Source of the DNA: Prochlorococcus sp. AG-347-G22
GTDB lineage: Bacteria > Cyanobacteriota > Cyanobacteriia > PCC-6307 > Cyanobiaceae
DNA: 64,000 nucleotides
Direction of reading: 5' to 3'
Assembly (NCBI GenBank): GCA_003281635.1
Contig: QCBK01000003.1
Coordinates: 37,461 to 101,460, forward strand
Shown: piece by piece, positions 1-64,000 of the stretch
Position numbering within the stretch: the first letter of the stretch is position 1
How the letters are laid out: every line of letters starts with the position of its first letter
Notes under the pieces: model-generated
The model's input: the letters and a program-made list of their open reading frames with translations, nothing else
Told to the model about the DNA's origin: nothing
The model's database searches: none
Program-made: the position numbers and the translations under genes

Positions 1-84
1 GAAGTTGATAAGTGTGTATTGAGATCTGATAACAATCCTATAAAGAAAAACATTTAAATCAATCTTATCTTTATAGTAAAGATA

Positions 85-158
85 CGGGGCGTAGCGCAGT
101 TTGGTAGCGCACCACTTTGGGGTAGTGGGGGTCGTGGGTTCAAATCCCGCCGTTCCGA
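85..158 (+). tRNA. tRNA-Pro (anticodon GGG)
   Basis: A complete cloverleaf can be folded by eye. The 7-bp acceptor pairs 85-91 with 151-157 (two G-T pairs), the D arm has GCGC/GCGC, and a 5-bp anticodon stem CCACT/AGTGG encloses the loop TTGGGGT. The T arm contains GGTTCAAATCC. Positions 34-36 of the tRNA read GGG, so it decodes CCC/CCU proline codons. The CCA end is not encoded; the discriminator is A158. Confidence 0.95.
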
Positions 159-311
159 TTACTTATCGTCTTGATTTATAAGGGATTTGTATAGTTTATA
201 TGAACTGATCCCTACAGCTATAAACGTAAAAGAAGAAAAAAATGCTAAAACCAATAGAGTAATATTTGAGACTTCAACTTCGCCTAGTTGGAAAGATATA
301 AAAATATTCAT
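159..311 (-). CDS. small single-helix membrane protein, unknown
   Basis: This 50-residue reading frame starts at an ATG (311) and stops immediately beside the tRNA-Pro 3' end on the opposite strand. It has one hydrophobic segment (about residues 16-38, NITLLVLAFF onwards) followed by a short basic-then-acidic tail ending QDDK. Size and layout resemble low-molecular-mass thylakoid subunits, but I cannot match it to a named Psb, Psa or Pet protein. No strong ribosome binding site is visible, which is common in this lineage. It could be a photosystem-associated peptide or a lineage-specific unknown. Confidence 0.55.
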   Translation of the reverse strand: MNIFISFQLGEVEVSNITLLVLAFFSSFTFIAVGISSYKLYKSLINQDDK

Positions 312-368
312 AAGAAAGAAATTTTTTTAAACCTTAACACAGTTCCAAAAATTTTTTTTCACCACAAA

Positions 369-1205
369 CTATAAATTCAGAAGAATAATAAAACCAAAAA
401 TAACTCGATAGATGATAAAGATTTTCAAACCATTTGAAGAAAAATATTTTAATAAGAAATCTATAGCTATTAAAGAAGACAAAAATGTCGTAAAAAGACC
501 CACAAAAAAAGGAAGGAAACCTAATGAAAAAATTTCATTAAATGAAGAAATAAACTCAACAATCGCAGCTAGCGAAATGGCTGGCATCCCTAATAGAAAA
601 GAAAATTTAGCAGCATCTCTTCTTTCCCATCCTGATATTAGAGCGCAAGAAATAGTAATACCAGATCTTGAAACACCTGGAAAAATGGCAAATGCCTGAA
701 AGAAACCTATCAAAAAACTATCTAAATAATTATGGTTTTTAATATTAATAGAACCGCGTTTTGAGCATTCTGCTAAGTACATAAAAAAAGCCATTATTAA
801 TGAGACTATTGCTATTGATAAATTCGAGCGAAGAATGTTATCAAAAAAATAAGGGGCGAATAATTTCATACACCCACCAAGAGAAACAATTGGGATAGTA
901 CCAATTAAAATAGATCTAATTAACCTTTTATTTAAAAGATATTGAATAAATTTTTTTGAAGATAGATTTCCAAAATTAAAAATATTATTCCTAAAGTACC
1001 AAGCAATAGCCAAAACACTTCCAAATTGCATAGTAGCTGACAAAGAGGTTCCAGGATCATCAATATCTAATAAAAGAGATACTACTTTTAAATGAGCTGT
1101 ACTACTTATAGGAATAAATTCAGTAAACCCTTGAATTAAGCCATATAAAATAAATTTTAAATATTCCAAAAAATTTATCAAATTTACTTTATTAATTAAT
1201 AGCAA
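369..1205 (-). CDS. uppP: undecaprenyl-diphosphatase (UppP/BacA)
   Basis: Integral membrane enzyme that dephosphorylates undecaprenyl diphosphate to regenerate the lipid carrier for peptidoglycan and other surface glycans. The 278-residue length fits the family. The signature E/Q-rich segment GFTEFIPISSTAH is at residues 26-38 and the phosphatase-like motif PGVSRSG at 176-182; hydrophobic helices run between and after them. The start shown is the longest one; a Met is not available closer to the first conserved helix, so the N-terminal dozen residues are uncertain. It is transcribed away from the small secreted-protein gene at 1240. Confidence 0.95.
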   Translation of the reverse strand: MLLINKVNLINFLEYLKFILYGLIQGFTEFIPISSTAHLKVVSLLLDIDDPGTSLSATMQFGSVLAIAWYFRNNIFNFGNLSSKKFIQYLLNKRLIRSILIGTIPIVSLGGCMKLFAPYFFDNILRSNLSIAIVSLIMAFFMYLAECSKRGSINIKNHNYLDSFLIGFFQAFAIFPGVSRSGITISCALISGWERRDAAKFSFLLGMPAISLAAIVEFISSFNEIFSLGFLPFFVGLFTTFLSSLIAIDFLLKYFSSNGLKIFIIYRVIFGFIILLNL

Positions 1206-1239
1206 TTTACATTTAATAATTAAAAGCTAATATAGAAAA

Positions 1240-1512
1240 ATGAAAAAAAAATCTATTTTTTTATTATTTTTTCTTATTTCCTTAATCTTTTATGATTCTG
1301 CAAAAGCTAAATATTGGCTAATAATTGGAACCTATAGACAAGGCTCAGGAAGTAGACCAGAGGTTAGTGGTATAACAAGCCCTTCGTTACATTCTATTCC
1401 AATGAAAGATCTGGATAGATGTAATGAGGCAGGTGAGAAAATCACAAATGAAATATATAAACCTGTTTGGCAATTTGATAGTAAATGGACATGTGTATAT
1501 AGCGGTGATTAA
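1240..1512 (+). CDS. small secreted protein, unknown
   Basis: 90 residues with a clear Sec signal peptide: KKKS, a phenylalanine/leucine-rich core and an AKA-type cleavage region near residue 23. The mature part is about 67 residues with two cysteines (in DRCNEAG and WTCVYSG) that could form one disulfide. The C-terminal pattern (a Cys followed by Glu-rich helix and a final W-x-C) is seen in many short exported picocyanobacterial proteins, but I cannot assign a function. Divergent from uppP with only 34 bases between start codons. Confidence 0.7.
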   Translation: MKKKSIFLLFFLISLIFYDSAKAKYWLIIGTYRQGSGSRPEVSGITSPSLHSIPMKDLDRCNEAGEKITNEIYKPVWQFDSKWTCVYSGD

Positions 1513-1520
1513 AAATAAAA

Positions 1521-1655
1521 TTACCTTTTTACATCGTGAGCACACCCATCACCTTTATAGTTTTCACTCTCGTAGAAATCATTTTTTGTACCAAAGTATA
1601 CAGTTAACATAACGAACGGTAAGCTTAATATAAATAAAATAGTTGTTAAATCCAT
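1521..1655 (-). CDS. 44-residue membrane peptide, unknown
   Basis: ATG start at 1655, stop at 1521. The N-terminal half (MDLTTILFILSLPFVMLTVY) is a single membrane helix; the C-terminal half is polar and carries one Cys (GDGCAHD). This shape is typical of small thylakoid or plasma-membrane peptides. It is convergent with the secreted protein gene at 1240 and lies upstream of a second small membrane peptide (1718-1843) in the same orientation. No family recognised. Confidence 0.6.
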   Translation of the reverse strand: MDLTTILFILSLPFVMLTVYFGTKNDFYESENYKGDGCAHDVKR

Positions 1656-1717
1656 AGCGTAAACTTATTTGATAGGGTTATGTAAAATTAAAATAACCAA
1701 TTGATCATTAAACAAAT

Positions 1718-1843
1718 CTAATAATCGGTAGGTCCTTTTATACCAAGATAAAAAAATGCTCCTAAACCAACTAGAAGTAAAACTCCAGCAATAGCTGCAG
1801 AAGGTACAAAACCACCTATTGCAAAGGAAGAAAAATAATGCAT
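1718..1843 (-). CDS. 41-residue membrane peptide, photosystem-subunit-like size
   Basis: ATG start at 1843, TAG stop at 1718. It has a short lumenal-looking N terminus, one glycine/alanine/leucine-rich helix (about residues 14-33, ending GAFFYLGIKG) and a short tail GPTDY. The pattern looks like the low-molecular-mass subunits of photosystem or cytochrome b6f complexes, but I could not match it confidently to any named subunit. Same strand as the neighbouring 44-residue peptide and the DUF1830 gene, so these may be cotranscribed. Confidence 0.6.
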   Translation of the reverse strand: MHYFSSFAIGGFVPSAAIAGVLLLVGLGAFFYLGIKGPTDY

Positions 1844-1932
1844 CTATAAAACCAAGACTAGTTTGATAATATCAATAAAAAAGAGGTATTTGTAAAAAAT
1901 TTTGACTCGAAGACAATTTAAGAATTACTCTG

Positions 1933-2178
1933 TTAAGCAACTAAAGTAGAATCTTCGTTATCAGCAGAAATTCTTATTCTCTCTTCCAACTTAGGGCCAT
2001 ACAACTCATTTCCCCAGATTTCTACTCTTGAGTCATTTGGGGCCATAAAAGTAAGAATATCAGTGGGGAATAAAACTCTCTCCAAGAAAAAATTTGATGG
2101 ACCAATACATCTCAATACAACCATCCTACATCCTTCATTTTTGTAAGAAAACTCAACCATCCCTAAACAGCAAAACAT
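1933..2178 (-). CDS. DUF1830 family protein
   Basis: 81 residues. The central stretch LRCIGPSNFFLERVLFPTDI followed by LTFMAPNDSRVEIWG matches the DUF1830 pattern (a Cys-bearing strand, then FERVVFP, then an acidic ELEI/VEIW strand) found almost only in cyanobacteria. Function is unknown. No signal peptide or membrane segment. ATG at 2178 is the only sensible start. It stands alone between small membrane peptides and the glycerate kinase gene. Confidence 0.75.
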   Translation of the reverse strand: MFCCLGMVEFSYKNEGCRMVVLRCIGPSNFFLERVLFPTDILTFMAPNDSRVEIWGNELYGPKLEERIRISADNEDSTLVA

Positions 2179-2249
2179 AGTAAATTAAACACCATTTGGG
2201 GCTATAAAAAATGTATAAAAAATTACTGAAAAAAAAATTTGTAAAAATA

Positions 2250-3194
2250 TTAGAAATTTAATCCAGCCTCAACAATATTTCTTTCCTGATTAATTAATAA
2301 AAGAGCATAAGAATTTATAAAATCAAAACTTTTATGAGGAATAGAGACATTAAGCATTCTCAAAAAATTAGATAATTTTTCATCTTTAAGGGCTTTGCCT
2401 TTCTGTAATAACATTTCTTTTTCTTGATTTGTTTTCCACTTATTCATATATTCAATCTTTAAGGGTTTTAAGTGCCAAATGTTGTCTATTAAACTCCAAA
2501 TATCTAAGTATTCTTTTAGATTATTTTGAATGGTTAATACATAAGAAGATTCATCAAGACTCAAACTTGTTGTATTTATAGATCTATCATCTACGTCAAA
2601 TGAGAAAGGTTTTATTCCCAAAAACCATCCCTCAATAATTAATAAATCAGGATTATCTAATCTCCAATGAGATCTATCACCTAAACCATTTCTTAAGGAT
2701 TTATCAAAAACTGGTACATTTAATTCTCCATTAATCTTCCAATTTAGTAATTTTTCATGCATTAATTTTACTGAGTGACTTCCGGGAAAACCTCTTGATA
2801 CATTCCAAGGGTTATTCTTTATTGCTAATATCATTTCATCTGATGGCAGATAAAAATCATCAATTGAAATAACAGCGATTTTGAAGTCTAATTTTAATGA
2901 TATGGCTTCAAGCCATTTACCCAGTGTTGTTTTACCTGTACCAGGTAAAGCTGAAATCCCAATTATTTTTCTATCAGAAAAACAATTATAAAATTTATAA
3001 GCCTGAGATAAAAGAGGCAAAGCTAAACCCCAAATCCAATCATCATTTACTTTATTATTCCAATATTGATCAATTGAAAGAATATTTCTTTGATTATTCC
3101 AGAAATTGAACCAGTCATCCAAGGATTCCCAACCAATATCTATAATTAATTTTTCAAATTTATCAAGATTAAAATTAATATCTAAATCTTTCAT
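2250..3194 (-). CDS. D-glycerate 3-kinase (GLYK family)
   Basis: Predicted to phosphorylate D-glycerate to 3-phosphoglycerate with ATP, in the cytosol. The P-loop SALPGTGKTT is at residues 81-90, followed by ISIDDFYLP and NPWNVSRGFPGSHS, then DRSHWR and LLIIEGWFLG; these are characteristic of GLYK-type kinases related to uridine kinase/PRK. Length 314 is normal. In photorespiration this enzyme ends the glycolate route; here it is the last gene of a minus-strand cluster encoding glucosylglycerate enzymes, with 4 bases between it and the phosphatase gene. That position suggests it also recovers the glycerate released when glucosylglycerate is broken down (inference). Confidence 0.88.
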   Translation of the reverse strand: MKDLDINFNLDKFEKLIIDIGWESLDDWFNFWNNQRNILSIDQYWNNKVNDDWIWGLALPLLSQAYKFYNCFSDRKIIGISALPGTGKTTLGKWLEAISLKLDFKIAVISIDDFYLPSDEMILAIKNNPWNVSRGFPGSHSVKLMHEKLLNWKINGELNVPVFDKSLRNGLGDRSHWRLDNPDLLIIEGWFLGIKPFSFDVDDRSINTTSLSLDESSYVLTIQNNLKEYLDIWSLIDNIWHLKPLKIEYMNKWKTNQEKEMLLQKGKALKDEKLSNFLRMLNVSIPHKSFDFINSYALLLINQERNIVEAGLNF

Positions 3195-3198
3195 CTTT

Positions 3199-3996
3199 CT
3201 AACTTAGTTTTCGCTTATTTATCAATTTATTGATTTCATTTTTCCAACCATATCCATTTGGTTCAGAAGCTAAAATAAATTCAAAGCCTTTTAATTGATC
3301 TAGTAAATTAACATTAGGGCCATCCATACCAGGAATAACTATTTTAATATCTGAGTTTAAAAGTAGAGGCAAATCATTTGGAGAATCGCCCAAACCTATA
3401 ATTTCAATATTTCGAATATTCGAATATTCTTTAAGCGCATTTATTGCTTTACCTTTATTCGATTTTGTAGATAATAAGTGACTCATCCTATTACCCCTAA
3501 ATATATCAACATTGAACTTTTTACAACAGATATTAATTTTTTCTTCTAGGTAACTTGGCGGATTTAAAAAAGGCATGCTCCAATGTCTATCACGCATTAA
3601 ATTCAATGAGTTACCTTCTAAACCAGTTAGCTCAGTCGCCTCTTGATCTGTGAGATTATTAAGAGGAATAAGTTTGTAATCAATATCTTTAGAAATGAGA
3701 TTTAGGATATCTTCAAGATATTCGTATTTAATTCCAAGAATAATTTCTCCATTAACTCTTTTAAGAGATTCACCATATATTGCAGCACCATTCTCAACAA
3801 TAAAAGGATCCGTCAAGTTAAGTTCCTTTCTTATAACTTTTACTTCAGAAGCGGTTTTACTTGTACATAGAATTACAGGTATAGATAATTTTTGTAGTTT
3901 TTTTATAGTATCTCTGGCAGGTGATAAATCATAGGAGTGATCCATTAAAGTACCATCTACATCACTTACTACCCATATAGAAGAATTTTGTATCAT
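3199..3996 (-). CDS. gpgP: HAD phosphatase, glucosyl-3-phosphoglycerate phosphatase (MPGP-type)
   Basis: HAD-superfamily hydrolase with motif I SDVDGTLMDH near residue 11, motif II ILCTSKTASEV, and motif IV region IIGLGDSPNDLPLL. The overall sequence is of the mannosyl-3-phosphoglycerate phosphatase (YedP/MpgP) type. With GpgS nearby, the likely substrate is glucosyl-3-phosphoglycerate, giving glucosylglycerate. I chose the ATG at 3996, two bases past the stop of the upstream gene; a longer form starting at 4017 would overlap that gene by 19 bases and adds seven residues before the conserved fold. Middle gene of a tight three-gene run. Confidence 0.85.
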   Translation of the reverse strand: MIQNSSIWVVSDVDGTLMDHSYDLSPARDTIKKLQKLSIPVILCTSKTASEVKVIRKELNLTDPFIVENGAAIYGESLKRVNGEIILGIKYEYLEDILNLISKDIDYKLIPLNNLTDQEATELTGLEGNSLNLMRDRHWSMPFLNPPSYLEEKINICCKKFNVDIFRGNRMSHLLSTKSNKGKAINALKEYSNIRNIEIIGLGDSPNDLPLLLNSDIKIVIPGMDGPNVNLLDQLKGFEFILASEPNGYGWKNEINKLINKRKLS

Positions 3997-3998
3997 TT

Positions 3999-5759
3999 TT
4001 ATAAAGCACCAAGCCAAACCACTTGAAAAGGATTAAGACTAATATTTTTGCAATTGTATTTAATTGATGTTAAAAAATCTTGTGTATTAAAATCATTATC
4101 TATTTTTTTTGGTAAATCATTATCATTCAATTGATAATTAATTTTATTTTCAGTCATATTATGGATTGCAAAAACAGAATCAGGACCTTTACCCCTTTTG
4201 ATAACAACGATATCACTTCTGCCTTTAGATAAACATTTCATTTCCGAACAAGGGTGAAATTGCTTTAATTGTGATCTTATATCCATTGCATTTCTTAAGT
4301 ACTTTAAGTTTTTATTGGCATTTGATTCGGCATTATTTAAGACAGACAAAAGATTGTCCATTTTAAATTTTTCTCTATTGAGGTCTCTCCTTTGACCTGT
4401 CATAGAGAAACTTTTGATATCATTTTCTGAAGCAAGTAATGCTGGCAAATAAAATGCAGGAACACCTTTCAGAGCCATTACTATTAACTGAGTCAAAATA
4501 AATCTCTCAAACTGGAATCTGTTAGAATCTCTACTAGAATCTTCCATTGCGCTCCACCAACTAATATTCAATTCATACGGTTTATCATCTCCATTTGATA
4601 AACGTCTATGACTTACTAGTCCTCCTCTTTTTTCACAATTAATCAATAGATTTTTAATTCTCTGCTCATTCATTAAACCCTCTAGAGCTCTTAAACCAAC
4701 GCCATCATGCGATGCAGTGAAATTAAATAGAGTGGTATTCTCAGGTAATACTGGCCAATCAAAAATCCATGAGTTTAGAATATCAGCTCTTGAAGTAATA
4801 ATTGCCTCTAGAAGAAGAGGCGGCAAAGGGAAATTATATGCCATATGGGCTTCATCATCGGGAATAAGGTAAGACAAATTTTCTTTCTGAGGAACATTAG
4901 TTTCTGTTATTAAAACTCCTTCTTCTAAAAGATCATTTAAAAGAACTCTTAAAATTTTTACAATTGAATGTGCTTTTGACAAATGTAAGCATGTTGTCCC
5001 TGATTCCTTCCAAATAAAACCTACAGCATCAAGCCTGAACCATTTAATTCCATTGGATAAATAAGTAATAATTAAATTTAAGAACTCAATAGTCATTTTT
5101 GGATTATGCCAATTCAAATCAATTTGATCTGGACCAAAAGTAGTCCAAACTTGTTTAGGGCCTTCGTCAGTATTTATTTGTGAAAACAAGGAGGAACTTC
5201 TGGGTCTAACTACATTTGACCAGTCAAGATTTTGTTTGGGTGAAAAAACGTTTGATATCCCTGGTTCTTCAGATTTAATAAATTGTTGAACCCATGTGTG
5301 AGAGGATGAAACATGGTTTAGTACCAAATCAGCCATCAAATCATGATTTTTTGAAATACTTTTGAGATCATTCCATCCACCAAATTTTTCTTCTAGAGAA
5401 TCATAACTAGAGACTGCGAAACCACCATCGCTTGTGGATTTCAAGAAAGGAAGAATATGTACAACTTTAGAAAGATTGCCAAAATGTTTTCTTAACAAAT
5501 CCTTAAGAGTAATTAATGTTGCCTCACCTTTTTTATAAACACTATCAGCATAAGTTATCAAAACCGAATGAGATTCGTTCCACCTTTCTTTATCTCTTAT
5601 TTCTTCATAAGCAAATTTCTCTGAGAAATTATCTAAAATCTGTAATAATTGATTTGAAATAAAATTAATTTCTTCTGTAGTATTATTTGAATAAATTGTT
5701 TTCAACAATTTATAAATTTTTAATCTATCTAATTTTTTCTCTGAATCAATTTGCTTCAC
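3999..5759 (-). CDS. GH13_18 glycoside phosphorylase, probable glucosylglycerate phosphorylase (sucrose-phosphorylase-like)
   Basis: 586 residues of the GH13 sucrose phosphorylase-like subfamily. The catalytic triad is visible: nucleophile D244 in RLDAVGF, acid/base E286 in LITETN, and transition-state Asp D352 in ASHDGVG. Related enzymes phosphorolyse sucrose, glucosylglycerol, sucrose-6-phosphate or glucosylglycerate, releasing glucose-1-phosphate. The genomic context (phosphatase and glycerate kinase downstream, GpgS divergent) favours glucosylglycerate, with glycerate as the other product; this is inference and the acceptor cannot be read from sequence alone. Annotation as sucrose phosphorylase would be the main alternative. 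First gene of the minus-strand operon. Confidence 0.82.
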   Translation of the reverse strand: MKQIDSEKKLDRLKIYKLLKTIYSNNTTEEINFISNQLLQILDNFSEKFAYEEIRDKERWNESHSVLITYADSVYKKGEATLITLKDLLRKHFGNLSKVVHILPFLKSTSDGGFAVSSYDSLEEKFGGWNDLKSISKNHDLMADLVLNHVSSSHTWVQQFIKSEEPGISNVFSPKQNLDWSNVVRPRSSSLFSQINTDEGPKQVWTTFGPDQIDLNWHNPKMTIEFLNLIITYLSNGIKWFRLDAVGFIWKESGTTCLHLSKAHSIVKILRVLLNDLLEEGVLITETNVPQKENLSYLIPDDEAHMAYNFPLPPLLLEAIITSRADILNSWIFDWPVLPENTTLFNFTASHDGVGLRALEGLMNEQRIKNLLINCEKRGGLVSHRRLSNGDDKPYELNISWWSAMEDSSRDSNRFQFERFILTQLIVMALKGVPAFYLPALLASENDIKSFSMTGQRRDLNREKFKMDNLLSVLNNAESNANKNLKYLRNAMDIRSQLKQFHPCSEMKCLSKGRSDIVVIKRGKGPDSVFAIHNMTENKINYQLNDNDLPKKIDNDFNTQDFLTSIKYNCKNISLNPFQVVWLGAL

Positions 5760-5776
5760 TTTGAAAAAATCATCGA

Positions 5777-5788
5777 AGTATTAATACT
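5777..5788. promoter_or_regulatory. 12-bp palindrome in shared divergent promoter
   Basis: AGTATTAATACT is a perfect palindrome in the middle of the 50-base gap between the divergent phosphorylase gene (start 5759) and gpgS (start 5810). It may be an operator serving both directions or simply overlapping -10 elements: TACTAT at 5785-5790 would suit gpgS. Function is inferred from position only. Confidence 0.4.
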
Positions 5789-5809
5789 ATTCTGCACATC
5801 AATTAGAAA

Positions 5810-7036
5810 ATGGACTTTCAACAAGGGTTAATCACAACAATACATGAATATGGAGTTACAAGAAATTTACTTAAAGTATTAAACAAAAGTCTTAAAAAAA
5901 GATCTACCAGCATTCTTATACCTTGCTTATATGAAGAATTTGAGCGTCCTGCATTAAAAGACATAAGAGAAGTTTTAAAAAACCTAACGGGCTTAAATGA
6001 ATTAGTGATTGCCCTCTCTGCAAAAACAGTTGAGCAAGTTAAGGCAGCGAAATCATTTTTTGACTCAATGCCATTCCCGGTTCACGTTCAATGGACTAAC
6101 TCTCCCTCTGTAATAGAGCTGTTAAAAAGCCAAGAAAAAAATGGATTGGAACTTTTAGGGACTCCTGGTAAAGGATGGGCTGTCTGGCAAGGCATAGGAA
6201 TTGCGACTAGAAAATCAGAGGTGGTTGCTCTTTTTGATGCTGATATAAGAACTTTTAGTCCTTTGTACCCTTCAAGAATGATACTTCCACTTCTAGATGA
6301 ATCATATGGGATATCATATGTAAAGGCTTTTTACAGCAGGTTATCCTTAGAGACCAATCAATTGCAAGGTAGAGCAACAAGATTATTTGTGGGTCCCTTA
6401 TTGGCAAGTCTTGAGCAGTTAGTAGGGAAGGGTCCTTTTTTGCAATATCTTCAATCATTTAGATATCCATTAGCAGGTGAGTTTGCCTTCACTAAAGACC
6501 TTGCTATGAATTTACGAATTCCTTGTGACTGGGGTTTAGAGATAGGTTTATTATCAGAGGTTTATAGAAATGTTAGAACCTCCAAAATAGCTCAGGTAGA
6601 CCTAGGTTTGTTTGATCATAAACATAAGAATATTGGTAATTCATCTAAAGAAGGATTGCAAAAAATGTGTACAGAAATACTCTCAAGTGTTTTAAGAGGT
6701 CTTATGGAACATCAAGCAGAGACCTTAACTAGTACTCAACTAGCAACCTTAGAAGTTCTTTACAAAAGAGTTGGGGAAGATCGTGTAAAACAATTTGGAT
6801 TAGATTCAGCTGTTAATCAACTTCCATACGATAGGCATGAAGAAGAGCTATCAGTACAGAAATTTGCGAAACTATTAAGACCGGCTACAGAAGATTACTT
6901 AGCATGCCCTACGACACAGCAGCTACCAAGTTGGTCAAGAGTTCTATCTTGTGAAAACAAACTGCAAGAAGATTTGGCAATTGCTGGGTCACAAGATATA
7001 AAGACAACTGAAAAAGAATTAATTAAAAACTTCTAA
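5810..7036 (+). CDS. gpgS: glucosyl-3-phosphoglycerate synthase (GT81)
   Basis: Cytosolic glycosyltransferase that joins glucose from a nucleotide sugar (ADP- or UDP-glucose) to 3-phosphoglycerate, the first step of glucosylglycerate synthesis. The 408-residue protein has the GT-A fold start [15 protein letters not shown], the loop [16 protein letters not shown] and the metal-binding DADIR at residues 143-147, then [12 protein letters not shown] and [11 protein letters not shown] as in GpgS proteins. It faces away from the phosphorylase/phosphatase/kinase operon across a 50-base promoter region and overlaps the convergent ureC stop by 3-4 bases. Glucosylglycerate is a compatible solute in marine picocyanobacteria, especially under nitrogen shortage. 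Confidence 0.92.
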
Positions 7037-8742
7037 AGTAAAAAGTACCTTTGAGCCATTGGAACTTCATCAAGAGGTTCACATGTAAGAAGTTCCCCAT
7101 CAGAAAAAACTTCATAAGTTTGAGGATCAACTGAAATATTTGGTAGTTTACTATTAAGTTTTAAGTGTGATTTATTGATATTTCTGGTATTTTCTACGGA
7201 AATACATTTTTTTTGTAAGCCTAATTTATTTGGAATATTTTGATCAATTGAATTTTTACTTAAAAAGGTAAAAGAACTCTTAATTAGAGATTGACCGAAA
7301 CTTGCAAACATAGGACGACCATGTACAGGACCTGGGGTTGGAATTGAAGCATTTGCGTCACCCATTTGGGACCAAACTATAGATCCTCCTTTAACAACTA
7401 ATTCAGGCTTTACTGCAAAAAAGGAAGGTTTCCACAATGCCAAATCAGCAATCTTTCCCTTTTCTATAGACCCAACATGTTTATCTATACCATGAGCTAT
7501 TGCAGGATTAATTGTGACTTTAGAAATATATCTCTTTACTCTGTAATTATCATTTCTATCAGAATCCTGCGACAACGGTCCCCTTTGGAGTTTCATTTTA
7601 TGAGCGGTTTGAAAAGTTCTTGTAATTACTTCACCAACTCTTCCCATGGCTTGAGAATCACTAGCAATAATTGAAAAAGCACCTATATCATGCAAGATAT
7701 CCTCAGCTGCAATAGTCTCTCTTCTGATCCTTGATTCAGCAAATGCAATATCTTCTGGGATTTTAGAATCTAAATGATGACAAACCATTAACATGTCAAG
7801 ATGTTCTTCCAATGTGTTCTTCGTGTAGGGTCTTGTTGGATTAGTACTACTTGGAAGAACATTATTTTCTCCACAAATTTTAATAATGTCTGGCGCATGA
7901 CCTCCACCTGCTCCTTCGGTATGAAAAGTATGAATAGTTCTTCCTGCAATAGCGTTGATAGTATCTTCAACAAAGCCTGCCTCATTCAAAGTATCAGTAT
8001 GAATACATACTTGTACGTCAAACTTGTCTGCAACATTAAGACAAGAATTTATTGTAGAGGGAGTCGTTCCCCAATCCTCATGAAGCTTTAATCCACATGC
8101 ACCAGCTTCAACTTGATCAACAAGATTGCTCTCGTTTGTTGAGTTTCCCTTTCCAAAAAACCCTAAATTCATTGGAAATGCTTCTGCAGATTGAAGCATT
8201 CTTGATATATGAAAAGAACCCGGAGTACAAGTAGTGGCATTTGTACCAGTTGCAGGTCCAGTTCCCCCTCCCAACATGGTTGTAATTCCCGATGCTAGTG
8301 CTGTCTCAATTTGTTGGGGACAGATAAAGTGAATGTGAGTATCTATGGAACCTGCTGTAAGAATATGACCTTCTCCAGCTATTACTTCTGTTGAAGCACC
8401 AATAACAATATCAACATTATCCTGGATATCTGGATTACCAGCCTTACCAATTTCAAAAATCATTCCATCTTTTATACCTACATCAGCCTTAATTATTCCC
8501 CACCAATCTACGATTAAAGCATTAGTTATTACGGTATCTACAGCTCCATCCGCTCTACTTACTTGAGACTGTCCCATCCCATCTCTAATAACTTTACCTC
8601 CACCAAATTTAACTTCATCTCCGTATATCGTTAAATCCTTTTCTACTTCGATAAAAAGTTGGGTATCAGCAAGCCTGACTCTATCTCCTGTGGTAGGTCC
8701 GTATGTTTGCGCGTAAGTATTTCTGTCAATTTTATAGGACAT
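7033..8742 (-). CDS. ureC: urease alpha subunit
   Basis: Catalytic subunit of nickel urease (urea to ammonia and carbon dioxide). All 569 residues are present: nickel ligands in [10 protein letters not shown], the carbamylated lysine K219 in [19 protein letters not shown], and the flap segment VCHHLD, plus GGHAPDI. Last gene of the minus-strand ureD-ureA-ureB-ureC set, 4 bases after ureB. The active metallocentre must be assembled by UreDEFG encoded around it. Its stop overlaps that of gpgS. Confidence 0.97.
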
Positions 8743-8746
8743 AATT

Positions 8747-9067
8747 TTAAGTATCTAAAGAACCGTTAACCAATGAATTAAAACCATGTGCAATTCTTAA
8801 ACCCGCATATGGAACTAATTTGACCTCAGTTGTATCTCCAGGTTCAAATCTAATTGCAGTGCCTGCAGGAATGTCAAGACGCATACCAAGTGTTATTTCT
8901 CGATGAAAAATTAAAGCCTTATTAGCTTCAAAAAAATGATAGTGAGATCCAATTTGTATGGGTCTATCTCCAGAATTAGAAACTTTTACTGTTCTAACTT
9001 CCTTTCCTAGATTTAATTCGATTTCACCTTGTTCAGGAATTATTTCGCCAGGAATTAAATTACTCAT
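8747..9067 (-). CDS. ureB: urease beta subunit
   Basis: 106-residue structural subunit of urease. It begins [16 protein letters not shown], with [19 protein letters not shown] and the conserved EVKLVPYAG and VYGFN-like ending [10 protein letters not shown]. It packs between UreA and UreC in the (ABC)3 enzyme and has no catalytic residues of its own. Starts 2 bases after the ureA stop, so translation is probably coupled. Confidence 0.96.
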
Positions 9068-9069
9068 AA

Positions 9070-9372
9070 CTAATTAACCGGATTGTGAATAGTAACCAAC
9101 TTTGTCCCATCAGGGAAAACTGCCTCTATTTGGACTTCATCAACCATTTCAGGAATACCCTCCATAACTTGTGATTTTGAAAGCCAAGTAGTCCCCTCTG
9201 ACATTAATTGACTTACACTTTTTCCATCTCGAGCTCCTTCAAGAATTTGAAAACTCAAAAAAGCAATTGTTTCAGGATAATTAAGCTTAAGACCTCGACT
9301 AAGCCTTCTTTCAGCTAAGAGCGCAGCAGAAAAAATCAATAATTTATCTTTTTCTTGAGGTGAAAGATGCAT
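9070..9372 (-). CDS. ureA: urease gamma subunit
   Basis: 100-residue urease gamma subunit: [14 protein letters not shown] start, [19 protein letters not shown] motif ([15 protein letters not shown] here), and the terminal [17 protein letters not shown] (IEAVF here). Separate from ureB, as in most bacteria rather than fused. Lies 50 bases downstream of ureD. Confidence 0.96.
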
Positions 9373-9422
9373 AATAAAAAATTAATCTATAAATTCTTAA
9401 AAAAGGTTCTTTCTGAACATAA

Positions 9423-10325
9423 TTAATAATTCATAGAATCTTGTAAAGGCCATACACCTTGATATTTTGGCTCACAAAATCCACAAACAGACCTAATTTG
9501 TTTCCAAATACAAAAAAAACATTTTCTAGCATCTTGTGAAGAACTCCCTAGGAATCTTACAGAGATTCCATTTTCAAGGATTCCAATAGATAAATTATTA
9601 TCAGTTTCATTGAATAACTTTTTTATATTTCCAACAAGATTAGTTATTTTTGACTTAGAAAAATCTTTTTTGCAAATCCAAATTAAGGATCCGAAAACAG
9701 GCATGTAATCCATACCTGACTTTGTCATATAACTTGCCTTAGATAATTCAATTTGATCAACATATTCCCAATCATCATATAAATCATTATTTCTCATAAT
9801 TTCTAATTTAGACCTAAAAACCCCACTCTCTATTGACTCTCCTGAAGAAGATCTTCCAAGTCTAATTAAATCAGTAAATAAAAAACTTGAGGTTTCTGAA
9901 ATAGATACTTTAAACGTTTGATCATATAAACCATTTGCAAAGATAATTGTTTCTTGGGGTAGATATTCCAAATGAGAATTATCAAGAATCTTTATGAGAT
10001 TTTTTTGCTTTGAAAAAGTTCCTTTTGGATTAATTTTAGATATCCCAACTGATCCATATACCTTCTGAGCTGAAGAAGTAGTCAACAATACCTTAGAGTT
10101 TTTTTCAAGATTTACCTCAAACTCAAGTAAATCGCCTCCAACCAATCCTCCTGCAGTATGAAGAACGGGTAAAATGCATCTACCCTCCTGATCATGAGTA
10201 GACTTTAACAATTTGTAAGGAGAAGTTGATTTAGATTTAAAGATTGTTTTATCAACATTTCCTAAACTTGTTTTATTATTGAAAAAATTTAAGAAACAAT
10301 TACCTTCCCAAGAAGATTTAATCAT
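9423..10325 (-). CDS. ureD: urease accessory protein UreD
   Basis: 300-residue scaffold protein for nickel insertion into apo-urease, acting in a UreD-UreF-UreG complex. Family landmarks are [14 protein letters not shown] (about residues 56-69), [19 protein letters not shown] and [12 protein letters not shown]. The ATG at 10325 gives the family-typical short N terminus before W6. It heads the minus-strand structural operon and is divergent from ureE across about 48 bases. Confidence 0.93.
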
Positions 10326-10373
10326 AAATTGTTTTCTTTAATTACTAAATTAAAGTAACCAAAAAATTTGATT

Positions 10374-10823
10374 ATGAGAATGAATAAACAAATAGTTGTA
10401 ACTGATTGGATTAAGGAAAAACCTAGATTAGGTTCGTTTTTAAAACTTACCCTAAGTTCAGATGAAAGAAGAATCTTAAGAGGTAAAAGATTAACTGATT
10501 GTAATCAAGAAATAATTTTACAATTACCAAGAGAGGGCAAATTAAGTGATGGAGATATCCTTTCAACTAATGAATCCAATTTTTATATTGAGATAATTGC
10601 CAAAAAAGAAAATTTAATTGAAATAAGTTCAAATTCCAAAATTGAACTTATTAAAACTGCTTATCATCTAGGAAATAGGCATGTAGAAGTAGAAATTGAA
10701 GAAGATTTTCTTCTAACAAAAGGTAATTACGTAATTGAAAATATGCTTAAAAATTTTAATGTTAATGTTGTAGATACTAAGAAAAAATTTTTTCCGGAAA
10801 TAGGTGCCCATAGTCATGAGTAA
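10374..10823 (+). CDS. ureE: urease accessory protein UreE (nickel chaperone)
   Basis: About 149 residues. The N-terminal half carries the UreE fold (LTLSSDERRILRGKRLTDC, LPREGKLSDGDIL) and the C-terminal metal-binding half has AYHLGNRHVEVEIEED, with the key nickel-binding His in GNRH. The tail ends GAHSHE rather than a long polyhistidine run. In-frame starts are TTG 10368, ATG 10374 and ATG 10380; I chose 10374. The stop overlaps the ureF start by 8 bases, which points to coupled translation. Confidence 0.92.
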   Translation: MRMNKQIVVTDWIKEKPRLGSFLKLTLSSDERRILRGKRLTDCNQEIILQLPREGKLSDGDILSTNESNFYIEIIAKKENLIEISSNSKIELIKTAYHLGNRHVEVEIEEDFLLTKGNYVIENMLKNFNVNVVDTKKKFFPEIGAHSHE

Positions 10824-11502
10824 GAGTCACTTATTAAAATACTTATTAATAAGTCCTAACTTACCAGTTGGGGGATTTTGTTATTCAGAGGGATTGGAAA
10901 GTTACCTAAATTCAAAAGATTTAAAAGACTCAAATTCGGTAAAAGAATTAATCATAAGTGAACTAAAAATTGGCCAGATCAGGTTAGATGCAAGACTTTT
11001 ATTAGATTTTTTTGATATTTTCAATGAGCTTAATAACAGCAAAAATTTAAAAAGTAATTTGCAAAAGCTATTGAGTTTGGATAAATGGATACTCTCAGCA
11101 AAAGACTCTGTCGAAATGAGAGAGCAACAAACACAAATGGCAAAATCTCTCTTTGATTTAAACAAAGAATTTGGATTTGAATATTTATATAAAAAAAACA
11201 AAAAAAACTCCTGGCCTTTAGCTTGGAGCTGGGCTTGTTATTGTTTTGAAATATCGAAGTTAGAAATGGTTGAGAATTTTTTCTACGCGTGGAGTTCAAA
11301 CCAACTTAGTGCAGCATTAAGGATTATTCCTATCGGTTCAACAAAAGCACAATTAATTCAGAGAGATTTATTAACAATAATTTCAAAAGTTTCTAAAGAA
11401 ATTATGGACAAAGAAATTGATGACATCTATTTTGGCAATGTAGGTTTAGCTATGGCACAACAAAATCATAATGACCTTTATACAAAACTTTTTAGAAATT
11501 AA
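10816..11502 (+). CDS. ureF: urease accessory protein UreF
   Basis: UreF forms the nickel-loading complex with UreD and UreG. Conserved parts are the start LLKYLLISPNLPVGGFCYSEGLES, then ARLLLDF and RIIPIGSTKAQLIQRDL. The ATG at 10816 (MSKSHLL) overlaps the ureE stop as ATGAGTAA; a GTG at 10804 would add four residues and is less likely. 228 residues, followed 3 bases later by ureG. Confidence 0.93.
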   Translation: MSKSHLLKYLLISPNLPVGGFCYSEGLESYLNSKDLKDSNSVKELIISELKIGQIRLDARLLLDFFDIFNELNNSKNLKSNLQKLLSLDKWILSAKDSVEMREQQTQMAKSLFDLNKEFGFEYLYKKNKKNSWPLAWSWACYCFEISKLEMVENFFYAWSSNQLSAALRIIPIGSTKAQLIQRDLLTIISKVSKEIMDKEIDDIYFGNVGLAMAQQNHNDLYTKLFRN

Positions 11503-11505
11503 TTT

Positions 11506-12117
11506 ATGAGCAGCCAATTGAGAGTAGGAATTGCTGGGCCTGTCGGCTCAGGAAAAACTGCATTAGTAGAGACTCTATGTTTAAGTCTAAAAAAAAATTA
11601 TGAGATAGCAGTTGTTACTAATGATATTTATACCAAAGAAGATGCTAACTTTCTAATAAATAAAAATGTTTTAGAGGAAGGAAGGATTATTGGTGTAGAA
11701 ACAGGAGGTTGTCCTCATACAGCTATAAGAGAAGATTGTTCTTTAAATAAAAATGCAGTTTTAGATTTAGAAAATAAATATAATCCTTTAGATTTTGTTT
11801 TTGTAGAAAGTGGAGGTGATAACTTAGCCTCTAGTTTTAGTCCAGAACTTGTAGATTTATCAATATATGTAATTGATGTGTCTGCCGGAGACAAAATTCC
11901 TAGAAAAGGAGGACCAGGCATAACAAGGTCAGATTTATTATTAATAAACAAAATTGACTTAGCAGATATGGTTGGTGCAGATTTAAATATCATGAAAAGT
12001 GATACTAAATTCATGAGAAAAGGGAAACCTTGGTTTTTTACCAACCTAAGTAACGGCACAGGAGTTGAAGAAATAACTCAATTTTTAGAGTCGCATATAC
12101 CCACCAATCGAAACTAA
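11506..12117 (+). CDS. ureG: urease accessory GTPase UreG
   Basis: 203-residue SIMIBI GTPase that powers nickel delivery to urease. P-loop GPVGSGKT is at residues 11-18, then [25 protein letters not shown] (with the CPH metal-binding motif), FVESGGDNL and the NKID guanine-specificity motif. Last gene of ureEFG; the urea transporter operon starts 130 bases downstream on the same strand. Confidence 0.96.
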
Positions 12118-12155
12118 AAAAATGTTCATTACTAATATATTGGATTCAACAAAAA

Positions 12156-12197
12156 GTTACGACTGATACAAAACGAATCCTCACTCGTTAATAACTT
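12156..12197 (+). promoter_or_regulatory. NtcA-type promoter of urtABCDE
   Basis: GT-N10-AC is present at 12156-12169 (half-sites GTT and TAC), followed after 22 bases by TAACTT at 12192-12197, which fits the -10 form TAN3T. This spacing is the established arrangement of NtcA-activated promoters in cyanobacteria, expected under nitrogen limitation. The predicted transcript would begin roughly 40 bases upstream of the urtA ATG at 12247. Confidence 0.72.
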
Positions 12198-12246
12198 TTA
12201 CTTTATCCCCCTAATTGAGGGTCAATTACCTAATTTATCCTAATTC

Positions 12247-13524
12247 ATGAGAATTTCAAGGCGTATTTTGGCAGGATTAGCTACTGCCTCACTTGCTGTC
12301 ACAGCAACTTCATGCGGCGGAGGTGGAACCTCTGGAAGTTTCGACGACACAGTAACCGTTGGTATTTTGCATTCTTTATCTGGAACAATGGCAATTTCCG
12401 AATCAACCCTTGTTGATACTGAAAAAATGGCTATTGAAGAGATAAATGCTGCTGGCGGTGTAACAGTTGGCGGTAAAAGCTACAAAATAGAATACATAGT
12501 TGAAGATGGTGCATCTGACTGGCCTACTTTTGCTGAAAAATCTAAGAAACTTATAGATCAAGACGGAGTTCCTGTCGTATTCGGTGGTTGGACATCCGCT
12601 AGTAGAAAGGCAATGTTACCAGTCTACGAATCTAAGGATGCTTTCCTTTACTACCCTATTCAATACGAAGCACAAGAATGTTCTAATAACATTTTCTATA
12701 CAGGAGCCACACCAAACCAACAATCAGAACCAGCTACAGATTTCATGTATAAGCGTTCTCCCGCAGCTGGTGGAGATTTCTTCCTTGTAGGTTCTGACTA
12801 TGTTTTCCCAAGAACTTCCAACACAATCACAAAAGCTCAAGTAAAACAGTTAGGAGGTAAAGTTGTTGGAGAAGATTACCTTCCATTAGGAAATACTGAA
12901 GTTGCTCCAATTATCTCAAAAATCAAAAAGGCGCTTCCTGAAGGCGGAATAATCATTAATACACTTAATGGTGACCAAAACGTTGCATTCTTCAAACAGA
13001 TTCAAGACGCAGGTATCACACCTTCAAGTGGTTACTATGTAATGAACTATTCAATTGCTGAAGAAGAAATTAGTACAATTGGTCCTGAGTTTCTTGAAGG
13101 TCACTACGGTGCTTGGAACTACATGATGTCAATTGATACACCTGCATCTAAGAAATTTGCTGCAAGTTTCAAGAAAAGATGGGGAGCAGATCGTGTTGTA
13201 GCTGATCCTCAAGAATCTGCATATAACATGGTTTACTTATGGAAACAGGCAGTAGAAGATGCAGGAACATTCGACGATAACGCAGTAAGGGAAGCCCTTG
13301 TTGGACAAAAGTTTGATGCTCCTCAAGGTCCTGTTGAAGTTATGCCTAATCACCACTTATCTCAAACAGTAAGAATTGGAGAGATTAATGCAGAGGGTGG
13401 ATTTACAATCCTTGAAGAGACAGGAGTTGTTCTTCCACAAGCATGGAACCAAAAGCATCCAAGTTCAAAAGGATTTGCATGCGATTGGACAGATCCTTCA
13501 AAAGGAGAAAAGTATAAGCTTTAA
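12247..13524 (+). CDS. urtA: urea ABC transporter, substrate-binding protein
   Basis: 425-residue periplasmic urea receptor. It has a lipoprotein-type signal (RRILAGLATASLAVTATSC, Cys near residue 23) followed by a Gly/Ser linker, then the type I periplasmic binding fold beginning TVTVGILHSLSGTMAISE. Family landmarks include GGWTSASRKAMLPVYE, LFYPVQYE-like FLYYPIQYEAQE and GDQNVAFFKQ. First gene of the urt operon; a strong hairpin follows its stop, so it is probably made in excess over the membrane components. Confidence 0.96.
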   Translation: MRISRRILAGLATASLAVTATSCGGGGTSGSFDDTVTVGILHSLSGTMAISESTLVDTEKMAIEEINAAGGVTVGGKSYKIEYIVEDGASDWPTFAEKSKKLIDQDGVPVVFGGWTSASRKAMLPVYESKDAFLYYPIQYEAQECSNNIFYTGATPNQQSEPATDFMYKRSPAAGGDFFLVGSDYVFPRTSNTITKAQVKQLGGKVVGEDYLPLGNTEVAPIISKIKKALPEGGIIINTLNGDQNVAFFKQIQDAGITPSSGYYVMNYSIAEEEISTIGPEFLEGHYGAWNYMMSIDTPASKKFAASFKKRWGADRVVADPQESAYNMVYLWKQAVEDAGTFDDNAVREALVGQKFDAPQGPVEVMPNHHLSQTVRIGEINAEGGFTILEETGVVLPQAWNQKHPSSKGFACDWTDPSKGEKYKL

Positions 13525-13544
13525 TCTAATTAAACCTATACTTC

Positions 13545-13578
13545 AAAATAAAAGGAGGTTAACGCCTCCTTTTATTTT
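13545..13578 (+). terminator. urtA-urtB intergenic hairpin (attenuator or terminator)
   Basis: A 14-bp stem with a 6-base loop: AAAGGAGG at 13551-13558 pairs with CCTCCTTT at 13565-13572, extended on both sides by A/T pairs to 13545 and 13578. The 3' arm is T-rich. It lies 20 bases after the urtA stop and 28 before urtB, where partial termination would leave a large urtA excess. RNA processing or stabilisation is an alternative. Confidence 0.78.
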
Positions 13579-13606
13579 ATATAATCAAATATTTATTTTT
13601 ACTAAA

Positions 13607-14761
13607 TTGGAGTTACTTCTCGATAGTCTTTTTAATGGTGTTGCAATCGGCTCTGTACTACTTGTTGCTGCATTAGGACTAGCAATTGTTTTTGGTCTTA
13701 TGGGTGTAATAAATCTTGCCCATGGAGAACTTATGATGCTTGGGGCTTACACAACATATGTAACACAATTAATTTTCAAGTTACCTATATTAAAACCTTT
13801 CTACAATTCGTACATAATTGTTTCTATTTTCCTTGCTTTTATTGTTAGTGGAGTAGTAGGCATTCTCCTAGAAAAAACTATAATTAGAAAGCTTTATGGA
13901 AGTCCACTAGAAACACTACTCGCAACTTGGGGAGTAAGCTTAATTCTTCAACAATTTGTCCGTAGTGTACCTTTAGCTTATGGAACGGGTCTGGTTATAA
14001 GTCTGTTAATTGGTTTATTCTTACCAACAACATTCCCTTCAAAAATAAAAGAATCAATAAATTTCAAATATTTTAAATTCAGTTCTTGGATATTTGCTGC
14101 TTTAACTGGAGTCCTCACAGGTAGCGTAATCTCATCCTCTGTCAGCAAACTTAGTAGAGCAAGCGCTCGAAATGTTGATGTGACAGCACCCTCATGGATG
14201 AGAGGTCAAGTTGAAATTATTGGCACTGCATTTCCTAAAACAAGATTAATGATAATTGTCATTACTCTAATCTCTGTAATAGCAATAACATTATTTCTTA
14301 ATCAAAGTGCCTGGGGTATGCGTATAAGAGCAGTTACTCAGAACCGACAAATGAGTGATTGTCTTGGTATATCCACTGAAAAAGTGGATATAATTACTTT
14401 TGGAATTGGATCTGGCTTAGCAGGAGTTGCAGGGGTAGCAGTATCTCTTTTAGGTTCTGTAGGACCTAATGTTGGCGGAAACTATATAGTTGGTTGTTTT
14501 ATGGTTGTAGTACTGGGAGGAGTAGGAAATTTATTAGGAACAGTACTTGCTTCATTTGGCATAGGAATAATGACTGATTTAATTGGAGCTGGAAGGTTCT
14601 TATCAATATGGCCAGATATGCCTTTACCTTTATCAAACACAATTAACTTTTTTGCCACCACAAGTATGGCAAGAGTAATGATATTTGCACTAATAGTTAT
14701 ATTCTTACAATTTAAACCTACAGGTTTATTTCCACAAAAAGGAAGGATGGTTGAAAACTAA
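13607..14761 (+). CDS. urtB: urea ABC transporter permease UrtB
   Basis: Branched-chain-type permease for urea, in the cytoplasmic membrane. From a TTG start at 13607 it encodes 384 residues beginning LELLLDSLFNGVAIGSVLLV, with GLMGVINLAHGELMMLGAY and the conserved C-terminal blocks MRIRAVTQNRQMSDCLGI and LGGVGNLLGT. The reading frame is open further upstream (to 13376), but that part lies inside urtA in another frame and across the hairpin, so it is not coding. The stop overlaps the urtC start as TAATG. Confidence 0.93.
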   Translation: MELLLDSLFNGVAIGSVLLVAALGLAIVFGLMGVINLAHGELMMLGAYTTYVTQLIFKLPILKPFYNSYIIVSIFLAFIVSGVVGILLEKTIIRKLYGSPLETLLATWGVSLILQQFVRSVPLAYGTGLVISLLIGLFLPTTFPSKIKESINFKYFKFSSWIFAALTGVLTGSVISSSVSKLSRASARNVDVTAPSWMRGQVEIIGTAFPKTRLMIIVITLISVIAITLFLNQSAWGMRIRAVTQNRQMSDCLGISTEKVDIITFGIGSGLAGVAGVAVSLLGSVGPNVGGNYIVGCFMVVVLGGVGNLLGTVLASFGIGIMTDLIGAGRFLSIWPDMPLPLSNTINFFATTSMARVMIFALIVIFLQFKPTGLFPQKGRMVEN

Positions 14762-15891
14762 TGTCCTTAAGTAAAATTAAATTTGACAAAAAAATAGTAC
14801 TATCATTTTGGATAATATTAATAGCCTTAATTATTGCAGCACCAACTCTACTCCCTGTATTTAGACTAAACCTTCTAGGTAGATACTTATCCTTATCTAT
14901 AGTTGCACTTGGTGTTGACCTTATCTGGGGATATACAGGTTTACTAAGTCTTGGACAAGGTATATTTTTTGCATTAGGTGGATATTGTGCAGCAATGTAT
15001 TTGCAGATAACCAGCTCCTCTGAATTCCCAAATAATATTCCTGAATTTTTTGCTTTATATGGTGTTGAAAAATTACCTTTTTTCTGGGAACCATTTAGAT
15101 CGCCTGTTTTTACCTTCTTCGCTATCTGGATAATTCCAGCATTGGTTGCTGGTTTAATTGGATTTCTTGTTTTCAGGAATAGAATCAAAGGGGTATATTT
15201 TTCTATACTTACTCAAGCTTCTCTTCTTGTATTCTTTAACTTCTTTAATGGACAACAAAAACTTATAAATGGAACAAATGGATTAAAAACAGATGTAACA
15301 CAACTATTTGGTCAGATGGTAGGCTCTGAGTCCATGCAAAGAATATTCTTTTGGATAACCGCGCTGCTAGTAATAGCCGCATGGTTTTTTGCAAAGTGGG
15401 TAGTTAAAGGAAGATTTGGAAATATTCTTATAGGAATACGAGATGATGAACCAAGAGTTAGGTTTACAGGATATAACCCAGTTATATTCAAGACGATAAT
15501 ATTTTCTATTGCTGGAGGTCTAGCTGGAATTTCAGGAGCTTTATATACTGTTCAGTCTGGAATAGTATCACCTCAATTTATGACAGTTCCCTTTTCTATA
15601 GAAATGGTTATATGGGTTGCTGTTGGAGGTAGAGGAACTTTATTGGGAGCGATACTAGGAGCAGTTCTCATCAACTATGCAAAAAGTCTAGTAAGTGAAG
15701 CTTTACCCGCTAGCTGGATGTTTATCCAAGGAGGATTATTTATCTTAGTTGTAACAGCTCTGCCAGAGGGAGTTTTAGGATGGATGCAAGGAGATGGTCC
15801 TAGAAATCTTCTTCAAAGATTTGGTTTAAAAAGGAAGATTGAAACCTATCCAAGCTTAGAAGTTAACAATAATGATGAGAATAATGGATAA
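14761..15891 (+). CDS. urtC: urea ABC transporter permease UrtC
   Basis: Second membrane subunit, 376 residues. LivM-type features: LGVDLIWGYTGLLSLGQGIF, then AALVGxLIG-like helices, FGNILIGIRDDEPRVRFTGY, and the C-terminal VGGRGTLLGAILGAVLINY. Starts on the last base of the urtB stop and its own stop lies inside the first codons of urtD, showing coupled translation. Confidence 0.94.
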   Translation: MSLSKIKFDKKIVLSFWIILIALIIAAPTLLPVFRLNLLGRYLSLSIVALGVDLIWGYTGLLSLGQGIFFALGGYCAAMYLQITSSSEFPNNIPEFFALYGVEKLPFFWEPFRSPVFTFFAIWIIPALVAGLIGFLVFRNRIKGVYFSILTQASLLVFFNFFNGQQKLINGTNGLKTDVTQLFGQMVGSESMQRIFFWITALLVIAAWFFAKWVVKGRFGNILIGIRDDEPRVRFTGYNPVIFKTIIFSIAGGLAGISGALYTVQSGIVSPQFMTVPFSIEMVIWVAVGGRGTLLGAILGAVLINYAKSLVSEALPASWMFIQGGLFILVVTALPEGVLGWMQGDGPRNLLQRFGLKRKIETYPSLEVNNNDENNG

Positions 15892-16633
15892 TACAGATCT
15901 TCTAAATTTAATAGACATTACTGTTAGTTTCGAGGGTTTTTTAGCACTCAACAAACTTAATTTAAATTTAAAGAAAGGGGAATTAAGAGCTGTAATAGGA
16001 CCCAACGGGGCAGGTAAAACAACATTTCTTGATGTAATAACTGGAAAGGTTAAGCCAACAAAAGGTGAAGTAATTTTCAAAGGAAAATCTTTAGTAGGTA
16101 GAAAGGAGCATAAGATTGCTCGACTTGGAGTAGGAAGAAAGTTTCAAAGTCCAAGAATCTTTGAAAACCTAACAGTTAAAGAAAATCTTGAAATATCAGT
16201 GTCAACTCCTAAAAGTCCCTTAAACCTTATAAATAAAAGTATTAAGGATGAGCAGCTTAATGAGATTGAACGTCTTATGAAGATTGTCAATTTAGCTCAA
16301 AAAGTTGATTCTAAAGCTGGTTCTTTATCACATGGCCAAAAACAATGGCTCGAGATAGCAATGTTAGTAGGACAAAAGCCAGATCTAATGTTAGTTGATG
16401 AACCTGTTGCTGGTTTAACTGATGAAGAAACTGATCTTACAGCTGATTTATTAAAATCATTATCAGGAGAAAATACTGTAGTGGTAATAGATCACGATAT
16501 GGAATTTATAAGAAGACTTGATAGTAATGTTTCAGTATTAAATCAAGGCACAGTATTATGCGAGGGGACAATGGAAACTATACAAAAGGACCAAAAAGTT
16601 ATTGATGTTTATCTAGGAAGGCCTGAGGATTAG
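15872..16633 (+). CDS. urtD: urea ABC transporter ATP-binding protein UrtD
   Basis: LivG-type ATPase, up to 253 residues. Walker A is GPNGAGKTT, the signature LSHGQKQWLEIAML, Walker B LMLVDEPVAGLT and the switch His VVIDHDMEF. Met codons at 15872, 15875 and 15884 are all possible; the ones at 15872 and 15875 overlap the urtC end. Signature SHGQKQW is typical for UrtD. Confidence 0.94.
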   Translation: MMRIMDNTDLLNLIDITVSFEGFLALNKLNLNLKKGELRAVIGPNGAGKTTFLDVITGKVKPTKGEVIFKGKSLVGRKEHKIARLGVGRKFQSPRIFENLTVKENLEISVSTPKSPLNLINKSIKDEQLNEIERLMKIVNLAQKVDSKAGSLSHGQKQWLEIAMLVGQKPDLMLVDEPVAGLTDEETDLTADLLKSLSGENTVVVIDHDMEFIRRLDSNVSVLNQGTVLCEGTMETIQKDQKVIDVYLGRPED

Positions 16634-16635
16634 TT

Positions 16636-17346
16636 ATGAAAAACTTACTGGAAATCAAATCATTGAATACATATTATGGCGAAAGTCATATTCTCAGAGA
16701 TGTAGATTTAAATGTTAAATCAGGAGAAATGGTTTGTTTGATTGGAAGAAATGGAGTTGGCAAAACAACTTTATTGAAAACACTTATTGGTTTGTTAAGA
16801 CAAAAAAAAGGCGATATTTTTTTGATTGGCGAAAATATTAATAGAAAAGCACCTCATCAGAGAGCGAGGAAAGGAATGGCTTACGTTCCTCAAGGGAGAG
16901 AAATTATTCCATATCTATCAGTTGAAGAGAATCTTATGTTAGGAATGGAGTCTCTGCCAGGTGGATTATCTAAAAACAAGAAAATAGATCCATTTATTTA
17001 TGATCTCTTCCCAATCCTAAAAGATTTTCTACAAAGGAAAGGAGGAGATCTCAGTGGTGGACAACAACAGCAACTAGCTATTGCAAGAGCATTGCTGGGC
17101 AAACCCCAACTACTATTACTTGACGAACCAACGGAAGGGATTCAGCCAAATATAGTTATAGACATAGAAAATGCAATCAATCAGATAATTAGAGATACAG
17201 GAATTGGTGTTTTATTAGTAGAACAACACTTGCATTTTGTAAGACAAGCTAATAGATATTATGCGATGCAACGCGGAGGTATTGTTGCAAGTGGAAATAC
17301 AAGTGAGTTGAGTCAAGCTGTTATAGATAAGTTCTTAAGTGTTTAA
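16636..17346 (+). CDS. urtE: urea ABC transporter ATP-binding protein UrtE
   Basis: LivF-type ATPase, 236 residues. Walker A is GRNGVGKTT, the signature LSGGQQQQLAIARALL, Walker B LLLLDEPTEGIQPNI, and H-loop VEQHLHF. Two bases separate it from urtD. It ends the urt operon; no obvious terminator hairpin follows and the next genes are small minus-strand ones. Confidence 0.94.
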   Translation: MKNLLEIKSLNTYYGESHILRDVDLNVKSGEMVCLIGRNGVGKTTLLKTLIGLLRQKKGDIFLIGENINRKAPHQRARKGMAYVPQGREIIPYLSVEENLMLGMESLPGGLSKNKKIDPFIYDLFPILKDFLQRKGGDLSGGQQQQLAIARALLGKPQLLLLDEPTEGIQPNIVIDIENAINQIIRDTGIGVLLVEQHLHFVRQANRYYAMQRGGIVASGNTSELSQAVIDKFLSV

Positions 17347-17377
17347 ATAATTTATCCAGATTCCTCAAAACTTTTAT

Positions 17378-17557
17378 TCATTTTTCGCATCTTATTAGGT
17401 CAATACTGTTTGGATGTTCATTTATATATTTATTAAATTCCATTGCTAATGTTCTAGCTTCGTAAGCGTCAGAAGCATAAAAACAATTTTCTAATCTTAT
17501 ATTTTGAAAATCACGGTAATGCACTGTATACGGCTTCAACATATTATTTTTATTCAT
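17378..17557 (-). CDS. 59-residue unknown protein
   Basis: ATG at 17557 to TGA at 17378. Soluble-looking, mixed charge: LKPYTVHYRDFQNIRLENCF, then a helix with ASDAYEARTLAMEFNKYI. The middle segment reads like a short alpha/beta fold with strand, strand and long helix, similar in style to other small conserved picocyanobacterial proteins. An alternative start is Met6. Convergent with urtE. Confidence 0.6.
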   Translation of the reverse strand: MNKNNMLKPYTVHYRDFQNIRLENCFYASDAYEARTLAMEFNKYINEHPNSIDLIRCEK

Positions 17558-17696
17558 TTTAATTTGCTAAAAAGCATTAACTACATATCAACCATGCATA
17601 TGTTCATAAATTTAAAGCACTACTTTTGTTGTTATCAAAATATATTCACTTAATTTATGTATTTAAAAATACTATATGAAGAAAAAAGTAATGAAT

Positions 17697-17807
17697 CTAT
17701 TTTTTTTTATTTTTAGACTCTTGCTTTTTACCTTCTATTAAAAAAACAAATTTAGATAAAATATAACCAAAAACTGGAACCCAAAACTTTTCATAAAAAT
17801 ATTTCAT
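17697..17807 (-). CDS. 36-residue membrane-anchored peptide, unknown
   Basis: ATG at 17807, TAG at 17697. It begins MKYFYEKFWVPVFGYILSKF, an aromatic hydrophobic helix, and ends with a strongly basic tail (EGKKQESKNKKK). Coding character is supported by non-random amino-acid layout rather than by any known family. Lies between two other small minus-strand genes. Confidence 0.5.
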   Translation of the reverse strand: MKYFYEKFWVPVFGYILSKFVFLIEGKKQESKNKKK

Positions 17808-17812
17808 AAAAA

Positions 17813-17986
17813 TTAAGCAGCCAATGATTGGTCATATTTAGTTTCATTTTTATTAATAAGCTTCAAATCTATAGAATTAAATAAATTTTGCATAAGAAGA
17901 AAATCAAGTTCCCCTTTTAACAAATTAACATCGGATGAAAGTAGATCATCAACAAAATCATCAAAAGTATCTGAAAGAGGATTCAC
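17813..17986 (-). CDS. 57-residue acidic helical protein, unknown
   Basis: Starts at GTG 17986; no ATG is available before the in-frame stop upstream. The first part is acidic (NPLSDTFDDFVDDLLSSDVN) and the rest is helical with leucines spaced for amphipathic packing. It ends six bases before the next small gene begins. No family recognised. Confidence 0.5.
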   Translation of the reverse strand: MNPLSDTFDDFVDDLLSSDVNLLKGELDFLLMQNLFNSIDLKLINKNETKYDQSLAA

Positions 17987-18178
17987 AATTAAATTTTATT
18001 TTTGTCATTATCATCTCATTAAAAATAAAAGTCAACCAAACTTGAATATTAATTTTTGATATTTAAAAAAATAATGAATAAAGACTAAAAATTTAAATAA
18101 TAAATATAAATAAGCAAAATAATAGGTTTAATATCAAGCTTAGGGACTTTGAATTAAATTTCATTTATCTTGCTTTTC

Positions 18179-18268
18179 TTATTTTTTATATCTCTCCTGA
18201 TTAGCATTATAAAAACGACCAAACACATATTTGCTAAACAGAAGTTTAAATAATTCATCATCAAACAA
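18179..18268 (-). CDS. 29-residue peptide, possible small gene
   Basis: TTG start at 18268 directly after an in-frame stop; the peptide is FDDELFKLLFSKYVFGRFYN and a short basic end (QERYKK). The composition is protein-like (amphipathic, aromatic, few Asn/Ile runs typical of random AT-rich sequence), which is why I include it. A different frame of the same region also opens with ATG but gives a less protein-like sequence. Low certainty. Confidence 0.35.
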   Translation of the reverse strand: MFDDELFKLLFSKYVFGRFYNANQERYKK

Positions 18269-18386
18269 ATTAATTTATTTATAGCAAAACTATTGATGTG
18301 CCAATTCAAAAGAATCACTTATAAATTTTTAACGGTAATACATTTCTGATTAAAATCAAAGTTGATATTATAAATCGGATTTAAAA

Positions 18387-18701
18387 TTATTTTTTAATTA
18401 ACTCGAAGTAACCATTTTTATTTAATAAATATTTATCAAACCAAAGGTTTAATAGATTGTCTAATCCTATTCCATTCATTTTATTTATTTGAGAAGTCTT
18501 ATAGTCTGAAAGTGCAAGCAATAAATACGGAAAAATCATATCAGAAACCTCTTTTGGCAGTTTTTCTAAAGGTACTCCATGCGCTCTATTCCATAAAATT
18601 TGCATATCCTGAGAGAACAAAGAACTCCAATAACTAAAATTACAATATAACTTCTCTGGAGGGAGTAGATTTACAGATAAAACTAGGGAAGATGAATTCA
18701 T
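18387..18701 (-). CDS. 104-residue unknown protein
   Basis: Soluble, no signal peptide. Features are PPEKLYCNFSYWSSLFSQDM, a mid-segment HGVPLEKLPKEVSDMIFPYL and a C-terminal amphipathic helix region. I recognise no family. Its upstream region (18702-18829) holds the tandem CARCACTW repeats, so it may be controlled by the ribbon-helix-helix protein encoded next door. Confidence 0.6.
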   Translation of the reverse strand: MNSSSLVLSVNLLPPEKLYCNFSYWSSLFSQDMQILWNRAHGVPLEKLPKEVSDMIFPYLLLALSDYKTSQINKMNGIGLDNLLNLWFDKYLLNKNGYFELIKK

Positions 18702-18810
18702 AGGAATAACTATTTTATGGGAAAATTTAATTTATGTTTTTGTAATGGTAATAAATAATTTTAGATACGAAAATCCCCTAATAAATTTAAATCAAATTTA
18801 GCGCACAGTA

Positions 18811-18828
18811 CAGCACTAAGCAACACTT
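18811..18828. repeat. tandem CARCACTW repeats, 10 bp apart
   Basis: CAGCACTA (18811-18818) and CAACACTT (18821-18828) are direct copies spaced exactly one helical turn. A third, weaker GCAC core lies 10 bp earlier at 18803-18806. The site sits upstream of the 104-residue gene and against the 3' end of the regulator gene. Matching copies occur at 19248-19272. Tandem phased half-sites suit ribbon-helix-helix binding. Confidence 0.5.
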
Positions 18829-18829
18829 C

Positions 18830-19228
18830 TTATTTATCATATTTTTCTGTCATTTCCTGAAATTTAAGGAATGATAAAAACTTTTTATAAGTTTTCAAGT
18901 CTAAAGCCTCGTTATTTACTTCATTTAAATGTGAAGAATTACTTGGTTTGAGAGGATTAACTAATTTAGTATTGATTGAGGGTTCTGATTTATCTAATAA
19001 GTCAGCAGAATTATCAGATAAGTTTTCTGAATGAGCGTCTGTCAGTTGAAATGATTGGGTTGCTTTACCATTATTTTTATTAAATATGCCCCTTATAGAA
19101 AGTGCTTCCTCTACCAAAATACTTATTATTTTTGAGTTACTTAAATTATTCTCGATGCTCAACTTATCAATTATTCTCATAACATCTTCTCTAGGGATAA
19201 AACCAACTCTTTTTTTCTTAGTAGGCAT
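18830..19228 (-). CDS. candidate ribbon-helix-helix DNA-binding protein
   Basis: 132 residues. The N terminus has a basic patch (PTKKKRVGFIP) followed by REDVMRIIDKLSIENNLSNS and KIISILVEEAL, which reads as strand-helix-turn-helix in the manner of CopG/Arc RHH proteins, including the SxSKII-type second helix. The middle (about residues 55-95) is Ser/Asn/Asp-rich and probably disordered, and the end is a charged helix. Fold assignment is by eye. Flanked on both sides by CARCACTW repeats, consistent with self-regulation. Confidence 0.55.
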   Translation of the reverse strand: MPTKKKRVGFIPREDVMRIIDKLSIENNLSNSKIISILVEEALSIRGIFNKNNGKATQSFQLTDAHSENLSDNSADLLDKSEPSINTKLVNPLKPSNSSHLNEVNNEALDLKTYKKFLSFLKFQEMTEKYDK

Positions 19229-19247
19229 TTATAAATTTGTTAAAGTT

Positions 19248-19272
19248 CAGCACTTGACTGTAGTAAGTGTTG
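19248..19272. repeat. inverted CARCACTT pair in divergent promoter
   Basis: CAGCACTT at 19248-19255 faces its inverted partner AAGTGTTG at 19265-19272, separated by 9 bases that themselves contain ACT/AGT. The pair lies between the regulator gene (minus, start 19228) and the small gene at 19299 (plus), so it could control both. It shares the motif with 18811-18828. Confidence 0.5.
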
Positions 19273-19298
19273 CACTATATTCATTATAAGTCAATTAA

Positions 19299-19448
19299 AT
19301 GCTAATGATTTTACCAACAACTTTACTTTTAGGAGCCCTTGGATATCTTTTCTACACCTCAAAAAAAGAACTTTCACTAGATCACCAGGACCCTAAAGAA
19401 AAAGAAAATGATGATTTGTATAAAGATTTAGAAGATCTATTTATTTAA
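19299..19448 (+). CDS. 49-residue membrane peptide, unknown
   Basis: ATG at 19299 to TAA at 19446-19448. One N-terminal helix (LMILPTTLLLGALGYLFY), then a charged tail rich in Lys, Asp and Glu ending DLYKDLEDLFI. The layout is a membrane anchor with an acidic cytosolic tail. No family recognised. Divergent from the RHH-like gene. Confidence 0.6.
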   Translation: MLMILPTTLLLGALGYLFYTSKKELSLDHQDPKEKENDDLYKDLEDLFI

Positions 19449-19541
19449 AATTATTCACTTCATAATAAAAAACTTTGTTTCTTGACTAAATATATACAAA
19501 ACCTTAAACATAATTAGAATAAAAGTAAAGATATAAAATAA

Positions 19542-19838
19542 ATGACTGTTCATCAAGATTACGAAATAAAAATCAATCTAAATGAATTGATTGAGAAGAG
19601 AATTCCATGTTGTGATTTGCTTCATCCAGATCATTGTCTAACTGAAAAACAAGTCTCTGAAATTGCGCATGATATTCGTATGGATTTAAATTTGCATGAT
19701 CTTTACAAGCAAGTGGATCAACACATTATGAATTATGTAAATGCAGCTGGTATTGATAACAAAGACCATTGGGTTGAACCACATCTTCCAGATTTGGAGA
19801 GAGATTTAAAAGAAGAAGTTGGTATAGAATTTGATTGA
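19542..19838 (+). CDS. 98-residue unknown soluble protein
   Basis: Acidic, His- and Asp-rich protein with no membrane segment: ELIEKRIPCCDLLHPDHCLT near the middle carries three Cys and two His close together, which could bind a metal. The C terminus has PHLPDLERDLKEEVGIEFD. It looks like a conserved picocyanobacterial protein but I cannot name a domain. The ATG at 19542 is the only start upstream of the conserved-looking region. Confidence 0.65.
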   Translation: MTVHQDYEIKINLNELIEKRIPCCDLLHPDHCLTEKQVSEIAHDIRMDLNLHDLYKQVDQHIMNYVNAAGIDNKDHWVEPHLPDLERDLKEEVGIEFD

Positions 19839-19861
19839 TTTATTTCCTACAAAAGAAATTA

Positions 19862-20005
19862 TTAATATATATATTTTTTTTCTAAATCATCTATTAATTT
19901 ATAAATACTTTTAGCCGATCTCTTTCTTTTTTTAAAAATACTAAAAACTATAAATCCAATCAATACTGCAAAAATAGGTGTGAAAATAATAATTTCATGA
20001 TTCAT
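19862..20005 (-). CDS. 47-residue membrane peptide, unknown
   Basis: ATG at 20005 (an in-frame ATG two codons earlier, 20011, is also possible). A single helix (IIIFTPIFAVLIGFIVFSIF) is followed by a basic patch KKRKRS and a charged helical tail. Typical N-out/C-in small membrane anchor. No family recognised. Convergent with the gene at 19542. Confidence 0.55.
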   Translation of the reverse strand: MNHEIIIFTPIFAVLIGFIVFSIFKKRKRSAKSIYKLIDDLEKKYIY

Positions 20006-20178
20006 AACCATCGAACAGAAGCATATTATTAAAATTATTAAAAATTCTGCACCAATAAAATAGGTACTTTATACAAATATCTTTCACTATAAAAAATTAA
20101 GATTTTCTCATATAAAAGTGAAAGAATTAAAATTTTTTATAAATTAAGTAGATATAAATTTTAATTCAATTAAAGATA

Positions 20179-20361
20179 ATGATTAATTATTTTGCTTTAA
20201 CAGTAACTGAGATAGGGATCAGCAAGTTAGAGTTAGCAGTTATTGGCGCGGTAATTTTAATATTTCCAGTTTTATTTGTTTATGCATCTAAAAATCTGGA
20301 TGCTAAGGGGGTTTTCCAATGGATGATGGAGAAACCCAATGATTGGATAGGTAAAAAATAA
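20179..20361 (+). CDS. 60-residue conserved-type membrane protein, unknown
   Basis: One helix (about residues 17-37: LELAVIGAVILIFPVLFVYA) then SKNLDAKGVFQWMMEKPNDW and a basic end. The Trp- and Pro-containing C-terminal segment looks constrained and I believe similar small proteins are widespread in marine picocyanobacteria, though I cannot name them. Codon use is more even than in surrounding non-coding sequence, supporting a real gene. Confidence 0.7.
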   Translation: MINYFALTVTEIGISKLELAVIGAVILIFPVLFVYASKNLDAKGVFQWMMEKPNDWIGKK

Positions 20362-20383
20362 TACTTTAACAATTTACATTTTT

Positions 20384-20725
20384 CTAGTTGAATTTTAAAT
20401 TTTCTAATTTGCTAATAGCAAAATCATAAACTTGGCAATTATTTTCTAAATCATTAACTATTGAATTTTTTAATAGAGAATAATCTATAAACTTATTGAG
20501 TTTATTATTTTTAAATTCCTTATTAGTCTCTCCAATAGCAAATGCCAACGCTCCATCATAAGAAATCCCGAATTTGGTAGTATTGCAATAAGTCTTAGTG
20601 AACTTATTAGAAATCTTTTTAGTATACTTTTCAAGAGTTTTAGAGGAAGTATCTAATGAGTAAACTGGACTATTAAATAGAAGAAGCAAAGTTAAAATGA
20701 ATATCGTAAATATTCTTTTAATCAT
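20384..20725 (-). CDS. small exported protein, unknown
   Basis: 113 residues with a Sec-type signal (KRIFTIFILTLLLLFNSPVYS, cleavage near residue 23). The mature part has two cysteines (KTYCNTTKF and NNCQVYDF) about 50 residues apart and the segment GISYDGALAFAIGETNKEF. No domain recognised. Convergent with the small membrane protein gene at 20179. Confidence 0.6.
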   Translation of the reverse strand: MIKRIFTIFILTLLLLFNSPVYSLDTSSKTLEKYTKKISNKFTKTYCNTTKFGISYDGALAFAIGETNKEFKNNKLNKFIDYSLLKNSIVNDLENNCQVYDFAISKLENLKFN

Positions 20726-20830
20726 AATATTTCATAAATTGCAGGATTAATATAGTTTAGAATTTAACTTTGCGGAGTAAGTTTTATTAAAAATATAGAA
20801 ATTAAAAAATTGTTGAAAATAACAGCTATT

Positions 20831-20926
20831 TCATATTTTTGAAGATAAAAAATCTCTAAATGAGTATTTTAAAGTTTGAATTTTTTTTGGTAGTTTTTTT
20901 AAAAAACGCCGAAATGCTTTTGGCAT
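20831..20926 (-). CDS. 31-residue strongly basic peptide, possible small gene
   Basis: ATG at 20926, TGA at 20831. The peptide MPKAFRRFLKKLPKKIQTLK followed by YSFRDFLSSKI has ten Lys/Arg and a single Asp, with hydrophobic residues spaced as an amphipathic helix. It sits in an otherwise empty 340-base interval. A 22-codon plus-strand frame overlaps it but is less convincing. Could be a nucleic-acid or membrane-surface binding peptide; existence needs transcript or homologue support. Confidence 0.4.
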   Translation of the reverse strand: MPKAFRRFLKKLPKKIQTLKYSFRDFLSSKI

Positions 20927-21091
20927 AATAAAAATCCCTATCAATAATTAATAGATAACAAATAATACTTGGTTATTCAATAAATAATTATCCAAAAATA
21001 AGTAAATTAATTATTAAATAAATGAATTGAGCTATGGAAATGTATTTGAACATGAATTATTGTTTAATTGAGTATTAAATACAAATTAAAT

Positions 21092-21286
21092 ATGACATTA
21101 CCAGAACTTATATACGCTCCTACAGATGGGGGAACAATACATAGATATGAGATTAGTGGTGGCAAGAGAAAATTCTTAAGATTTATAGGTTGTTACTTAG
21201 GACAGTGCAATTTCCACAAAAATATTGATGATGCTATTGATTACATAAAAAATTTGAAAGAATCGCAAAAGATACAAAAAACATGA
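21092..21286 (+). CDS. 64-residue unknown protein
   Basis: From the ATG at 21092 (a TTG at 21068 would add eight residues). Sequence TLPELIYAPTDGGTIHRYEI then GGKRKFLRFIGCYLGQCNFH suggests a small beta-rich fold with two Cys, followed by a C-terminal helix. Soluble. No family recognised; one of a run of small genes. Confidence 0.55.
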   Translation: MTLPELIYAPTDGGTIHRYEISGGKRKFLRFIGCYLGQCNFHKNIDDAIDYIKNLKESQKIQKT

Positions 21287-21443
21287 AATAAAGATACATA
21301 AATACGACAGGGAATCAATATTTTTCAATAACTACATAATTATTGCTACAAATAATAGAGAATTTTCTTTTTATAAGAAATTGATTATTTACTTGGGTTA
21401 TAGTTCCGAAAGATAAACAGTCAATTAAAAAAGAAATTAATTT

Positions 21444-22766
21444 ATGGAAAACAGACAAATTAATTTTTTTAAATCAAAAGACTTTAATACCGTTCTTAAG
21501 CCATTTAAAAAAGGAACGGTAGTAAAAATTGACTCGTTAGATATTAGAGAAAATCAAAATGAATTAAAAATAGGTTTATTTGGTTGGTATGCAATTTGTC
21601 CTTCAAAAGAACTAAAAAAAAATAAGCTGAATTATTTTTCACTCTATAATGAGCCTCTTGTTCTTTATAGAGATGAGAATGAAAACGTTAGATGCATTAA
21701 AAATATTTGTCCACATAGGGGAGCCTCTTTTTTGGGAGGAACACTATCAGATGGAGTTATAACCTGTCCATATCATGGAGCTAAATTCTCATCTGGTGGA
21801 AGTTGCCAAAATCTCGATAGAATAACATGTAGCCACATAGTTGATAATAACTACGATAATTACGCCAAAAGAATTCACTTATCTCAATACAAAGCTCTAG
21901 AAAAGAATGGATATATTTTTGTGCATTACTCTAAAAAATCCGACACTGATTTAAACAATATTAGTGAAGATTCACCAATAATTAACTACGATTTAACTGA
22001 TAATGGTTTTTCAGAAAAGGATTATGTATTTGAAGAAGCATTAGTCGACTTTAAATGTGATTGGTCAAGGATAATTGAAAATCACTTAGATATCCTTCAT
22101 CTATTTTGGGTTCATGGCGATACAATCCCTGATAAAGATGTTAATAAAAATGTACTAGTTAGTTTCAACCAGAAAATTAATATTACACCTAAATATATTG
22201 AAAGTATTTATTATTCCAAGAACAACCCTAAAAATGAATTTATCAGGATAAAATATATCCCACCTGGACGGATATTAATTTATAAAGGCGATCCTTCTGA
22301 AGCTAGATATTTACAAGTTTTAGATCATATTCCACTAGGAAATAACAAAGCAAGAGTAATAGTTAGGCACTATAGGAAATTTCTACAAAATAAACTACTT
22401 AACAACCTTCTATTATTTAAAGAGAATCAAAGAAAGATTTTTTATAAGATATTTGATGAGGATTATATGATTTTAAAAACGCAAACATATAATCACAATA
22501 TGGGATATGTAAGTAAAGATGAAATAAAATTATTGGGAGAAGATAGAATAATAAATTACTTTTGGAAATGGTATAAGAAGTCTGAAGATAGAGATGAACC
22601 TTGGAGAAATATTAATAATACTCAAAATTTCAATGTATACGACAAATTTATAATGAAATATCCACCTGAGGTAAAGAAATTAGAAATCATAAATAATATA
22701 AATATCATAAGAAAAACATTTATACGATTTGCTGCTCCGCTTATATTTTTTATGTTAATAATATAA
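21444..22766 (+). CDS. Rieske non-heme iron oxygenase, PaO/Tic55-like
   Basis: 440 residues. Rieske [2Fe-2S] ligands are C89-x-H91 and C108-x2-H111; the mononuclear iron site is the ENHLDILHLFWVH segment with D216, H219 and H224. This arrangement and the hydrophobic C terminus (TFIRFAAPLIFFMLII) match the chlorophyll-catabolic/translocon group (pheophorbide a oxygenase, Tic55, Ptc52), membrane-bound enzymes acting on tetrapyrroles or lipophilic substrates. The substrate is unknown here. A single TAA separates it, in the same frame, from a 33-residue one-helix peptide, and an ABC ATPase follows. Confidence 0.85.
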   Translation: MENRQINFFKSKDFNTVLKPFKKGTVVKIDSLDIRENQNELKIGLFGWYAICPSKELKKNKLNYFSLYNEPLVLYRDENENVRCIKNICPHRGASFLGGTLSDGVITCPYHGAKFSSGGSCQNLDRITCSHIVDNNYDNYAKRIHLSQYKALEKNGYIFVHYSKKSDTDLNNISEDSPIINYDLTDNGFSEKDYVFEEALVDFKCDWSRIIENHLDILHLFWVHGDTIPDKDVNKNVLVSFNQKINITPKYIESIYYSKNNPKNEFIRIKYIPPGRILIYKGDPSEARYLQVLDHIPLGNNKARVIVRHYRKFLQNKLLNNLLLFKENQRKIFYKIFDEDYMILKTQTYNHNMGYVSKDEIKLLGEDRIINYFWKWYKKSEDRDEPWRNINNTQNFNVYDKFIMKYPPEVKKLEIINNINIIRKTFIRFAAPLIFFMLII

Positions 22767-22769
22767 TTT

Positions 22770-22871
22770 ATGAAAAAAGTAAATAGACCTTCATGGTTGA
22801 ATTGGCTTTATCTTTTTATATTTATTTTAAGCTCAATTCAATTAATTATATTTTGGAGCAATAAGTTCTAG
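22770..22871 (+). CDS. 33-residue one-helix peptide, in frame with the upstream oxygenase
   Basis: ATG at 22770, TAG at 22869-22871, whose last base is the first base of the next gene's GTG. The sequence is a basic start (KKVNRP) and one Trp/Phe/Leu-rich helix. It lies one stop codon plus one codon (TAATTT) after the oxygenase in the same reading frame. It may be an independent small subunit or the detached second transmembrane helix of the oxygenase tail. Confidence 0.6.
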   Translation: MKKVNRPSWLNWLYLFIFILSSIQLIIFWSNKF

Positions 22872-23659
22872 TGGTTAATAACTTTTGGTTTGAGGCAAAA
22901 AATATAAATTGTTTTAAAAATGGCTTTAGAGTAATTAAAGATTTAAATTTAAAGATAGCGTATTCAGAGAATGTAATATTAATTGGACCAAATGGCTCAG
23001 GTAAATCATCTTTAATAGAAGTAATTAATAGAAACATATATCCTGTAATAGCTAATGAATCTAAATTAAAAATATTTGGCAAAGAACTTATAAATTTATG
23101 GGAACTAAGAAAAAGAATAAGTACCGTAAATAATGATATAAAAAATAGGATAAATCCAAAACTGCAAGTTTTTGATTTAATTTTAAGTGGACTATATGGA
23201 AGGTATTGTTACGTACAAAATAAATCTGAAAGAGACTCTTATAAGGTTGAAAAAATAATGAAGAAAATGAATATTTCTTATTTATCTAAAAAATATTTTT
23301 CCTATTTATCAGATGGAGAAAAAAAAATTTCTCTTATTGCTAGGGCGTTAATAAAAAAACCAGATATCTTGATCCTAGATGAGCCAATTGCAAATTTAGA
23401 TTATAAATCAAAGTTTTTTGTAGTTGATAAAATTAATGAATTATCAAAATTAAATACCAGCATTTTTTGCGTTACTCATGATATCTCTATGATTACAAGA
23501 ATATATGATCGCGTCCTAATGCTAAAAGATGGCAAGATAATCGCTGATGGTCAACAAAATAAGGTTATAAATGGTGAGAATCTTAATAAGTTATACGGCA
23601 TTGATGTAGAGGTGGCTAAAAATAATGGACTTTGGAATATAAACAGATTATCTAAATAA
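22871..23659 (+). CDS. ABC transporter ATP-binding protein, FecE/ModF-like
   Basis: 262 residues from GTG 22871. Walker A is GPNGSGKSS, the signature is the variant YLSDGEKKIS, Walker B ILILDEPIANLD and the switch CVTHD. The first residues (NNFWFEAKNINCFKNGFRVI) are the usual A-loop strand. No permease gene is adjacent, so the partner is unknown. Start overlaps the stop of the 33-residue peptide by one base, so the three genes from 21444 probably form an operon. The alternative is a soluble, non-transport ABC protein. Confidence 0.8.
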   Translation: MVNNFWFEAKNINCFKNGFRVIKDLNLKIAYSENVILIGPNGSGKSSLIEVINRNIYPVIANESKLKIFGKELINLWELRKRISTVNNDIKNRINPKLQVFDLILSGLYGRYCYVQNKSERDSYKVEKIMKKMNISYLSKKYFSYLSDGEKKISLIARALIKKPDILILDEPIANLDYKSKFFVVDKINELSKLNTSIFCVTHDISMITRIYDRVLMLKDGKIIADGQQNKVINGENLNKLYGIDVEVAKNNGLWNINRLSK

Positions 23660-23840
23660 TAATTATAAAAATAGCTATGGCAATAACAATAAATACAATC
23701 TTTTTGCCTTTTAAAAATGAAGAGGATTTATTTTTAAATGAAGAAGATCCACATTTAGAGCAGACAATTTTTCCTCCTAAAGAACGATCTGAGACAAACG
23801 AAGAACTTCCACAATTAAAACAAACTCTATTTACGCTCAT
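23652..23840 (-). CDS. tail-anchored zinc-ribbon protein
   Basis: 62 residues with two CxxC knuckles, CFNC and CSKC, 20 residues apart, each followed by GSSSF, giving a symmetrical zinc ribbon. The C terminus is a single helix of Ile/Val/Ala ending the protein, so the ribbon would be displayed from the membrane. Convergent overlap of 8 bases with the ABC gene. Its start region faces the Fur-like sites at 23918 and 23963. Confidence 0.65.
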   Translation of the reverse strand: MSVNRVCFNCGSSSFVSDRSLGGKIVCSKCGSSSFKNKSSSFLKGKKIVFIVIAIAIFIIII

Positions 23841-23917
23841 CTAAAACAAAATTTTTATCAATTCTATCTGAATTATATTGCTAAATACTATGTAAAGAAT
23901 AACTTCAGAATCAAAAT

Positions 23918-23936
23918 GATAATGAGAATCTATTGC
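23918..23936. promoter_or_regulatory. Fur-box-like site (weaker)
   Basis: The 19-mer starting GATAATGAGAATC matches the classical Fur consensus (GATAATGATAATCATTATC) at 14 of 19 positions by my count, mainly in the left half. It is 45 bp upstream (centre to centre) of a better copy and lies between the zinc-ribbon gene and the Crp-family gene. Confidence 0.5.
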
Positions 23937-23962
23937 AATAAGTGAATTTATAGTGCATAATT

Positions 23963-23981
23963 GATAATAATTCTCATTATC
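23963..23981. promoter_or_regulatory. Fur box upstream of the Crp-family gene
   Basis: GATAATAATTCTCATTATC matches the classical Fur consensus at 16 of 19 positions and is nearly palindromic. It ends 12 bases before the chosen ATG (23994), where bound Fur would block transcription when iron is plentiful. The open reading frame extends through it from a TTG, which I take to be coincidence. Confidence 0.7.
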
Positions 23982-23993
23982 ATATTTAAATTA

Positions 23994-24581
23994 ATGAATT
24001 TCCATAGTTATGGAGAATCTCCGTCAAAATTAGTAAGGATAATAACTGGACAATCCGTATTAATAGATCCTTCATCAAGACCAAAGGGTACTTGCCTAGA
24101 AGTAGAGAGTGGAATTGCAAGAGTTTATTGTCCTTGTGAAGAAACTGAAGGAATGACACTCGCATTTTTACAATCAGGAGATCAATTAAGGACAGACCTT
24201 TTATGTAGCGAAGGGGTCTGCGTTGAAGCACTAACAGATTTGGCATTTCACAGCAATGTAAATATTGATGAGAATATGGGTTTCGATGCAGTAAATGAAT
24301 GGACTTTGCAACTCCTTAGGATTAGACACTTAGGAAATGCAGAACAGCGATTACAAGCCTTGTTTTCAATACTAGTAAATCGTCTAGGTAGAAGATGTGG
24401 CCAATGGTGTGAGTTACCTTTTAGGTTAACTCACGAAAGGATTGGCGAATTAATCGGTTCTACACGAGTAACATCAACAAGATTAATTTCTAAATTAAGA
24501 TCATCCGAGTTATTAATAGCTCCTATAGGGACCCAAACAGTCAGTGTTGCCCCTTCTTTTATTGAAACATCACCGCTATAA
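23994..24581 (+). CDS. Crp/Fnr-family transcriptional regulator, likely iron-responsive
   Basis: 195 residues from ATG 23994. The N-terminal part is a cyclic-nucleotide-binding-like beta barrel (LEVESGIARVYCPCEETEGM, FLQSGDQLRTDLL) and the C-terminal part a winged helix: LTHERIGELIGSTRVTSTRL is the recognition-helix region. The Cys-rich stretch (CPCEETEG, LLCSEGVC) could sense redox or metal but is not a known cluster motif. A TTG start at 23961 would translate the Fur box and is rejected. Neighbours (ferritin, FutC-like) suggest a role in the iron response. Confidence 0.82.
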   Translation: MNFHSYGESPSKLVRIITGQSVLIDPSSRPKGTCLEVESGIARVYCPCEETEGMTLAFLQSGDQLRTDLLCSEGVCVEALTDLAFHSNVNIDENMGFDAVNEWTLQLLRIRHLGNAEQRLQALFSILVNRLGRRCGQWCELPFRLTHERIGELIGSTRVTSTRLISKLRSSELLIAPIGTQTVSVAPSFIETSPL

Positions 24582-24585
24582 AAAC

Positions 24586-24873
24586 ATGAGGGAATCACAA
24601 TCACTTACAAACAACTTGTTAATAGAAGTTGATGTTTTATTGAATAGACTCAGAAATATCAAACAATCCTATAAAACTACAGAAAATAAAGCATTGAAGG
24701 GAAGACTATTTGCTGAAAACAAAAATATTTTTAAAAGAGTTAATGAGATTCATAAAATAGCTGAACTCTTAAATAAAAATAATGAGAAAATTAACTTTTC
24801 TAATTTACTTTTTGAAATAACCAAAAGGACATTGAATGAAAATAAATTTGAAAGTAATTTATTTTTTCATTAA
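24586..24873 (+). CDS. 95-residue helical protein, unknown
   Basis: Starts at ATG 24586, four bases after the Crp-family stop, so likely in the same transcript. Composition is helical and charged, with heptad-like leucines (IEVDVLLNRLRNIKQSY, RVNEIHKIAELLNK), suggesting a coiled coil. No membrane segment. Convergent with ferritin, overlapping by 15 bases. No family recognised. Confidence 0.6.
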   Translation: MRESQSLTNNLLIEVDVLLNRLRNIKQSYKTTENKALKGRLFAENKNIFKRVNEIHKIAELLNKNNEKINFSNLLFEITKRTLNENKFESNLFFH

Positions 24874-25419
24874 ATCACTATCTATTAGTAATATTGCCGA
24901 CGGTTGATTAGAAGCAAACTTTACCTTGCCAAGTATGTTCGCAAATTCATCTTCTGATTGTGTTTGCGCCTCTATAATAGGATCTAAAAATACGTTAGTT
25001 CTTGTATCTGAAATTCTTTCTGATATTGAATAAAGTTGTTGTAGAGATGCAGTTAAATCAGCCTCCATGTTAAAAGAATAAGAAATCAGCTCCTCTATAG
25101 AATCCCATGTTTGAACGGGTGAAGGGATTACATCTAATTTTACGCTTTGTCCTCTTGCGATTAAGTAATCTGCAAATTTCTGAGCATGTTCCATTTCGCC
25201 TTTTGATTCACTTAGAAAATGAGAGGCAAATCCATTTAAATCACGTTCTTGAAACCATAGATACATAGAAAAATATTGAACATTGGCATATCTTTCCATT
25301 GTTAGATGTTCAAAAATATTATCCAATAGACTATTATCTATCGGTTGAGCAACAGCTCTTCCAGATGGACCAAAATTAATTAATTTCTTTGTTTTTAAAT
25401 TATTTTCATTCATATTCAA
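24859..25419 (-). CDS. ferritin (iron storage)
   Basis: 186 residues of the bacterial non-heme ferritin type. The ferroxidase ligands fit: E42 in MERYANVQYF, E75 and H78 in GEMEHAQ, with further acids in FNMEADLT and TQSEDEF. The protein forms a 24-subunit shell that oxidises and stores iron in the cytosol. A Fur-like site (25498-25516) lies about 80 bases upstream. The N terminus carries about 20 extra residues before the first helix. Confidence 0.92.
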   Translation of the reverse strand: MNMNENNLKTKKLINFGPSGRAVAQPIDNSLLDNIFEHLTMERYANVQYFSMYLWFQERDLNGFASHFLSESKGEMEHAQKFADYLIARGQSVKLDVIPSPVQTWDSIEELISYSFNMEADLTASLQQLYSISERISDTRTNVFLDPIIEAQTQSEDEFANILGKVKFASNQPSAILLIDSDLMKK

Positions 25420-25497
25420 CTGAGTATCTAAATAAATAATACAACATTTTGTATAAATTAGTAATTAATAAATCCTTTAAATTAAATTAAATAATAT

Positions 25498-25516
25498 GAT
25501 AATGAAAATCACTCGC
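25498..25516. promoter_or_regulatory. Fur-box-like site between ferritin and a small peptide gene
   Basis: GATAATGAAAATCACTCGC matches the classical Fur consensus at 15 of 19 positions, the left half almost perfectly. It lies 11 bases before the plus-strand ATG at 25527 and about 80 bases upstream of the ferritin start on the other strand. Confidence 0.5.
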
Positions 25517-25526
25517 AATACTATAA

Positions 25527-25649
25527 ATGAATTTAGAGTACAGTTTTTCTGAACTGCTATTAACTAAAAAAATATATAAAAGTAAAAAAAAGAAATGTAA
25601 AAAGAAAAAATGCTCTAATTGGAAGGGTGGCAAGTGTAATTGCCTATAA
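25527..25649 (+). CDS. 40-residue Cys/Lys-rich peptide, candidate Fur-regulated small protein
   Basis: ATG 25527 to TAA 25649. The N-terminal half (MNLEYSFSELLLTKKIYK) is amphipathic; the C-terminal half is an alternating Lys/Cys stretch with four cysteines in KKKCKKKKCSN and GGKCNCL. The Cys spacing could bind a metal, and a Fur-like site lies directly upstream. No family recognised. It ends 7 bases before the convergent futC-like gene. Confidence 0.6.
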   Translation: MNLEYSFSELLLTKKIYKSKKKKCKKKKCSNWKGGKCNCL

Positions 25650-25656
25650 ATAAATT

Positions 25657-26715
25657 TTATATATGTACCTTATGTGCTCCAGGATATAAAAAATAATAAA
25701 TATTTTTATTAATAGAAAGAGAACATTTATCACCATTATTTAGAAGATTATTAATATCAGTTCTAACCCTTAATATATTTCCATTAATAGATACTTTATA
25801 TATAAGAAATTCTCCAAGAAATTCTTTAGATATAACAATCGCATCACCAAATTCTGATCTTTTAATTGAAATAAATTTAGGCGAAATTGACATACATTTG
25901 ATACTTGTATTTTTCAAATACTCTGAACATTTTATTTCACCTAAACAAGAAATATATGAATTACCATTTTTTTTGAGATCAATAATATTATTGCCCAAAA
26001 TAAAACTACTTACAAATATGGTCTTGGGATTATTTAGAAGGTTAATTGGTGTATCAATTTGATGTATTTTCCCATCATTCATAACGGCGACTTTATCGCA
26101 AATTGACATCGCTTCTTCCGGATCATGAGTAACCATCAATCCGCTAGCATTACAGCCTTTTAGAATATTAGGGAGTTCACCTCTCAATTTTAGTTTGACA
26201 TGCATATCAAGACTACAAAAAGGTTCATCTAATAAAATAAAATTTGTACCTGGAGCAAGAGCTCTCGCAATTGCGAGTCTTTGTTTTTGACCTCCAGAAA
26301 GTTCATGTGGGTACCTTCCAACAAAACTATCAAGACCAACAACATTTAATAAATAATCAACTCTGGATCTATCTTTTTTGTTTTTTAAACCAAAAATTAC
26401 ATTTTCCAAAACAGTTAAGTGAGGGAAAAGCGCATAGTCTTGAAAAACCATACCAATATTTCTTTTCTCAGGACTAAGAATTTTTTTCCTACTTGAAATT
26501 TCCTTATCATTAAGAGAAATCCTCCCTCTAGAAGGATATTCGAACCCCGCAATTAATCTTAAAAGAGTAGTTTTTCCGCAACCAGAAGGACCAAGCAATC
26601 CCAACAATTCACCATTTTCAATTTTCAGGTTAATTTCGTCTAATATCCAATTTGAACATTCTCGCTTATCATATTTATGATGCAAATCATCAATTATTAA
26701 CGCATCATTCTTCAC
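25657..26715 (-). CDS. futC: iron(III) ABC transporter ATP-binding protein
   Basis: 352 residues. Nucleotide-binding domain with Walker A GPSGCGKTT, signature LSGGQKQRLAIARAL and Walker B FILLDEPFCSLD, followed from about residue 240 by a TOBE-like regulatory domain. This is the FutC/AfuC/PotA class; iron is the favoured substrate because of ferritin and Fur-like sites alongside. The permease and binding-protein genes are not in the window, so spermidine or phosphonate transport cannot be excluded from sequence alone. Confidence 0.75.
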   Translation of the reverse strand: MKNDALIIDDLHHKYDKRECSNWILDEINLKIENGELLGLLGPSGCGKTTLLRLIAGFEYPSRGRISLNDKEISSRKKILSPEKRNIGMVFQDYALFPHLTVLENVIFGLKNKKDRSRVDYLLNVVGLDSFVGRYPHELSGGQKQRLAIARALAPGTNFILLDEPFCSLDMHVKLKLRGELPNILKGCNASGLMVTHDPEEAMSICDKVAVMNDGKIHQIDTPINLLNNPKTIFVSSFILGNNIIDLKKNGNSYISCLGEIKCSEYLKNTSIKCMSISPKFISIKRSEFGDAIVISKEFLGEFLIYKVSINGNILRVRTDINNLLNNGDKCSLSINKNIYYFLYPGAHKVHI

Positions 26716-26810
26716 TTAATCCTTCTTATTCAAATATATTAAGTTAGCAGAAAATATTCACCTAAAATATTCCTTGTATAATTTTATACACCATTTAATT
26801 TTCAAATTTA

Positions 26811-27464
26811 ATGAGAAAGTCTGAAAGAGCAGAAATAATACGCAAGGAACTCAAAAAGCTATATCCATCGCCTCCAATACCCCTTGATCATACAAATGCA
26901 TATACACTTCTAGTCGCCGTAGTTTTAAGTGCTCAATCAACAGATAAGAAAGTTAATGAATTAACAAAAAGCTTATTTAAGGTCGCAGATGATCCAGAAA
27001 AGATGATGCAGCTAGGTATTAATGGCATTTACGAATATATAAAATTTTTGGGTCTATCTAATCAAAAATCAAAGAACATCTATAACTTATCTAAATTATT
27101 GATTGAGAAGCATAGCGGTAAGGTCCCAGATTCTTTTGAGAAGCTTGAATCTCTTCCAGGGGTAGGTCATAAAACAGCATCAGTTGTAATGTCTCAAGTA
27201 TTTAAAATACCCTCATTCCCAGTAGATACCCACATACACAGATTGGCACAAAGATGGGGTCTATCAAATGGAGAAAGCGTAGTTCAAACAGAAAAAGACC
27301 TAAAAAAAATATTTCCTGTTAATGATTGGAATACCTTACATTTGCAAATAATCTTTTATGGTAGAGAATATTGCACAGCAAGAGGCTGTGATGGAACAAA
27401 ATGTTATTTATGTCGCACTCTTTATCCCAAAAGAAAAAAGAAATTTATATGTAAAAAGCCTTAA
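26811..27464 (+). CDS. nth: endonuclease III (DNA glycosylase/AP lyase) with atypical Cys loop
   Basis: Base-excision repair enzyme for oxidised pyrimidines. The helix-hairpin-helix LPGVGHKTASVV is at residues 115-126 with catalytic K121 and D139 (FPVDTHIHRL). The C-terminal cysteines are C188-x4-C193-x4-C198-x2-C201 plus C214, not the usual C-x6-C-x2-C-x5-C of the [4Fe-4S] loop, so cluster binding is uncertain. 217 residues, normal length. Divergent from the futC-like gene. Confidence 0.93.
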   Translation: MRKSERAEIIRKELKKLYPSPPIPLDHTNAYTLLVAVVLSAQSTDKKVNELTKSLFKVADDPEKMMQLGINGIYEYIKFLGLSNQKSKNIYNLSKLLIEKHSGKVPDSFEKLESLPGVGHKTASVVMSQVFKIPSFPVDTHIHRLAQRWGLSNGESVVQTEKDLKKIFPVNDWNTLHLQIIFYGREYCTARGCDGTKCYLCRTLYPKRKKKFICKKP

Positions 27465-27498
27465 GAAATTTATATAATATTTAAATTAGTTTTTAATC

Positions 27499-28158
27499 AT
27501 GAAAATAGCAATTACTGGTGCATCTGGGAAAACAGGTTATAGAATTTCCGAAGAAGCAGTTAAAAAAGGATATAAAGTAAAGCAAATCATCAGAAAGAAT
27601 TCAAAAGTCTCAGCAGGACTAGAGAGTTTAGAAACAATAAGGGTTTCATTAGACAAAAAAGTAGAACTTGATAAAGCTTTAAAAGATATTGATGCTTTGA
27701 TAATTGCGACTGGAGCGAGAGCATCATTAGATTTAACTGGTCCTGCAAAGGTTGATGCATTAGGTGTATACAGGCAATTAGAGAGTTGCAAAAGAGTTGG
27801 TATAAAAAGAGTTATTTTAGTTAGTTCCCTCTGTACTGGTAAATTATTTCACCCATTAAACTTATTTGGTTTAATTCTTATTTGGAAGAAATTAGGTGAA
27901 AACTTTCTACGAAATTCAAATTTCGAATGGACGATTATTAGACCTGGAGGATTAAAGGAAAGTGAAGATATAAAATTTGAAAATATAAATTATTCAAAGG
28001 AGAATACTCAAACTAATGGGTCAATCCCAAGAAGACTAGTTGCACGATGTTGTATAGATTCTTTAAAAAACAAAAATTCTATAAATAAGATAATAGAAGT
28101 GACGAGTTCAAATGATAATAAAAAGATATCTTTTAAAAAAGCTATGCAAATGATTTAA
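27499..28158 (+). CDS. NAD(P)-binding atypical SDR (NmrA-like)
   Basis: 219 residues starting with the dinucleotide-binding motif ITGASGKTGYRISEEA (GxxGxxG). Further signs of an atypical SDR are DALIIATGAR, a VSSLCTGKL strand and WTIIRPGGLKES. It lacks the classical YxxxK catalytic pair, so it may bind NAD(P) as a sensor or scaffold, as in the Ycf39/Tic62 group. Probably cotranscribed with the small gene at 28183. Confidence 0.8.
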   Translation: MKIAITGASGKTGYRISEEAVKKGYKVKQIIRKNSKVSAGLESLETIRVSLDKKVELDKALKDIDALIIATGARASLDLTGPAKVDALGVYRQLESCKRVGIKRVILVSSLCTGKLFHPLNLFGLILIWKKLGENFLRNSNFEWTIIRPGGLKESEDIKFENINYSKENTQTNGSIPRRLVARCCIDSLKNKNSINKIIEVTSSNDNKKISFKKAMQMI

Positions 28159-28182
28159 AAAATGTAAATATAGAAAAAAACT

Positions 28183-28371
28183 ATGAAAATAAATCCCAAA
28201 ATTGACGCATTACAACTAATGCTTACTGATTTGAGAACTAGAAATGAACCAATAAGACATAAAGCAGCATTTAAAGGCTGTCAACCTGAATTTCAAAGTC
28301 TTGTATCAAGATTAATAAAGCAGTTAGAGGATGAATTGGTTTCTGAAAAGCTTAATAAACGTGATATTTAA
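28183..28371 (+). CDS. 62-residue unknown soluble protein
   Basis: A small helical protein: IDALQLMLTDLRTRNEPIRH then KAAFKGCQPEFQSLVSRLIK and a charged end. The pattern of conserved-looking Arg, Cys and Gln residues suggests a real cyanobacterial family that I cannot name. Starts 25 bases after the SDR gene. Confidence 0.65.
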   Translation: MKINPKIDALQLMLTDLRTRNEPIRHKAAFKGCQPEFQSLVSRLIKQLEDELVSEKLNKRDI

Positions 28372-28381
28372 AAAATCTTAA

Positions 28382-28993
28382 TTACTTAAATAAACTAAGG
28401 TTATCTAATTTTGCTTGTTCTGAAAGTTCATCATATCCTCCAAAAAATTTATTATCCAAAAATATTTGAGGGAAAGTATTATGATTACTTATAGCCATTA
28501 TTTTTTGAAAGCTCTCATCATTGTCTATCAAAGTAACTTCATGAGGGATGGATAAAGAATTAAGCAACCTAATTGCTCTTTTAGACCAAGGACAATCCTT
28601 TAAAATATATGCTTTTACACGTGATTCATTTTTTAATAAATCATTACTTGAAATATTTATAATTTTTTGTTCAAAAGAAAGTAATAATATTTCAGTACCT
28701 TTTTTTACAATACATCCCTCCTCAAGATGCCCGCCAAAAACATTACATCCCTCATCTGCAAAACTCAAATGTAAATGAACATCTCCTTTATTAAAATGTC
28801 CATTTAAAGAAACTATCTCTAGATTTCCCTCGAATTTGTTTGTCTCTTGATTTCCTGGGCATTGAATACAAACTGTTCTAAGATTACCAACCACTCCAGA
28901 AACATACCCGTATAAATTATTCGATAAAGAATATTCTTTAATTGAATTTATCAAATCAGATTCTGGAGATAGCTTTAGGCTATGAGGCTGCAT
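28382..28993 (-). CDS. PPC/DUF296 domain fused to glutaredoxin
   Basis: 203 residues in two domains. Residues 1-118 form a PPC/DUF296 domain (trimeric beta fold): VVGNLRTVCIQ, VSLNGHF, HLHLSFADEGCNVFGGHL. Residues 125-203 form a glutaredoxin: VKAYILKDCPWSKRAIRLL with the active-site C134-P-W-S, the cis-Pro loop NTFPQIFLD and GGYDEL. The single active-site Cys (CPWS) implies a monothiol mechanism. PPC domains occur in DNA-binding AHL proteins and in bacterial proteins of unknown role; the fusion is unusual. Confidence 0.85.
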   Translation of the reverse strand: MQPHSLKLSPESDLINSIKEYSLSNNLYGYVSGVVGNLRTVCIQCPGNQETNKFEGNLEIVSLNGHFNKGDVHLHLSFADEGCNVFGGHLEEGCIVKKGTEILLLSFEQKIINISSNDLLKNESRVKAYILKDCPWSKRAIRLLNSLSIPHEVTLIDNDESFQKIMAISNHNTFPQIFLDNKFFGGYDELSEQAKLDNLSLFK

Positions 28994-29177
28994 TAGATAT
29001 AAGTAATAACTTTGTAATATAAAACATCATCATTCATAAAGAAAACTTGAGTTTATACTATTTAGGATTCAGATTAAAATTTAATTTTAGAATCTAGCAT
29101 TAAAAACCATTCAAAATTTTTACTAAAAATTTGAGCTGGTTGAGAGTGTAATATATTTTTTATATACAAAAACTGAT

Positions 29178-29717
29178 TTGTTATTAAGAAAAAATCTTAA
29201 AAATTTGGCATTAAATATTCCCAACTTATTGTCGATATCTCGCCTTTTCCTTGTATTTCCATTAATACTTTTTTTAGAAATTAACAGCCATTTTTATGTC
29301 TTTATATTAATTATTATTGGAGGTTTAACTGATTATTTTGACGGGTTAATTGCAAGGAAATTTAATCTTAAAACCAGATTAGGAGCCATCCTTGATCCTC
29401 TAAGTGATAAAGTGTTTTATTTAATTCCTTTAACCTTCCTTTGTAAGAATAATTTTATACCCTTCTGGTCTTTGTCATTAATTTTATTTAGAGAATTAAT
29501 TATCTCTAGCCTGAGGAACTCTACAAAAGACGGTTTACCAGCATCTATGTTAGGTAAATATAAAACATTTTTCTTTTTTATTTCAGTAAGCGCCTTCTTT
29601 GCACCATTAAAAATGAGTTTATTGAATAATTTGGCTTTAATTTTTTATTGGTTAGGCTTCATCCTGACTTTTGTGACTTTATTAGGCTATTTAAGAATTA
29701 AAAAGTATATGATCTAA
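29178..29717 (+). CDS. pgsA: CDP-diacylglycerol-glycerol-3-phosphate 3-phosphatidyltransferase
   Basis: Makes phosphatidylglycerol phosphate, precursor of phosphatidylglycerol, an essential thylakoid lipid. The CDP-alcohol phosphotransferase motif D-x2-D-G-x2-A-R-x8-G-x3-D-x3-D is complete: D52, D55, G56, R60, G69, D73, D77. Several membrane helices. The only start compatible with the N-terminal NIPNLLSISR motif is a TTG at 29178. Convergent with the next gene, overlapping by 27 bases. Confidence 0.9.
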   Translation: MLLRKNLKNLALNIPNLLSISRLFLVFPLILFLEINSHFYVFILIIIGGLTDYFDGLIARKFNLKTRLGAILDPLSDKVFYLIPLTFLCKNNFIPFWSLSLILFRELIISSLRNSTKDGLPASMLGKYKTFFFFISVSAFFAPLKMSLLNNLALIFYWLGFILTFVTLLGYLRIKKYMI

Positions 29718-30617
29718 ATTTTCATCAAATTCCTTATTCTTTTTATTATAAAAATCGTTCACAAGACTATTCTTTAAACCATTAAGTAAGTCAAAAGTTG
29801 GCACCCACTCTAAATCACGTTTTATCTTAGAGATATCAATCTGATAATGATTTAATCTAATTGGAAATCCCTTTCGTGATTTAGGATCTAATTTCTGATA
29901 ATCAAAGGTTCTTAAAGAAATCTCATTTTGGTTTAATCCAAGAACATTCGCACATAAATAAATTAAACCCTTTATTGTTACTCCTTTTTCACCTGAACAG
30001 TTGTAAATATTATTTTTAGAATTTTCAAAATTTATGCATCTAATCATTACATCAGTTAGATCAGAAACATGGCCAAGCTGAGTAATTAAAGACCCGTCAC
30101 CAGGGATTGGTATGGTTTTTTTATTAAATAACCTTTCAAAAAACCAATTTTCAATTTTATTGTAATTTCCTGGACCGTAAATATAAGTAGGCCTAAAACT
30201 TGTAAAAGGAATTTTTTGATCTTTTAACCAATTTTCTGTCTCAAACTTTCCTTTGTGCCTACTGCCTGGATCAATTGGATCAACTTCAGATAAGGGGAGT
30301 TCGCAATTATCTTTATAAACACCTGCAGAGCTGACATATATATATCTCTGGAAAGAGTTATCTAAATTTCCTATAAGAAGTTTTGTTTGTTCTAACTCTC
30401 GTCCAGAAATATCATAAACAACATCATACTTTTTATTTCTAAGCCTGGCGATATCTTCTGAACTATTTCTATCACCCTTAATTAAATTCGTTTTTTCAGG
30501 ATTGCTTTTATTACCTCTCGTGAAAATATCAATATCATGATTTTGACTTAATAACTTTCCAACCAAAGACTTGCCAACAAATCTAGTGCCACCCATTACA
30601 AGAATTTTCATATTCAA
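29691..30617 (-). CDS. SDR-type nucleotide-sugar epimerase-like protein, CSP41b-like
   Basis: 308 residues with an N-terminal Rossmann motif GGTRFVGKSLV and ISGRELEQT, YVSSAGVY and a FRPTYIYGPGNY motif. This is the cyanobacterial/plastid CSP41 group of atypical SDRs, which bind RNA in chloroplasts; RNA association here is inferred. The SAGVYK sequence provides the catalytic Tyr-x3-Lys only imperfectly. ATG shown is at 30617; a Met two codons later is equally possible. Confidence 0.78.
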   Translation of the reverse strand: MNMKILVMGGTRFVGKSLVGKLLSQNHDIDIFTRGNKSNPEKTNLIKGDRNSSEDIARLRNKKYDVVYDISGRELEQTKLLIGNLDNSFQRYIYVSSAGVYKDNCELPLSEVDPIDPGSRHKGKFETENWLKDQKIPFTSFRPTYIYGPGNYNKIENWFFERLFNKKTIPIPGDGSLITQLGHVSDLTDVMIRCINFENSKNNIYNCSGEKGVTIKGLIYLCANVLGLNQNEISLRTFDYQKLDPKSRKGFPIRLNHYQIDISKIKRDLEWVPTFDLLNGLKNSLVNDFYNKKNKEFDENLDHILFNS

Positions 30618-30703
30618 AAAATATTTAACTGAAGTAGTAACCTTAAATAGAATTACATATTGAATAGTACTACTAATAAGTAATTAATGAAAAGGATGAT
30701 TCT

Positions 30704-31471
30704 ATGGACCTAATTCCAGCAATTGATTTAATGAATGGTAAGTGTGTAAGGCTTTTTAAAGGCGACTTTAATAAAAGAAAAGACTTCAACAAAGAGCCTC
30801 ATGAGCAGGCTAAATTTTGGGAAAGCGAAGGGGCCAAATATATACATATAGTTGATTTGGATGCTGCAAAGACTGGATCCCCAACAAATGATAAATCAAT
30901 AAAAAAGATTGCAAAAACGGTAAACATACCTATTCAAATAGGTGGAGGGATAAGGTCTCAAGAAAGGATAGAACAATTATTTTCTTATGGTATAGAGAAA
31001 GTTATCATGGGAACTTCTGCAATAGAAAATAAAGAATTAGTTAAAGACTTATCAAATAAATTTCCTGAAAGGATAATTGTTGGTATAGATGCAAAAGATG
31101 GAAAAGTTAGTACAAGGGGTTGGCTTGAGCAGTCCGATATATTAGCCAAAGATCTAGTAAAGGAGTTTTCTTCATTTAAAATTGCTAGTTTTATTGTTAC
31201 AGATATAAATACAGATGGAACATTAGAAGGAACAAATGAAGAATTCATTAAAAGCATACTTGAAATTACAGATATTCCAGTAATAGCATCAGGAGGAGTT
31301 GGTTCAATTTCTGATTTATTATCGTTAGTAAAATTTGAAAATTCTGGACTCTTTGGAGTAATTGTGGGTAAAGCTCTATATGAAAATAAATTCACAATAA
31401 ACGAAGCGAATAATGTGTTGTCATCAAAGAGATTAAATGATTTTGATTTAAACAGAAATTACTACGCTTAA
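30704..31471 (+). CDS. hisA: phosphoribosylformimino-5-aminoimidazole carboxamide ribotide isomerase
   Basis: Fourth step of histidine biosynthesis, an Amadori rearrangement in a TIM barrel. Both catalytic aspartates are present: D8 in IPAIDLM and D129 in VGIDAKDGK, with phosphate loops GGGIRS and ASGGVGS. 255 residues, as expected. Stands alone between the CSP41-like gene and the DUF3685 operon. Confidence 0.95.
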   Translation: MDLIPAIDLMNGKCVRLFKGDFNKRKDFNKEPHEQAKFWESEGAKYIHIVDLDAAKTGSPTNDKSIKKIAKTVNIPIQIGGGIRSQERIEQLFSYGIEKVIMGTSAIENKELVKDLSNKFPERIIVGIDAKDGKVSTRGWLEQSDILAKDLVKEFSSFKIASFIVTDINTDGTLEGTNEEFIKSILEITDIPVIASGGVGSISDLLSLVKFENSGLFGVIVGKALYENKFTINEANNVLSSKRLNDFDLNRNYYA

Positions 31472-31550
31472 AAGAGTATAAAAATTGATTTAAGGCTGGT
31501 ATTTGCAGTAATTGTTAGTTAATTTTGTATAAGAGATAAGAAATCTAGTC

Positions 31551-33167
31551 TTGGAATTAATTTCAAAAAAATCGATATTGATTATTGCTCCAAGCTTAAT
31601 AGCAGAATCTTTATCGCTTAAGTTAACATCACTAGACCAAAATTTAGACATTAATTTTAATAATGAAACAGGTGATAAAACTCCGGATTTAGTTATTTGG
31701 AATGTACTTAATTTCCAATCAGAAGATCTTATAAGATTAGAATTACTAAAATTAAGAGAAAGATATGATGAGTCAAAGTTTCTTATAATTCTCTCTGGCG
31801 AACTTGTTTATGAAGCAAATAGCCCTTCATCATTAAATGCTGAGGGTTTTCTTTTAAATCCGAGTGCAGAAAAAGTTCTTGAATCTATTGATACTATTTT
31901 AAATGGAGGAAGGGTATTTGATATTGAAAATAATACCAGTGCTCAATTAAACAAAAATAAGCCTCTTTCTCTAAGTCAAAAAATACTAACTTCAGGTCTT
32001 AAACAAATAGATTCTGAAATTAATTATATATTCAAATACGTCAACTCTGATTCAACACCAGAATTCTATAAATTCATTTTAAAAGGAAGATTAAGAGAAC
32101 TTATTACTGCAAAATCTTTTCTAATTTTCTTATGGGGTAATTCACTAGAACTTTATACAGAGGCAGTCTACACTGAAAATAAAATTAATCTCGAAAATAA
32201 GAACACTGTATTCATTAAAGATAAAAACACTACAGAAATATGGAATTTAATTTTAAATAGACTAAAAGAAAGGTATAGCTCAACTAATTTACAGGTTGAA
32301 TTTAATAATTCATCAATAATTCTCTCTGGGATAAAGAAAGAATTCATTTCACGAATAATTTGCAAAATGTTAGATGAGTTAGATAATTTAGTAAAAAATA
32401 TTAAGGAAAACTATAAGGAGAAAGATTTTAAAGATGATTTAAATTCTCTTATAAAAGAACTTAAAGTTAATACAATTTCAAATATAACAGACAGTTATTT
32501 TCGATTAAAAAAAGGAAGCGAATCTATCTCAATAAATGATTTTATTTATAGTGAGGTAAGTTGCGAAGAGATAGATAGAGAATCACATGAATCAATAATG
32601 TTTATTGAGCCAATTATTAAAAATGAAGCTCTTGACTATGATGGAAAATTACTCCCTCTATATGAAACAGACTCGTTTTTGATCCTTGAAGATATAATTT
32701 CAAATTGGACAATAAGGAACTGTAATTTATTAGCTTCTGAAATCTTTAATATTTGTTCTTCTTGGCCTGAATTAAGAACTGTACTTATAAATCCCGAATT
32801 ACAATCGACAAGAAATTTTGAAAGATTTAGAAATAATATTAATAACTATAATCGCTGGCATGACTATATTTATATGCCTATATATTTGTATGAGAGTAAA
32901 CGAGAATATATTGATATTATCGATAAAAAATTTACCCGTTACTTTAAAAATGAAAATAGGGAGAAAGAATTAGAAAATCTAGAATGGCTACAAAAACAAG
33001 TTACATTGTTAGTTGAGATAAGAGATGCCGTAGCACCGCAGTTGGAAGTTGCGGTAAAATATATCGGTAATCTTTTCGTGACTTTCCTTACAAAAGTTGT
33101 TGGCAAAGCTATCGGTTTAGTGGGGAAAGGAATCCTTCAAGGATTAGGGAGATCAAGTTCAAAGTAA
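31551..33167 (+). CDS. DUF3685 family protein
   Basis: 538 residues from a TTG start. The first ~120 residues look like a degenerate response-regulator receiver (SILIIAPSLIAESLSLKL, PDLVIWNVLNF, KFLIILSGELVYEA, GFLLNPSAEKVLESI) without a clear phospho-acceptor Asp pattern. The C terminus, EWLQKQVTLLVEIRDAVAPQ then LEVAVKYIGNLFVTFLTKVV and GLVGKGILQGLG, is the conserved DUF3685 part, moderately hydrophobic. Cyanobacterial family of unknown function; first gene of a tight run to proB. Confidence 0.72.
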   Translation: MELISKKSILIIAPSLIAESLSLKLTSLDQNLDINFNNETGDKTPDLVIWNVLNFQSEDLIRLELLKLRERYDESKFLIILSGELVYEANSPSSLNAEGFLLNPSAEKVLESIDTILNGGRVFDIENNTSAQLNKNKPLSLSQKILTSGLKQIDSEINYIFKYVNSDSTPEFYKFILKGRLRELITAKSFLIFLWGNSLELYTEAVYTENKINLENKNTVFIKDKNTTEIWNLILNRLKERYSSTNLQVEFNNSSIILSGIKKEFISRIICKMLDELDNLVKNIKENYKEKDFKDDLNSLIKELKVNTISNITDSYFRLKKGSESISINDFIYSEVSCEEIDRESHESIMFIEPIIKNEALDYDGKLLPLYETDSFLILEDIISNWTIRNCNLLASEIFNICSSWPELRTVLINPELQSTRNFERFRNNINNYNRWHDYIYMPIYLYESKREYIDIIDKKFTRYFKNENREKELENLEWLQKQVTLLVEIRDAVAPQLEVAVKYIGNLFVTFLTKVVGKAIGLVGKGILQGLGRSSSK

Positions 33168-33181
33168 GTTTTTAAACTTTA

Positions 33182-33730
33182 ATGAAAACAATTCAATGGA
33201 TCCTAATAGTATTAATTTTATTAAGTCCATATAAAGCAAATGCCTCTAGAGATTCTGATAGTTACGATGGCAACATATTTCCTATATACGCAGGAAATGG
33301 GGCTATAGTTCCTCCCCAGACAACCCTTCAGGAATCATTAAAAAATAAAAGAGTCGCAGTTTTATTTTTTTATCTTGACGATAGCTCAGATAGTAAAGCT
33401 ATGGCTCCGATAATATCTGGTTTAGATTTGATATGGAGAAATAATATAGATATCATTGCTCTAACAACTGATGAATTACAGGATAAAGAAAAGTCTGATC
33501 TTAGAAATGAACCTAATTATTATTGGAACGGATTAATTCCACAAACCATTATTTTAAATAGTGATGGTGAAGTTAAATATGATCAAAATGGAATGATTAA
33601 TATTGATGAATTAAACAAAGTTATAGGAGAACTAAAAGGAATTGATATAGAAGATACTACATTTTCTGTAGAAAGTTTTAATGAATACAACAGCATCATT
33701 TCTGAAAAAAAAAATAAAATCAAAAATTAA
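33182..33730 (+). CDS. exported thioredoxin-fold protein lacking CxxC
   Basis: 182 residues with a signal peptide (IQWILIVLILLSPYKANAS, AxA near residue 21). The mature part has the thioredoxin pattern RVAVLFFYLDDSSDSKAMAP, then IIALTTDEL and the cis-Pro region GLIPQTIILNSDGEV. The active-site cysteines are replaced by DDSSDS, so it cannot be a classical disulfide reductase. Likely thylakoid-lumenal or periplasmic. Follows DUF3685 by 14 bases. Confidence 0.75.
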   Translation: MKTIQWILIVLILLSPYKANASRDSDSYDGNIFPIYAGNGAIVPPQTTLQESLKNKRVAVLFFYLDDSSDSKAMAPIISGLDLIWRNNIDIIALTTDELQDKEKSDLRNEPNYYWNGLIPQTIILNSDGEVKYDQNGMINIDELNKVIGELKGIDIEDTTFSVESFNEYNSIISEKKNKIKN

Positions 33731-33737
33731 TTAAAAA

Positions 33738-34904
33738 ATGATATTAATAAATATCCTCTTAGTTCTTCTAATTTTTTTAATTCTTTCAGATTTATATATT
33801 AAAAACTCACCCAAATCAAAGTTAAATCTGGTACCTATAAATTACAAAATCAAAAAAAAGGATGGTTTAAACGAATTAATTATTGATTTAAAAATAACTA
33901 ATAAAAGTAAAACCAAAGAGACTATGGTATCTAATATAAATTTTGAATTAGATTTTTTTAAAAATAAAGGTAACGAATATTGCCAAAATTTTAATTATCA
34001 ACAAGATATTTATATATACGAAAATAATAAAATTAAGAATTTAAATAATTACTGGCAAACAACAATTATCAAGTCAAATTCAGAATTATTTGTAAGAATC
34101 ATATATAAATTTAGCAATAATAATTTTAGAAAAAAAATAAAATATCTATGGTTAAAAGTATTTTGGGAGAACTATGGACATTTTGGTATTTCTAATAATA
34201 TAGATTGTTTTTTAATTAGTTTGGATGGTAAAAAACAAAAGCCGAAAGAAGTTTTTGAAATTCCAATAAATAATAAATATAAAGCTATTGCTATTAAAAC
34301 TGATTTACTTGGTTGCTTTGATAACCCAGTAGATACTGTGATTGAATACTGTAAAGGAATTATAGAAAAAAATGATATTTTAACAATCGGAGAGAGTCCG
34401 CTAGCGATTATGCAAAATAGATATATTTCCCCTCAAAATTTAGAATATAGTTTATTTTCGAAAGCTTTATGTTATTTTTTTCACCCTACAAGCAGTCTCG
34501 CTACAGCTTGCGGCATGCAATTATTAATAAATAGAATCGGAGTCACAAGAATAACCTTTGCACTATTTGTTGGATTTCTATTCAAATTAGTTGGTATTAA
34601 GGGTATGTTTTATAGGTTAACTGGTTCAGAATCATCTCTCATTGATGATATAAGCGGTACAGTTACGCCTTATGACAAGAGTATAGTTATGGGTCCTCTC
34701 AATGCAGATTTATTTTGCAAGGAGGTCTCGAACTATCTGAATATAGATGTTGCTGTAGTCGATGTTAATGATCTTGGAGGTGTGAAAGTCTTGGCTAGTT
34801 CAAACAAAAAAGTAAATAAAATACTCAAAAGGAACTTAATATCTAATCCTGCTGGCAATGGAGATGAAAAAACCCCTATAGTATTAATAAGAGAAAAAAA
34901 GTAA
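33738..34904 (+). CDS. F420-0:gamma-glutamyl ligase-like (CofE-like) protein
   Basis: 388 residues. One N-terminal membrane anchor (ILINILLVLLIFLILSDLYI) precedes a charged linker, and the C-terminal ~200 residues carry the CofE fold: AIAIKTDLLGCFDNPVD, DILTIGESPLAIMQNR, and GPLNADLFCKEVSNYLNIDV. The real CofE adds glutamate to coenzyme F420, which these cyanobacteria are not known to make in this region, so the substrate is unknown. Next gene starts directly after the stop. Confidence 0.72.
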   Translation: MILINILLVLLIFLILSDLYIKNSPKSKLNLVPINYKIKKKDGLNELIIDLKITNKSKTKETMVSNINFELDFFKNKGNEYCQNFNYQQDIYIYENNKIKNLNNYWQTTIIKSNSELFVRIIYKFSNNNFRKKIKYLWLKVFWENYGHFGISNNIDCFLISLDGKKQKPKEVFEIPINNKYKAIAIKTDLLGCFDNPVDTVIEYCKGIIEKNDILTIGESPLAIMQNRYISPQNLEYSLFSKALCYFFHPTSSLATACGMQLLINRIGVTRITFALFVGFLFKLVGIKGMFYRLTGSESSLIDDISGTVTPYDKSIVMGPLNADLFCKEVSNYLNIDVAVVDVNDLGGVKVLASSNKKVNKILKRNLISNPAGNGDEKTPIVLIREKK

Positions 34905-35960
34905 ATGAAAAAAGATACCTCTTATTCTTTTCATTCTAAAAAAGGAACGGAAGTAATTTTTGAAGAACTCCATATAAGGCACCTTAATCTATTAATAGAT
35001 ATTAAAAATAAGGAACTGAATAATTGGTTTTTAAAGATGGCAATTATAAATACCTTTGATGACTTAAAAATTTTTTTAAATAACCTTAAGAAAAATAAAA
35101 ATAAATGCATAATTTCTATTTACGGAAATGAAATTATTGGTTATTTGAATATTTTTCCTTTAAACAAAAAAGAGACTTGCTTAAAAATATCTAAGCCCAA
35201 GTTGATTAACAATAAATGTTCTCTAACAGATAAACAATTAACTTTAGGATTGATAAAAAAATCTATCTCAATAAAAGACATCAAAACTTCAAGTTGGATA
35301 ATTAACGCTGATATCAATAATCTTGACCTCATATCTACCTCAAGAGAATTAGGCTTTCAACCGTTAGGAGAGATAATCCTTTGGGATGGTTCTAATCTAA
35401 ATAAATCCATAAAGCAAAATACCAATGCCTATGCATTAATTAATGAATTCCAAAACATTAATAAACAAAATATATTAAAAATAGTGAATTTCATAAGATC
35501 AAATCAATCTCATTTAATAAGAAATATTTTAGATTTTGATCAAGACGATATTCTTAAAAGAAATAATTCTAAAAGTGGTGCCTTAATATATAAAAATTCA
35601 GTTTTATGTACAATTTTAAAAGATATAAATTATCAAAACGAAGAAATTTATACTTTAACTATAAGTAGATATTGGGAAAAGAGATTCAATACTATTTTAA
35701 AAGAATTTATAAAAAGATTTTTTGAAAAATCACCTGATTCATATTTAAAAACCTATAAAGAAAATTCTCAATTAAATCTTTTTCTCGAAGAATGTAACCT
35801 TAAAGAAAAAAATCAAGAAGTAATTCTTATCAGGAACACAATAGTTAAGAATGAAGCAAAACAAGTAAATATAATAAATCAATCATTGGAATCAATCTTT
35901 GAAAAATTAAGTCCACAAGGTAATCCATATCCATCTCCTTTCCCATTAAAAACAAAGTGA
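34905..35960 (+). CDS. GNAT-like protein, unknown substrate
   Basis: 351 residues. The N-terminal half suggests an acyltransferase-like layout ([15 protein letters not shown], then [19 protein letters not shown], a GNAT-type strand pair), but the usual Q/RxxGxG/A acetyl-CoA loop is not clear. The C-terminal half has a second alpha/beta segment with [19 protein letters not shown]. Starts at the first base after the CofE-like stop and its own stop overlaps ruvX as GTGA, so it is in a coupled operon. Confidence 0.5.
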
Positions 35961-36418
35961 AATTTTGCAAACCTAAACCCAAGTCAATTTTGAGTTTGGA
36001 TATAGGTACTAAAAGAATAGGATTAGCTTATTGTGATCCCCTCTGTATAACATCAAATATACTTCCAGCCGTAAAACGGTTTAAAAATAATCAAGAGATT
36101 AAAATCATTAGAAATTATATAAATGAATTTAATTTGACTGGTTTTATTGTGGGTATTCCACTAGATGAGGAAGGTCAAATGACAACTCAAGCTTTTGACT
36201 GTAAAAATTACGGTCAATTACTTTCAAATGAATTAAATCTTCCATTTTCTTACGTCAATGAACATAGTTCAACTTGGGAATCTTCAAATAGATTTGGAAT
36301 AAAAAAAGATAAGTCCGGATTGATTGATAGTTTTTCAGCAAAAATAATACTTGAACAATGGATCGAAGAAGGTCCTGAATTAGAAGAAATAGCTGGTAAA
36401 CCTCAGATAAAATATTAG
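35957..36418 (+). CDS. ruvX: RuvX/YqgF Holliday-junction resolvase-like nuclease
   Basis: 153 residues of the YqgF family (RNase H-like fold), linked to rRNA processing and to junction resolution. Conserved parts: [17 protein letters not shown] with the first catalytic Asp, [14 protein letters not shown], and [10 protein letters not shown], the family's (D/E)ER-type segment altered here to NEHSSTW. GTG start at 35957 overlaps the upstream stop. Confidence 0.85.
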
Positions 36419-36444
36419 TATTAAAAAGGATAAATTATTTTAAA

Positions 36445-36981
36445 ATGAAAGAAGCAAACTCAAATGATAATTATGAAGCACAAACTCTTTTATTAAATGA
36501 TTCTAATGGAAACGAGCTATTTTGTTATCTTGAACAATTAGTAAGTGTTGAAGGCCAAGAATATGCTTTATTAACGCCGGTTGATACTCCAGTAAGTCTT
36601 TTTAAGATAAATAAAAAAGATGAACCTGAACTAATTGAGAAAATAGATAAAAATGAACAAATACTAAAAAATGCTGAAGCAGTTCTTCAAGAACATGATT
36701 TAAGACTAATCAGATCAGCAGTTACATTAACAGTATCAGGAGAACTTGAAGAACCAATTTACGATGAGTTAGAAGAAGATTACGTCGATGATGATAGTGA
36801 GAGTTATGAATTGCTCGTTAACTTTAATCTTTTTGACCAAGAATATGGCTTATATATTCCACTAGATCCTTTTTTTATTGTGGGTAAATTAAAAAACAAA
36901 GGTGCATTATTAGTTGAAGATGATGAGTTCGATAAAATTCAACCGTTGATTGAAACTGAGCTTGAAAAAAGTAGTTCTTAA
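36445..36981 (+). CDS. DUF3727 family protein
   Basis: 178 residues in two similar halves: ELFCYLEQLVSVEGQEYALL in the first and SYELLVNFNLFDQEYGLYIP in the second, each followed by a strand ending in a Pro-containing loop; this repeat is the DUF3727/DUF1292-like pattern of cyanobacteria and plastids. Acidic linker EEDYVDDDSESYE. Function unknown. In the operon between ruvX and a YqeG-type phosphatase. Confidence 0.75.
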   Translation: MKEANSNDNYEAQTLLLNDSNGNELFCYLEQLVSVEGQEYALLTPVDTPVSLFKINKKDEPELIEKIDKNEQILKNAEAVLQEHDLRLIRSAVTLTVSGELEEPIYDELEEDYVDDDSESYELLVNFNLFDQEYGLYIPLDPFFIVGKLKNKGALLVEDDEFDKIQPLIETELEKSSS

Positions 36982-36986
36982 AATAA

Positions 36987-37481
36987 ATGAGATCTATCCT
37001 AAAAGTTAATTGGGATTCAAACTTACCAATATATGCGATTTCTCAATCTGAGTTGCAAAAAAAAGGAATTCATTCTTTATTGCTAGATGTGGATGGGACT
37101 CTAGTAAATAGAAAATCAAATATGATCCCTAAAGCTGTAAAAAATTGGATCATAAAATCTAATAAACTTTTCTCCTTATATCTAATAAGTAATAATCCTT
37201 CAAAAAAAAGAATCGCAAAATTAGCGAAAGAATTAAATTTAAGGTATAAATACAATGCCTCAAAGCCAAGAAAAAAAGTAACTTTGTCTGCTATCAATGA
37301 AATTGGCATTAAGCCAGAAAATATAGCCATTATCGGCGACAGAATTTTTACAGATATTATTGTTGGTAATAGATGTAATATAAAAACAATACTAGTTAAG
37401 CGATTAAATAGAGATGGCTTGCCTATAAAATTTAATTTAACTTTGATAATAGAAAAATTAATTTCTCATTTTATAAAATGA
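36987..37481 (+). CDS. YqeG-type HAD phosphatase
   Basis: 164 residues. HAD motif [11 protein letters not shown] near residue 31, motif [11 protein letters not shown], and motif [15 protein letters not shown]. This is the YqeG/HAD-IIIA group, some members of which dephosphorylate phosphatidylglycerol phosphate; motif I here is DVDGT rather than the more common DLDNT. Overlaps proB by four bases (ATGA). Confidence 0.82.
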
Positions 37482-38560
37482 AAACTTGGGTAATAAAAAT
37501 TGGTACCAGTATTTTAAGAGGGACAAAGGAAACATCTACTGAAGAAATTATTGAAACCCTTTCTAGATCCTTTACAAATTTTCTTTCAAAAGGCAACAAA
37601 TTAATTTTAGTAACTAGTGGAGCCGTTGGATTAGGTTGCCAAAAATTGAATATTAAAACGAGACCAGATGATTTAAGTACCCTTCAAGCCACTGCTGCAG
37701 TAGGTCAAGTTAATTTAATGTCCTTATACGATAAAGTATTTAATAAATTAGGTCATAATATTGCTCAAATTTTAATAACTAAAGCTGATTTTAATTCCCG
37801 AGAATCCTTTAATAACGCTTCCAAAACTTTAAAAAAATTAATAGATTTGAATGTTATTCCAATCGTAAATGAAAATGATACCGTAGCTAATGAAGAGCTT
37901 AAATATGGGGATAATGATACCCTCTCTGCTTTAGTTGCATTAGCTATAAATGCTAACAAGCTTATTCTATTAACCGATATTGAAAATCTATACTCAAAAG
38001 ATCCACGTAATAATAAAGATGCGCAACCTATTAAAGAAGTTCATAATAGTGAATTAAAAGAAATTAAAGATAAAAATATTAAAAACTATAATAATGAATG
38101 GGGAACAGGAGGAATTTCTACAAAATTAATTTCTGCCGAAATAGCCACAAAAGGAGGAGTTGAAGTCCAACTAGTTGATGGAACTAATAAAAAAAACCTA
38201 ATTGAAATTTTTAATGATAATAAAATTGGAACTTTATTTTATCCAGTAGAAAAACCTATTAGAAACAAAAAAAGTTGGCTCTCACATGCAATTCAAACAG
38301 TAGGGAAAATTACTTTAGATGATGGCGCTTCTTTTGCGATTAAAAAAAAAGGTGCCTCACTTTTAGCGGTAGGTGTTAAGAATGTAGAAGGAAACTTTAC
38401 GATTAATCAGGCAGTTAAAATCGTAAATACAAATGATAAAGAGGTTGCCAAAGGTTTAGTATCAATAAGTAGCGACAAATTAAGAAGTATCTTAAATAAT
38501 AAAGAAAATAACAACTCCTCGATAATTGTCGTACACAGAGATGTTCTTGCTCTCTCTTAA
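37478..38560 (+). CDS. proB: glutamate 5-kinase
   Basis: First step of proline synthesis. 360 residues: amino-acid kinase domain beginning [10 protein letters not shown] with VTSGAVGLG and [22 protein letters not shown] and [10 protein letters not shown], plus a C-terminal PUA domain (about residues 275-360) with [16 protein letters not shown]. The start overlaps the YqeG-type gene, so proB belongs to the same transcript. Feedback control by proline is typical for the family. Confidence 0.94.
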
Positions 38561-38580
38561 AAAAAAATTAAAACTGAAAA

Positions 38581-39615
38581 ATGCTTTTAAGTGATTTAGT
38601 TGATCTAATAAAAAAAGGAAATTCAAATTTTATTAGTGCCAATGTTTATGAAGATTTAAATATAGATGATGCTGCCTCATTAGATACTGCATTTAAACAT
38701 CAAATATCTTTTTTAGATGAAAATAATATCCTTAAAGAAAAATTAGATCAAACTAAAGCATCAGCAATAATAACTACTAACAACGATGAAATCGTTAGTA
38801 TCCTAAAGAAACTAAATATATCAAACATAATCGTTAAAAATCCAAGAATTGCATTTGCAGAAGTATTGGATTGTTTATATAAAACTATCAATTTCAAAGC
38901 AGGAATTCACCCTTCCGCAGTTATAGATAAAACAGCAATAATTGGAGAAGATTGCCACATTGGACCTAATGTCTATATTGGAGAAAATACTATAATTGGT
39001 GATAATAATCATATTCTTCCCGGATCGTCAATTTTAGGCAATGTACGAATAGGAAACAATAATATAATTCATCCAAATTGTGTTATTTACGAAAATACTA
39101 CTCTAAAAGATAATTGTGTAATTAATTCAAATTCTGTTATTGGATCAGAGGGATTTGGTTTTATTCCTAAAAATGGCAAATGGGTCAAGATGCCTCAAAA
39201 AGGTGGTGTAAAAATAATGAGTTTTGTAGAAATTGGAACGAATTGTTGTATTGATAGACCAGCAGTTGGATTTACTTTTATTGATGAGGGAACAAAGTTG
39301 GATAATTTAATACAAATAGGTCATGGAGTTAAAATTGGAAAGAATTGTGCTTTTGCAGCTCAAGTTGGTATCGCTGGAGGAGCAAATATTGGAGATGGTG
39401 TTATTTTGGCAGGGCAAGTAGGAGTCAACAATAGAGTAAAAGTTGGTAATAATGTCGTAGCGAGTTCAAAATGCGGAATTCATTGTGACATAGAAAATGG
39501 CAAGGTAATTAGTGGTTTCCCTGCGATGGAAAATAAATCATGGCTAAGGAGTTCAAGTATTTTTAAAAAATTACCAGAATTGGCAAAAAAACTTAGACAA
39601 TTAGACAAGCAATAA
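38581..39615 (+). CDS. lpxD: UDP-3-O-acylglucosamine N-acyltransferase
   Basis: Third step of lipid A synthesis. 344 residues: an N-terminal uridine-binding domain (to about 100) and a left-handed beta helix of hexapeptide repeats (IGEDCHIGPNVYIGENTIIG and so on). The catalytic histidine is in QIGHGVKIG, and GSEGFGF is the family loop. Its presence implies an LPS-type outer membrane. Follows proB by 20 bases. Confidence 0.93.
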   Translation: MLLSDLVDLIKKGNSNFISANVYEDLNIDDAASLDTAFKHQISFLDENNILKEKLDQTKASAIITTNNDEIVSILKKLNISNIIVKNPRIAFAEVLDCLYKTINFKAGIHPSAVIDKTAIIGEDCHIGPNVYIGENTIIGDNNHILPGSSILGNVRIGNNNIIHPNCVIYENTTLKDNCVINSNSVIGSEGFGFIPKNGKWVKMPQKGGVKIMSFVEIGTNCCIDRPAVGFTFIDEGTKLDNLIQIGHGVKIGKNCAFAAQVGIAGGANIGDGVILAGQVGVNNRVKVGNNVVASSKCGIHCDIENGKVISGFPAMENKSWLRSSSIFKKLPELAKKLRQLDKQ

Positions 39616-39643
39616 TTTATTGTTCTATTAAACAAAAATTTAA

Positions 39644-40717
39644 ATGAAGAAATATAAGATTGTTTTATTGTCAGGAGACGGAATTGGACCAGAGATTTCA
39701 GAAGTTTCAAAAAAAGTCTTAAAAAAGCTTTCGAAAAATCATAATTTCGATATTGAGATTATTGAAAAATTATTTGGAGGGATAGCTTATGAAAAATATG
39801 GGACTCCTGCTCCAGATGAGACACTAAATCAATGCAAAATATGTGATGCTGTACTTCTAGCCTGTGTTGGAGATATTAAATATGATTCTCTTGCAAGAGA
39901 ATTAAGGCCAGAAAGTGGGTTACTAAAGTTAAGATCTGCCCTAAACCTTTTCGCAAATATCAGGCCTGTTAAAATAAGAAAATCTCTATTAGATGCAAGT
40001 ACATTAAAAAAAGAAATCGTTGAGCATGTAGATCTTATTGTTGTAAGAGAATTAATAGGGGGAATTTATTTTGGGAAACCAAGAGGACATATAACAAATA
40101 CAAAAATCCCAAAAGCTTTCAATACGATGGTTTATGATTCGGCAGAAATAGAGAGAATAACTGAAATAGCAATAAAAATTGCTAACCAAAGAAATAAAAA
40201 AATATGTTCTGTTGATAAATCAAACGTTCTTGAGGTTAGTCAATTGTGGAGAGATACAGTTTTACATATCACCTCAAAAGATAAAAATATATCTCTAAGC
40301 AATATGTACGTTGATAATGCCGCAATGCAATTAGTTAGAGATCCTGGTCAATTTGATGTAATTTTAACTAGTAATTTATTTGGGGATATTTTAAGCGATC
40401 TAGCCGCAATGTTAACTGGTTCTATTGGTATGCTTCCATCTGCTTCTCTAAATAATAGTGGCCCTGGTGTTTTTGAACCTGTTCATGGTTCGGCTCCTGA
40501 TATAGCTGGTAAAAACATAGCGAATCCAATAGCAATGCTTTTATCTGCTTCCATGATGTTAAAAATTGGATTAAGTGAAAATGAAGCTGCAGAAAATTTA
40601 GAAACTGCCATTGATAAAGTTTTATCAAAAGGATTTAGAACAGCAGATTTAGCTGATGGATCTTCTGAAGTTTTATCTTGCAGTGAAATCGGGGATAAAA
40701 TAATGGATGAAATTTAA
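39644..40717 (+). CDS. leuB: 3-isopropylmalate dehydrogenase
   Basis: Leucine pathway oxidative decarboxylase. 357 residues with GDGIGPEI, the loop LFANIRPVKIR, RELIGGIYFG, SVDKSNVLEVS, the metal-binding D in FDVILTSNLFGDILSDLAA, and the NAD-binding block EPVHGSAPDIAGKNIANP. Complete. Confidence 0.95.
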   Translation: MKKYKIVLLSGDGIGPEISEVSKKVLKKLSKNHNFDIEIIEKLFGGIAYEKYGTPAPDETLNQCKICDAVLLACVGDIKYDSLARELRPESGLLKLRSALNLFANIRPVKIRKSLLDASTLKKEIVEHVDLIVVRELIGGIYFGKPRGHITNTKIPKAFNTMVYDSAEIERITEIAIKIANQRNKKICSVDKSNVLEVSQLWRDTVLHITSKDKNISLSNMYVDNAAMQLVRDPGQFDVILTSNLFGDILSDLAAMLTGSIGMLPSASLNNSGPGVFEPVHGSAPDIAGKNIANPIAMLLSASMMLKIGLSENEAAENLETAIDKVLSKGFRTADLADGSSEVLSCSEIGDKIMDEI

Positions 40718-40805
40718 AAAAAATTAATAAATAAAAAAATATTTTTAAGTAAAACATAAAGTTGGCATATGACCTGTCAGAATCATTAGATATTGTTTTT
40801 AAAAA

Positions 40806-41702
40806 ATGTCAAAACGTCATCCAGTGGTTGCTGTAACAGGATCTTCAGGAGCAGGAACAAGTACAGTAAAAAGAGCCTTTGAGCATATTTTTGCCCGAGA
40901 AGATATTGTTCCCGCTGTTGTAGAAGGTGATAGTTATCACAGATTTGAAAGAATGCCTATGAAAAAAGCTATGGCAGAAGCTCTTTCAAAAGGTCAAAAT
41001 TTCTCTCATTTTGGTCCAGAGGCTAATCTTTTCGACAAACTAGAAGAACTTTTTAAAATCTATGGTGAAACTGGAGGAGGGAAGAAAAGATATTATCTAC
41101 ATAGTCTTGAAGAAGCAGAAGAACATAATACAAGACTTGGAACATCCTTAGAACCTGGGCAATTTACTCCATGGGAAGATATTCCTGAGGGAACAGACGT
41201 ACTTTTTTATGAAGGTTTGCATGGCGGGGTAGAAGGTGATGGATACAATGTGGCATCTTATGCTGATTTACTTGTTGGTGTTGTTCCAATAACAAATTTA
41301 GAGTGGATTCAAAAAATCCATAGAGATAACGCAGAAAGAGGTTACTCAGCGGAAACCATTGTGGATACTATATTGAGAAGAATGCCTGATTATATAAATC
41401 ACATTTGCCCACAATTCAGCAAAACCGATATCAATTTCCAAAGAATTCCCACAATTGACACTTCTAATCCTTTCATATGCAGGAATATCCCAACTCCTGA
41501 TGAGAGCTTTGTAATCATACATTTCAGAAAAGGGGCAAGAGAGAAATGGGGTATTGATTTTCAATACTTGCTTGGCATGATTAATGATTCATTTATGTCA
41601 AGTCCAACAAGTATCGTTGTAAATGGAGGGAAAATGGGTTTCGCAATGGAATTAATTCTCACTCCAATAATTCATAAAATGATTGAGGAGAAAAATAAAT
41701 GA
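40806..41702 (+). CDS. phosphoribulokinase of the proteobacterial (class I) type
   Basis: 298 residues. P-loop TGSSGAGTST (11-20), EGDSYHRF with the catalytic Asp, EANLFDKLEELF, FYEGLHGG, VPITNLEWIQKIHRD and FQRIPTIDTSNPF are close to the octameric PRK of Rhodobacter-type bacteria. Cyanobacterial Calvin-cycle PRK is normally a longer, redox-regulated class II enzyme, and the regulatory Cys pair of that class is absent. It may act on ribulose-5-phosphate or another pentose/uridine-like substrate. Possible horizontal origin, inferred from family type. Confidence 0.85.
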   Translation: MSKRHPVVAVTGSSGAGTSTVKRAFEHIFAREDIVPAVVEGDSYHRFERMPMKKAMAEALSKGQNFSHFGPEANLFDKLEELFKIYGETGGGKKRYYLHSLEEAEEHNTRLGTSLEPGQFTPWEDIPEGTDVLFYEGLHGGVEGDGYNVASYADLLVGVVPITNLEWIQKIHRDNAERGYSAETIVDTILRRMPDYINHICPQFSKTDINFQRIPTIDTSNPFICRNIPTPDESFVIIHFRKGAREKWGIDFQYLLGMINDSFMSSPTSIVVNGGKMGFAMELILTPIIHKMIEEKNK

Positions 41703-41839
41703 TTAATTTTCGATTATCAACTCAAATCATTATATTTTTTACTTTTAGGAGTTTTTAATCTAGAAGATCTCAAATTTTTATATATCTTTCTTGATAAAAG
41801 TACCTTATTTAGATTTAAATAGAAGAAACAGGAAACGTT

Positions 41840-42721
41840 GTGTCATTAATCGACTGGTTTGCCGCAAGGCGTAAAGATCAATTTGTTGGGAAAGTTTCGC
41901 AAGATACTGATGAGGGAGATGGTTTGTGGGTTAAATGTTCAGAATGTTCGCAAGTAGCCTATAGAAAAGACCTAATTTCAAATTTCAATGTTTGTAATAA
42001 TTGTGGTCACCACAATAGGATAAATAGTGACGAAAGGATAAATATAATTGCTGATAAAAATTCATTCGAAGAGTTTGATAGTTCACTAAGCCCTACAGAT
42101 CCTTTAGGTTTTAAAGATAGAAGATCATATGCTGATCGAATTAAAGAAAGTCAAGCAGGCACAGGTTTAAGAGATGGAGTTGTAACAGGTATCTGTTCTG
42201 TTAATTCAATGCCTTTAGCATTAGCTGTTATGGATTTTAGATTCATGGGAGGATCCATGGGTTCAGTAGTTGGTGAAAAAATTACAAGGATAATTGAAAG
42301 AGCAACTTTAGAAAATTTTCCAATCCTTATTGTTTGTGCATCAGGTGGCGCAAGGATGCAAGAAGGTATGTTAAGTCTCATGCAGATGGCAAAAATATCT
42401 GGAGCACTAAAAAAACATAAAGAAAAAAATCTTCTTTATATGCCCCTATTAACTCATCCAACCACTGGGGGGGTAACAGCGAGCTTTGCAATGTTAGGTG
42501 ATTTAATTTTGGCGGAACCTAAAGCTCTTATTGGATTTGCTGGAAGAAGGGTCATAGAACAAACATTAAGAGAAAAATTACCCGATAATTTTCAAACAGC
42601 TGAATATCTGCTTGAGCATGGTTTTGTTGATGTAATAGTTAAAAGGAAAGATCTCAAGGTTACTCTGACTAAAATTTTAAAAATTCATGGTGTAAAAGAA
42701 CTTGCAAAAGCAAATATATAA
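41840..42721 (+). CDS. accD: acetyl-CoA carboxylase carboxyltransferase beta subunit
   Basis: Fatty acid synthesis. 293 residues from a GTG start, beginning [13 protein letters not shown]. An N-terminal zinc ribbon uses C33, C36, C52, C55; the crotonase-like domain carries [26 protein letters not shown] and [16 protein letters not shown]. Works with AccA. Followed almost at once by a small exported-protein gene. Confidence 0.95.
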
Positions 42722-42722
42722 T

Positions 42723-43115
42723 ATGAGAGTTATTTCAAATTTTTTTTATTTTTCTTTAAGCCTTTTATTCTTTATTTTAAATTTTACTCCATATTCTTAT
42801 GGAATAGGAAATGTTGACTGGGTCCTACTAAAAGAGAATAATGAAGGGAAAGAATGGCTTGATAAAGGGAGTATTAAGCAGCTTCCAAATAATGAAATAA
42901 GTGTTTTAACAAAGTTCTTTAAAAATCCAACTAATTCTGATGATGATGGAGAGTTATCACTTTATGTAATGAGAATTAATTGCGATGAAAAAAAGTTCAA
43001 AGATACTTCAATAAATGGAATCCCGCAATTTAATTCAAAATGGCGAACTTCTAACAATGATGAACTAATAGATGTTGTTATTGAAAATAGTTGTTCAGAA
43101 TTTATTAATGGATAA
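42723..43115 (+). CDS. small exported protein, unknown
   Basis: About 130 residues from ATG 42723, one base after the accD stop; a start further upstream (42702) would lie inside accD. The signal peptide is RVISNFFYFSLSLLFFILNF with cleavage after about residue 27. The mature part starts IGNVDWVLLKENNEGKEWLD and has two cysteines (NCDEKK, ENSCSEF). Reminiscent of short lumenal or periplasmic proteins; no family recognised. Confidence 0.65.
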   Translation: MRVISNFFYFSLSLLFFILNFTPYSYGIGNVDWVLLKENNEGKEWLDKGSIKQLPNNEISVLTKFFKNPTNSDDDGELSLYVMRINCDEKKFKDTSINGIPQFNSKWRTSNNDELIDVVIENSCSEFING

Positions 43116-43117
43116 GA

Positions 43118-44215
43118 ATGAATTCTAAAAATAAAAAATTAAAAATAGCAATCGCTGGACTAGGGTTTGGTAAAAAAGTTCATTTAGAGGCACTAAAAGA
43201 GTCTGATTACTTAACTCCTGTAGCTATTTATCATTACGAGAAAAAACAAAAATCGATATTAGAAAAAGAGACGGGCCTAGATTTTTTTCATAATTGGGAT
43301 GATTTAATTAAATCTCCAGAAATTGATGGGATCATTATTGCTACCCCTCCTGAATCAAGATTCAAATTGGCAAAAAGCGCTCTTGAGAATAAGAAAAATT
43401 TGTTATTAGAAAAACCTGTTTCAATATCCTCCTCAGAAATTGAAGAGCTTCAGAGAATATCTTTGATTAATAATTTAAGCGTATGTGTCGATTTTGAATA
43501 TAGAGCAGTGCCTCTTTTCCTTCAGACAAAAAAACTTATTGATGAAAATATCTTAGGAGATATATATTTAGTCAAATTAGATTGGTTAATGGGCAGTAGA
43601 TCCGACCCCAAAAGATCCTGGAATTGGTATTCATTAGAAGAAAAAGGTGGAGGAGTTATTGGCGCCTTGGGTACTCATGCATTCGATATGTTGAATTGGT
43701 TTTTTGGAGAAGCAATTAACGTGTCTGGCAAATTAGCAACATCAATAAAAAAAAGACCTTTACCTAATTCATCTGATTTAAATGATGTTACAAGTGAAGA
43801 TGTATGTTTAGCCAATATAGAAATATCAAACTACAGCTCGAATCTTATTCCATGTCAGGTATCTTTATCATCGATTTCTAAAAATGGTAGAGGATTTAGT
43901 TTAGAAATATATGGAAGCGCAGGTTCACTAATTCTTAAAAGCGAAAACCAAAAAGATTATGTACATGGATTTAATTTGAAATATTCAAACAACGAAAATA
44001 AAATTCAAAATCTAACCGCAGATTCAAGTTTTAATTTTGAAAAAACATGGACTGATGGGAGGATAGCTCCAGTTTTGAGAATTCAAAATTTATGGGCTCA
44101 GAGTATGATTAATAGAACACCTTTAATCCCAGGCTTATGTGAAGGACTTGCTAGTCATAAAGTTTGCGAAGCCATAAAAGAATCTTCGAAAAGTGGATTA
44201 AGTATCAAAATTTAA
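43118..44215 (+). CDS. Gfo/Idh/MocA family oxidoreductase
   Basis: 365 residues. NAD(P)-binding N terminus IAGLGFGKKVHLEAL, IIIATPPESRFKLAKSAL and the EKPVSIS motif (LLLEKPV) of the family, then the C-terminal beta-sheet domain with the GALGTHAFDMLNW His. Many substrates (sugars, inositol, biliverdin-like) are possible; the sequence does not decide. Starts two bases after the upstream gene. Confidence 0.88.
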   Translation: MNSKNKKLKIAIAGLGFGKKVHLEALKESDYLTPVAIYHYEKKQKSILEKETGLDFFHNWDDLIKSPEIDGIIIATPPESRFKLAKSALENKKNLLLEKPVSISSSEIEELQRISLINNLSVCVDFEYRAVPLFLQTKKLIDENILGDIYLVKLDWLMGSRSDPKRSWNWYSLEEKGGGVIGALGTHAFDMLNWFFGEAINVSGKLATSIKKRPLPNSSDLNDVTSEDVCLANIEISNYSSNLIPCQVSLSSISKNGRGFSLEIYGSAGSLILKSENQKDYVHGFNLKYSNNENKIQNLTADSSFNFEKTWTDGRIAPVLRIQNLWAQSMINRTPLIPGLCEGLASHKVCEAIKESSKSGLSIKI

Positions 44216-44318
44216 GGTTATACATTTATAAGTAGCAATTATCACCCGATAAAGTATTGGATTGATTTTATTTTTTTTTCATATTCTGGAAAAATCAATT
44301 GAACTGAATTATTAAAGA

Positions 44319-45386
44319 ATGGCTTTAAATTATTACAAAAATGAGCTTAAAGAAAATGCTCAATTACTAGCTTCTAAAGGAAAAGGGATATTAGCGGTAG
44401 ATGAATCCACTAAAACAGTAGGTAAAAGACTCGCTGGAATTGGCGTTGAGAATACTGAAGACAATAGGAAGGCATATAGAGGAATGCTTTTTACTACAGA
44501 AGGTCTTGGTAAATATATAAGTGGAGCGATTCTCTTCGAAGAAACTTTATATCAGAATCACCAAGATGGTGAGTCAATGGTTAAGAAACTAAATGAGTTA
44601 GGTATCATTCCAGGTATAAAGGTCGATAAAGGCCTAAATCCACTTCCAGGAGGAGGAGGTGTAGAAACTTTTTGCTCTGGCCTAGATGGGTTAGTTGAAA
44701 GAGCAGCAAAATATTATGAGCAAGGTGCCAGATTTGCAAAGTGGAGAGCAGTTCTGCAAATTACAAATGATGGTTGTCCTTCAAAACTATCAATTCAAGA
44801 GAATGCTTGGGGATTAGCAAGGTATGCAAGATCAGTTCAAGAATCTGGGTTGGTACCAATTATTGAACCGGAAATCTTAATGGACGGCGACCATACCATT
44901 GAAAAAACTGCTGAAGTTCAAGAAGAGGTAATAAAGCAGGTTTATATTGCCTGTCAAGCAAATGGAGTTTTTCTAGAAGGTACTCTATTAAAACCTTCTA
45001 TGACTGTTAATGGAGCAGATTGTCCAACAAAGGCTGATCCTATGAAAGTGGCTGAAATGACAATAAGAACTATGGAAAGATGCGTTCCTGCATCTGTTCC
45101 TGGAATAGTTTTCTTATCAGGAGGGTTAAGCGAAGAAGCTGCTTCTGTTTATTTAAATAATATGAACACTCTTTACAGGAAAGCTTTATGGAATGTTTCA
45201 TTCTCCTATGGAAGAGCATTACAGCACTCATGCTTAAAGTCCTGGAAAGGAAGCGACGTTGAAGGAGGTCAAAAAGCATTAATAGCAAGAGCTCAAGCAA
45301 ACTCTGAAGCTTCAAAAGGTGCCTATGTAGCAGGATCTCAACCTTCATCTGATGAGCAATTGTTTGTAGCAGGCTACACTTATTAA
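44319..45386 (+). CDS. class I fructose-bisphosphate aldolase
   Basis: Schiff-base aldolase of 355 residues. GILAVDEST is the class I start, E183 is in PIIEPEI and the Schiff-base lysine is K225 in LEGTLLKPSM; LSGGLSEEAA is the C-terminal phosphate region. Acts in glycolysis, gluconeogenesis and the Calvin cycle (fructose bisphosphate and possibly sedoheptulose bisphosphate). A class II enzyme follows 147 bases downstream. Confidence 0.95.
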   Translation: MALNYYKNELKENAQLLASKGKGILAVDESTKTVGKRLAGIGVENTEDNRKAYRGMLFTTEGLGKYISGAILFEETLYQNHQDGESMVKKLNELGIIPGIKVDKGLNPLPGGGGVETFCSGLDGLVERAAKYYEQGARFAKWRAVLQITNDGCPSKLSIQENAWGLARYARSVQESGLVPIIEPEILMDGDHTIEKTAEVQEEVIKQVYIACQANGVFLEGTLLKPSMTVNGADCPTKADPMKVAEMTIRTMERCVPASVPGIVFLSGGLSEEAASVYLNNMNTLYRKALWNVSFSYGRALQHSCLKSWKGSDVEGGQKALIARAQANSEASKGAYVAGSQPSSDEQLFVAGYTY

Positions 45387-45533
45387 TTAAAAAAACTTAA
45401 AAATATACTCTTGGTCATAAAATTAGTTTCTCTAATTTAGTATTTTGTATATCTAATGACGTGACATTTGATACCTCTTTATACTAAACTCTCGGAAACA
45501 TATGCTTTATATAGCATTTAACTTATTTTAATT

Positions 45534-46607
45534 ATGGCCCTCGTTCCACTAAGACTACTTTTAGATCACGCTGCTGAGAATGGTTACGGTATTCCAGCTT
45601 TCAATGTTAATAATCTTGAGCAAGTTCAAGCAATCATGGAAGCAGCATATGAAACGGATAGTCCTGTAATCCTCCAAGCTTCAAGAGGGGCAAGAAATTA
45701 TGCAGGAGAAATTTTCTTACGTCATCTAATACTTGCCGCCACAGAAACATATCCTAATATCCCAGTAGTGATGCACCAAGACCATGGTAATGAGCCATCA
45801 ACATGCTATTCAGCAGCAATAAATGGTTTCACATCAGTGATGATGGATGGTTCTCTAGAGGCAGATGCAAAAACACCCGCTAGTTACGAATATAATGTTG
45901 CAGTTACTAAAAAAGTTGTAGATTTTGCTCATTCAGTTGGAGTTAGTGTTGAAGGAGAATTAGGTTGCTTAGGTTCATTAGAAACAGGGAAAGGTGAAGC
46001 AGAAGATGGTCATGGATTTGAAGGTGAACTTTCTACTGACATGCTTTTGACTGATCCAGAAGAAGCTGCAGATTTTGTTGCTAAAACAAAAGTTGATGCA
46101 TTAGCTATTGCTATAGGTACAAGTCATGGTGCTTATAAATTTACAAGGAAACCTACAGGAGAAGTTCTCGCAATAAGCAGAATTGCTGAAATTCATAAAG
46201 CACTTCCAAATACCCATCTTGTAATGCATGGATCAAGTTCAGTTCCTCAAGAATGGTTGGATATCATTAACAAATATGGTGGTGAAATTCCTCAAACATA
46301 TGGTGTTCCTGTTGAAGAGATTCAAGAGGGAATAAGAAATGGAGTTAGGAAAGTCAACATCGATACCGATAACAGACTTGCTTTCACTGCCGCGGTTAGA
46401 GAGGCAGCATTTGCTGATAAAGCAAACTTTGACCCAAGACATTTCAACAAGCCTGCTAGAAAATATATGAAGCAAGTTTGTCTTGATAGATACAAGCAGT
46501 TCTGGTGCGAAGGCCAAGCAAGTAAGATCAAACAAAACAGCACTAATTATTTTGCTGATCTTTACGCAAAAGGCGATTTAGATCCAAAAGTAAAAGCTAC
46601 TGTTTAA
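45534..46607 (+). CDS. class II fructose/sedoheptulose-bisphosphate aldolase
   Basis: Zinc-dependent aldolase of 357 residues of the CbbA/FbaA type used in the Calvin cycle. D83 and H84 in [46 protein letters not shown] and [11 protein letters not shown] are all present. Its own promoter is likely in the 147-base gap upstream, and a strong terminator follows. The adjacency to class I aldolase is notable. Confidence 0.95.
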
Positions 46608-46622
46608 TTTTTTCCTAAATTA

Positions 46623-46656
46623 AAAAAAAGACCTCCACAATTGGGGGTCTTTTTTT
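46623..46656. terminator. bidirectional terminator between the class II aldolase and purQ
   Basis: 14-bp stem: AAAAAAGACCTCC pairs with GGGGGTCTTTTTT (one G-T pair) around a 6-base loop at 46637-46642, with poly-A on the left and poly-T on the right. It sits 15 bases after the aldolase stop and touches the purQ stop from the other side, so it could end both transcripts. Confidence 0.85.
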
Positions 46657-47320
46657 ATTTCAATATTAATGATTTCAATGTAAAGAGACCATCAGTACCA
46701 CCAATTATCTCGTCACATGCTCGCTCTGGATGAGGCATCAAACCTAGAACATTTCCCTTTTCATTAGTTATACCTGCGATATCGAATGAGGATCCATTGG
46801 GATTATTTTTATATCTCAAAGCGATCAATTCATTATCTACAAGTTTTTTTAAAGTATCAGAGTCACAATGATATCTTCCTTCCCCATGCGCTATTGGCAA
46901 CTTAATAGTCTGTTTTTCATCTACATTATTAAACCAACCTCCTTTTGAAGAAACGATATCTAGTTCAACGTCATCACAGATAAAATTAAGATTTTTATTT
47001 GTAACAAGAGCACCAGGCAAAAATCCTGATTCTGTCAAAATTTGAAACCCATTACAAATTCCCAAAACTCTTTTCCCGCTTTTAACAAACTCATCCAAGG
47101 CATTTATTAATGGAGAGAATCTCGCAATTGCTCCGCATCTTAAATAATCACCATAGCTAAATCCTCCAGGTAAAACTATTGCATCTACATCACTTAAATC
47201 TGAAGACTCATGCCACAAGTATTTTGTTCTTATATCTAAACAACCTTCCAATGCCCATGAAACATCACGATCACAATTAGAACCAGGGAAGACAACAACT
47301 CCTACAGTAAAATTATCCAT
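46655..47320 (-). CDS. purQ: FGAM synthase glutaminase subunit
   Basis: Glutaminase component of purine synthesis (formylglycinamide ribotide to its amidine), 221 residues. Class I amidotransferase: nucleophile C89 in [11 protein letters not shown], with [10 protein letters not shown] supplying His and Glu; [13 protein letters not shown] is the family motif. One base after purS, with which it and PurL form a complex. Confidence 0.95.
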
Positions 47321-47321
47321 C

Positions 47322-47576
47322 TTATAGTTTTTCTAGTGAATACTCATAATCTTCAATAACAGTATTTGTGAATAACCTATCACACAATAAATCAATTTTT
47401 TCTCTAACTTCGTTTTCATCATTACCTTCTATTTTTACCTCAATCATTTTTCCTATACGTAATGATTTTATTCCCTCGGCTCCAAGTTTTATAGAGGCAG
47501 ATTTGGTAGCTTCACCTGCTGGATCTAAAACTGAGGGTCTTAGTCTTACAAAAACTTTTACAGCAAATTGGTCCAA
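47322..47576 (-). CDS. purS: FGAM synthase small subunit
   Basis: 84 residues, the small dimeric bridging subunit of the PurLQS complex. [20 protein letters not shown] is the family signature and the C terminus [11 protein letters not shown] is typical. Presence of a separate PurS means PurL is the short type. Directly precedes purQ. Confidence 0.93.
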
Positions 47577-47673
47577 TTAAAAATTAATTTCTACTAGAAG
47601 ATTAGTTTAAATTTTAATAAAGAGTAGTATTGATTAATAAACAAATATTTTTACCTCAAGGTTTCCTGAGTTG

Positions 47674-47838
47674 TTAGATGTTTATATAGCCTCTACCAAA
47701 ACATACTAAGCAAGTTCTTCTTGAATTTTCAGGTGTTTTAAAATTTCCTGCCCCTCCACATTTTGAACATTTTATTTTATCAATTGATGTAACTTCGTCA
47801 GAGATTATTTGCTTTAAAGCAATTTTTGGATTTTCCAT
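47674..47838 (-). CDS. 54-residue DnaJ-type zinc-finger protein
   Basis: ATG at 47838, TAA at 47674. Two C-x-x-C-x-G-x-G units, CSKCGGAG and CLVCFGRG, are separated by about 12 residues, forming one zinc centre like half of the DnaJ cysteine-rich domain or the plastid BSD2/LQY1 proteins. No J domain. Such stand-alone fingers can act as chaperone or disulfide helpers; role here is inferred. Between purS and the cobW-like gene on the same strand. Confidence 0.7.
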   Translation of the reverse strand: MENPKIALKQIISDEVTSIDKIKCSKCGGAGNFKTPENSRRTCLVCFGRGYINI

Positions 47839-47883
47839 CTTTGGCTGTCTACTGATTAAGTATCCCGACTGATAACTATAATG

Positions 47884-48948
47884 TCAAATTGCTATTTTTG
47901 GTTCACTTAAAATCTTAAATTTCTCTTTAATTTTTCTATTGAAAGTTTTTATAGATTTTTCATCAAAGGAAATTATTACTAATTCAAGGCCAGCATTATC
48001 ATTTGGTCTCCAACAATTCTCTGGAGCTTCTTCAAACCAAGTATTAATTTTCTTTCCAACAATTTGTATTTGTAAAGGCAATGATTTGTTTGGTATCCAA
48101 ATACGTCCTTTTATTCGAAGAATGTTTAATTCATCCAAGATTTTTGACATCTCCTTTTCAAAGTCATTTTTTTCAAGGAAATAATTTAACTTAATTGAAT
48201 CTGATACAAGTTCAACATGATTATGGTCATGTTCTTCAGTTAAAAATTCTTTATAAGTCTCTTTTTTAAAATTAAAATCAAATAGATATTTCAAATCAAT
48301 TTTGCCTTTCTTGGATTTAAGTATTGGCGTAGATGAGTTTAGACTTCCTTGAATTTTATTTTTTACAACGTCAAACTGATCATCATTTAAGATATCTGAT
48401 CTAGAGACTAAAACGATATCAGAAACTTCTAGTTGCTCCTCAAAAAGTTCATCTATTGTTGCGTTGTGATCGATTTTATCTGTTTCATTATATTGTTTTG
48501 TTATTTTATTTAAATCATTAATTGGTGAACCATTAAGCATTGATTCTCCATTAACGATACCAACAACAACATCAAGATAGATGGAAGACCTAATCTCAGG
48601 CCAGTTAAGAGCTTGAATTAAGGGAATTGGTAGTGCCAAGCCACTTGTCTCGATAATTATTGATTCGATAGGAGGATTAAATTCTAGGAGAGCTTTTATT
48701 GATGGAACAAAATCATCTTGAACAGTACAACATAAACATCCATTGTTTAATTCAATTACAGAGTCGTCTTCATATTCATCGCATTTATCACAACTTTTAA
48801 TCAAATCACCGTCAATTCCAACATCACCAAATTCGTTAATTATTAAACCAAATTTTTTATTAATCTCTTTTAATAGATATCTTAGAAAAGTTGTCTTACC
48901 TGAACCAAGAAATCCAGAAACAACTATAACTGGTATTTTTTTTTTCAT
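47884..48948 (-). CDS. CobW/COG0523 metal-chaperone GTPase
   Basis: 354 residues. P-loop GFLGSGKT (12-19), switch ESIIIETSGLALP, and the metal-binding GCLCC at 70-74 define the COG0523 group. A second Cys/Asp cluster (SCDKCDEYEDD, about 52-62) and a His-rich EEHDHNHVE linker could add metal sites. C-terminal CobW domain includes KGRIWIP. Metal (Zn or Co) delivery is the family role; target protein unknown. Confidence 0.9.
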   Translation of the reverse strand: MKKKIPVIVVSGFLGSGKTTFLRYLLKEINKKFGLIINEFGDVGIDGDLIKSCDKCDEYEDDSVIELNNGCLCCTVQDDFVPSIKALLEFNPPIESIIIETSGLALPIPLIQALNWPEIRSSIYLDVVVGIVNGESMLNGSPINDLNKITKQYNETDKIDHNATIDELFEEQLEVSDIVLVSRSDILNDDQFDVVKNKIQGSLNSSTPILKSKKGKIDLKYLFDFNFKKETYKEFLTEEHDHNHVELVSDSIKLNYFLEKNDFEKEMSKILDELNILRIKGRIWIPNKSLPLQIQIVGKKINTWFEEAPENCWRPNDNAGLELVIISFDEKSIKTFNRKIKEKFKILSEPKIAI

Positions 48949-48957
48949 CTTTGATAA

Positions 48958-49470
48958 TTAACAACCTAAACTATATTCTGTACTCTCTCCTGTAGAACTA
49001 TTTGTGCCATTAGCAATCGCACATAATTGTTTTTGTTGTGTTCGACTGAGAACAGCATCCGTAAAATCTGCACCATCTATTTTTGCTCCCTCAAAATTAC
49101 TCTCCATTAATAAAGCATTTGTAAAATTAACATCCGAAAGATCTGCATCAGTAAAGTCTGTTGCATAAGCTAGTGCATCTCTTAAATTGGCTCCATTAAA
49201 CTTTGAGTTTTGCAATTTACTATTATTAAAAACCGCGCCTTCTAAATTACTTTCACTGAAATTAAACCCATTCAAATCAAACTTAACGTATTCGTTCCCG
49301 CTTAAATCTTGACCATGCATATCTGGCTCTAAATTAAGGTCTTGTTGATTTCTAATCTCAGGAGGTCTTTTAGCCCATGCAGAATTTACAGAATTAAAAA
49401 ATATAATTCCAACAAGCAATAATGCAATTAATGCATTTATTAGTGAAGGGAAAACAATTGATTTAATCAT
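48958..49470 (-). CDS. exported pentapeptide-repeat protein
   Basis: 170 residues with a hydrophobic signal (INALIALLLVGIIFFNSVNS, AWA cleavage). About residues 70-140 are A(D/N)LxX-type pentapeptide repeats (LEGAVFNNSKLQNSKFNGAN and following), folding as a right-handed beta helix. The C terminus ends with two Cys (LCAIANG, YSLGC). Such proteins in cyanobacteria often lie in the thylakoid lumen; function unknown. Confidence 0.85.
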   Translation of the reverse strand: MIKSIVFPSLINALIALLLVGIIFFNSVNSAWAKRPPEIRNQQDLNLEPDMHGQDLSGNEYVKFDLNGFNFSESNLEGAVFNNSKLQNSKFNGANLRDALAYATDFTDADLSDVNFTNALLMESNFEGAKIDGADFTDAVLSRTQQKQLCAIANGTNSSTGESTEYSLGC

Positions 49471-49533
49471 AATAAAACTGTATTTTAGAACTTAAGTATT
49501 TAAAGTTTGTAAGAGTATCTTAAAGGAAAATAT

Positions 49534-50151
49534 ATGGCAATGTCACTAAAGGTTATTGTTCCCCCTCATCCATTAATAAAACATTGGCTTTCAATATTGC
49601 GAGAAAAAAATACTCCAAATATTTTGTACTCAACAGGATATGAACAATTAGGAAAATGGCTTACATATGAAGCATTACGTAATTGGCTGCCATATAAAAA
49701 AGAAATAGTAAAAACTGTTAATGGGGACGCAGATGGATTCTTTATTAATAATGATTATCCAATAAAAGTGCTCGCAATGTTGCCCGAAGGGTTATCTCTC
49801 TGGTTTGGATCTAAAGAGGTAATTCCTAATGCCACTCTTTCATTAGGAGAACTTCCTAACACTATTGAATCAAATGAAGGAGTTATTTTTTATTCGGAAC
49901 AAATAACTACAAAATCGGCAACATTAGAAACTTTAATTAAATTAAAGGAATTAGGAGTTGATTCCAATAGGATTTTGTTAATAACTGCTATTTGCTCAAA
50001 TAAAGGCTTAAATGAAATTGCGAAATTATTTCCTAATCAGGTAATTTACACCTCTTGCATAGATGAGGAAGACGAAAACGCAAAATCATTAGTACCGGGT
50101 ATTGGGAATCCTTTATTGCGTTTGAGTACTATATTTCAAGATAAGAACTAA
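49534..50151 (+). CDS. uracil phosphoribosyltransferase homologue with degenerate active site
   Basis: 205 residues alignable along the UPRT fold: VIVPPHPLIKHWLSILRE start, the ILRAGL position reads AMLPEGL (81-87), the PRPP loop DPMLATG position reads YSEQITTK (120-127), and PGLGDAGD position reads PGIGNPLL (188-195). The catalytic aspartate and PRPP-binding residues are therefore missing, so uracil salvage is unlikely despite the overall homology. Some cyanobacteria carry such a family, often labelled upp. Confidence 0.8.
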   Translation: MAMSLKVIVPPHPLIKHWLSILREKNTPNILYSTGYEQLGKWLTYEALRNWLPYKKEIVKTVNGDADGFFINNDYPIKVLAMLPEGLSLWFGSKEVIPNATLSLGELPNTIESNEGVIFYSEQITTKSATLETLIKLKELGVDSNRILLITAICSNKGLNEIAKLFPNQVIYTSCIDEEDENAKSLVPGIGNPLLRLSTIFQDKN

Positions 50152-50180
50152 TATAGAATATATGAGCAAATATTTTACCA

Positions 50181-50471
50181 ATGTCTGAATACAGAGATTC
50201 GTCTTCAAATAATCTTTTATCATTAATAAGCGGTGCCTTTATTGGAGCAGCAGGTTTAGCTTGGTGGTTAATATCCGAAGCAGACAAAAGAAAGGAGGAA
50301 AAAAAACAAAAAGCAATGATGTATTCCTCCAGGATTCAAGACGGCTCTGAAGCAATTGATTCAAATGAAAACATAAATGAAGTTGAAGGAGAGAATCTGG
50401 AGAAGAAAGTTGAGCAACTTAATTCTGCAATTGCTGATGTGAGGAAGCAACTTGAAGAGTTGGGGCAATAG
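50181..50471 (+). CDS. membrane-anchored coiled-coil protein, unknown
   Basis: 96 residues. N-terminal polar SEYRDSSSN, one glycine/alanine/leucine helix ([17 protein letters not shown], about 15-31), then a basic stop [12 protein letters not shown] and a C-terminal heptad segment ([20 protein letters not shown]). Typical tail-in membrane protein with a coiled coil. Function unknown. Between the UPRT homologue and ilvD. Confidence 0.65.
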
Positions 50472-50494
50472 AATATAACAGGTTCTCAAATAAT

Positions 50495-52168
50495 ATGAAT
50501 AAACTCAGATCATCTGCAATAACCCAAGGTGTGCAAAGATCTCCTAACAGATCGATGTTAAGAGCAGTTGGATTTAATGATCAAGATTTTAATAAACCTA
50601 TTATTGGAGTTGCAAATGGATACAGCACCATAACACCATGCAATATGGGTTTAAATAAGTTAGCTATAAAAGCTGAAGAGTCAATAAAAAGATCAGGTGG
50701 TATGCCTCAGATGTTTGGGACTATAACAGTAAGTGATGGCATTTCTATGGGAACAGAGGGCATGAAATATTCCCTAGTTTCAAGAGAAGTTATTGCTGAT
50801 TCAATTGAAACAGCATGCAATGCTCAGAGTATGGATGGAGTACTTGCTATAGGTGGATGTGACAAAAACATGCCGGGTGCCATGATTGCAATTGCAAGAA
50901 TGAATATTCCCTCAATTTTCATTTATGGAGGGACAATAAAGCCTGGGAAATTGCATGGAGAAGATCTTACTGTTGTTAGTGCATTTGAAGCTGTAGGACA
51001 ATTAACATCAGGCAAAATTAATGAAGAAAGGCTAATCCAAGTTGAGAAAAATTGCATTCCTGGTGCTGGCAGTTGTGGAGGGATGTTTACAGCTAATACA
51101 ATGTCTGCGGTTATTGAAGTATTAGGATTAAGTCTTCCTCACAGTTCCACCATGGCTGCTGAAGATCTTGAAAAAGAAATAAGTGCAGATAAAAGTGCTG
51201 AGATATTAGTTTCTGCAATAGAAAAAGATATAAGACCTCTAGACCTAATGACTAAGAAAGCATTTGAAAATGCAATTTCAGTAATTATGGCAATTGGCGG
51301 ATCTACAAATGCAGTATTGCACATCTTAGCTATTGCGAATACTGCAGGAATAGATATCAATATTAATGATTTTGAGAGAATCAGACAAAAAGTACCCGTT
51401 ATTTGTGACCTTAAACCGAGTGGTAAATATGTGACAGTAGATCTTCATAAGGCAGGTGGGATTCCACAAGTAATGAAAATACTTTTGAATGCAGGATTAA
51501 TTCATGGCGATTGCAAAAACATTGAAGGCAAAACTATCTCAGAATACTTACAGAATATTCCAGATAAGCCTCCAACAAATCAAAATGTCATAAGAGACAT
51601 AGAAGATCCTCTTTATAAAAAAGGACATTTAGCGATATTAAAAGGCAACTTAGCGAGTGAAGGTTCTGTAGCTAAAATTAGCGGAGTAAAAAACCCTGTA
51701 TTAACAGGTCCAGCAAAGATTTTTGAAAGTGAAGAGGATTGTTTAAAATCGATATTAAATAACGATATCAAAGCTGGTGATGTTGTTGTTATTAGAAACG
51801 AAGGGCCTGTAGGAGGTCCAGGCATGAGAGAAATGTTAGCTCCAACATCTGCAATAGTTGGTCAAGGGCTGGGAGAGAAGGTAGCTTTAATTACCGATGG
51901 CAGATTTAGTGGGGGTACCTATGGTCTTGTTGTGGGTCACATAGCTCCAGAGGCTGCTGTTGGAGGAAATATTGCTCTTATAAAACAAGGTGATTTAATT
52001 ACAGTAGATGCTGTAAAACAACTAATTGAAGTTGATTTATCAGACGAAGAATTAGAAAAAAGAAAAAAAGATTGGGTAAAACCTATACAAAAATACAAAA
52101 GAGGAATTCTTTCAAAATATTCAAGAATCGTAAGCACATCAAGTTTAGGGGCTGTTACTGATTTATAA
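50495..52168 (+). CDS. ilvD: dihydroxy-acid dehydratase
   Basis: Third step of branched-chain amino acid synthesis. 557 residues; the [2Fe-2S] ligands are C49 in TPCNMG, C122 in [10 protein letters not shown] and C194 in [12 protein letters not shown]. Further markers are IYGGTIKPG and [16 protein letters not shown]. Complete and normal. An iron-sulfur enzyme, consistent with the iron-related control nearby only at the level of general metabolism. Confidence 0.95.
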
Positions 52169-52189
52169 AACAGCTAAAAGTTTATTTTA

Positions 52190-52576
52190 TCAATCAATAA
52201 AACTTTTAATCCTATTTGCTAAATTTTCCAATCTAGCGCTGTATTTTGGTGAGTTGCATTTTTTCCCATTGTTGCTGTCCATCCATAATGTTTTAACTCC
52301 ACACCATAATATTGGTTCATCAGGAAAATTAAGCTTAGAGATTACTAAAACCAACTCTTTATTTGATTTAAAAAGTTCTAATTCAAGATCATAAATTTCC
52401 AATCTTTTACCTTCTTTATCTCGACATAAGATATTAACTGTTAAATCAATATCTTCTTCTTCAAATTCGTATTCACCATTTATTTTTACGACAGAATGAA
52501 CAAAAGGTTTATTTGTTAAATCTGCTGACTTAGCGATTAAGCTCTCTATATTTTTAGGTGGATTTTCAAATAACAC
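52190..52576 (-). CDS. 128-residue unknown protein
   Basis: Soluble, acidic, mixed alpha/beta: KINGEYEFEEEDIDLTVNIL, YDLELELFKSNKELVLVISK, then EPILWCGVKTLWMDSNNGKK. Its start overlaps the CIA30 gene by 11 bases, so the two are cotranscribed. I recognise no family; it may work with the CIA30 protein. Confidence 0.6.
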   Translation of the reverse strand: MLFENPPKNIESLIAKSADLTNKPFVHSVVKINGEYEFEEEDIDLTVNILCRDKEGKRLEIYDLELELFKSNKELVLVISKLNFPDEPILWCGVKTLWMDSNNGKKCNSPKYSARLENLANRIKSFID

Positions 52577-53114
52577 TTATTGATTTAATTAAAACTTTTA
52601 TGGAACCCTGTTTAAACTCATTATTAAGTAATCCATCATCACCGAACTTAGAGTGTAGTAATTGCAATCTTTTAATTTTAGATGGCTTGAATTTAAATGG
52701 AAAACGTACTTTATTAGCTCTTACTGAAGGTTTTAGCTCACTAAAAGGAATTTGAACATTTGTTGTTCCGAATTTTTTTGTTGGAAATGATTTAATCCAC
52801 CTGAGACCACCTGGAATAAATTCGGTTAGTCCTAATAAAGTATCTTCACAAGCGACAGCAAATTTAAAAGTTCTTCCTTGTCCATCAATCTTTAATTCAA
52901 AGGATGAATACTCAGATATATTTAAAGAAGGTTTAAATATAGACGATCTACAACTAACAAATCCTCCTGCTTTCTCGACAATATCACCCTTTAATATCAA
53001 ACCAGAATTTGAAATTTCACAAAAAGCTGAACTTGATCCACCCATGACAGTATCATTTAATGTTTTCCAACCATCGAACTCCCTTTTCTGGAATAAAAAT
53101 TTTTTCTTACTCAT
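52566..53114 (-). CDS. CIA30-family protein
   Basis: 182 residues of the CIA30 (complex I intermediate-associated) beta-sandwich: WKTLNDTVMGGSSSAFCEIS, GFVSCRSSIFKPSLNI, FELKIDGQGRTFKFAV and TNVQIPFSELKPSVR. In mitochondria such proteins help assemble complex I; in cyanobacteria and plants, stand-alone members exist with less clear roles. A link to NDH-1 assembly is inference. Follows pgl on the minus strand. Confidence 0.85.
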   Translation of the reverse strand: MSKKKFLFQKREFDGWKTLNDTVMGGSSSAFCEISNSGLILKGDIVEKAGGFVSCRSSIFKPSLNISEYSSFELKIDGQGRTFKFAVACEDTLLGLTEFIPGGLRWIKSFPTKKFGTTNVQIPFSELKPSVRANKVRFPFKFKPSKIKRLQLLHSKFGDDGLLNNEFKQGSIKVLIKSISVI

Positions 53115-53145
53115 TTAATAAATTCTAATTATTTTTAGACTTTAA

Positions 53146-53883
53146 CTAAATTTCTATTTCTTTTGCTGATTCTTGATCACAAAATATTGAAATTTGATTA
53201 ATAGATTTTATTAATTTTGATGGTGTTCTATCAAGAGGCTCTTTTTCATCTAATAACCTCTCAAGAGCAATTCTTTTATTGGCTCCACTAACCAAAAATA
53301 CTATCTTTGATGAGGCTGAAAGCACCTTTGGAGTTAATGAAATTCTTTTTAATCCTTTACCTTCATTAAAAATCACAAAATCATCTTCATTATTGTTCTT
53401 TTGATAAGGGAATAGTGAAGCAGTATGACCATCGTCTCCAAGACCTAATAAAGTTAAGTCAAAGGAAGGAGGGTTTGATCCGCATTTTTCAAATAATTTA
53501 GAAAAAAATTGATTTTTTGTAACTTCATCATCAGCCTTCACATCATTGAAAATTTCATAAAAAAAAGCTTTAGATCCAAAATTAGTTAATAATGAATTTT
53601 TCAACATTAACGTGTTACTTAATTCTGAATTTGGATCAACACATCTTTCATCTCCTAAAAAGACATCTACCATATCCCATCTAAGATCAATATTAGACAG
53701 TAGCTGATAGACAGCTTTAGGAGTTGAACCTCCACTTACACAAAATTTAAACCTATCTTTATTTTTTAAAGTACAAATAATTTGACTCTCAATAAACTTA
53801 AAAACAGCTGTTGTTAGTTCTAACTTATCTTTGTATATGTATATGGAGTATCCATTTTTGACCTTTTCAATCACTTCATCCAT
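53146..53883 (-). CDS. pgl: 6-phosphogluconolactonase
   Basis: Second step of the oxidative pentose phosphate pathway. 245 residues of the DevB type: FCVSGGSTPKAVY, VFLGDERCV, and LLGLGDDGHTASLFP. The start overlaps the gnd stop by 13 bases (TGGATGAAGTGA), so the two are translationally coupled. Cytosolic. Confidence 0.93.
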   Translation of the reverse strand: MDEVIEKVKNGYSIYIYKDKLELTTAVFKFIESQIICTLKNKDRFKFCVSGGSTPKAVYQLLSNIDLRWDMVDVFLGDERCVDPNSELSNTLMLKNSLLTNFGSKAFFYEIFNDVKADDEVTKNQFFSKLFEKCGSNPPSFDLTLLGLGDDGHTASLFPYQKNNNEDDFVIFNEGKGLKRISLTPKVLSASSKIVFLVSGANKRIALERLLDEKEPLDRTPSKLIKSINQISIFCDQESAKEIEI

Positions 53884-55289
53884 TCAGTATGAAAACTACC
53901 TTCCTTATCAATCCTTTCATATGTATGAGAGCCAAAACAGTCTCTCATTGCCTGAACAAGATTCTGAGGAAGTCTATTAGTTTTATAACTATTCAAATAA
54001 TCTAAAGTACTGGATAGACATGGGACTGGTATACCAGCTTTTGTGGATAAAGAAACTACTTTAGATAAGTTATCTAATCTTGTCGCAATTTCATTATTGA
54101 ACCAATCATCAAAAATTAAATTTTTTAGATTAGGGTCTTTGTTATAAGCATCTTGAATTTTACTTAATAATTTTGATCTAATTATGCAACCACCTTTCCA
54201 TATTTGAGCAATTGACGGCATATTCAAACCATAGTTATATACTTTAGATGCTTCTCTTAAAATATCCATACCTTGGGCATAGCTCGCGATTGTGGCAAGG
54301 ACTACAGCATCAAATAAAGGTTTCATTCCATCTGATATATTTCCCAAATCAAAATCCTCTATCTCTTTAGATGGAATAGTTTTTGCAATCTCACTACGTT
54401 GCTCTTTTAAAGAACTCATTACTCTTGCATTTAAGGATGCATAAATTGTTGGGACTGACACTCCCAGTTCTAAAGCACTTACAACAGTCCATAATCCAGT
54501 ACCTTTTTGGCCAGCTTTATCCAATATTTTCTCTACTACATCATCTCCAGTTATCTCATCTTTTGTATTTAGACAAATCTCTGTTATCTCAACAAGATAA
54601 GAAGCTAATTCATCAGAATTATTCCATATACCAAATACATCAGACATCTGCTGACCATTCATACCTTTGACTCTCTTCATAAGGTCATAAGCTTCTGCGA
54701 GTATTTGTTCAATTCCATATTCAATTCCGTTATGAACCGTTTTTACAAAATGACCTGAACCTCCTGGTCCAACATATGCAACACATGGACCGTCTTCAAC
54801 TTTGGCAGCCATTTTTGTTAATAAGCTTTCTATCGCATCATATGAAGCCTTAGTACCGCCGGGCATCATACTTGGGCCTTCTAGAGCTCCTTTTGCACCA
54901 CCAGAGACTCCCATTCCAATGTAACCAAAACTTTTACTTTCAAGAGTATTTACCCTTCTTTCTGTATCTTTAAATTGAGAGTTACCTCCATCTATTAATA
55001 AATCTCCCTCCTCGAGATAACCAGAAATATTGTCTATAACTGCATCTGTTGAGGGTCCAGCTTTTACCATCATTAGAATTCTTCTAGGTCTCTCTAGCTT
55101 GTTAACAAATTCTTGAAGAGTTTCAGCTCCCTCTATATTCTTACCAAGACCACGACCTTGTAAAAATTCTTCAGTTTTTGAGTAAGTTCTATTAAAAACT
55201 ACACTAGAAAACCCATTTCTCTCTGCGTTAAGAACTAAATTTTCGCCCATAACACCAAGTCCTATTAAACCAAAATGTGCCTTGGACAT
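53871..55289 (-). CDS. gnd: 6-phosphogluconate dehydrogenase
   Basis: Oxidative decarboxylation of 6-phosphogluconate to ribulose-5-phosphate with NADPH. 472 residues: GLGVMGENLVLNAERNG (nucleotide binding), IDGGNSQFKDTERR, GVSGGAKGALEGPSMMPGG, and VKTVHNGIEYG with the catalytic Lys. Normal length, complete. Between glgC and pgl. Confidence 0.95.
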   Translation of the reverse strand: MSKAHFGLIGLGVMGENLVLNAERNGFSSVVFNRTYSKTEEFLQGRGLGKNIEGAETLQEFVNKLERPRRILMMVKAGPSTDAVIDNISGYLEEGDLLIDGGNSQFKDTERRVNTLESKSFGYIGMGVSGGAKGALEGPSMMPGGTKASYDAIESLLTKMAAKVEDGPCVAYVGPGGSGHFVKTVHNGIEYGIEQILAEAYDLMKRVKGMNGQQMSDVFGIWNNSDELASYLVEITEICLNTKDEITGDDVVEKILDKAGQKGTGLWTVVSALELGVSVPTIYASLNARVMSSLKEQRSEIAKTIPSKEIEDFDLGNISDGMKPLFDAVVLATIASYAQGMDILREASKVYNYGLNMPSIAQIWKGGCIIRSKLLSKIQDAYNKDPNLKNLIFDDWFNNEIATRLDNLSKVVSLSTKAGIPVPCLSSTLDYLNSYKTNRLPQNLVQAMRDCFGSHTYERIDKEGSFHTEWMK

Positions 55290-55384
55290 AAAAAATTAAA
55301 AACTCAATAAATATAGTCTGCCTGCAACTCAACAAAATTGCTCAAAAAAAAAAACTTATGTCAGCGATAAATGATCGAAAAGAT

Positions 55385-56680
55385 TTAAATAACAGTTCCG
55401 TTTGCGATAGTTGCATTTTTAACTACTACAACAATTCCATTTCTTATATAGAAGCCTAATTCTGGCTTATCTGCTTCTTCTACTCGATCTTTATTAATGA
55501 TTACGACGTTATCACCAATCCTTGTATTCTTATCAAGAATTGCTCTTTTTACAGTAGTGCCTTCACCTACTCCAAGCGGTGTTCCGCCTCCTTTTCTTAA
55601 TTCAATCCTCTCTTCAGGTGATTCAAAGAAATCAGCACCCATAACAAGAGTGTCCTCAAGAACCGAATCACTTTCAATCCTGCTTCTTACACCTAAAACA
55701 CAATGCAAAATACTACATGACTTCAAGATTGTACCTTCACAAACTATTGAATCAGTAATTTGAGCATCTACTAGTTTAGAAGGGGGAAGAAATCTTGGTC
55801 TTGTATAAATTGGGAATTTTTCATCATAAAAACTAAATGGGGGTTTTGGTTGCTCAGTCAAGGCAAGATTTGACTCAAAGAATGCCCCAATGGTACCGAT
55901 ATCTTCCCAATAATCATCGAAGACATAACTTTTAAGAGTATCGCCCCTATTAAGGGCTTCAGGAATTATGTCCTTACCAAAATCCGTATAGTTAGGAAAT
56001 TTATTTAAAAGATCGAAAAGAGTATTTCTGCTAAAAACGTAAATACCCATAGAGGCTAGATAAGGTTTTTCGGTAGCTGACTCTTTACTTAATCCAAATT
56101 TTGAAGTATCTACTGCCATTGCCTTCAACTTCTCTCCAGATGGCTTTTCACTGAATTCTTTTATATTTCCTACATCGTCTGTTCTCATGAGGCCAAAGCC
56201 CTCTGCTTGAGCTTCATCAACAGGTAAAGCTGCAACAGTTAAATCAGCATCATTATCTCTATGATGTTGAACAAATAAACTGTAGTCCATTCTGTAAAGT
56301 TGATCGCCTGACAATATTAAATATTCATCAACGTCCCATTCTTGAAATAACCATTGGTATTTTCTTACAGCATCAGCAGTACCTTCAAACCACTTAGGAC
56401 TATCAGGGGTCTGTTGCGCGGCAAGAACCTCTACAAATCCTTGACCGAAAGGACCATTTAAATTATAGGTTCTTCCTATATGTCTATTTAGAGATGCACT
56501 ATTGAACTGGGTCAATACGTACATTTTTTCAATACCTGAATTTATACAATTACTAATTGGAATATCTATTAAACGATACTTACCTGCTAACGGCACCGCA
56601 GGTTTAGCCCTCATTTTTGTTAAAGGGTAAAGTCTAGAACCTTTTCCTCCTCCGAGGATTATGGCCAACACGCGCTTCAT
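55385..56680 (-). CDS. glgC: glucose-1-phosphate adenylyltransferase
   Basis: ADP-glucose pyrophosphorylase, first step of glycogen synthesis, usually activated by 3-phosphoglycerate and inhibited by phosphate. 431 residues with the N-terminal [41 protein letters not shown] and a C-terminal beta-helix domain ending in allosteric lysines. ADP-glucose is also a possible donor for the GpgS osmolyte route in this window (inference). Confidence 0.95.
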
Positions 56681-56809
56681 TCAATCTTATGGAGGTAGAT
56701 ATACAACTATTTAAAGTAACTGATTATGGGCATATTTAGAAATACTAATGGCCAGTTTACGAAGGTATTTCGATAAATCACTAGAAAAACTTAATATAAA
56801 TGAGAAAAA

Positions 56810-58120
56810 TTAGTTATTTTTTTCCTCTTCTACCAAAGAAAATAATTTTTCAACGATTTTCAAAGAAACTTGTCTTTCTTCTCTTGATTGAGGACTTCTC
56901 AACTTGGTAACAGGCGTGTGAAGTATTTTATTAATAATTCCTTTAGTAAGCGCTTCCACAACTTTTCTTTCTCGAGCTGAAAAATCTGGTCCCATTCTGC
57001 TAAGTGCTTTTTGCAATTCCTCTTTTCTAATTAATTCCAAATCTGATCTAAGTTTATTAATTACTGGAACAGCCTCTAAACTTGCCCACCATTCTAGAAA
57101 AATGATCCTTTCTTCTTCAACTAAAGATTCCGCTTCCTTAGCTATTTTCTGTCTAAATTCTTGATTTCTTGAAACGACCTCTTGTAAGTCATCAACATCA
57201 AATGATTTTACAAATTCATGCTGTTTAACATCATTAGATATATTTCTCGGTACACCAATATCGATAAATTTAAGTCTATCACTCAAATTTAATTTTTCAA
57301 TTTTCGCAAGATCAATAATTGGCTCTTCAGAAGCAGTGCTGGTGAAAACAAGGGAAGACAGTGATATGTTTTCCTCTAATTCGTTTAACCCTCTACAAAC
57401 GATCTCTAAATCAGGGAAATCTTGAGAAAGATTTAATGCTCTATCAATATTTCTATTTATAAGGATAAGTTTATGACATCCTTTTGATTTTAAATGAGTT
57501 ATTAAAAGCCTACTCATTCGTCCAGCCCCAACCACAAGAACGTTCTCTAATTCCAAACTTACAAGAGTATCAAAACCCTTTTCTTGTCCAATTTTTAATT
57601 GGGCAAGTTCTACCGCTGCCGAACTAATTGATACTGCTCCAGTTCCTAAATTTGTTTCAGATCTTACTTTTTTGCCTGTACTAACTGATTGAGTTAATAA
57701 TCTATTAAGAATTGGTCCAGTAGATTGATTCTCCTGACCTAATCTCATCATTTTTTTTACCTGCGAAAGGATTTGTCCTTCACCTAAAACGAGGCTATCG
57801 AGTCCTGCCGAGACTTTCATCAAATGCAAAACTGCTTCTTCCTGCCTAAAGCAAAAAAGATGTGGATTTAAATCTTCAAAAATAATTCCAGAATATTCTG
57901 ATATAAATTCTTTTATAGATGAAATTCCAGTATTTTTATCCTTTACTAATGCATATATTTCTAGCCTATTACAAGTACTTAAAATTGACACTTCCAATAT
58001 ATCAGAGGAAGCTTTTAATGCTTTCAATGATTCTGTTATAGATTGGTCAGGAATACTTAACTTCTCACGCACTTCAACAGGTGCCGTGCGATGACTTAGT
58101 CCGACGACAACAATATGCAT
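56810..58120 (-). CDS. hemA: glutamyl-tRNA reductase
   Basis: First committed step of tetrapyrrole (chlorophyll, heme, bilin) synthesis. 436 residues: VVGLSHRTAPVEVREKL, the nucleophile C50 in ILSTCNRLEIY, SAGLDSLVLGEGQILSQVK, and the NADPH-binding VLVVGAGRMSRL. Complete. Between glgC and glpX in the same orientation. Confidence 0.95.
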   Translation of the reverse strand: MHIVVVGLSHRTAPVEVREKLSIPDQSITESLKALKASSDILEVSILSTCNRLEIYALVKDKNTGISSIKEFISEYSGIIFEDLNPHLFCFRQEEAVLHLMKVSAGLDSLVLGEGQILSQVKKMMRLGQENQSTGPILNRLLTQSVSTGKKVRSETNLGTGAVSISSAAVELAQLKIGQEKGFDTLVSLELENVLVVGAGRMSRLLITHLKSKGCHKLILINRNIDRALNLSQDFPDLEIVCRGLNELEENISLSSLVFTSTASEEPIIDLAKIEKLNLSDRLKFIDIGVPRNISNDVKQHEFVKSFDVDDLQEVVSRNQEFRQKIAKEAESLVEEERIIFLEWWASLEAVPVINKLRSDLELIRKEELQKALSRMGPDFSARERKVVEALTKGIINKILHTPVTKLRSPQSREERQVSLKIVEKLFSLVEEEKNN

Positions 58121-58138
58121 AATATCAACAATAAATTT

Positions 58139-59140
58139 TTAAAGGCTGATACTCTTAGCACCATCTTTTATATGAACAGTATTTGTGAACCTTGCAGTAC
58201 TATCTAATGTACTAATTACTAGACTACTTGTTCTAACACAATCCCTTTCAAATTTAACTCCATCAAATAATAATCCATCAGTTATTCCACTTCCAGCGAA
58301 AACAACATTTTCTCCCGATGCCAACTCATTCGCTTCATAGATTTTATCTATATCAGTTATGCCCATTTCATTAAGACGTTTTATATTCCCTTCTTTTGTG
58401 TAATCAGCCCATTCAGAAGTTTGAGCTATTGCTGGATCATAAACTAGTTGTCCTTGGAAGTGTCCGCCAAGAGCTCTCATTGCAGCAGCTGAAATAACAC
58501 CCTCTGGAGCTGCACCTATACCCATCAAACAATGTGTTCCAGTACCTGCAAAACCACATGCAATCGCAGCTTGAACATCACCATCAGAAATCGGTTGTAC
58601 TTTTGCACCACATCCTCGAATCTCTTTAATTAAATCTTTATGCCTAGTTCTATCCATTACAACAACAGTAAGCTCGTCAATAGAAAGACCCAAGCAATCA
58701 CTAAGTATCTTCAAATTTTCAGTAGCTGAATTTCTAATATCTACTTTACCTTTGGCAGCAGGAGGGGCAGCTAATTTGTTCATGTAAAAATCAGGAGCAT
58801 TGAAAAGACCCCCAGTATCAGAAGCAGCCAAAACCGCCATAGAACCTCTTTGATTATTTGCACAAAGATTAGTTCCTTCACAAGGATCTACTGCAAAGTC
58901 GACTCCTGGACCACTTCCACTACCGACCTCTTCACCTATATAAAGCATAGGTGCTTCATCTCTTTCACCTTCTCCAATAACTATTTTCCCTTTCATTTCA
59001 ATTTTGCCCATTCGCAATCTCATTGCTTCTACAGCTGCAGCATCAGCTTCATCTTTTTGACCAAGTCCTGTTAGTTTTGCTGAGGCAATAGCAGCTTGCT
59101 CGACAACTTCGAGAATTTCTTGAATTAAAGTTTGATTCAC
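58139..59140 (-). CDS. glpX: class II fructose-1,6/sedoheptulose-1,7-bisphosphatase
   Basis: Calvin-cycle bisphosphatase of the cyanobacterial F/SBPase type, 333 residues. Lithium-sensitive phosphatase fold: [45 protein letters not shown] and [15 protein letters not shown] single enzyme of this kind hydrolyses both bisphosphates in cyanobacteria. First gene of the minus-strand carbon operon; an inverted repeat lies 41-70 bases upstream. Confidence 0.95.
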
Positions 59141-59180
59141 AATTAAATTTTGAGGATTTTCTTAAAGGTTTTGAGTATGA

Positions 59181-59209
59181 TCTCATAAAAAATGCCATTT
59201 TTTATGAGA
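59181..59209. promoter_or_regulatory. 14-bp inverted repeat in the glpX-rpe divergent region
   Basis: Arms TCTCATAAAAAATG (59181-59194) and CATTTTTTATGAGA (59196-59209) are perfect inverted copies around a single C. The element lies between glpX (start 59140, minus) and rpe (start 59328, plus), both Calvin-cycle genes. It may be an operator for a dimeric regulator; a terminator is unlikely so close to two promoters without a preceding gene. Confidence 0.5.
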
Positions 59210-59327
59210 GTTATTATGCTAGTAAGCTTTTTTTAACTCTTTACAGCTGTTACTTTATCAGGCCGTGACTTGAAATTAGGAATAAACAACTAAATATAGT
59301 ATCTTTATTAAATATTTTAAAAATTAA

Positions 59328-60086
59328 ATGACTGAGTCAAATCAAACAAATTTAGCTGGTGTTAATAGACCAATTCAAATAATTCCTTCAGTTTTACCAG
59401 CAGATTGGGCAAATATGGGGGGATGTGTTAAAGAGCTCGAGGAAGCTGGGGTAGATAGAATTCAATTTGATGTAATGGATGGGAATTTCGTACCAAATCT
59501 TACATTCGGTCCTGAAATGATTGCTGCATGTAGGAAATATTGCAATGTCCCTTTTGAAACTCAATTAATGGTGAGCCAATATAACTGTGAAACCATGCTT
59601 GAATCTTATGTAAATGCCACAAAAGGGGCGAATGGAGAACCAGGAGTAGTAATAGCTCATGCCGAAGCGAATATTCATTTGCATAGAGTTCTCGGAAGAA
59701 TAAGAGATTTAGGAGGATCTCCTTCTGTTGCATTAAACCCTCATACTCCTTTTGAAATGATTAAAAACATTATGGATATGGTTGATCATGTTTTGGTTAT
59801 GACAGTTAATCCAGGTTTTGGAGGACAAGCTTACATACCAACAATGCTTAATAAAATCAGAGAAATAAGAAACTTTATTATCGAAAAAAACTTAAATATC
59901 GACATTGAAGTTGATGGGGGGATAAAAGCAAATTGGACTATTTCACAATGTGCCGATGCTGGTGCTAATTGTTTTATTGCAGGTAGCGGAATGTTTGCTT
60001 ACCCAACATTAAAAGAAGGGTGTGATGACTTGAGAAAAGTTGCACAAGAAGCACAAAAAGGGAAAGTTCTTTCAGAACCTCAATAA
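59328..60086 (+). CDS. rpe: ribulose-phosphate 3-epimerase
   Basis: Interconverts ribulose- and xylulose-5-phosphate in the Calvin cycle and pentose phosphate pathway. 252 residues, TIM barrel: IIPSVLPADWANMG, FDVMDGNFVPNLTFGP (metal ligands), VMTVNPGFGGQ and IEVDGGIKANW. Starts with ~20 extra residues typical of cyanobacterial/plastid forms. Confidence 0.95.
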   Translation: MTESNQTNLAGVNRPIQIIPSVLPADWANMGGCVKELEEAGVDRIQFDVMDGNFVPNLTFGPEMIAACRKYCNVPFETQLMVSQYNCETMLESYVNATKGANGEPGVVIAHAEANIHLHRVLGRIRDLGGSPSVALNPHTPFEMIKNIMDMVDHVLVMTVNPGFGGQAYIPTMLNKIREIRNFIIEKNLNIDIEVDGGIKANWTISQCADAGANCFIAGSGMFAYPTLKEGCDDLRKVAQEAQKGKVLSEPQ

Positions 60087-60107
60087 ATATTCTGGATGAT
60101 TAAGAAA

Positions 60108-61037
60108 TCACCCAAATATCCATCCATAACTATGCAACCCTATTCCTAAAAAATTAACTCCTAAATAACATACTAAAACAACTAAAAAGCCTGTAGATGC
60201 TAATAATGCTGGTTTACGTCCTTGCCAACCCTTGCTTATTCTCATATGCAGATAAGCGGCATAAAACAACCATGAGATAAATGCCCATGTTTCTTTAGGA
60301 TCCCAACTCCACCATGTACCCCAGGCCTCATTAGCCCAAACTGCACCTGAAATCAAACCGAGAGTCAAAAGGACAAAACCTATTAATATAGAACGATAAC
60401 TTAATGTATCTAATTCTTCTGAATGAGAAAATTCAATAGGTTCAACTAAATCATTTACAGGATAGCTGTTTGAAAGTTTAAATCCTCCTATACCTGTAGA
60501 ACTACTTCTGATTTGAAGCGGCTCACTTTTATTAATAAACAAAACGGAAATTGAAAGTAAAGAACCTATTATTAATGCTGCATAACTAAGCATTACGACG
60601 CTTACATGCATTACTAACCAACTAGACCTTAAAGCTGGAACTAAGTTGGATGATAATTTCAAATCCTCAGGTAAAACAAAACAAGCAAAAGACACAGTAA
60701 GTAACTCAATAGGTATAGCAATTGAGGGGATTATTGGAGCTTGGTATTCTCTTTCAACCAATAGTTGTCCTAATGTGATACCCCAAGTAAGGAAATAAAG
60801 AGATTCATACAGATTGCTAATAGGAAAGTGCCCAGAAATTGACCATCTAAAAAGTAACTGTAATGTTATTAATAAGTTCACTAAAATCGTAATAAGTCTT
60901 ACAGCAGAAGAAGACTTTTTTTTAAAAACTGCACCCAAAGATATTGGTAAGTTAATTAATAAAAAATAAAAAACTAAAAGACCTAAAACTGAAACTGGTT
61001 CATATATTAAATTTTTAAAAAAATTATCTAGTATCAT
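60108..61037 (-). CDS. ccsA: cytochrome c biogenesis protein CcsA
   Basis: Heme delivery protein of the system II (Ccs) pathway for c-type cytochromes in thylakoids. 309 residues, about eight membrane helices, with the tryptophan-rich WWD motif [17 protein letters not shown] and conserved His residues flanking it ([20 protein letters not shown]). Partner Ccs1 is not in the window. Confidence 0.93.
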
Positions 61038-61151
61038 TTCTAGAAATTTCTCAAGTTTTAATACTCCATAACAAACAAATAATAATTAAAATTGTACTTA
61101 TATGAGTAAATATTTAATAATAAAGTTTTAATTTATTTTTTAAAAAGCATT

Positions 61152-61880
61152 TCAAAGTTTGAAATCATCTCCTAGATAATACTTCTTAACTATTGGATTA
61201 TCAGCCAATTCACTTGATGAACCGTTTGCTAAAATTTTCCCTTCACTTAATACATATGATTTGTTAGTAATCAGGAGGGTTTCCCTCACATTATGGTCTG
61301 TAATGAGAATGCCCACCCCATCACTACTTAATTTAATAATTAGTTTCTTCAGATCATTAACAGCTAGAGGATCAATCCCAGCAAAAGGTTCGTCTAATAA
61401 CAAATATTTAGGTCCTTTTCTACCTACAGTAAGAGCCCTAGCTATTTCACATCTCCTCCTCTCTCCTCCCGAAAGTTGATAACCATAATTATCTACAAAG
61501 TTATTCAAATTAAAATCATTAATTAATTGTTCTCTTCTATTTCTAATTGCCGCTCTACTATAAGTTGAACTTTGCAAAGCCAAATCAATATTATCCTTAA
61601 CAGTTAGGTCTCTGAATATACTTGCTTCTTGAGTTAAATAACCCAACCCAAGTCTTGACCTAATTGGGAGAGGAAGATTGGTTATATTTTTTCCATTCAT
61701 TAAAATTTCTCCTTTATCAGGTTTTATATTCCCAACAGCAAGATTAAAAGTAGTAGTTTTCCCAGCACCATTGGGTCCCATCAAACCAACAACTTCCCCT
61801 GGATTCACAGTTATGGAAACATCATTTACGATTAATCTTCCTTTTATTGAAAGGGATACATTATGAATCTTTAGGTTCAT
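61152..61880 (-). CDS. lptB: LPS export ABC transporter ATP-binding protein
   Basis: 242 residues, closest in motifs to LptB: Walker A GPNGAGKTT, IRSRLGLGYLTQEASIFRDL, signature LSGGERRRCEIARAL and Walker B LLLDEPFAGIDP with the typical LITDHNVRETL switch. Energises lipopolysaccharide transport to the outer membrane; consistent with lpxD elsewhere in the window. LptFG are not here. Confidence 0.88.
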   Translation of the reverse strand: MNLKIHNVSLSIKGRLIVNDVSITVNPGEVVGLMGPNGAGKTTTFNLAVGNIKPDKGEILMNGKNITNLPLPIRSRLGLGYLTQEASIFRDLTVKDNIDLALQSSTYSRAAIRNRREQLINDFNLNNFVDNYGYQLSGGERRRCEIARALTVGRKGPKYLLLDEPFAGIDPLAVNDLKKLIIKLSSDGVGILITDHNVRETLLITNKSYVLSEGKILANGSSSELADNPIVKKYYLGDDFKL

Positions 61881-61971
61881 TTTTCTTGAGATCGATTAGT
61901 TTTCTTTATTTCTTGAAAAAAAAATGGGATAGAAAATAATAATTTAATTGAAGATAAAGATATACTCATAT

Positions 61972-62343
61972 TTATGAAAGAGGTTTCAAAAAAGGCTTAT
62001 CGCTCTCATTTAATAGCTCTTTGCATTGTAATTTCCTCAATAAATCTTCCAAACATCGGCAGAAGGATTCAAGATCAATCCCTAAATCAATCTTGGTTCT
62101 AGTTTTTATTCTACCTAAACCCTCTCCAAGCAAAATAGTAGCTCCATTTAAATTACCCTTACTTAAGTGAAACTGAGAAACAGATACTTGTAAAATTCCC
62201 TGGATAACTTGTCTTTCGTCACCATCAACGGTATTCCATATTTCTTCAAAAGCATCATGAGCCTCATACCATTCATGATTGTTAAAAAGATTTAAAGCAG
62301 TAAAAAGGGAATCTCTAAAACTTTTTGTACTTTCTCCGTTCAT
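61972..62343 (-). CDS. DUF309 family protein
   Basis: 123 residues with the DUF309 core ALNLFNNHEWYEAHDAFEEI, then GDERQVIQGILQVSVSQFHL and NGATILLGEGLGRIK; these alternate helices make a small TPR-like bundle with conserved His, Glu and Trp. Function unknown. 11 bases after typA (same strand), so likely cotranscribed. Confidence 0.85.
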   Translation of the reverse strand: MNGESTKSFRDSLFTALNLFNNHEWYEAHDAFEEIWNTVDGDERQVIQGILQVSVSQFHLSKGNLNGATILLGEGLGRIKTRTKIDLGIDLESFCRCLEDLLRKLQCKELLNESDKPFLKPLS

Positions 62344-62354
62344 GATACTAATTA

Positions 62355-64000
62355 TTAATTTTTTTTCTTTTTATTTATTTTTCTCATTCTTATTGAATCT
62401 GGTGTTACCTCTAGCATCTCATCTGGACCTATATATTCGAGTGCTCTTTCAAGGGTAATATCAACAGGCGACTGCAATGTATCAAGTTCTTCTGCCCCTG
62501 CAGACCTCATATTAGTCAACTGCTTAGTTTTACATATATTCAACTCAAGATCTTGAGGTCTATTATTCTCTCCAATTATCATTCCTTTGTAAACTTTAAC
62601 ACCAGGCTTAATAAAATAAACTCCCCTATCTTCAGCATTCTTTAATGCATAAAATGTAGCCACACCTTCCTCAAAAGCTATAAGAACTCCATTTCTCCTG
62701 GTTTCAAAATCTCCTGTTTTGGGTTTATATTCATAAAAAGAGTGACTCATGATACCTTCACCTCTCGTAATACGAACAAATTCACCGCGAAATCCAATAA
62801 GTCCTCTTGATGGAACGAGAAATTCTAATTGAGTTCTCCCATCTGAACTTGTCTGCATGTTTTTCATTTCTGCTTTTCTCGATCCAAGTTTCTCGATGCA
62901 TGAACCAACGGATACTTCAGGTACATCTAAAACCAAAGTCTCAATAGGCTCACATTCAACATTATCAATTTCTCTAAAAATTACTTGAGGTTGTGAGATT
63001 TGAAACTCAAACCCTTCTCTTCTCATGGTTTCAATCAAAATACCTAAATGTAATTCTCCTCTTCCTGAAACTGAAAATCTATCAGGAGAATCAGTTTCTT
63101 CGACTCTTAAGGCAACATTTGTTAAAAGTTCCCTTTCCAATCTATTTTTGAGTTGTCTACTAGTAACAAATTTCCCTTCTTTACCCGCAAATGGCGAATC
63201 ATTAACAACAAAAGTCATATTTAAGGTAGGTTCGTCAACTTTGATTAATGGAAGTGGATGGGGAGAATCAGGACATGCTATGGTCTCACCAATATTGACG
63301 TCATCGAACCCAGATACGGCAACGATATCTCCTGCAAATGCTTCATTTATATCAATCCTTTGTAATCCTTCGAATCCTAGAAGTTTACTAACTTTACCTT
63401 TAATAGTTTTTCCATTTTCTTTAATTAAACTAGCTTGTTGACCATTTTTTATAGTTCCATTATGAATTTTCCCAATTACAATTCTGCCCAAGAAATCTGA
63501 ATAGTCCAAGGTAGTTATTTGTAGCTGAAGAGGCTTATTAGCATCACCTACTGGAGGTGGAACATGTCTGATAATAGCTTCAAAAAGAGGCATCATATTG
63601 TCACTATTAGATTCCATCTCTTCTTTTGCAAAACCAGATAGGCCGCTTCCAAAAAGATAAGGGAAATCACATTGGTCATCATCAGCTCCTAATTCTAAAA
63701 ACAAATCCAACACCTTATCAATTGCTATTTCTGGCACTACCCTTGGTCTATCAATTTTATTGACAAAAACTATGGGCCTAAGTCCTTTTTCTAATGCTTT
63801 TTTTAAAACAAATCTTGTTTGAGGCATCGGCCCCTCATTTGCATCAACAATAAGCAGACAACCATCAACCATGCCCAAAACCCTTTCAACTTCTCCTCCG
63901 AAATCTGCATGTCCCGGTGTATCTATAATATTAATTCTTGTATCTTTGTAGTTAACTGCAGTATTTTTTGAGAGTATCGTTATCCCTCTTTCTCTTTCAA
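62355..64000 (-). CDS. typA: translational GTPase TypA/BipA, 5' end cut by the window edge
   Basis: Ribosome-associated GTPase. The visible 547 residues start inside the G domain with ERERGITIL (switch I region), then [12 protein letters not shown] (G3) and FVNKIDR (G4), followed by domains II, III and V and the TypA-specific C terminus ([30 protein letters not shown]). Normal length is about 600, so roughly 50 residues including the P-loop lie beyond base 64000. A Met at 63878 is internal and not the start. Confidence 0.95.

Follow-up and report, generated by a model that had tools for sequence, protein, structure and literature searches.

A predicted glucosylglycerate make-and-recycle cassette in Prochlorococcus and the different genomic address of its D-glycerate 3-kinase

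We analysed a 64,000-nucleotide stretch of the Prochlorococcus sp. AG-347-G22 genome (hereafter the window), in which four adjoining genes likely form a cassette that makes and recycles the solute glucosylglycerate. Every reaction and substrate of the cassette is one that we infer from sequence: the synthase GpgS and the phosphatase GpgP would convert 3-phosphoglycerate and activated glucose to glucosylglycerate, a glucosylglycerate phosphorylase (GGaP) would split this with phosphate to glucose-1-phosphate and D-glycerate, and a kinase would return D-glycerate to 3-phosphoglycerate. The first three genes co-occur in all GGaP-positive family genomes surveyed, and the kinase gene is spread more widely and has a different address in many relatives. 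The make-and-recycle idea itself is not new, because the cassette and its recycling role have already been published for strain NATL2A. The account of that strain describes a glucosylglycerate operon with the same predicted pathway, proposes recycling to glucose-1-phosphate and 3-phosphoglycerate from transcripts, and names glucosylglycerate among the main solutes of Prochlorococcus (PMC11631117).

Three of the genes lie co-directionally on the minus strand, and the 3'-most member of this run encodes a predicted plant-type (class III) D-glycerate 3-kinase (2250..3194, minus strand). A spacer of 4 bp separates it from a predicted HAD-type glucosyl-3-phosphoglycerate phosphatase, GpgP (3199..3996, minus strand). 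Because the family match begins only at residue 8 of the longer mechanical ORF (3199-4017, minus strand), the ATG at 3996 is the likely start of GpgP, and with this start 2 bp remain before the predicted GH13_18 phosphorylase GGaP (3999..5759, minus strand), a frame of 586 aa with a GTG start. The predicted glucosyl-3-phosphoglycerate synthase GpgS (5810..7036, plus strand) is divergent from GGaP across a gap of 50 bp (5760..5809). The locus is thus composed of three co-directional genes and one divergent gene, which rules out a single four-gene operon; the position and tight spacing of the four genes in the first-pass annotation proved correct.

GpgS and the convergent ureC share 4 bp at their 3' ends, the next gene past the kinase encodes a DUF1830 protein (1933..2178, minus strand; PF08865, E 2.2e-18), and no transporter gene is adjacent to the cassette, in which it differs from the NATL2A operon with its adjacent transporter gene (PMC11631117). 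Among the named loci compared, the best 80 of 165 relatives, all four genes were present at >70% coverage in 76, the other 4 hitting a contig end, and the DUF1830 gene was found in 78, the remaining two being contig ends. The four-gene arrangement in named relatives is therefore far beyond chance. The 50-bp gap was itself conserved across 109 extracted loci. A shared operator within it was considered and dropped, since the AT-rich 12-bp palindrome AGTATTAATACT was exact in only 44 of these loci and its conservation was no higher than that of its flanks.

GpgS matched the GpgS_Meth profile NF040724 nearly over its full length (residues 1-399) with 401.7 bits, under the cut-off of 700, and PRK13915 with a score of 103 against a cut-off of 262; it also matched solved GpgS chains (PDB 7p5l, E 7.6e-17). 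GpgP scored above the cut-offs of both NF001215, mannosyl-3-phosphoglycerate phosphatase (558.2 bits, cut-off 488), and TIGR01486 (306.1 bits, cut-off 164.75), and is predicted to be a phosphatase of the MpgP family, whose models do not discriminate between glucosyl and mannosyl substrates.

In a survey of 200 genomes of the window's family, GpgS and GpgP were both present in 103/103 GGaP-positive genomes, which supports this part of the first-pass annotation. The same three-gene core is known from marine Synechococcus as the gpgS-gmgG-gpgP cluster (PMC7522525, PMC9361551; WH8102 SYNW2434-2436, PMC2874817), and Synechococcus sp. PCC 7002 has been described as producing glucosylglycerate (PMC11009771). 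We also examined loci in 20 of the 30 GGaP-positive genomes found outside the family: GpgS was divergent from GGaP in 10 of them, GpgP followed in nine of these ten (the tenth, L197, ends at a contig end), the other 10 carried GGaP without cassette partners, and none of the 20 stretches contained a kinase match. GpgS divergent from GGaP-GpgP is probably the old unit. When GGaP and GpgS were scanned against viral sequences no relative appeared, and the idea that cyanophages carry the cassette was rejected; in the sole viral kinase match (L083) a phage baseplate-like frame is apparently fused to the end of GpgP.

Homology to solved D-glycerate 3-kinases (best PDB matches 7xpc, E 1.2e-17, and 6ckg, E 1.8e-16) predicts that the kinase belongs to class III, for which 3-phosphoglycerate as product is family-level knowledge (PMC10970406). 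Kinases of this plant-type (GLYK) sequence family have been noted for Prochlorococcus and most Synechococcus (PMC2063504, PMC10970406); the window kinase differs from the others in its home within an osmolyte cassette and in a genus where photorespiratory supply was not recognised. Its sole match in its own genome was itself. Across the family it was matched in 194/200 genomes (7 of these weakly), with the cassette present or absent. The class I kinase PF02595 was found in 2/101 genomes of one set and 3/15 of another, and the class II (MOFRL) kinase in 0/101. All three PF02595-positive genomes were among the 6 that have no class III kinase, so that kinase classes were mutually exclusive within the genomes tested, a subset of the 200; the other three (G007, G053 and G185) had neither class III kinase nor PF02595.

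In several relatives the kinase outlasts or stands apart from the cassette. It is intact in L145 beside only a broken GpgS remnant, it is kept together with GpgS and GpgP in L143, where GGaP is cut to approximately its last 147 residues, and it occurs without GGaP, GpgS and GpgP in L144, L146, L148 and L149. Because it was kept where the cassette decayed or is missing, the kinase of those lineages probably has a function independent of glucosylglycerate. G198, which has no match to GGaP, GpgS or GpgP, was rejected as a further loss because a contig end falls at the start of its kinase gene. Two GH13 genes adjacent to the solitary kinase of L149 were rejected as GGaP; one gave a weak partial match of 29% and the other none, and both are other amylase-family genes.

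The kinase gene adjoins GpgP co-directionally in 49/49 GGaP-positive genomes of six genera. In the remaining GGaP-positive genomes it lies at least 150 kb away (33 genomes) or on another contig (16), and 5 have no listed place, so that linkage extends to 49 of the 98 placed genomes, all within the six genera. The four genes are accordingly not one conserved unit wherever the core occurs, and the distant kinase of the compared genera outside the six is the point of difference from the Synechococcus cluster. The first-pass annotation had called the cassette complete; this holds in one lineage of six genera, with the kinase unlinked elsewhere, and co-occurrence of the kinase with the other three is true of its presence but is not specific, given a gene that nearly the whole family carries.

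In 17/20 examined unlinked loci outside the Prochlorococcus-like group, the kinase sits in a DUF565-kinase-FtsH neighbourhood, an address shared by cassette-bearing and cassette-lacking genomes. Cassette-linked and relic kinases were monophyletic in both kinase trees (19/19) with support of 0.17 and 49, and we set this grouping aside and relied instead on a larger group with support of 0.97 and 97 that includes genus g15, which retains the old address. The kinase is an old cyanobacterial gene that probably moved into the core along the branch leading to the Prochlorococcus-like group, and was probably not a cassette member originally. We found no published account of this relocation in the literature.

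We then considered where glycerate could come from in the window's genus. Tartronate semialdehyde reductase was found over the model cut-off in 0/26 genomes of the genus, this cut-off being so strict that only 1/14 control genomes passes it; each genome gave one weak match of 48-54 bits to a frame 474-496 aa long, the 6-phosphogluconate dehydrogenase in the case of the window's genome. No strong 2-hydroxyacid dehydrogenase besides the SerA frame was present in 22/26 genomes, weaker partial matches in other frames being set aside, and 4/26 had one or two further full-length enzymes of this type. Hydroxypyruvate could be turned into glycerate by SerA or by an enzyme that escaped recognition. GlcD was over its cut-off in 0/26 genomes but was not used as a test of photorespiration, as only 2/14 controls passed and matches were partial. 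For MIT9312, PMC9723591 reports no 2PG phosphatase and the lack of a complete 2PG-to-glyoxylate route, and the candidates for tartronate semialdehyde reductase that its available text names are only in Alteromonas and two Synechococcus.

Because the reductase was recognised in none of the 26 genomes and a strong dehydrogenase beyond SerA was missing from 22 of them, glucosylglycerate is the one source of glycerate that can be recognised in the genus among the routes tested, and because no enzyme making D-glycerate from photorespiratory intermediates was recognised there, the kinase in this genus probably serves mainly glucosylglycerate salvage. The answer to the earlier choice between the same cycle and photorespiration only is split: retention after cassette loss points to another role in some relatives, and the lack of recognised photorespiratory glycerate makers points to the cycle in the window's genus. 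We tentatively propose, at somewhat less than even confidence, that an ancestral photorespiratory kinase moved from its recJ-FtsH location into the cassette, which captured it at the Prochlorococcus-like root. High-light Prochlorococcus may then have shed the photorespiratory glycerate makers, and the kinase may have become a dedicated osmolyte-salvage enzyme, with glucosylglycerate as the sole D-glycerate source and the loop as a closed, nitrogen-free buffer of carbon and phosphate.

The kinase could instead be a plain photorespiratory glycerate kinase, in which case its neighbourhood would be accidental or would reflect no more than shared transcription, and the true cassette would have three genes. 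Such a role would explain a kinase in 194 family genomes against a cassette in 103, its retention in L145, L143 and the four further loci, and the DUF565-FtsH address in genomes of both kinds; we consider it unlikely in view of the invariant adjacency across the six genera, the genus-wide lack of recognised glycerate makers beyond SerA (in 22/26 genomes for the dehydrogenases) and the incomplete route reported for MIT9312 (PMC9723591). It is more doubtful still that the recycling arm is there for the uptake of glucosylglycerate which neighbouring cells have released, and not to turn over the pool that the cell itself makes. Dark-tolerant NATL2A raised recycling and transporter transcripts and lowered synthesis transcripts (PMC11631117), and a TauE/SafE gene, possibly the NATL2A-type transporter, adjoins GpgS in L155 (a g32 genome), but in the window it is ureC that adjoins GpgS, and the cells have the genes for synthesis as well.

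The catalytic triad of the phosphorylase is intact (D244, E286 and D352), as first annotated. TETN together with a loop-A Glu are the published marks that separate GGaP from sucrose phosphorylase, most other GH13_18 clades having Gln in loop A (PMC7178133). The window enzyme carries the (T/S)ETN motif at the acid/base strand (TETN, T285-N288) and the loop-A Glu (E396, within PYE at 394-396); N288 and E396 are both shifted by 13 positions relative to N275 and E383 of the M. silvanus enzyme, substitution of which severely lowers activity (PMC7178133). RLDA, TETN, HDG and PYE were kept in all 159 aligned GGaP ORFs (those scoring >250 bits), whereas both TETN and the loop-A Glu are missing from five aligned solved chains of sucrose, sucrose-6-phosphate and glucosylglycerol phosphorylases, which carry Gln at the loop-A position. 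The strict GH13_18 GGaPs of M. silvanus, S. thermophila and E. coli (YcjM) share both marks, and their published neighbourhoods hold glycerate kinase, GpgS or GpgP, as in the window (PMC7178133), although identity to YcjM is only 33% over 533 aa. The two signatures and the closeness to YcjM support the glucosylglycerate type already assumed for this enzyme; an assay of a cyanobacterial member was not found in the literature available to us. That it acts chiefly as a phosphorylase of sucrose, sucrose-6-phosphate or glucosylglycerol, or else as a glucosyl(mannosyl)glycerate glucosidase (gmgG), as its best curated match (TIGR03852 sucrose phosphorylase, 161.5 bits, far under the cut-off of 334.4), source annotations such as 'putative sucrose phosphorylase' and the older gmgG annotation (PMC9361551, PMC7522525) would have it, is highly improbable given TETN and PYE in every aligned ORF, the closeness to YcjM and the constant company of GpgS and GpgP.

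Few phototrophs are as abundant as Prochlorococcus, and a solute convertible back to glucose-1-phosphate and 3-phosphoglycerate would serve both as an osmolyte and as a store of carbon. The differing location of the kinase and the failure to recognise photorespiratory glycerate makers caution against reading its presence as a sign that these cells recycle glycolate, and they turn a vague question, the kinase's purpose in Prochlorococcus, into a directly testable one.

All four predicted genes of the glucosylglycerate cassette were confirmed at window positions 2250-7036, where the first-pass annotation had placed them. The genes for the GH13_18 glucosylglycerate phosphorylase (GGaP), the phosphatase GpgP and the class III D-glycerate 3-kinase lie in that order on the minus strand with gaps of 2 bp and then 4 bp, assuming that GpgP starts at the ATG at 3996, where the family match begins. 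GpgS is encoded on the opposite strand across a 50-bp gap, and its end shares 4 bp with that of ureC. The host genome comprises 1.33 Mb and is 85% complete. Among the best 80 named matches of 165 relatives, 75 are titled Prochlorococcus (including MIT 9401) and 5 Synechococcaceae. The full set of four genes was found in 76 of the 80 loci, the remaining 4 ending at contig ends. A DUF1830 gene (1933-2178), next after the kinase on the same strand, occurs in 78 of the same best 80 loci. A genome of genus g32 (L155:5557-6330) differs beyond GpgS: the convergent neighbour is not ureC, as in the window, but a TauE/SafE-type transporter gene, which may be the one described in PMC11631117.

The catalytic triad of the phosphorylase is intact as first read, with the GH13 residues D244, E286 and D352 kept. 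Both marks of glucosylglycerate phosphorylases given in PMC7178133, the (T/S)ETN motif and a loop-A Glu replacing Gln, were found in the window GGaP and in 159 of 159 aligned ORFs above 250 bits, E. coli YcjM included; these 159 locus rows hold 144 distinct sequences and represent some genomes twice. Window N288 and E396 lie 13 positions after N275 and E383, important residues of the Meiothermus enzyme. The window GGaP shares 33% identity over 533 residues (324 bits) with YcjM, an annotated glucosylglycerate phosphorylase, and scores about half of the cut-off of the curated sucrose-phosphorylase model. An internal TGA interrupts GGaP in one genome of the window's genus (G169:C4:149728-151482), the sole GGaP row of 103 flagged for stops.

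GpgP passes the curated mannosyl-3-phosphoglycerate phosphatase model (558 versus a cut-off of 488 bits), which is blind to the glucosyl/mannosyl difference. GpgS aligns over its full length with the methanogen-type GpgS model, though below the cut-off, and also matches solved GpgS chains. Glucosylglycerate itself has been reported in Prochlorococcus (Klaehn 2010, through citing papers). The cassette is real and had been described correctly in outline, and most of it is already in print. A glucosylglycerate metabolism operon of NATL2A, altered in dark-tolerant cells, is described with recycling to glucose-1-phosphate and 3-phosphoglycerate (PMC11631117); the gpgS-gmgG-gpgP genes are given in PMC7522525 and PMC9361551, the latter reporting them for every marine isolate, for 9 of 17 brackish ones and for none from freshwater; and glycerate kinase, GpgS or GpgP often accompany glucosylglycerate phosphorylase genes (PMC7178133). 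Because the cassette phosphatase is expected beside gpgS (PMM0962/NATL1_09131), the gene assigned as gpgP in Table 4 of PMC9606707 (PMM0515/NATL1_05721), far from it by number, may be another HAD gene. Judging by titles and abstract openings (glucosylglycerate or Prochlorococcus with glycerate kinase; Prochlorococcus with tartronate semialdehyde), with subscription papers mostly outside the search, we found no published account of a kinase relocation or a missing glycerate source.

GGaP presence splits the 200 Cyanobiaceae genomes sharply, with 103 at E ≤ 8.3e-159 and the next best at 1.8e-34. GpgS and GpgP are present in all 103 GGaP-positive genomes and in one extra genome without GGaP (G055). 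Left out as GpgS carriers were a broken fragment (G014), a 58-residue fragment (G060) and distant matches (G011, G042, G177), and likewise a distant GpgP match in G177; stops inside the match, flagged in 10 of 103 GpgS rows, presumably mark where a shorter gene ends naturally. The G055 locus (L143:5497-9246) keeps GpgS, GpgP and the kinase, with GGaP cut to about its last 147 residues, a natural case in which recycling was lost and synthesis retained. At E below 1e-90, GGaP was also found in 30 genomes of other cyanobacterial families. We fetched 20 of these loci. Ten show the divergent GpgS/GGaP pair, with GpgP following in 9 and the tenth (L197) stopping at the contig end; in the other 10, GGaP has neither GpgS nor GpgP close to it (L185, L186, L187, L189, L190, L194, L195, L196, L198, L201). 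Because the divergent arrangement recurs in other families, the three-gene core is probably old.

The picture of a closed four-gene set held for this core, together in 103 of 103 genomes, but not for the kinase, which directly follows GpgP on the same strand in only 49, all from six genera (g1, g2, g7, g17, g22 and g32). In the remaining GGaP-positive genomes, it lies at least 150 kb off on the same contig (33), on another contig (16, which could include adjacency across a contig break) or has no listed place (5). With or without the cassette, the kinase was matched in 194 of 200 family genomes, 187 at E 1.2e-21 or better; the 7 weak matches (1e-14 to 8e-8) may be other kinases. In 17 of 20 unlinked loci outside the Prochlorococcus-like group (g3, g19, g31, g20, g4, g13, g15), the kinase sits between DUF565 and FtsH, with recJ near it in 16 of the 17, and three g6 loci (L224, L225, L226) have it in neither neighbourhood. 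No kinase match was present in the 20 fetched GGaP stretches outside the family, of which L197 ends before the expected place. In trees of 39 kinases rooted on g4 and g20, the cassette-linked kinases nest inside native picocyanobacterial kinases, grouping with g15 (support 0.97, UFBoot 97); support for the linked group as a branch of its own is low (0.17 and 49), and we infer the Prochlorococcus-like label of the other five linked genera in part from tree position. Because of this nesting, relocation would be a likelier route into the cassette than import. The kinase is probably a later guest in the cassette. On a 4.7-kb IMG/VR 'viral' contig (L083:2132-4234), an in-frame 700-aa ORF, after which the kinase begins, ends in the ~82 C-terminal residues of GpgP; its N-terminal partner is presumably a phage baseplate-like protein, and the ORF is probably a chimeric assembly.

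The best PDB matches of the kinase are solved D-glycerate 3-kinases; class III kinases have been noted in Prochlorococcus, their role being called unclear (PMC2063504). Matches to the unrelated class I kinase (PF02595) occurred in 2 of 101 family genomes and, by individual look-up, in 3 of 15; the three positives (G026, G069, G121) all belong to the 6 genomes without a class III match. PF02595 was not found in the other three of these (G007, G053, G185), nor class I kinase in the 7 weak-kinase genomes, and class II kinase was found in 0 of 101 family genomes. Locus L145 has an intact kinase adjoining a broken GpgS remnant, and four further loci, which group with L143 and L145 in the kinase tree (weak support), hold it without the other three genes. 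Because the kinase thus outlasts the cassette, it probably had another use in these lineages, plausibly photorespiration. At L149:7513-14956, a lone kinase lies near two other amylase-family genes, an FGGY carbohydrate kinase and a glycerol-3-phosphate-type FAD oxidoreductase.

The first-pass annotation had inferred that the kinase is part of the cycle rather than only of photorespiration. This is probably so in the window's genus, where no other glycerate source was recognised among the routes tested, but less likely where the cassette has decayed. The tartronate semialdehyde reductase model gave one weak match in each of 26 genomes of this genus (48-54 bits versus a cut-off of 341), which is 6-phosphogluconate dehydrogenase in the window's genome and a frame of similar size elsewhere. 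Because this cut-off is strict (passed by 1 of 14 control genomes), the argument rests on the absence of a better match. No strong 2-hydroxyacid dehydrogenase beyond a 528-537 aa frame was found in 22 of the 26 genomes, weak partial matches existing in other frames. That frame is SerA in L207, the one checked; within the 22, no SerA was seen in G388 or in the incomplete genome that holds the window, and G377 has only a contig-end piece. The other four (G382, G384, G386, G387) carry one or two additional 2-hydroxyacid dehydrogenases. D-glycerate may also come from a SerA side activity or an unrecognised enzyme. PMC9723591 reports MIT9312 as lacking 2PG phosphatase and a complete 2PG-to-glyoxylate route, and the candidates it names for tartronate semialdehyde reductase all come from Alteromonas and two Synechococcus. 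Because of this report and the lack of better reductase or dehydrogenase matches, glucosylglycerate breakdown is, judged by gene content, the only recognisable D-glycerate source in the window's genus among the routes tested.

This analysis adds two points: the three-gene core of the cassette is joined by a kinase housed elsewhere in other genomes, and in high-light Prochlorococcus this kinase is probably supplied by the solute itself, glucosylglycerate.
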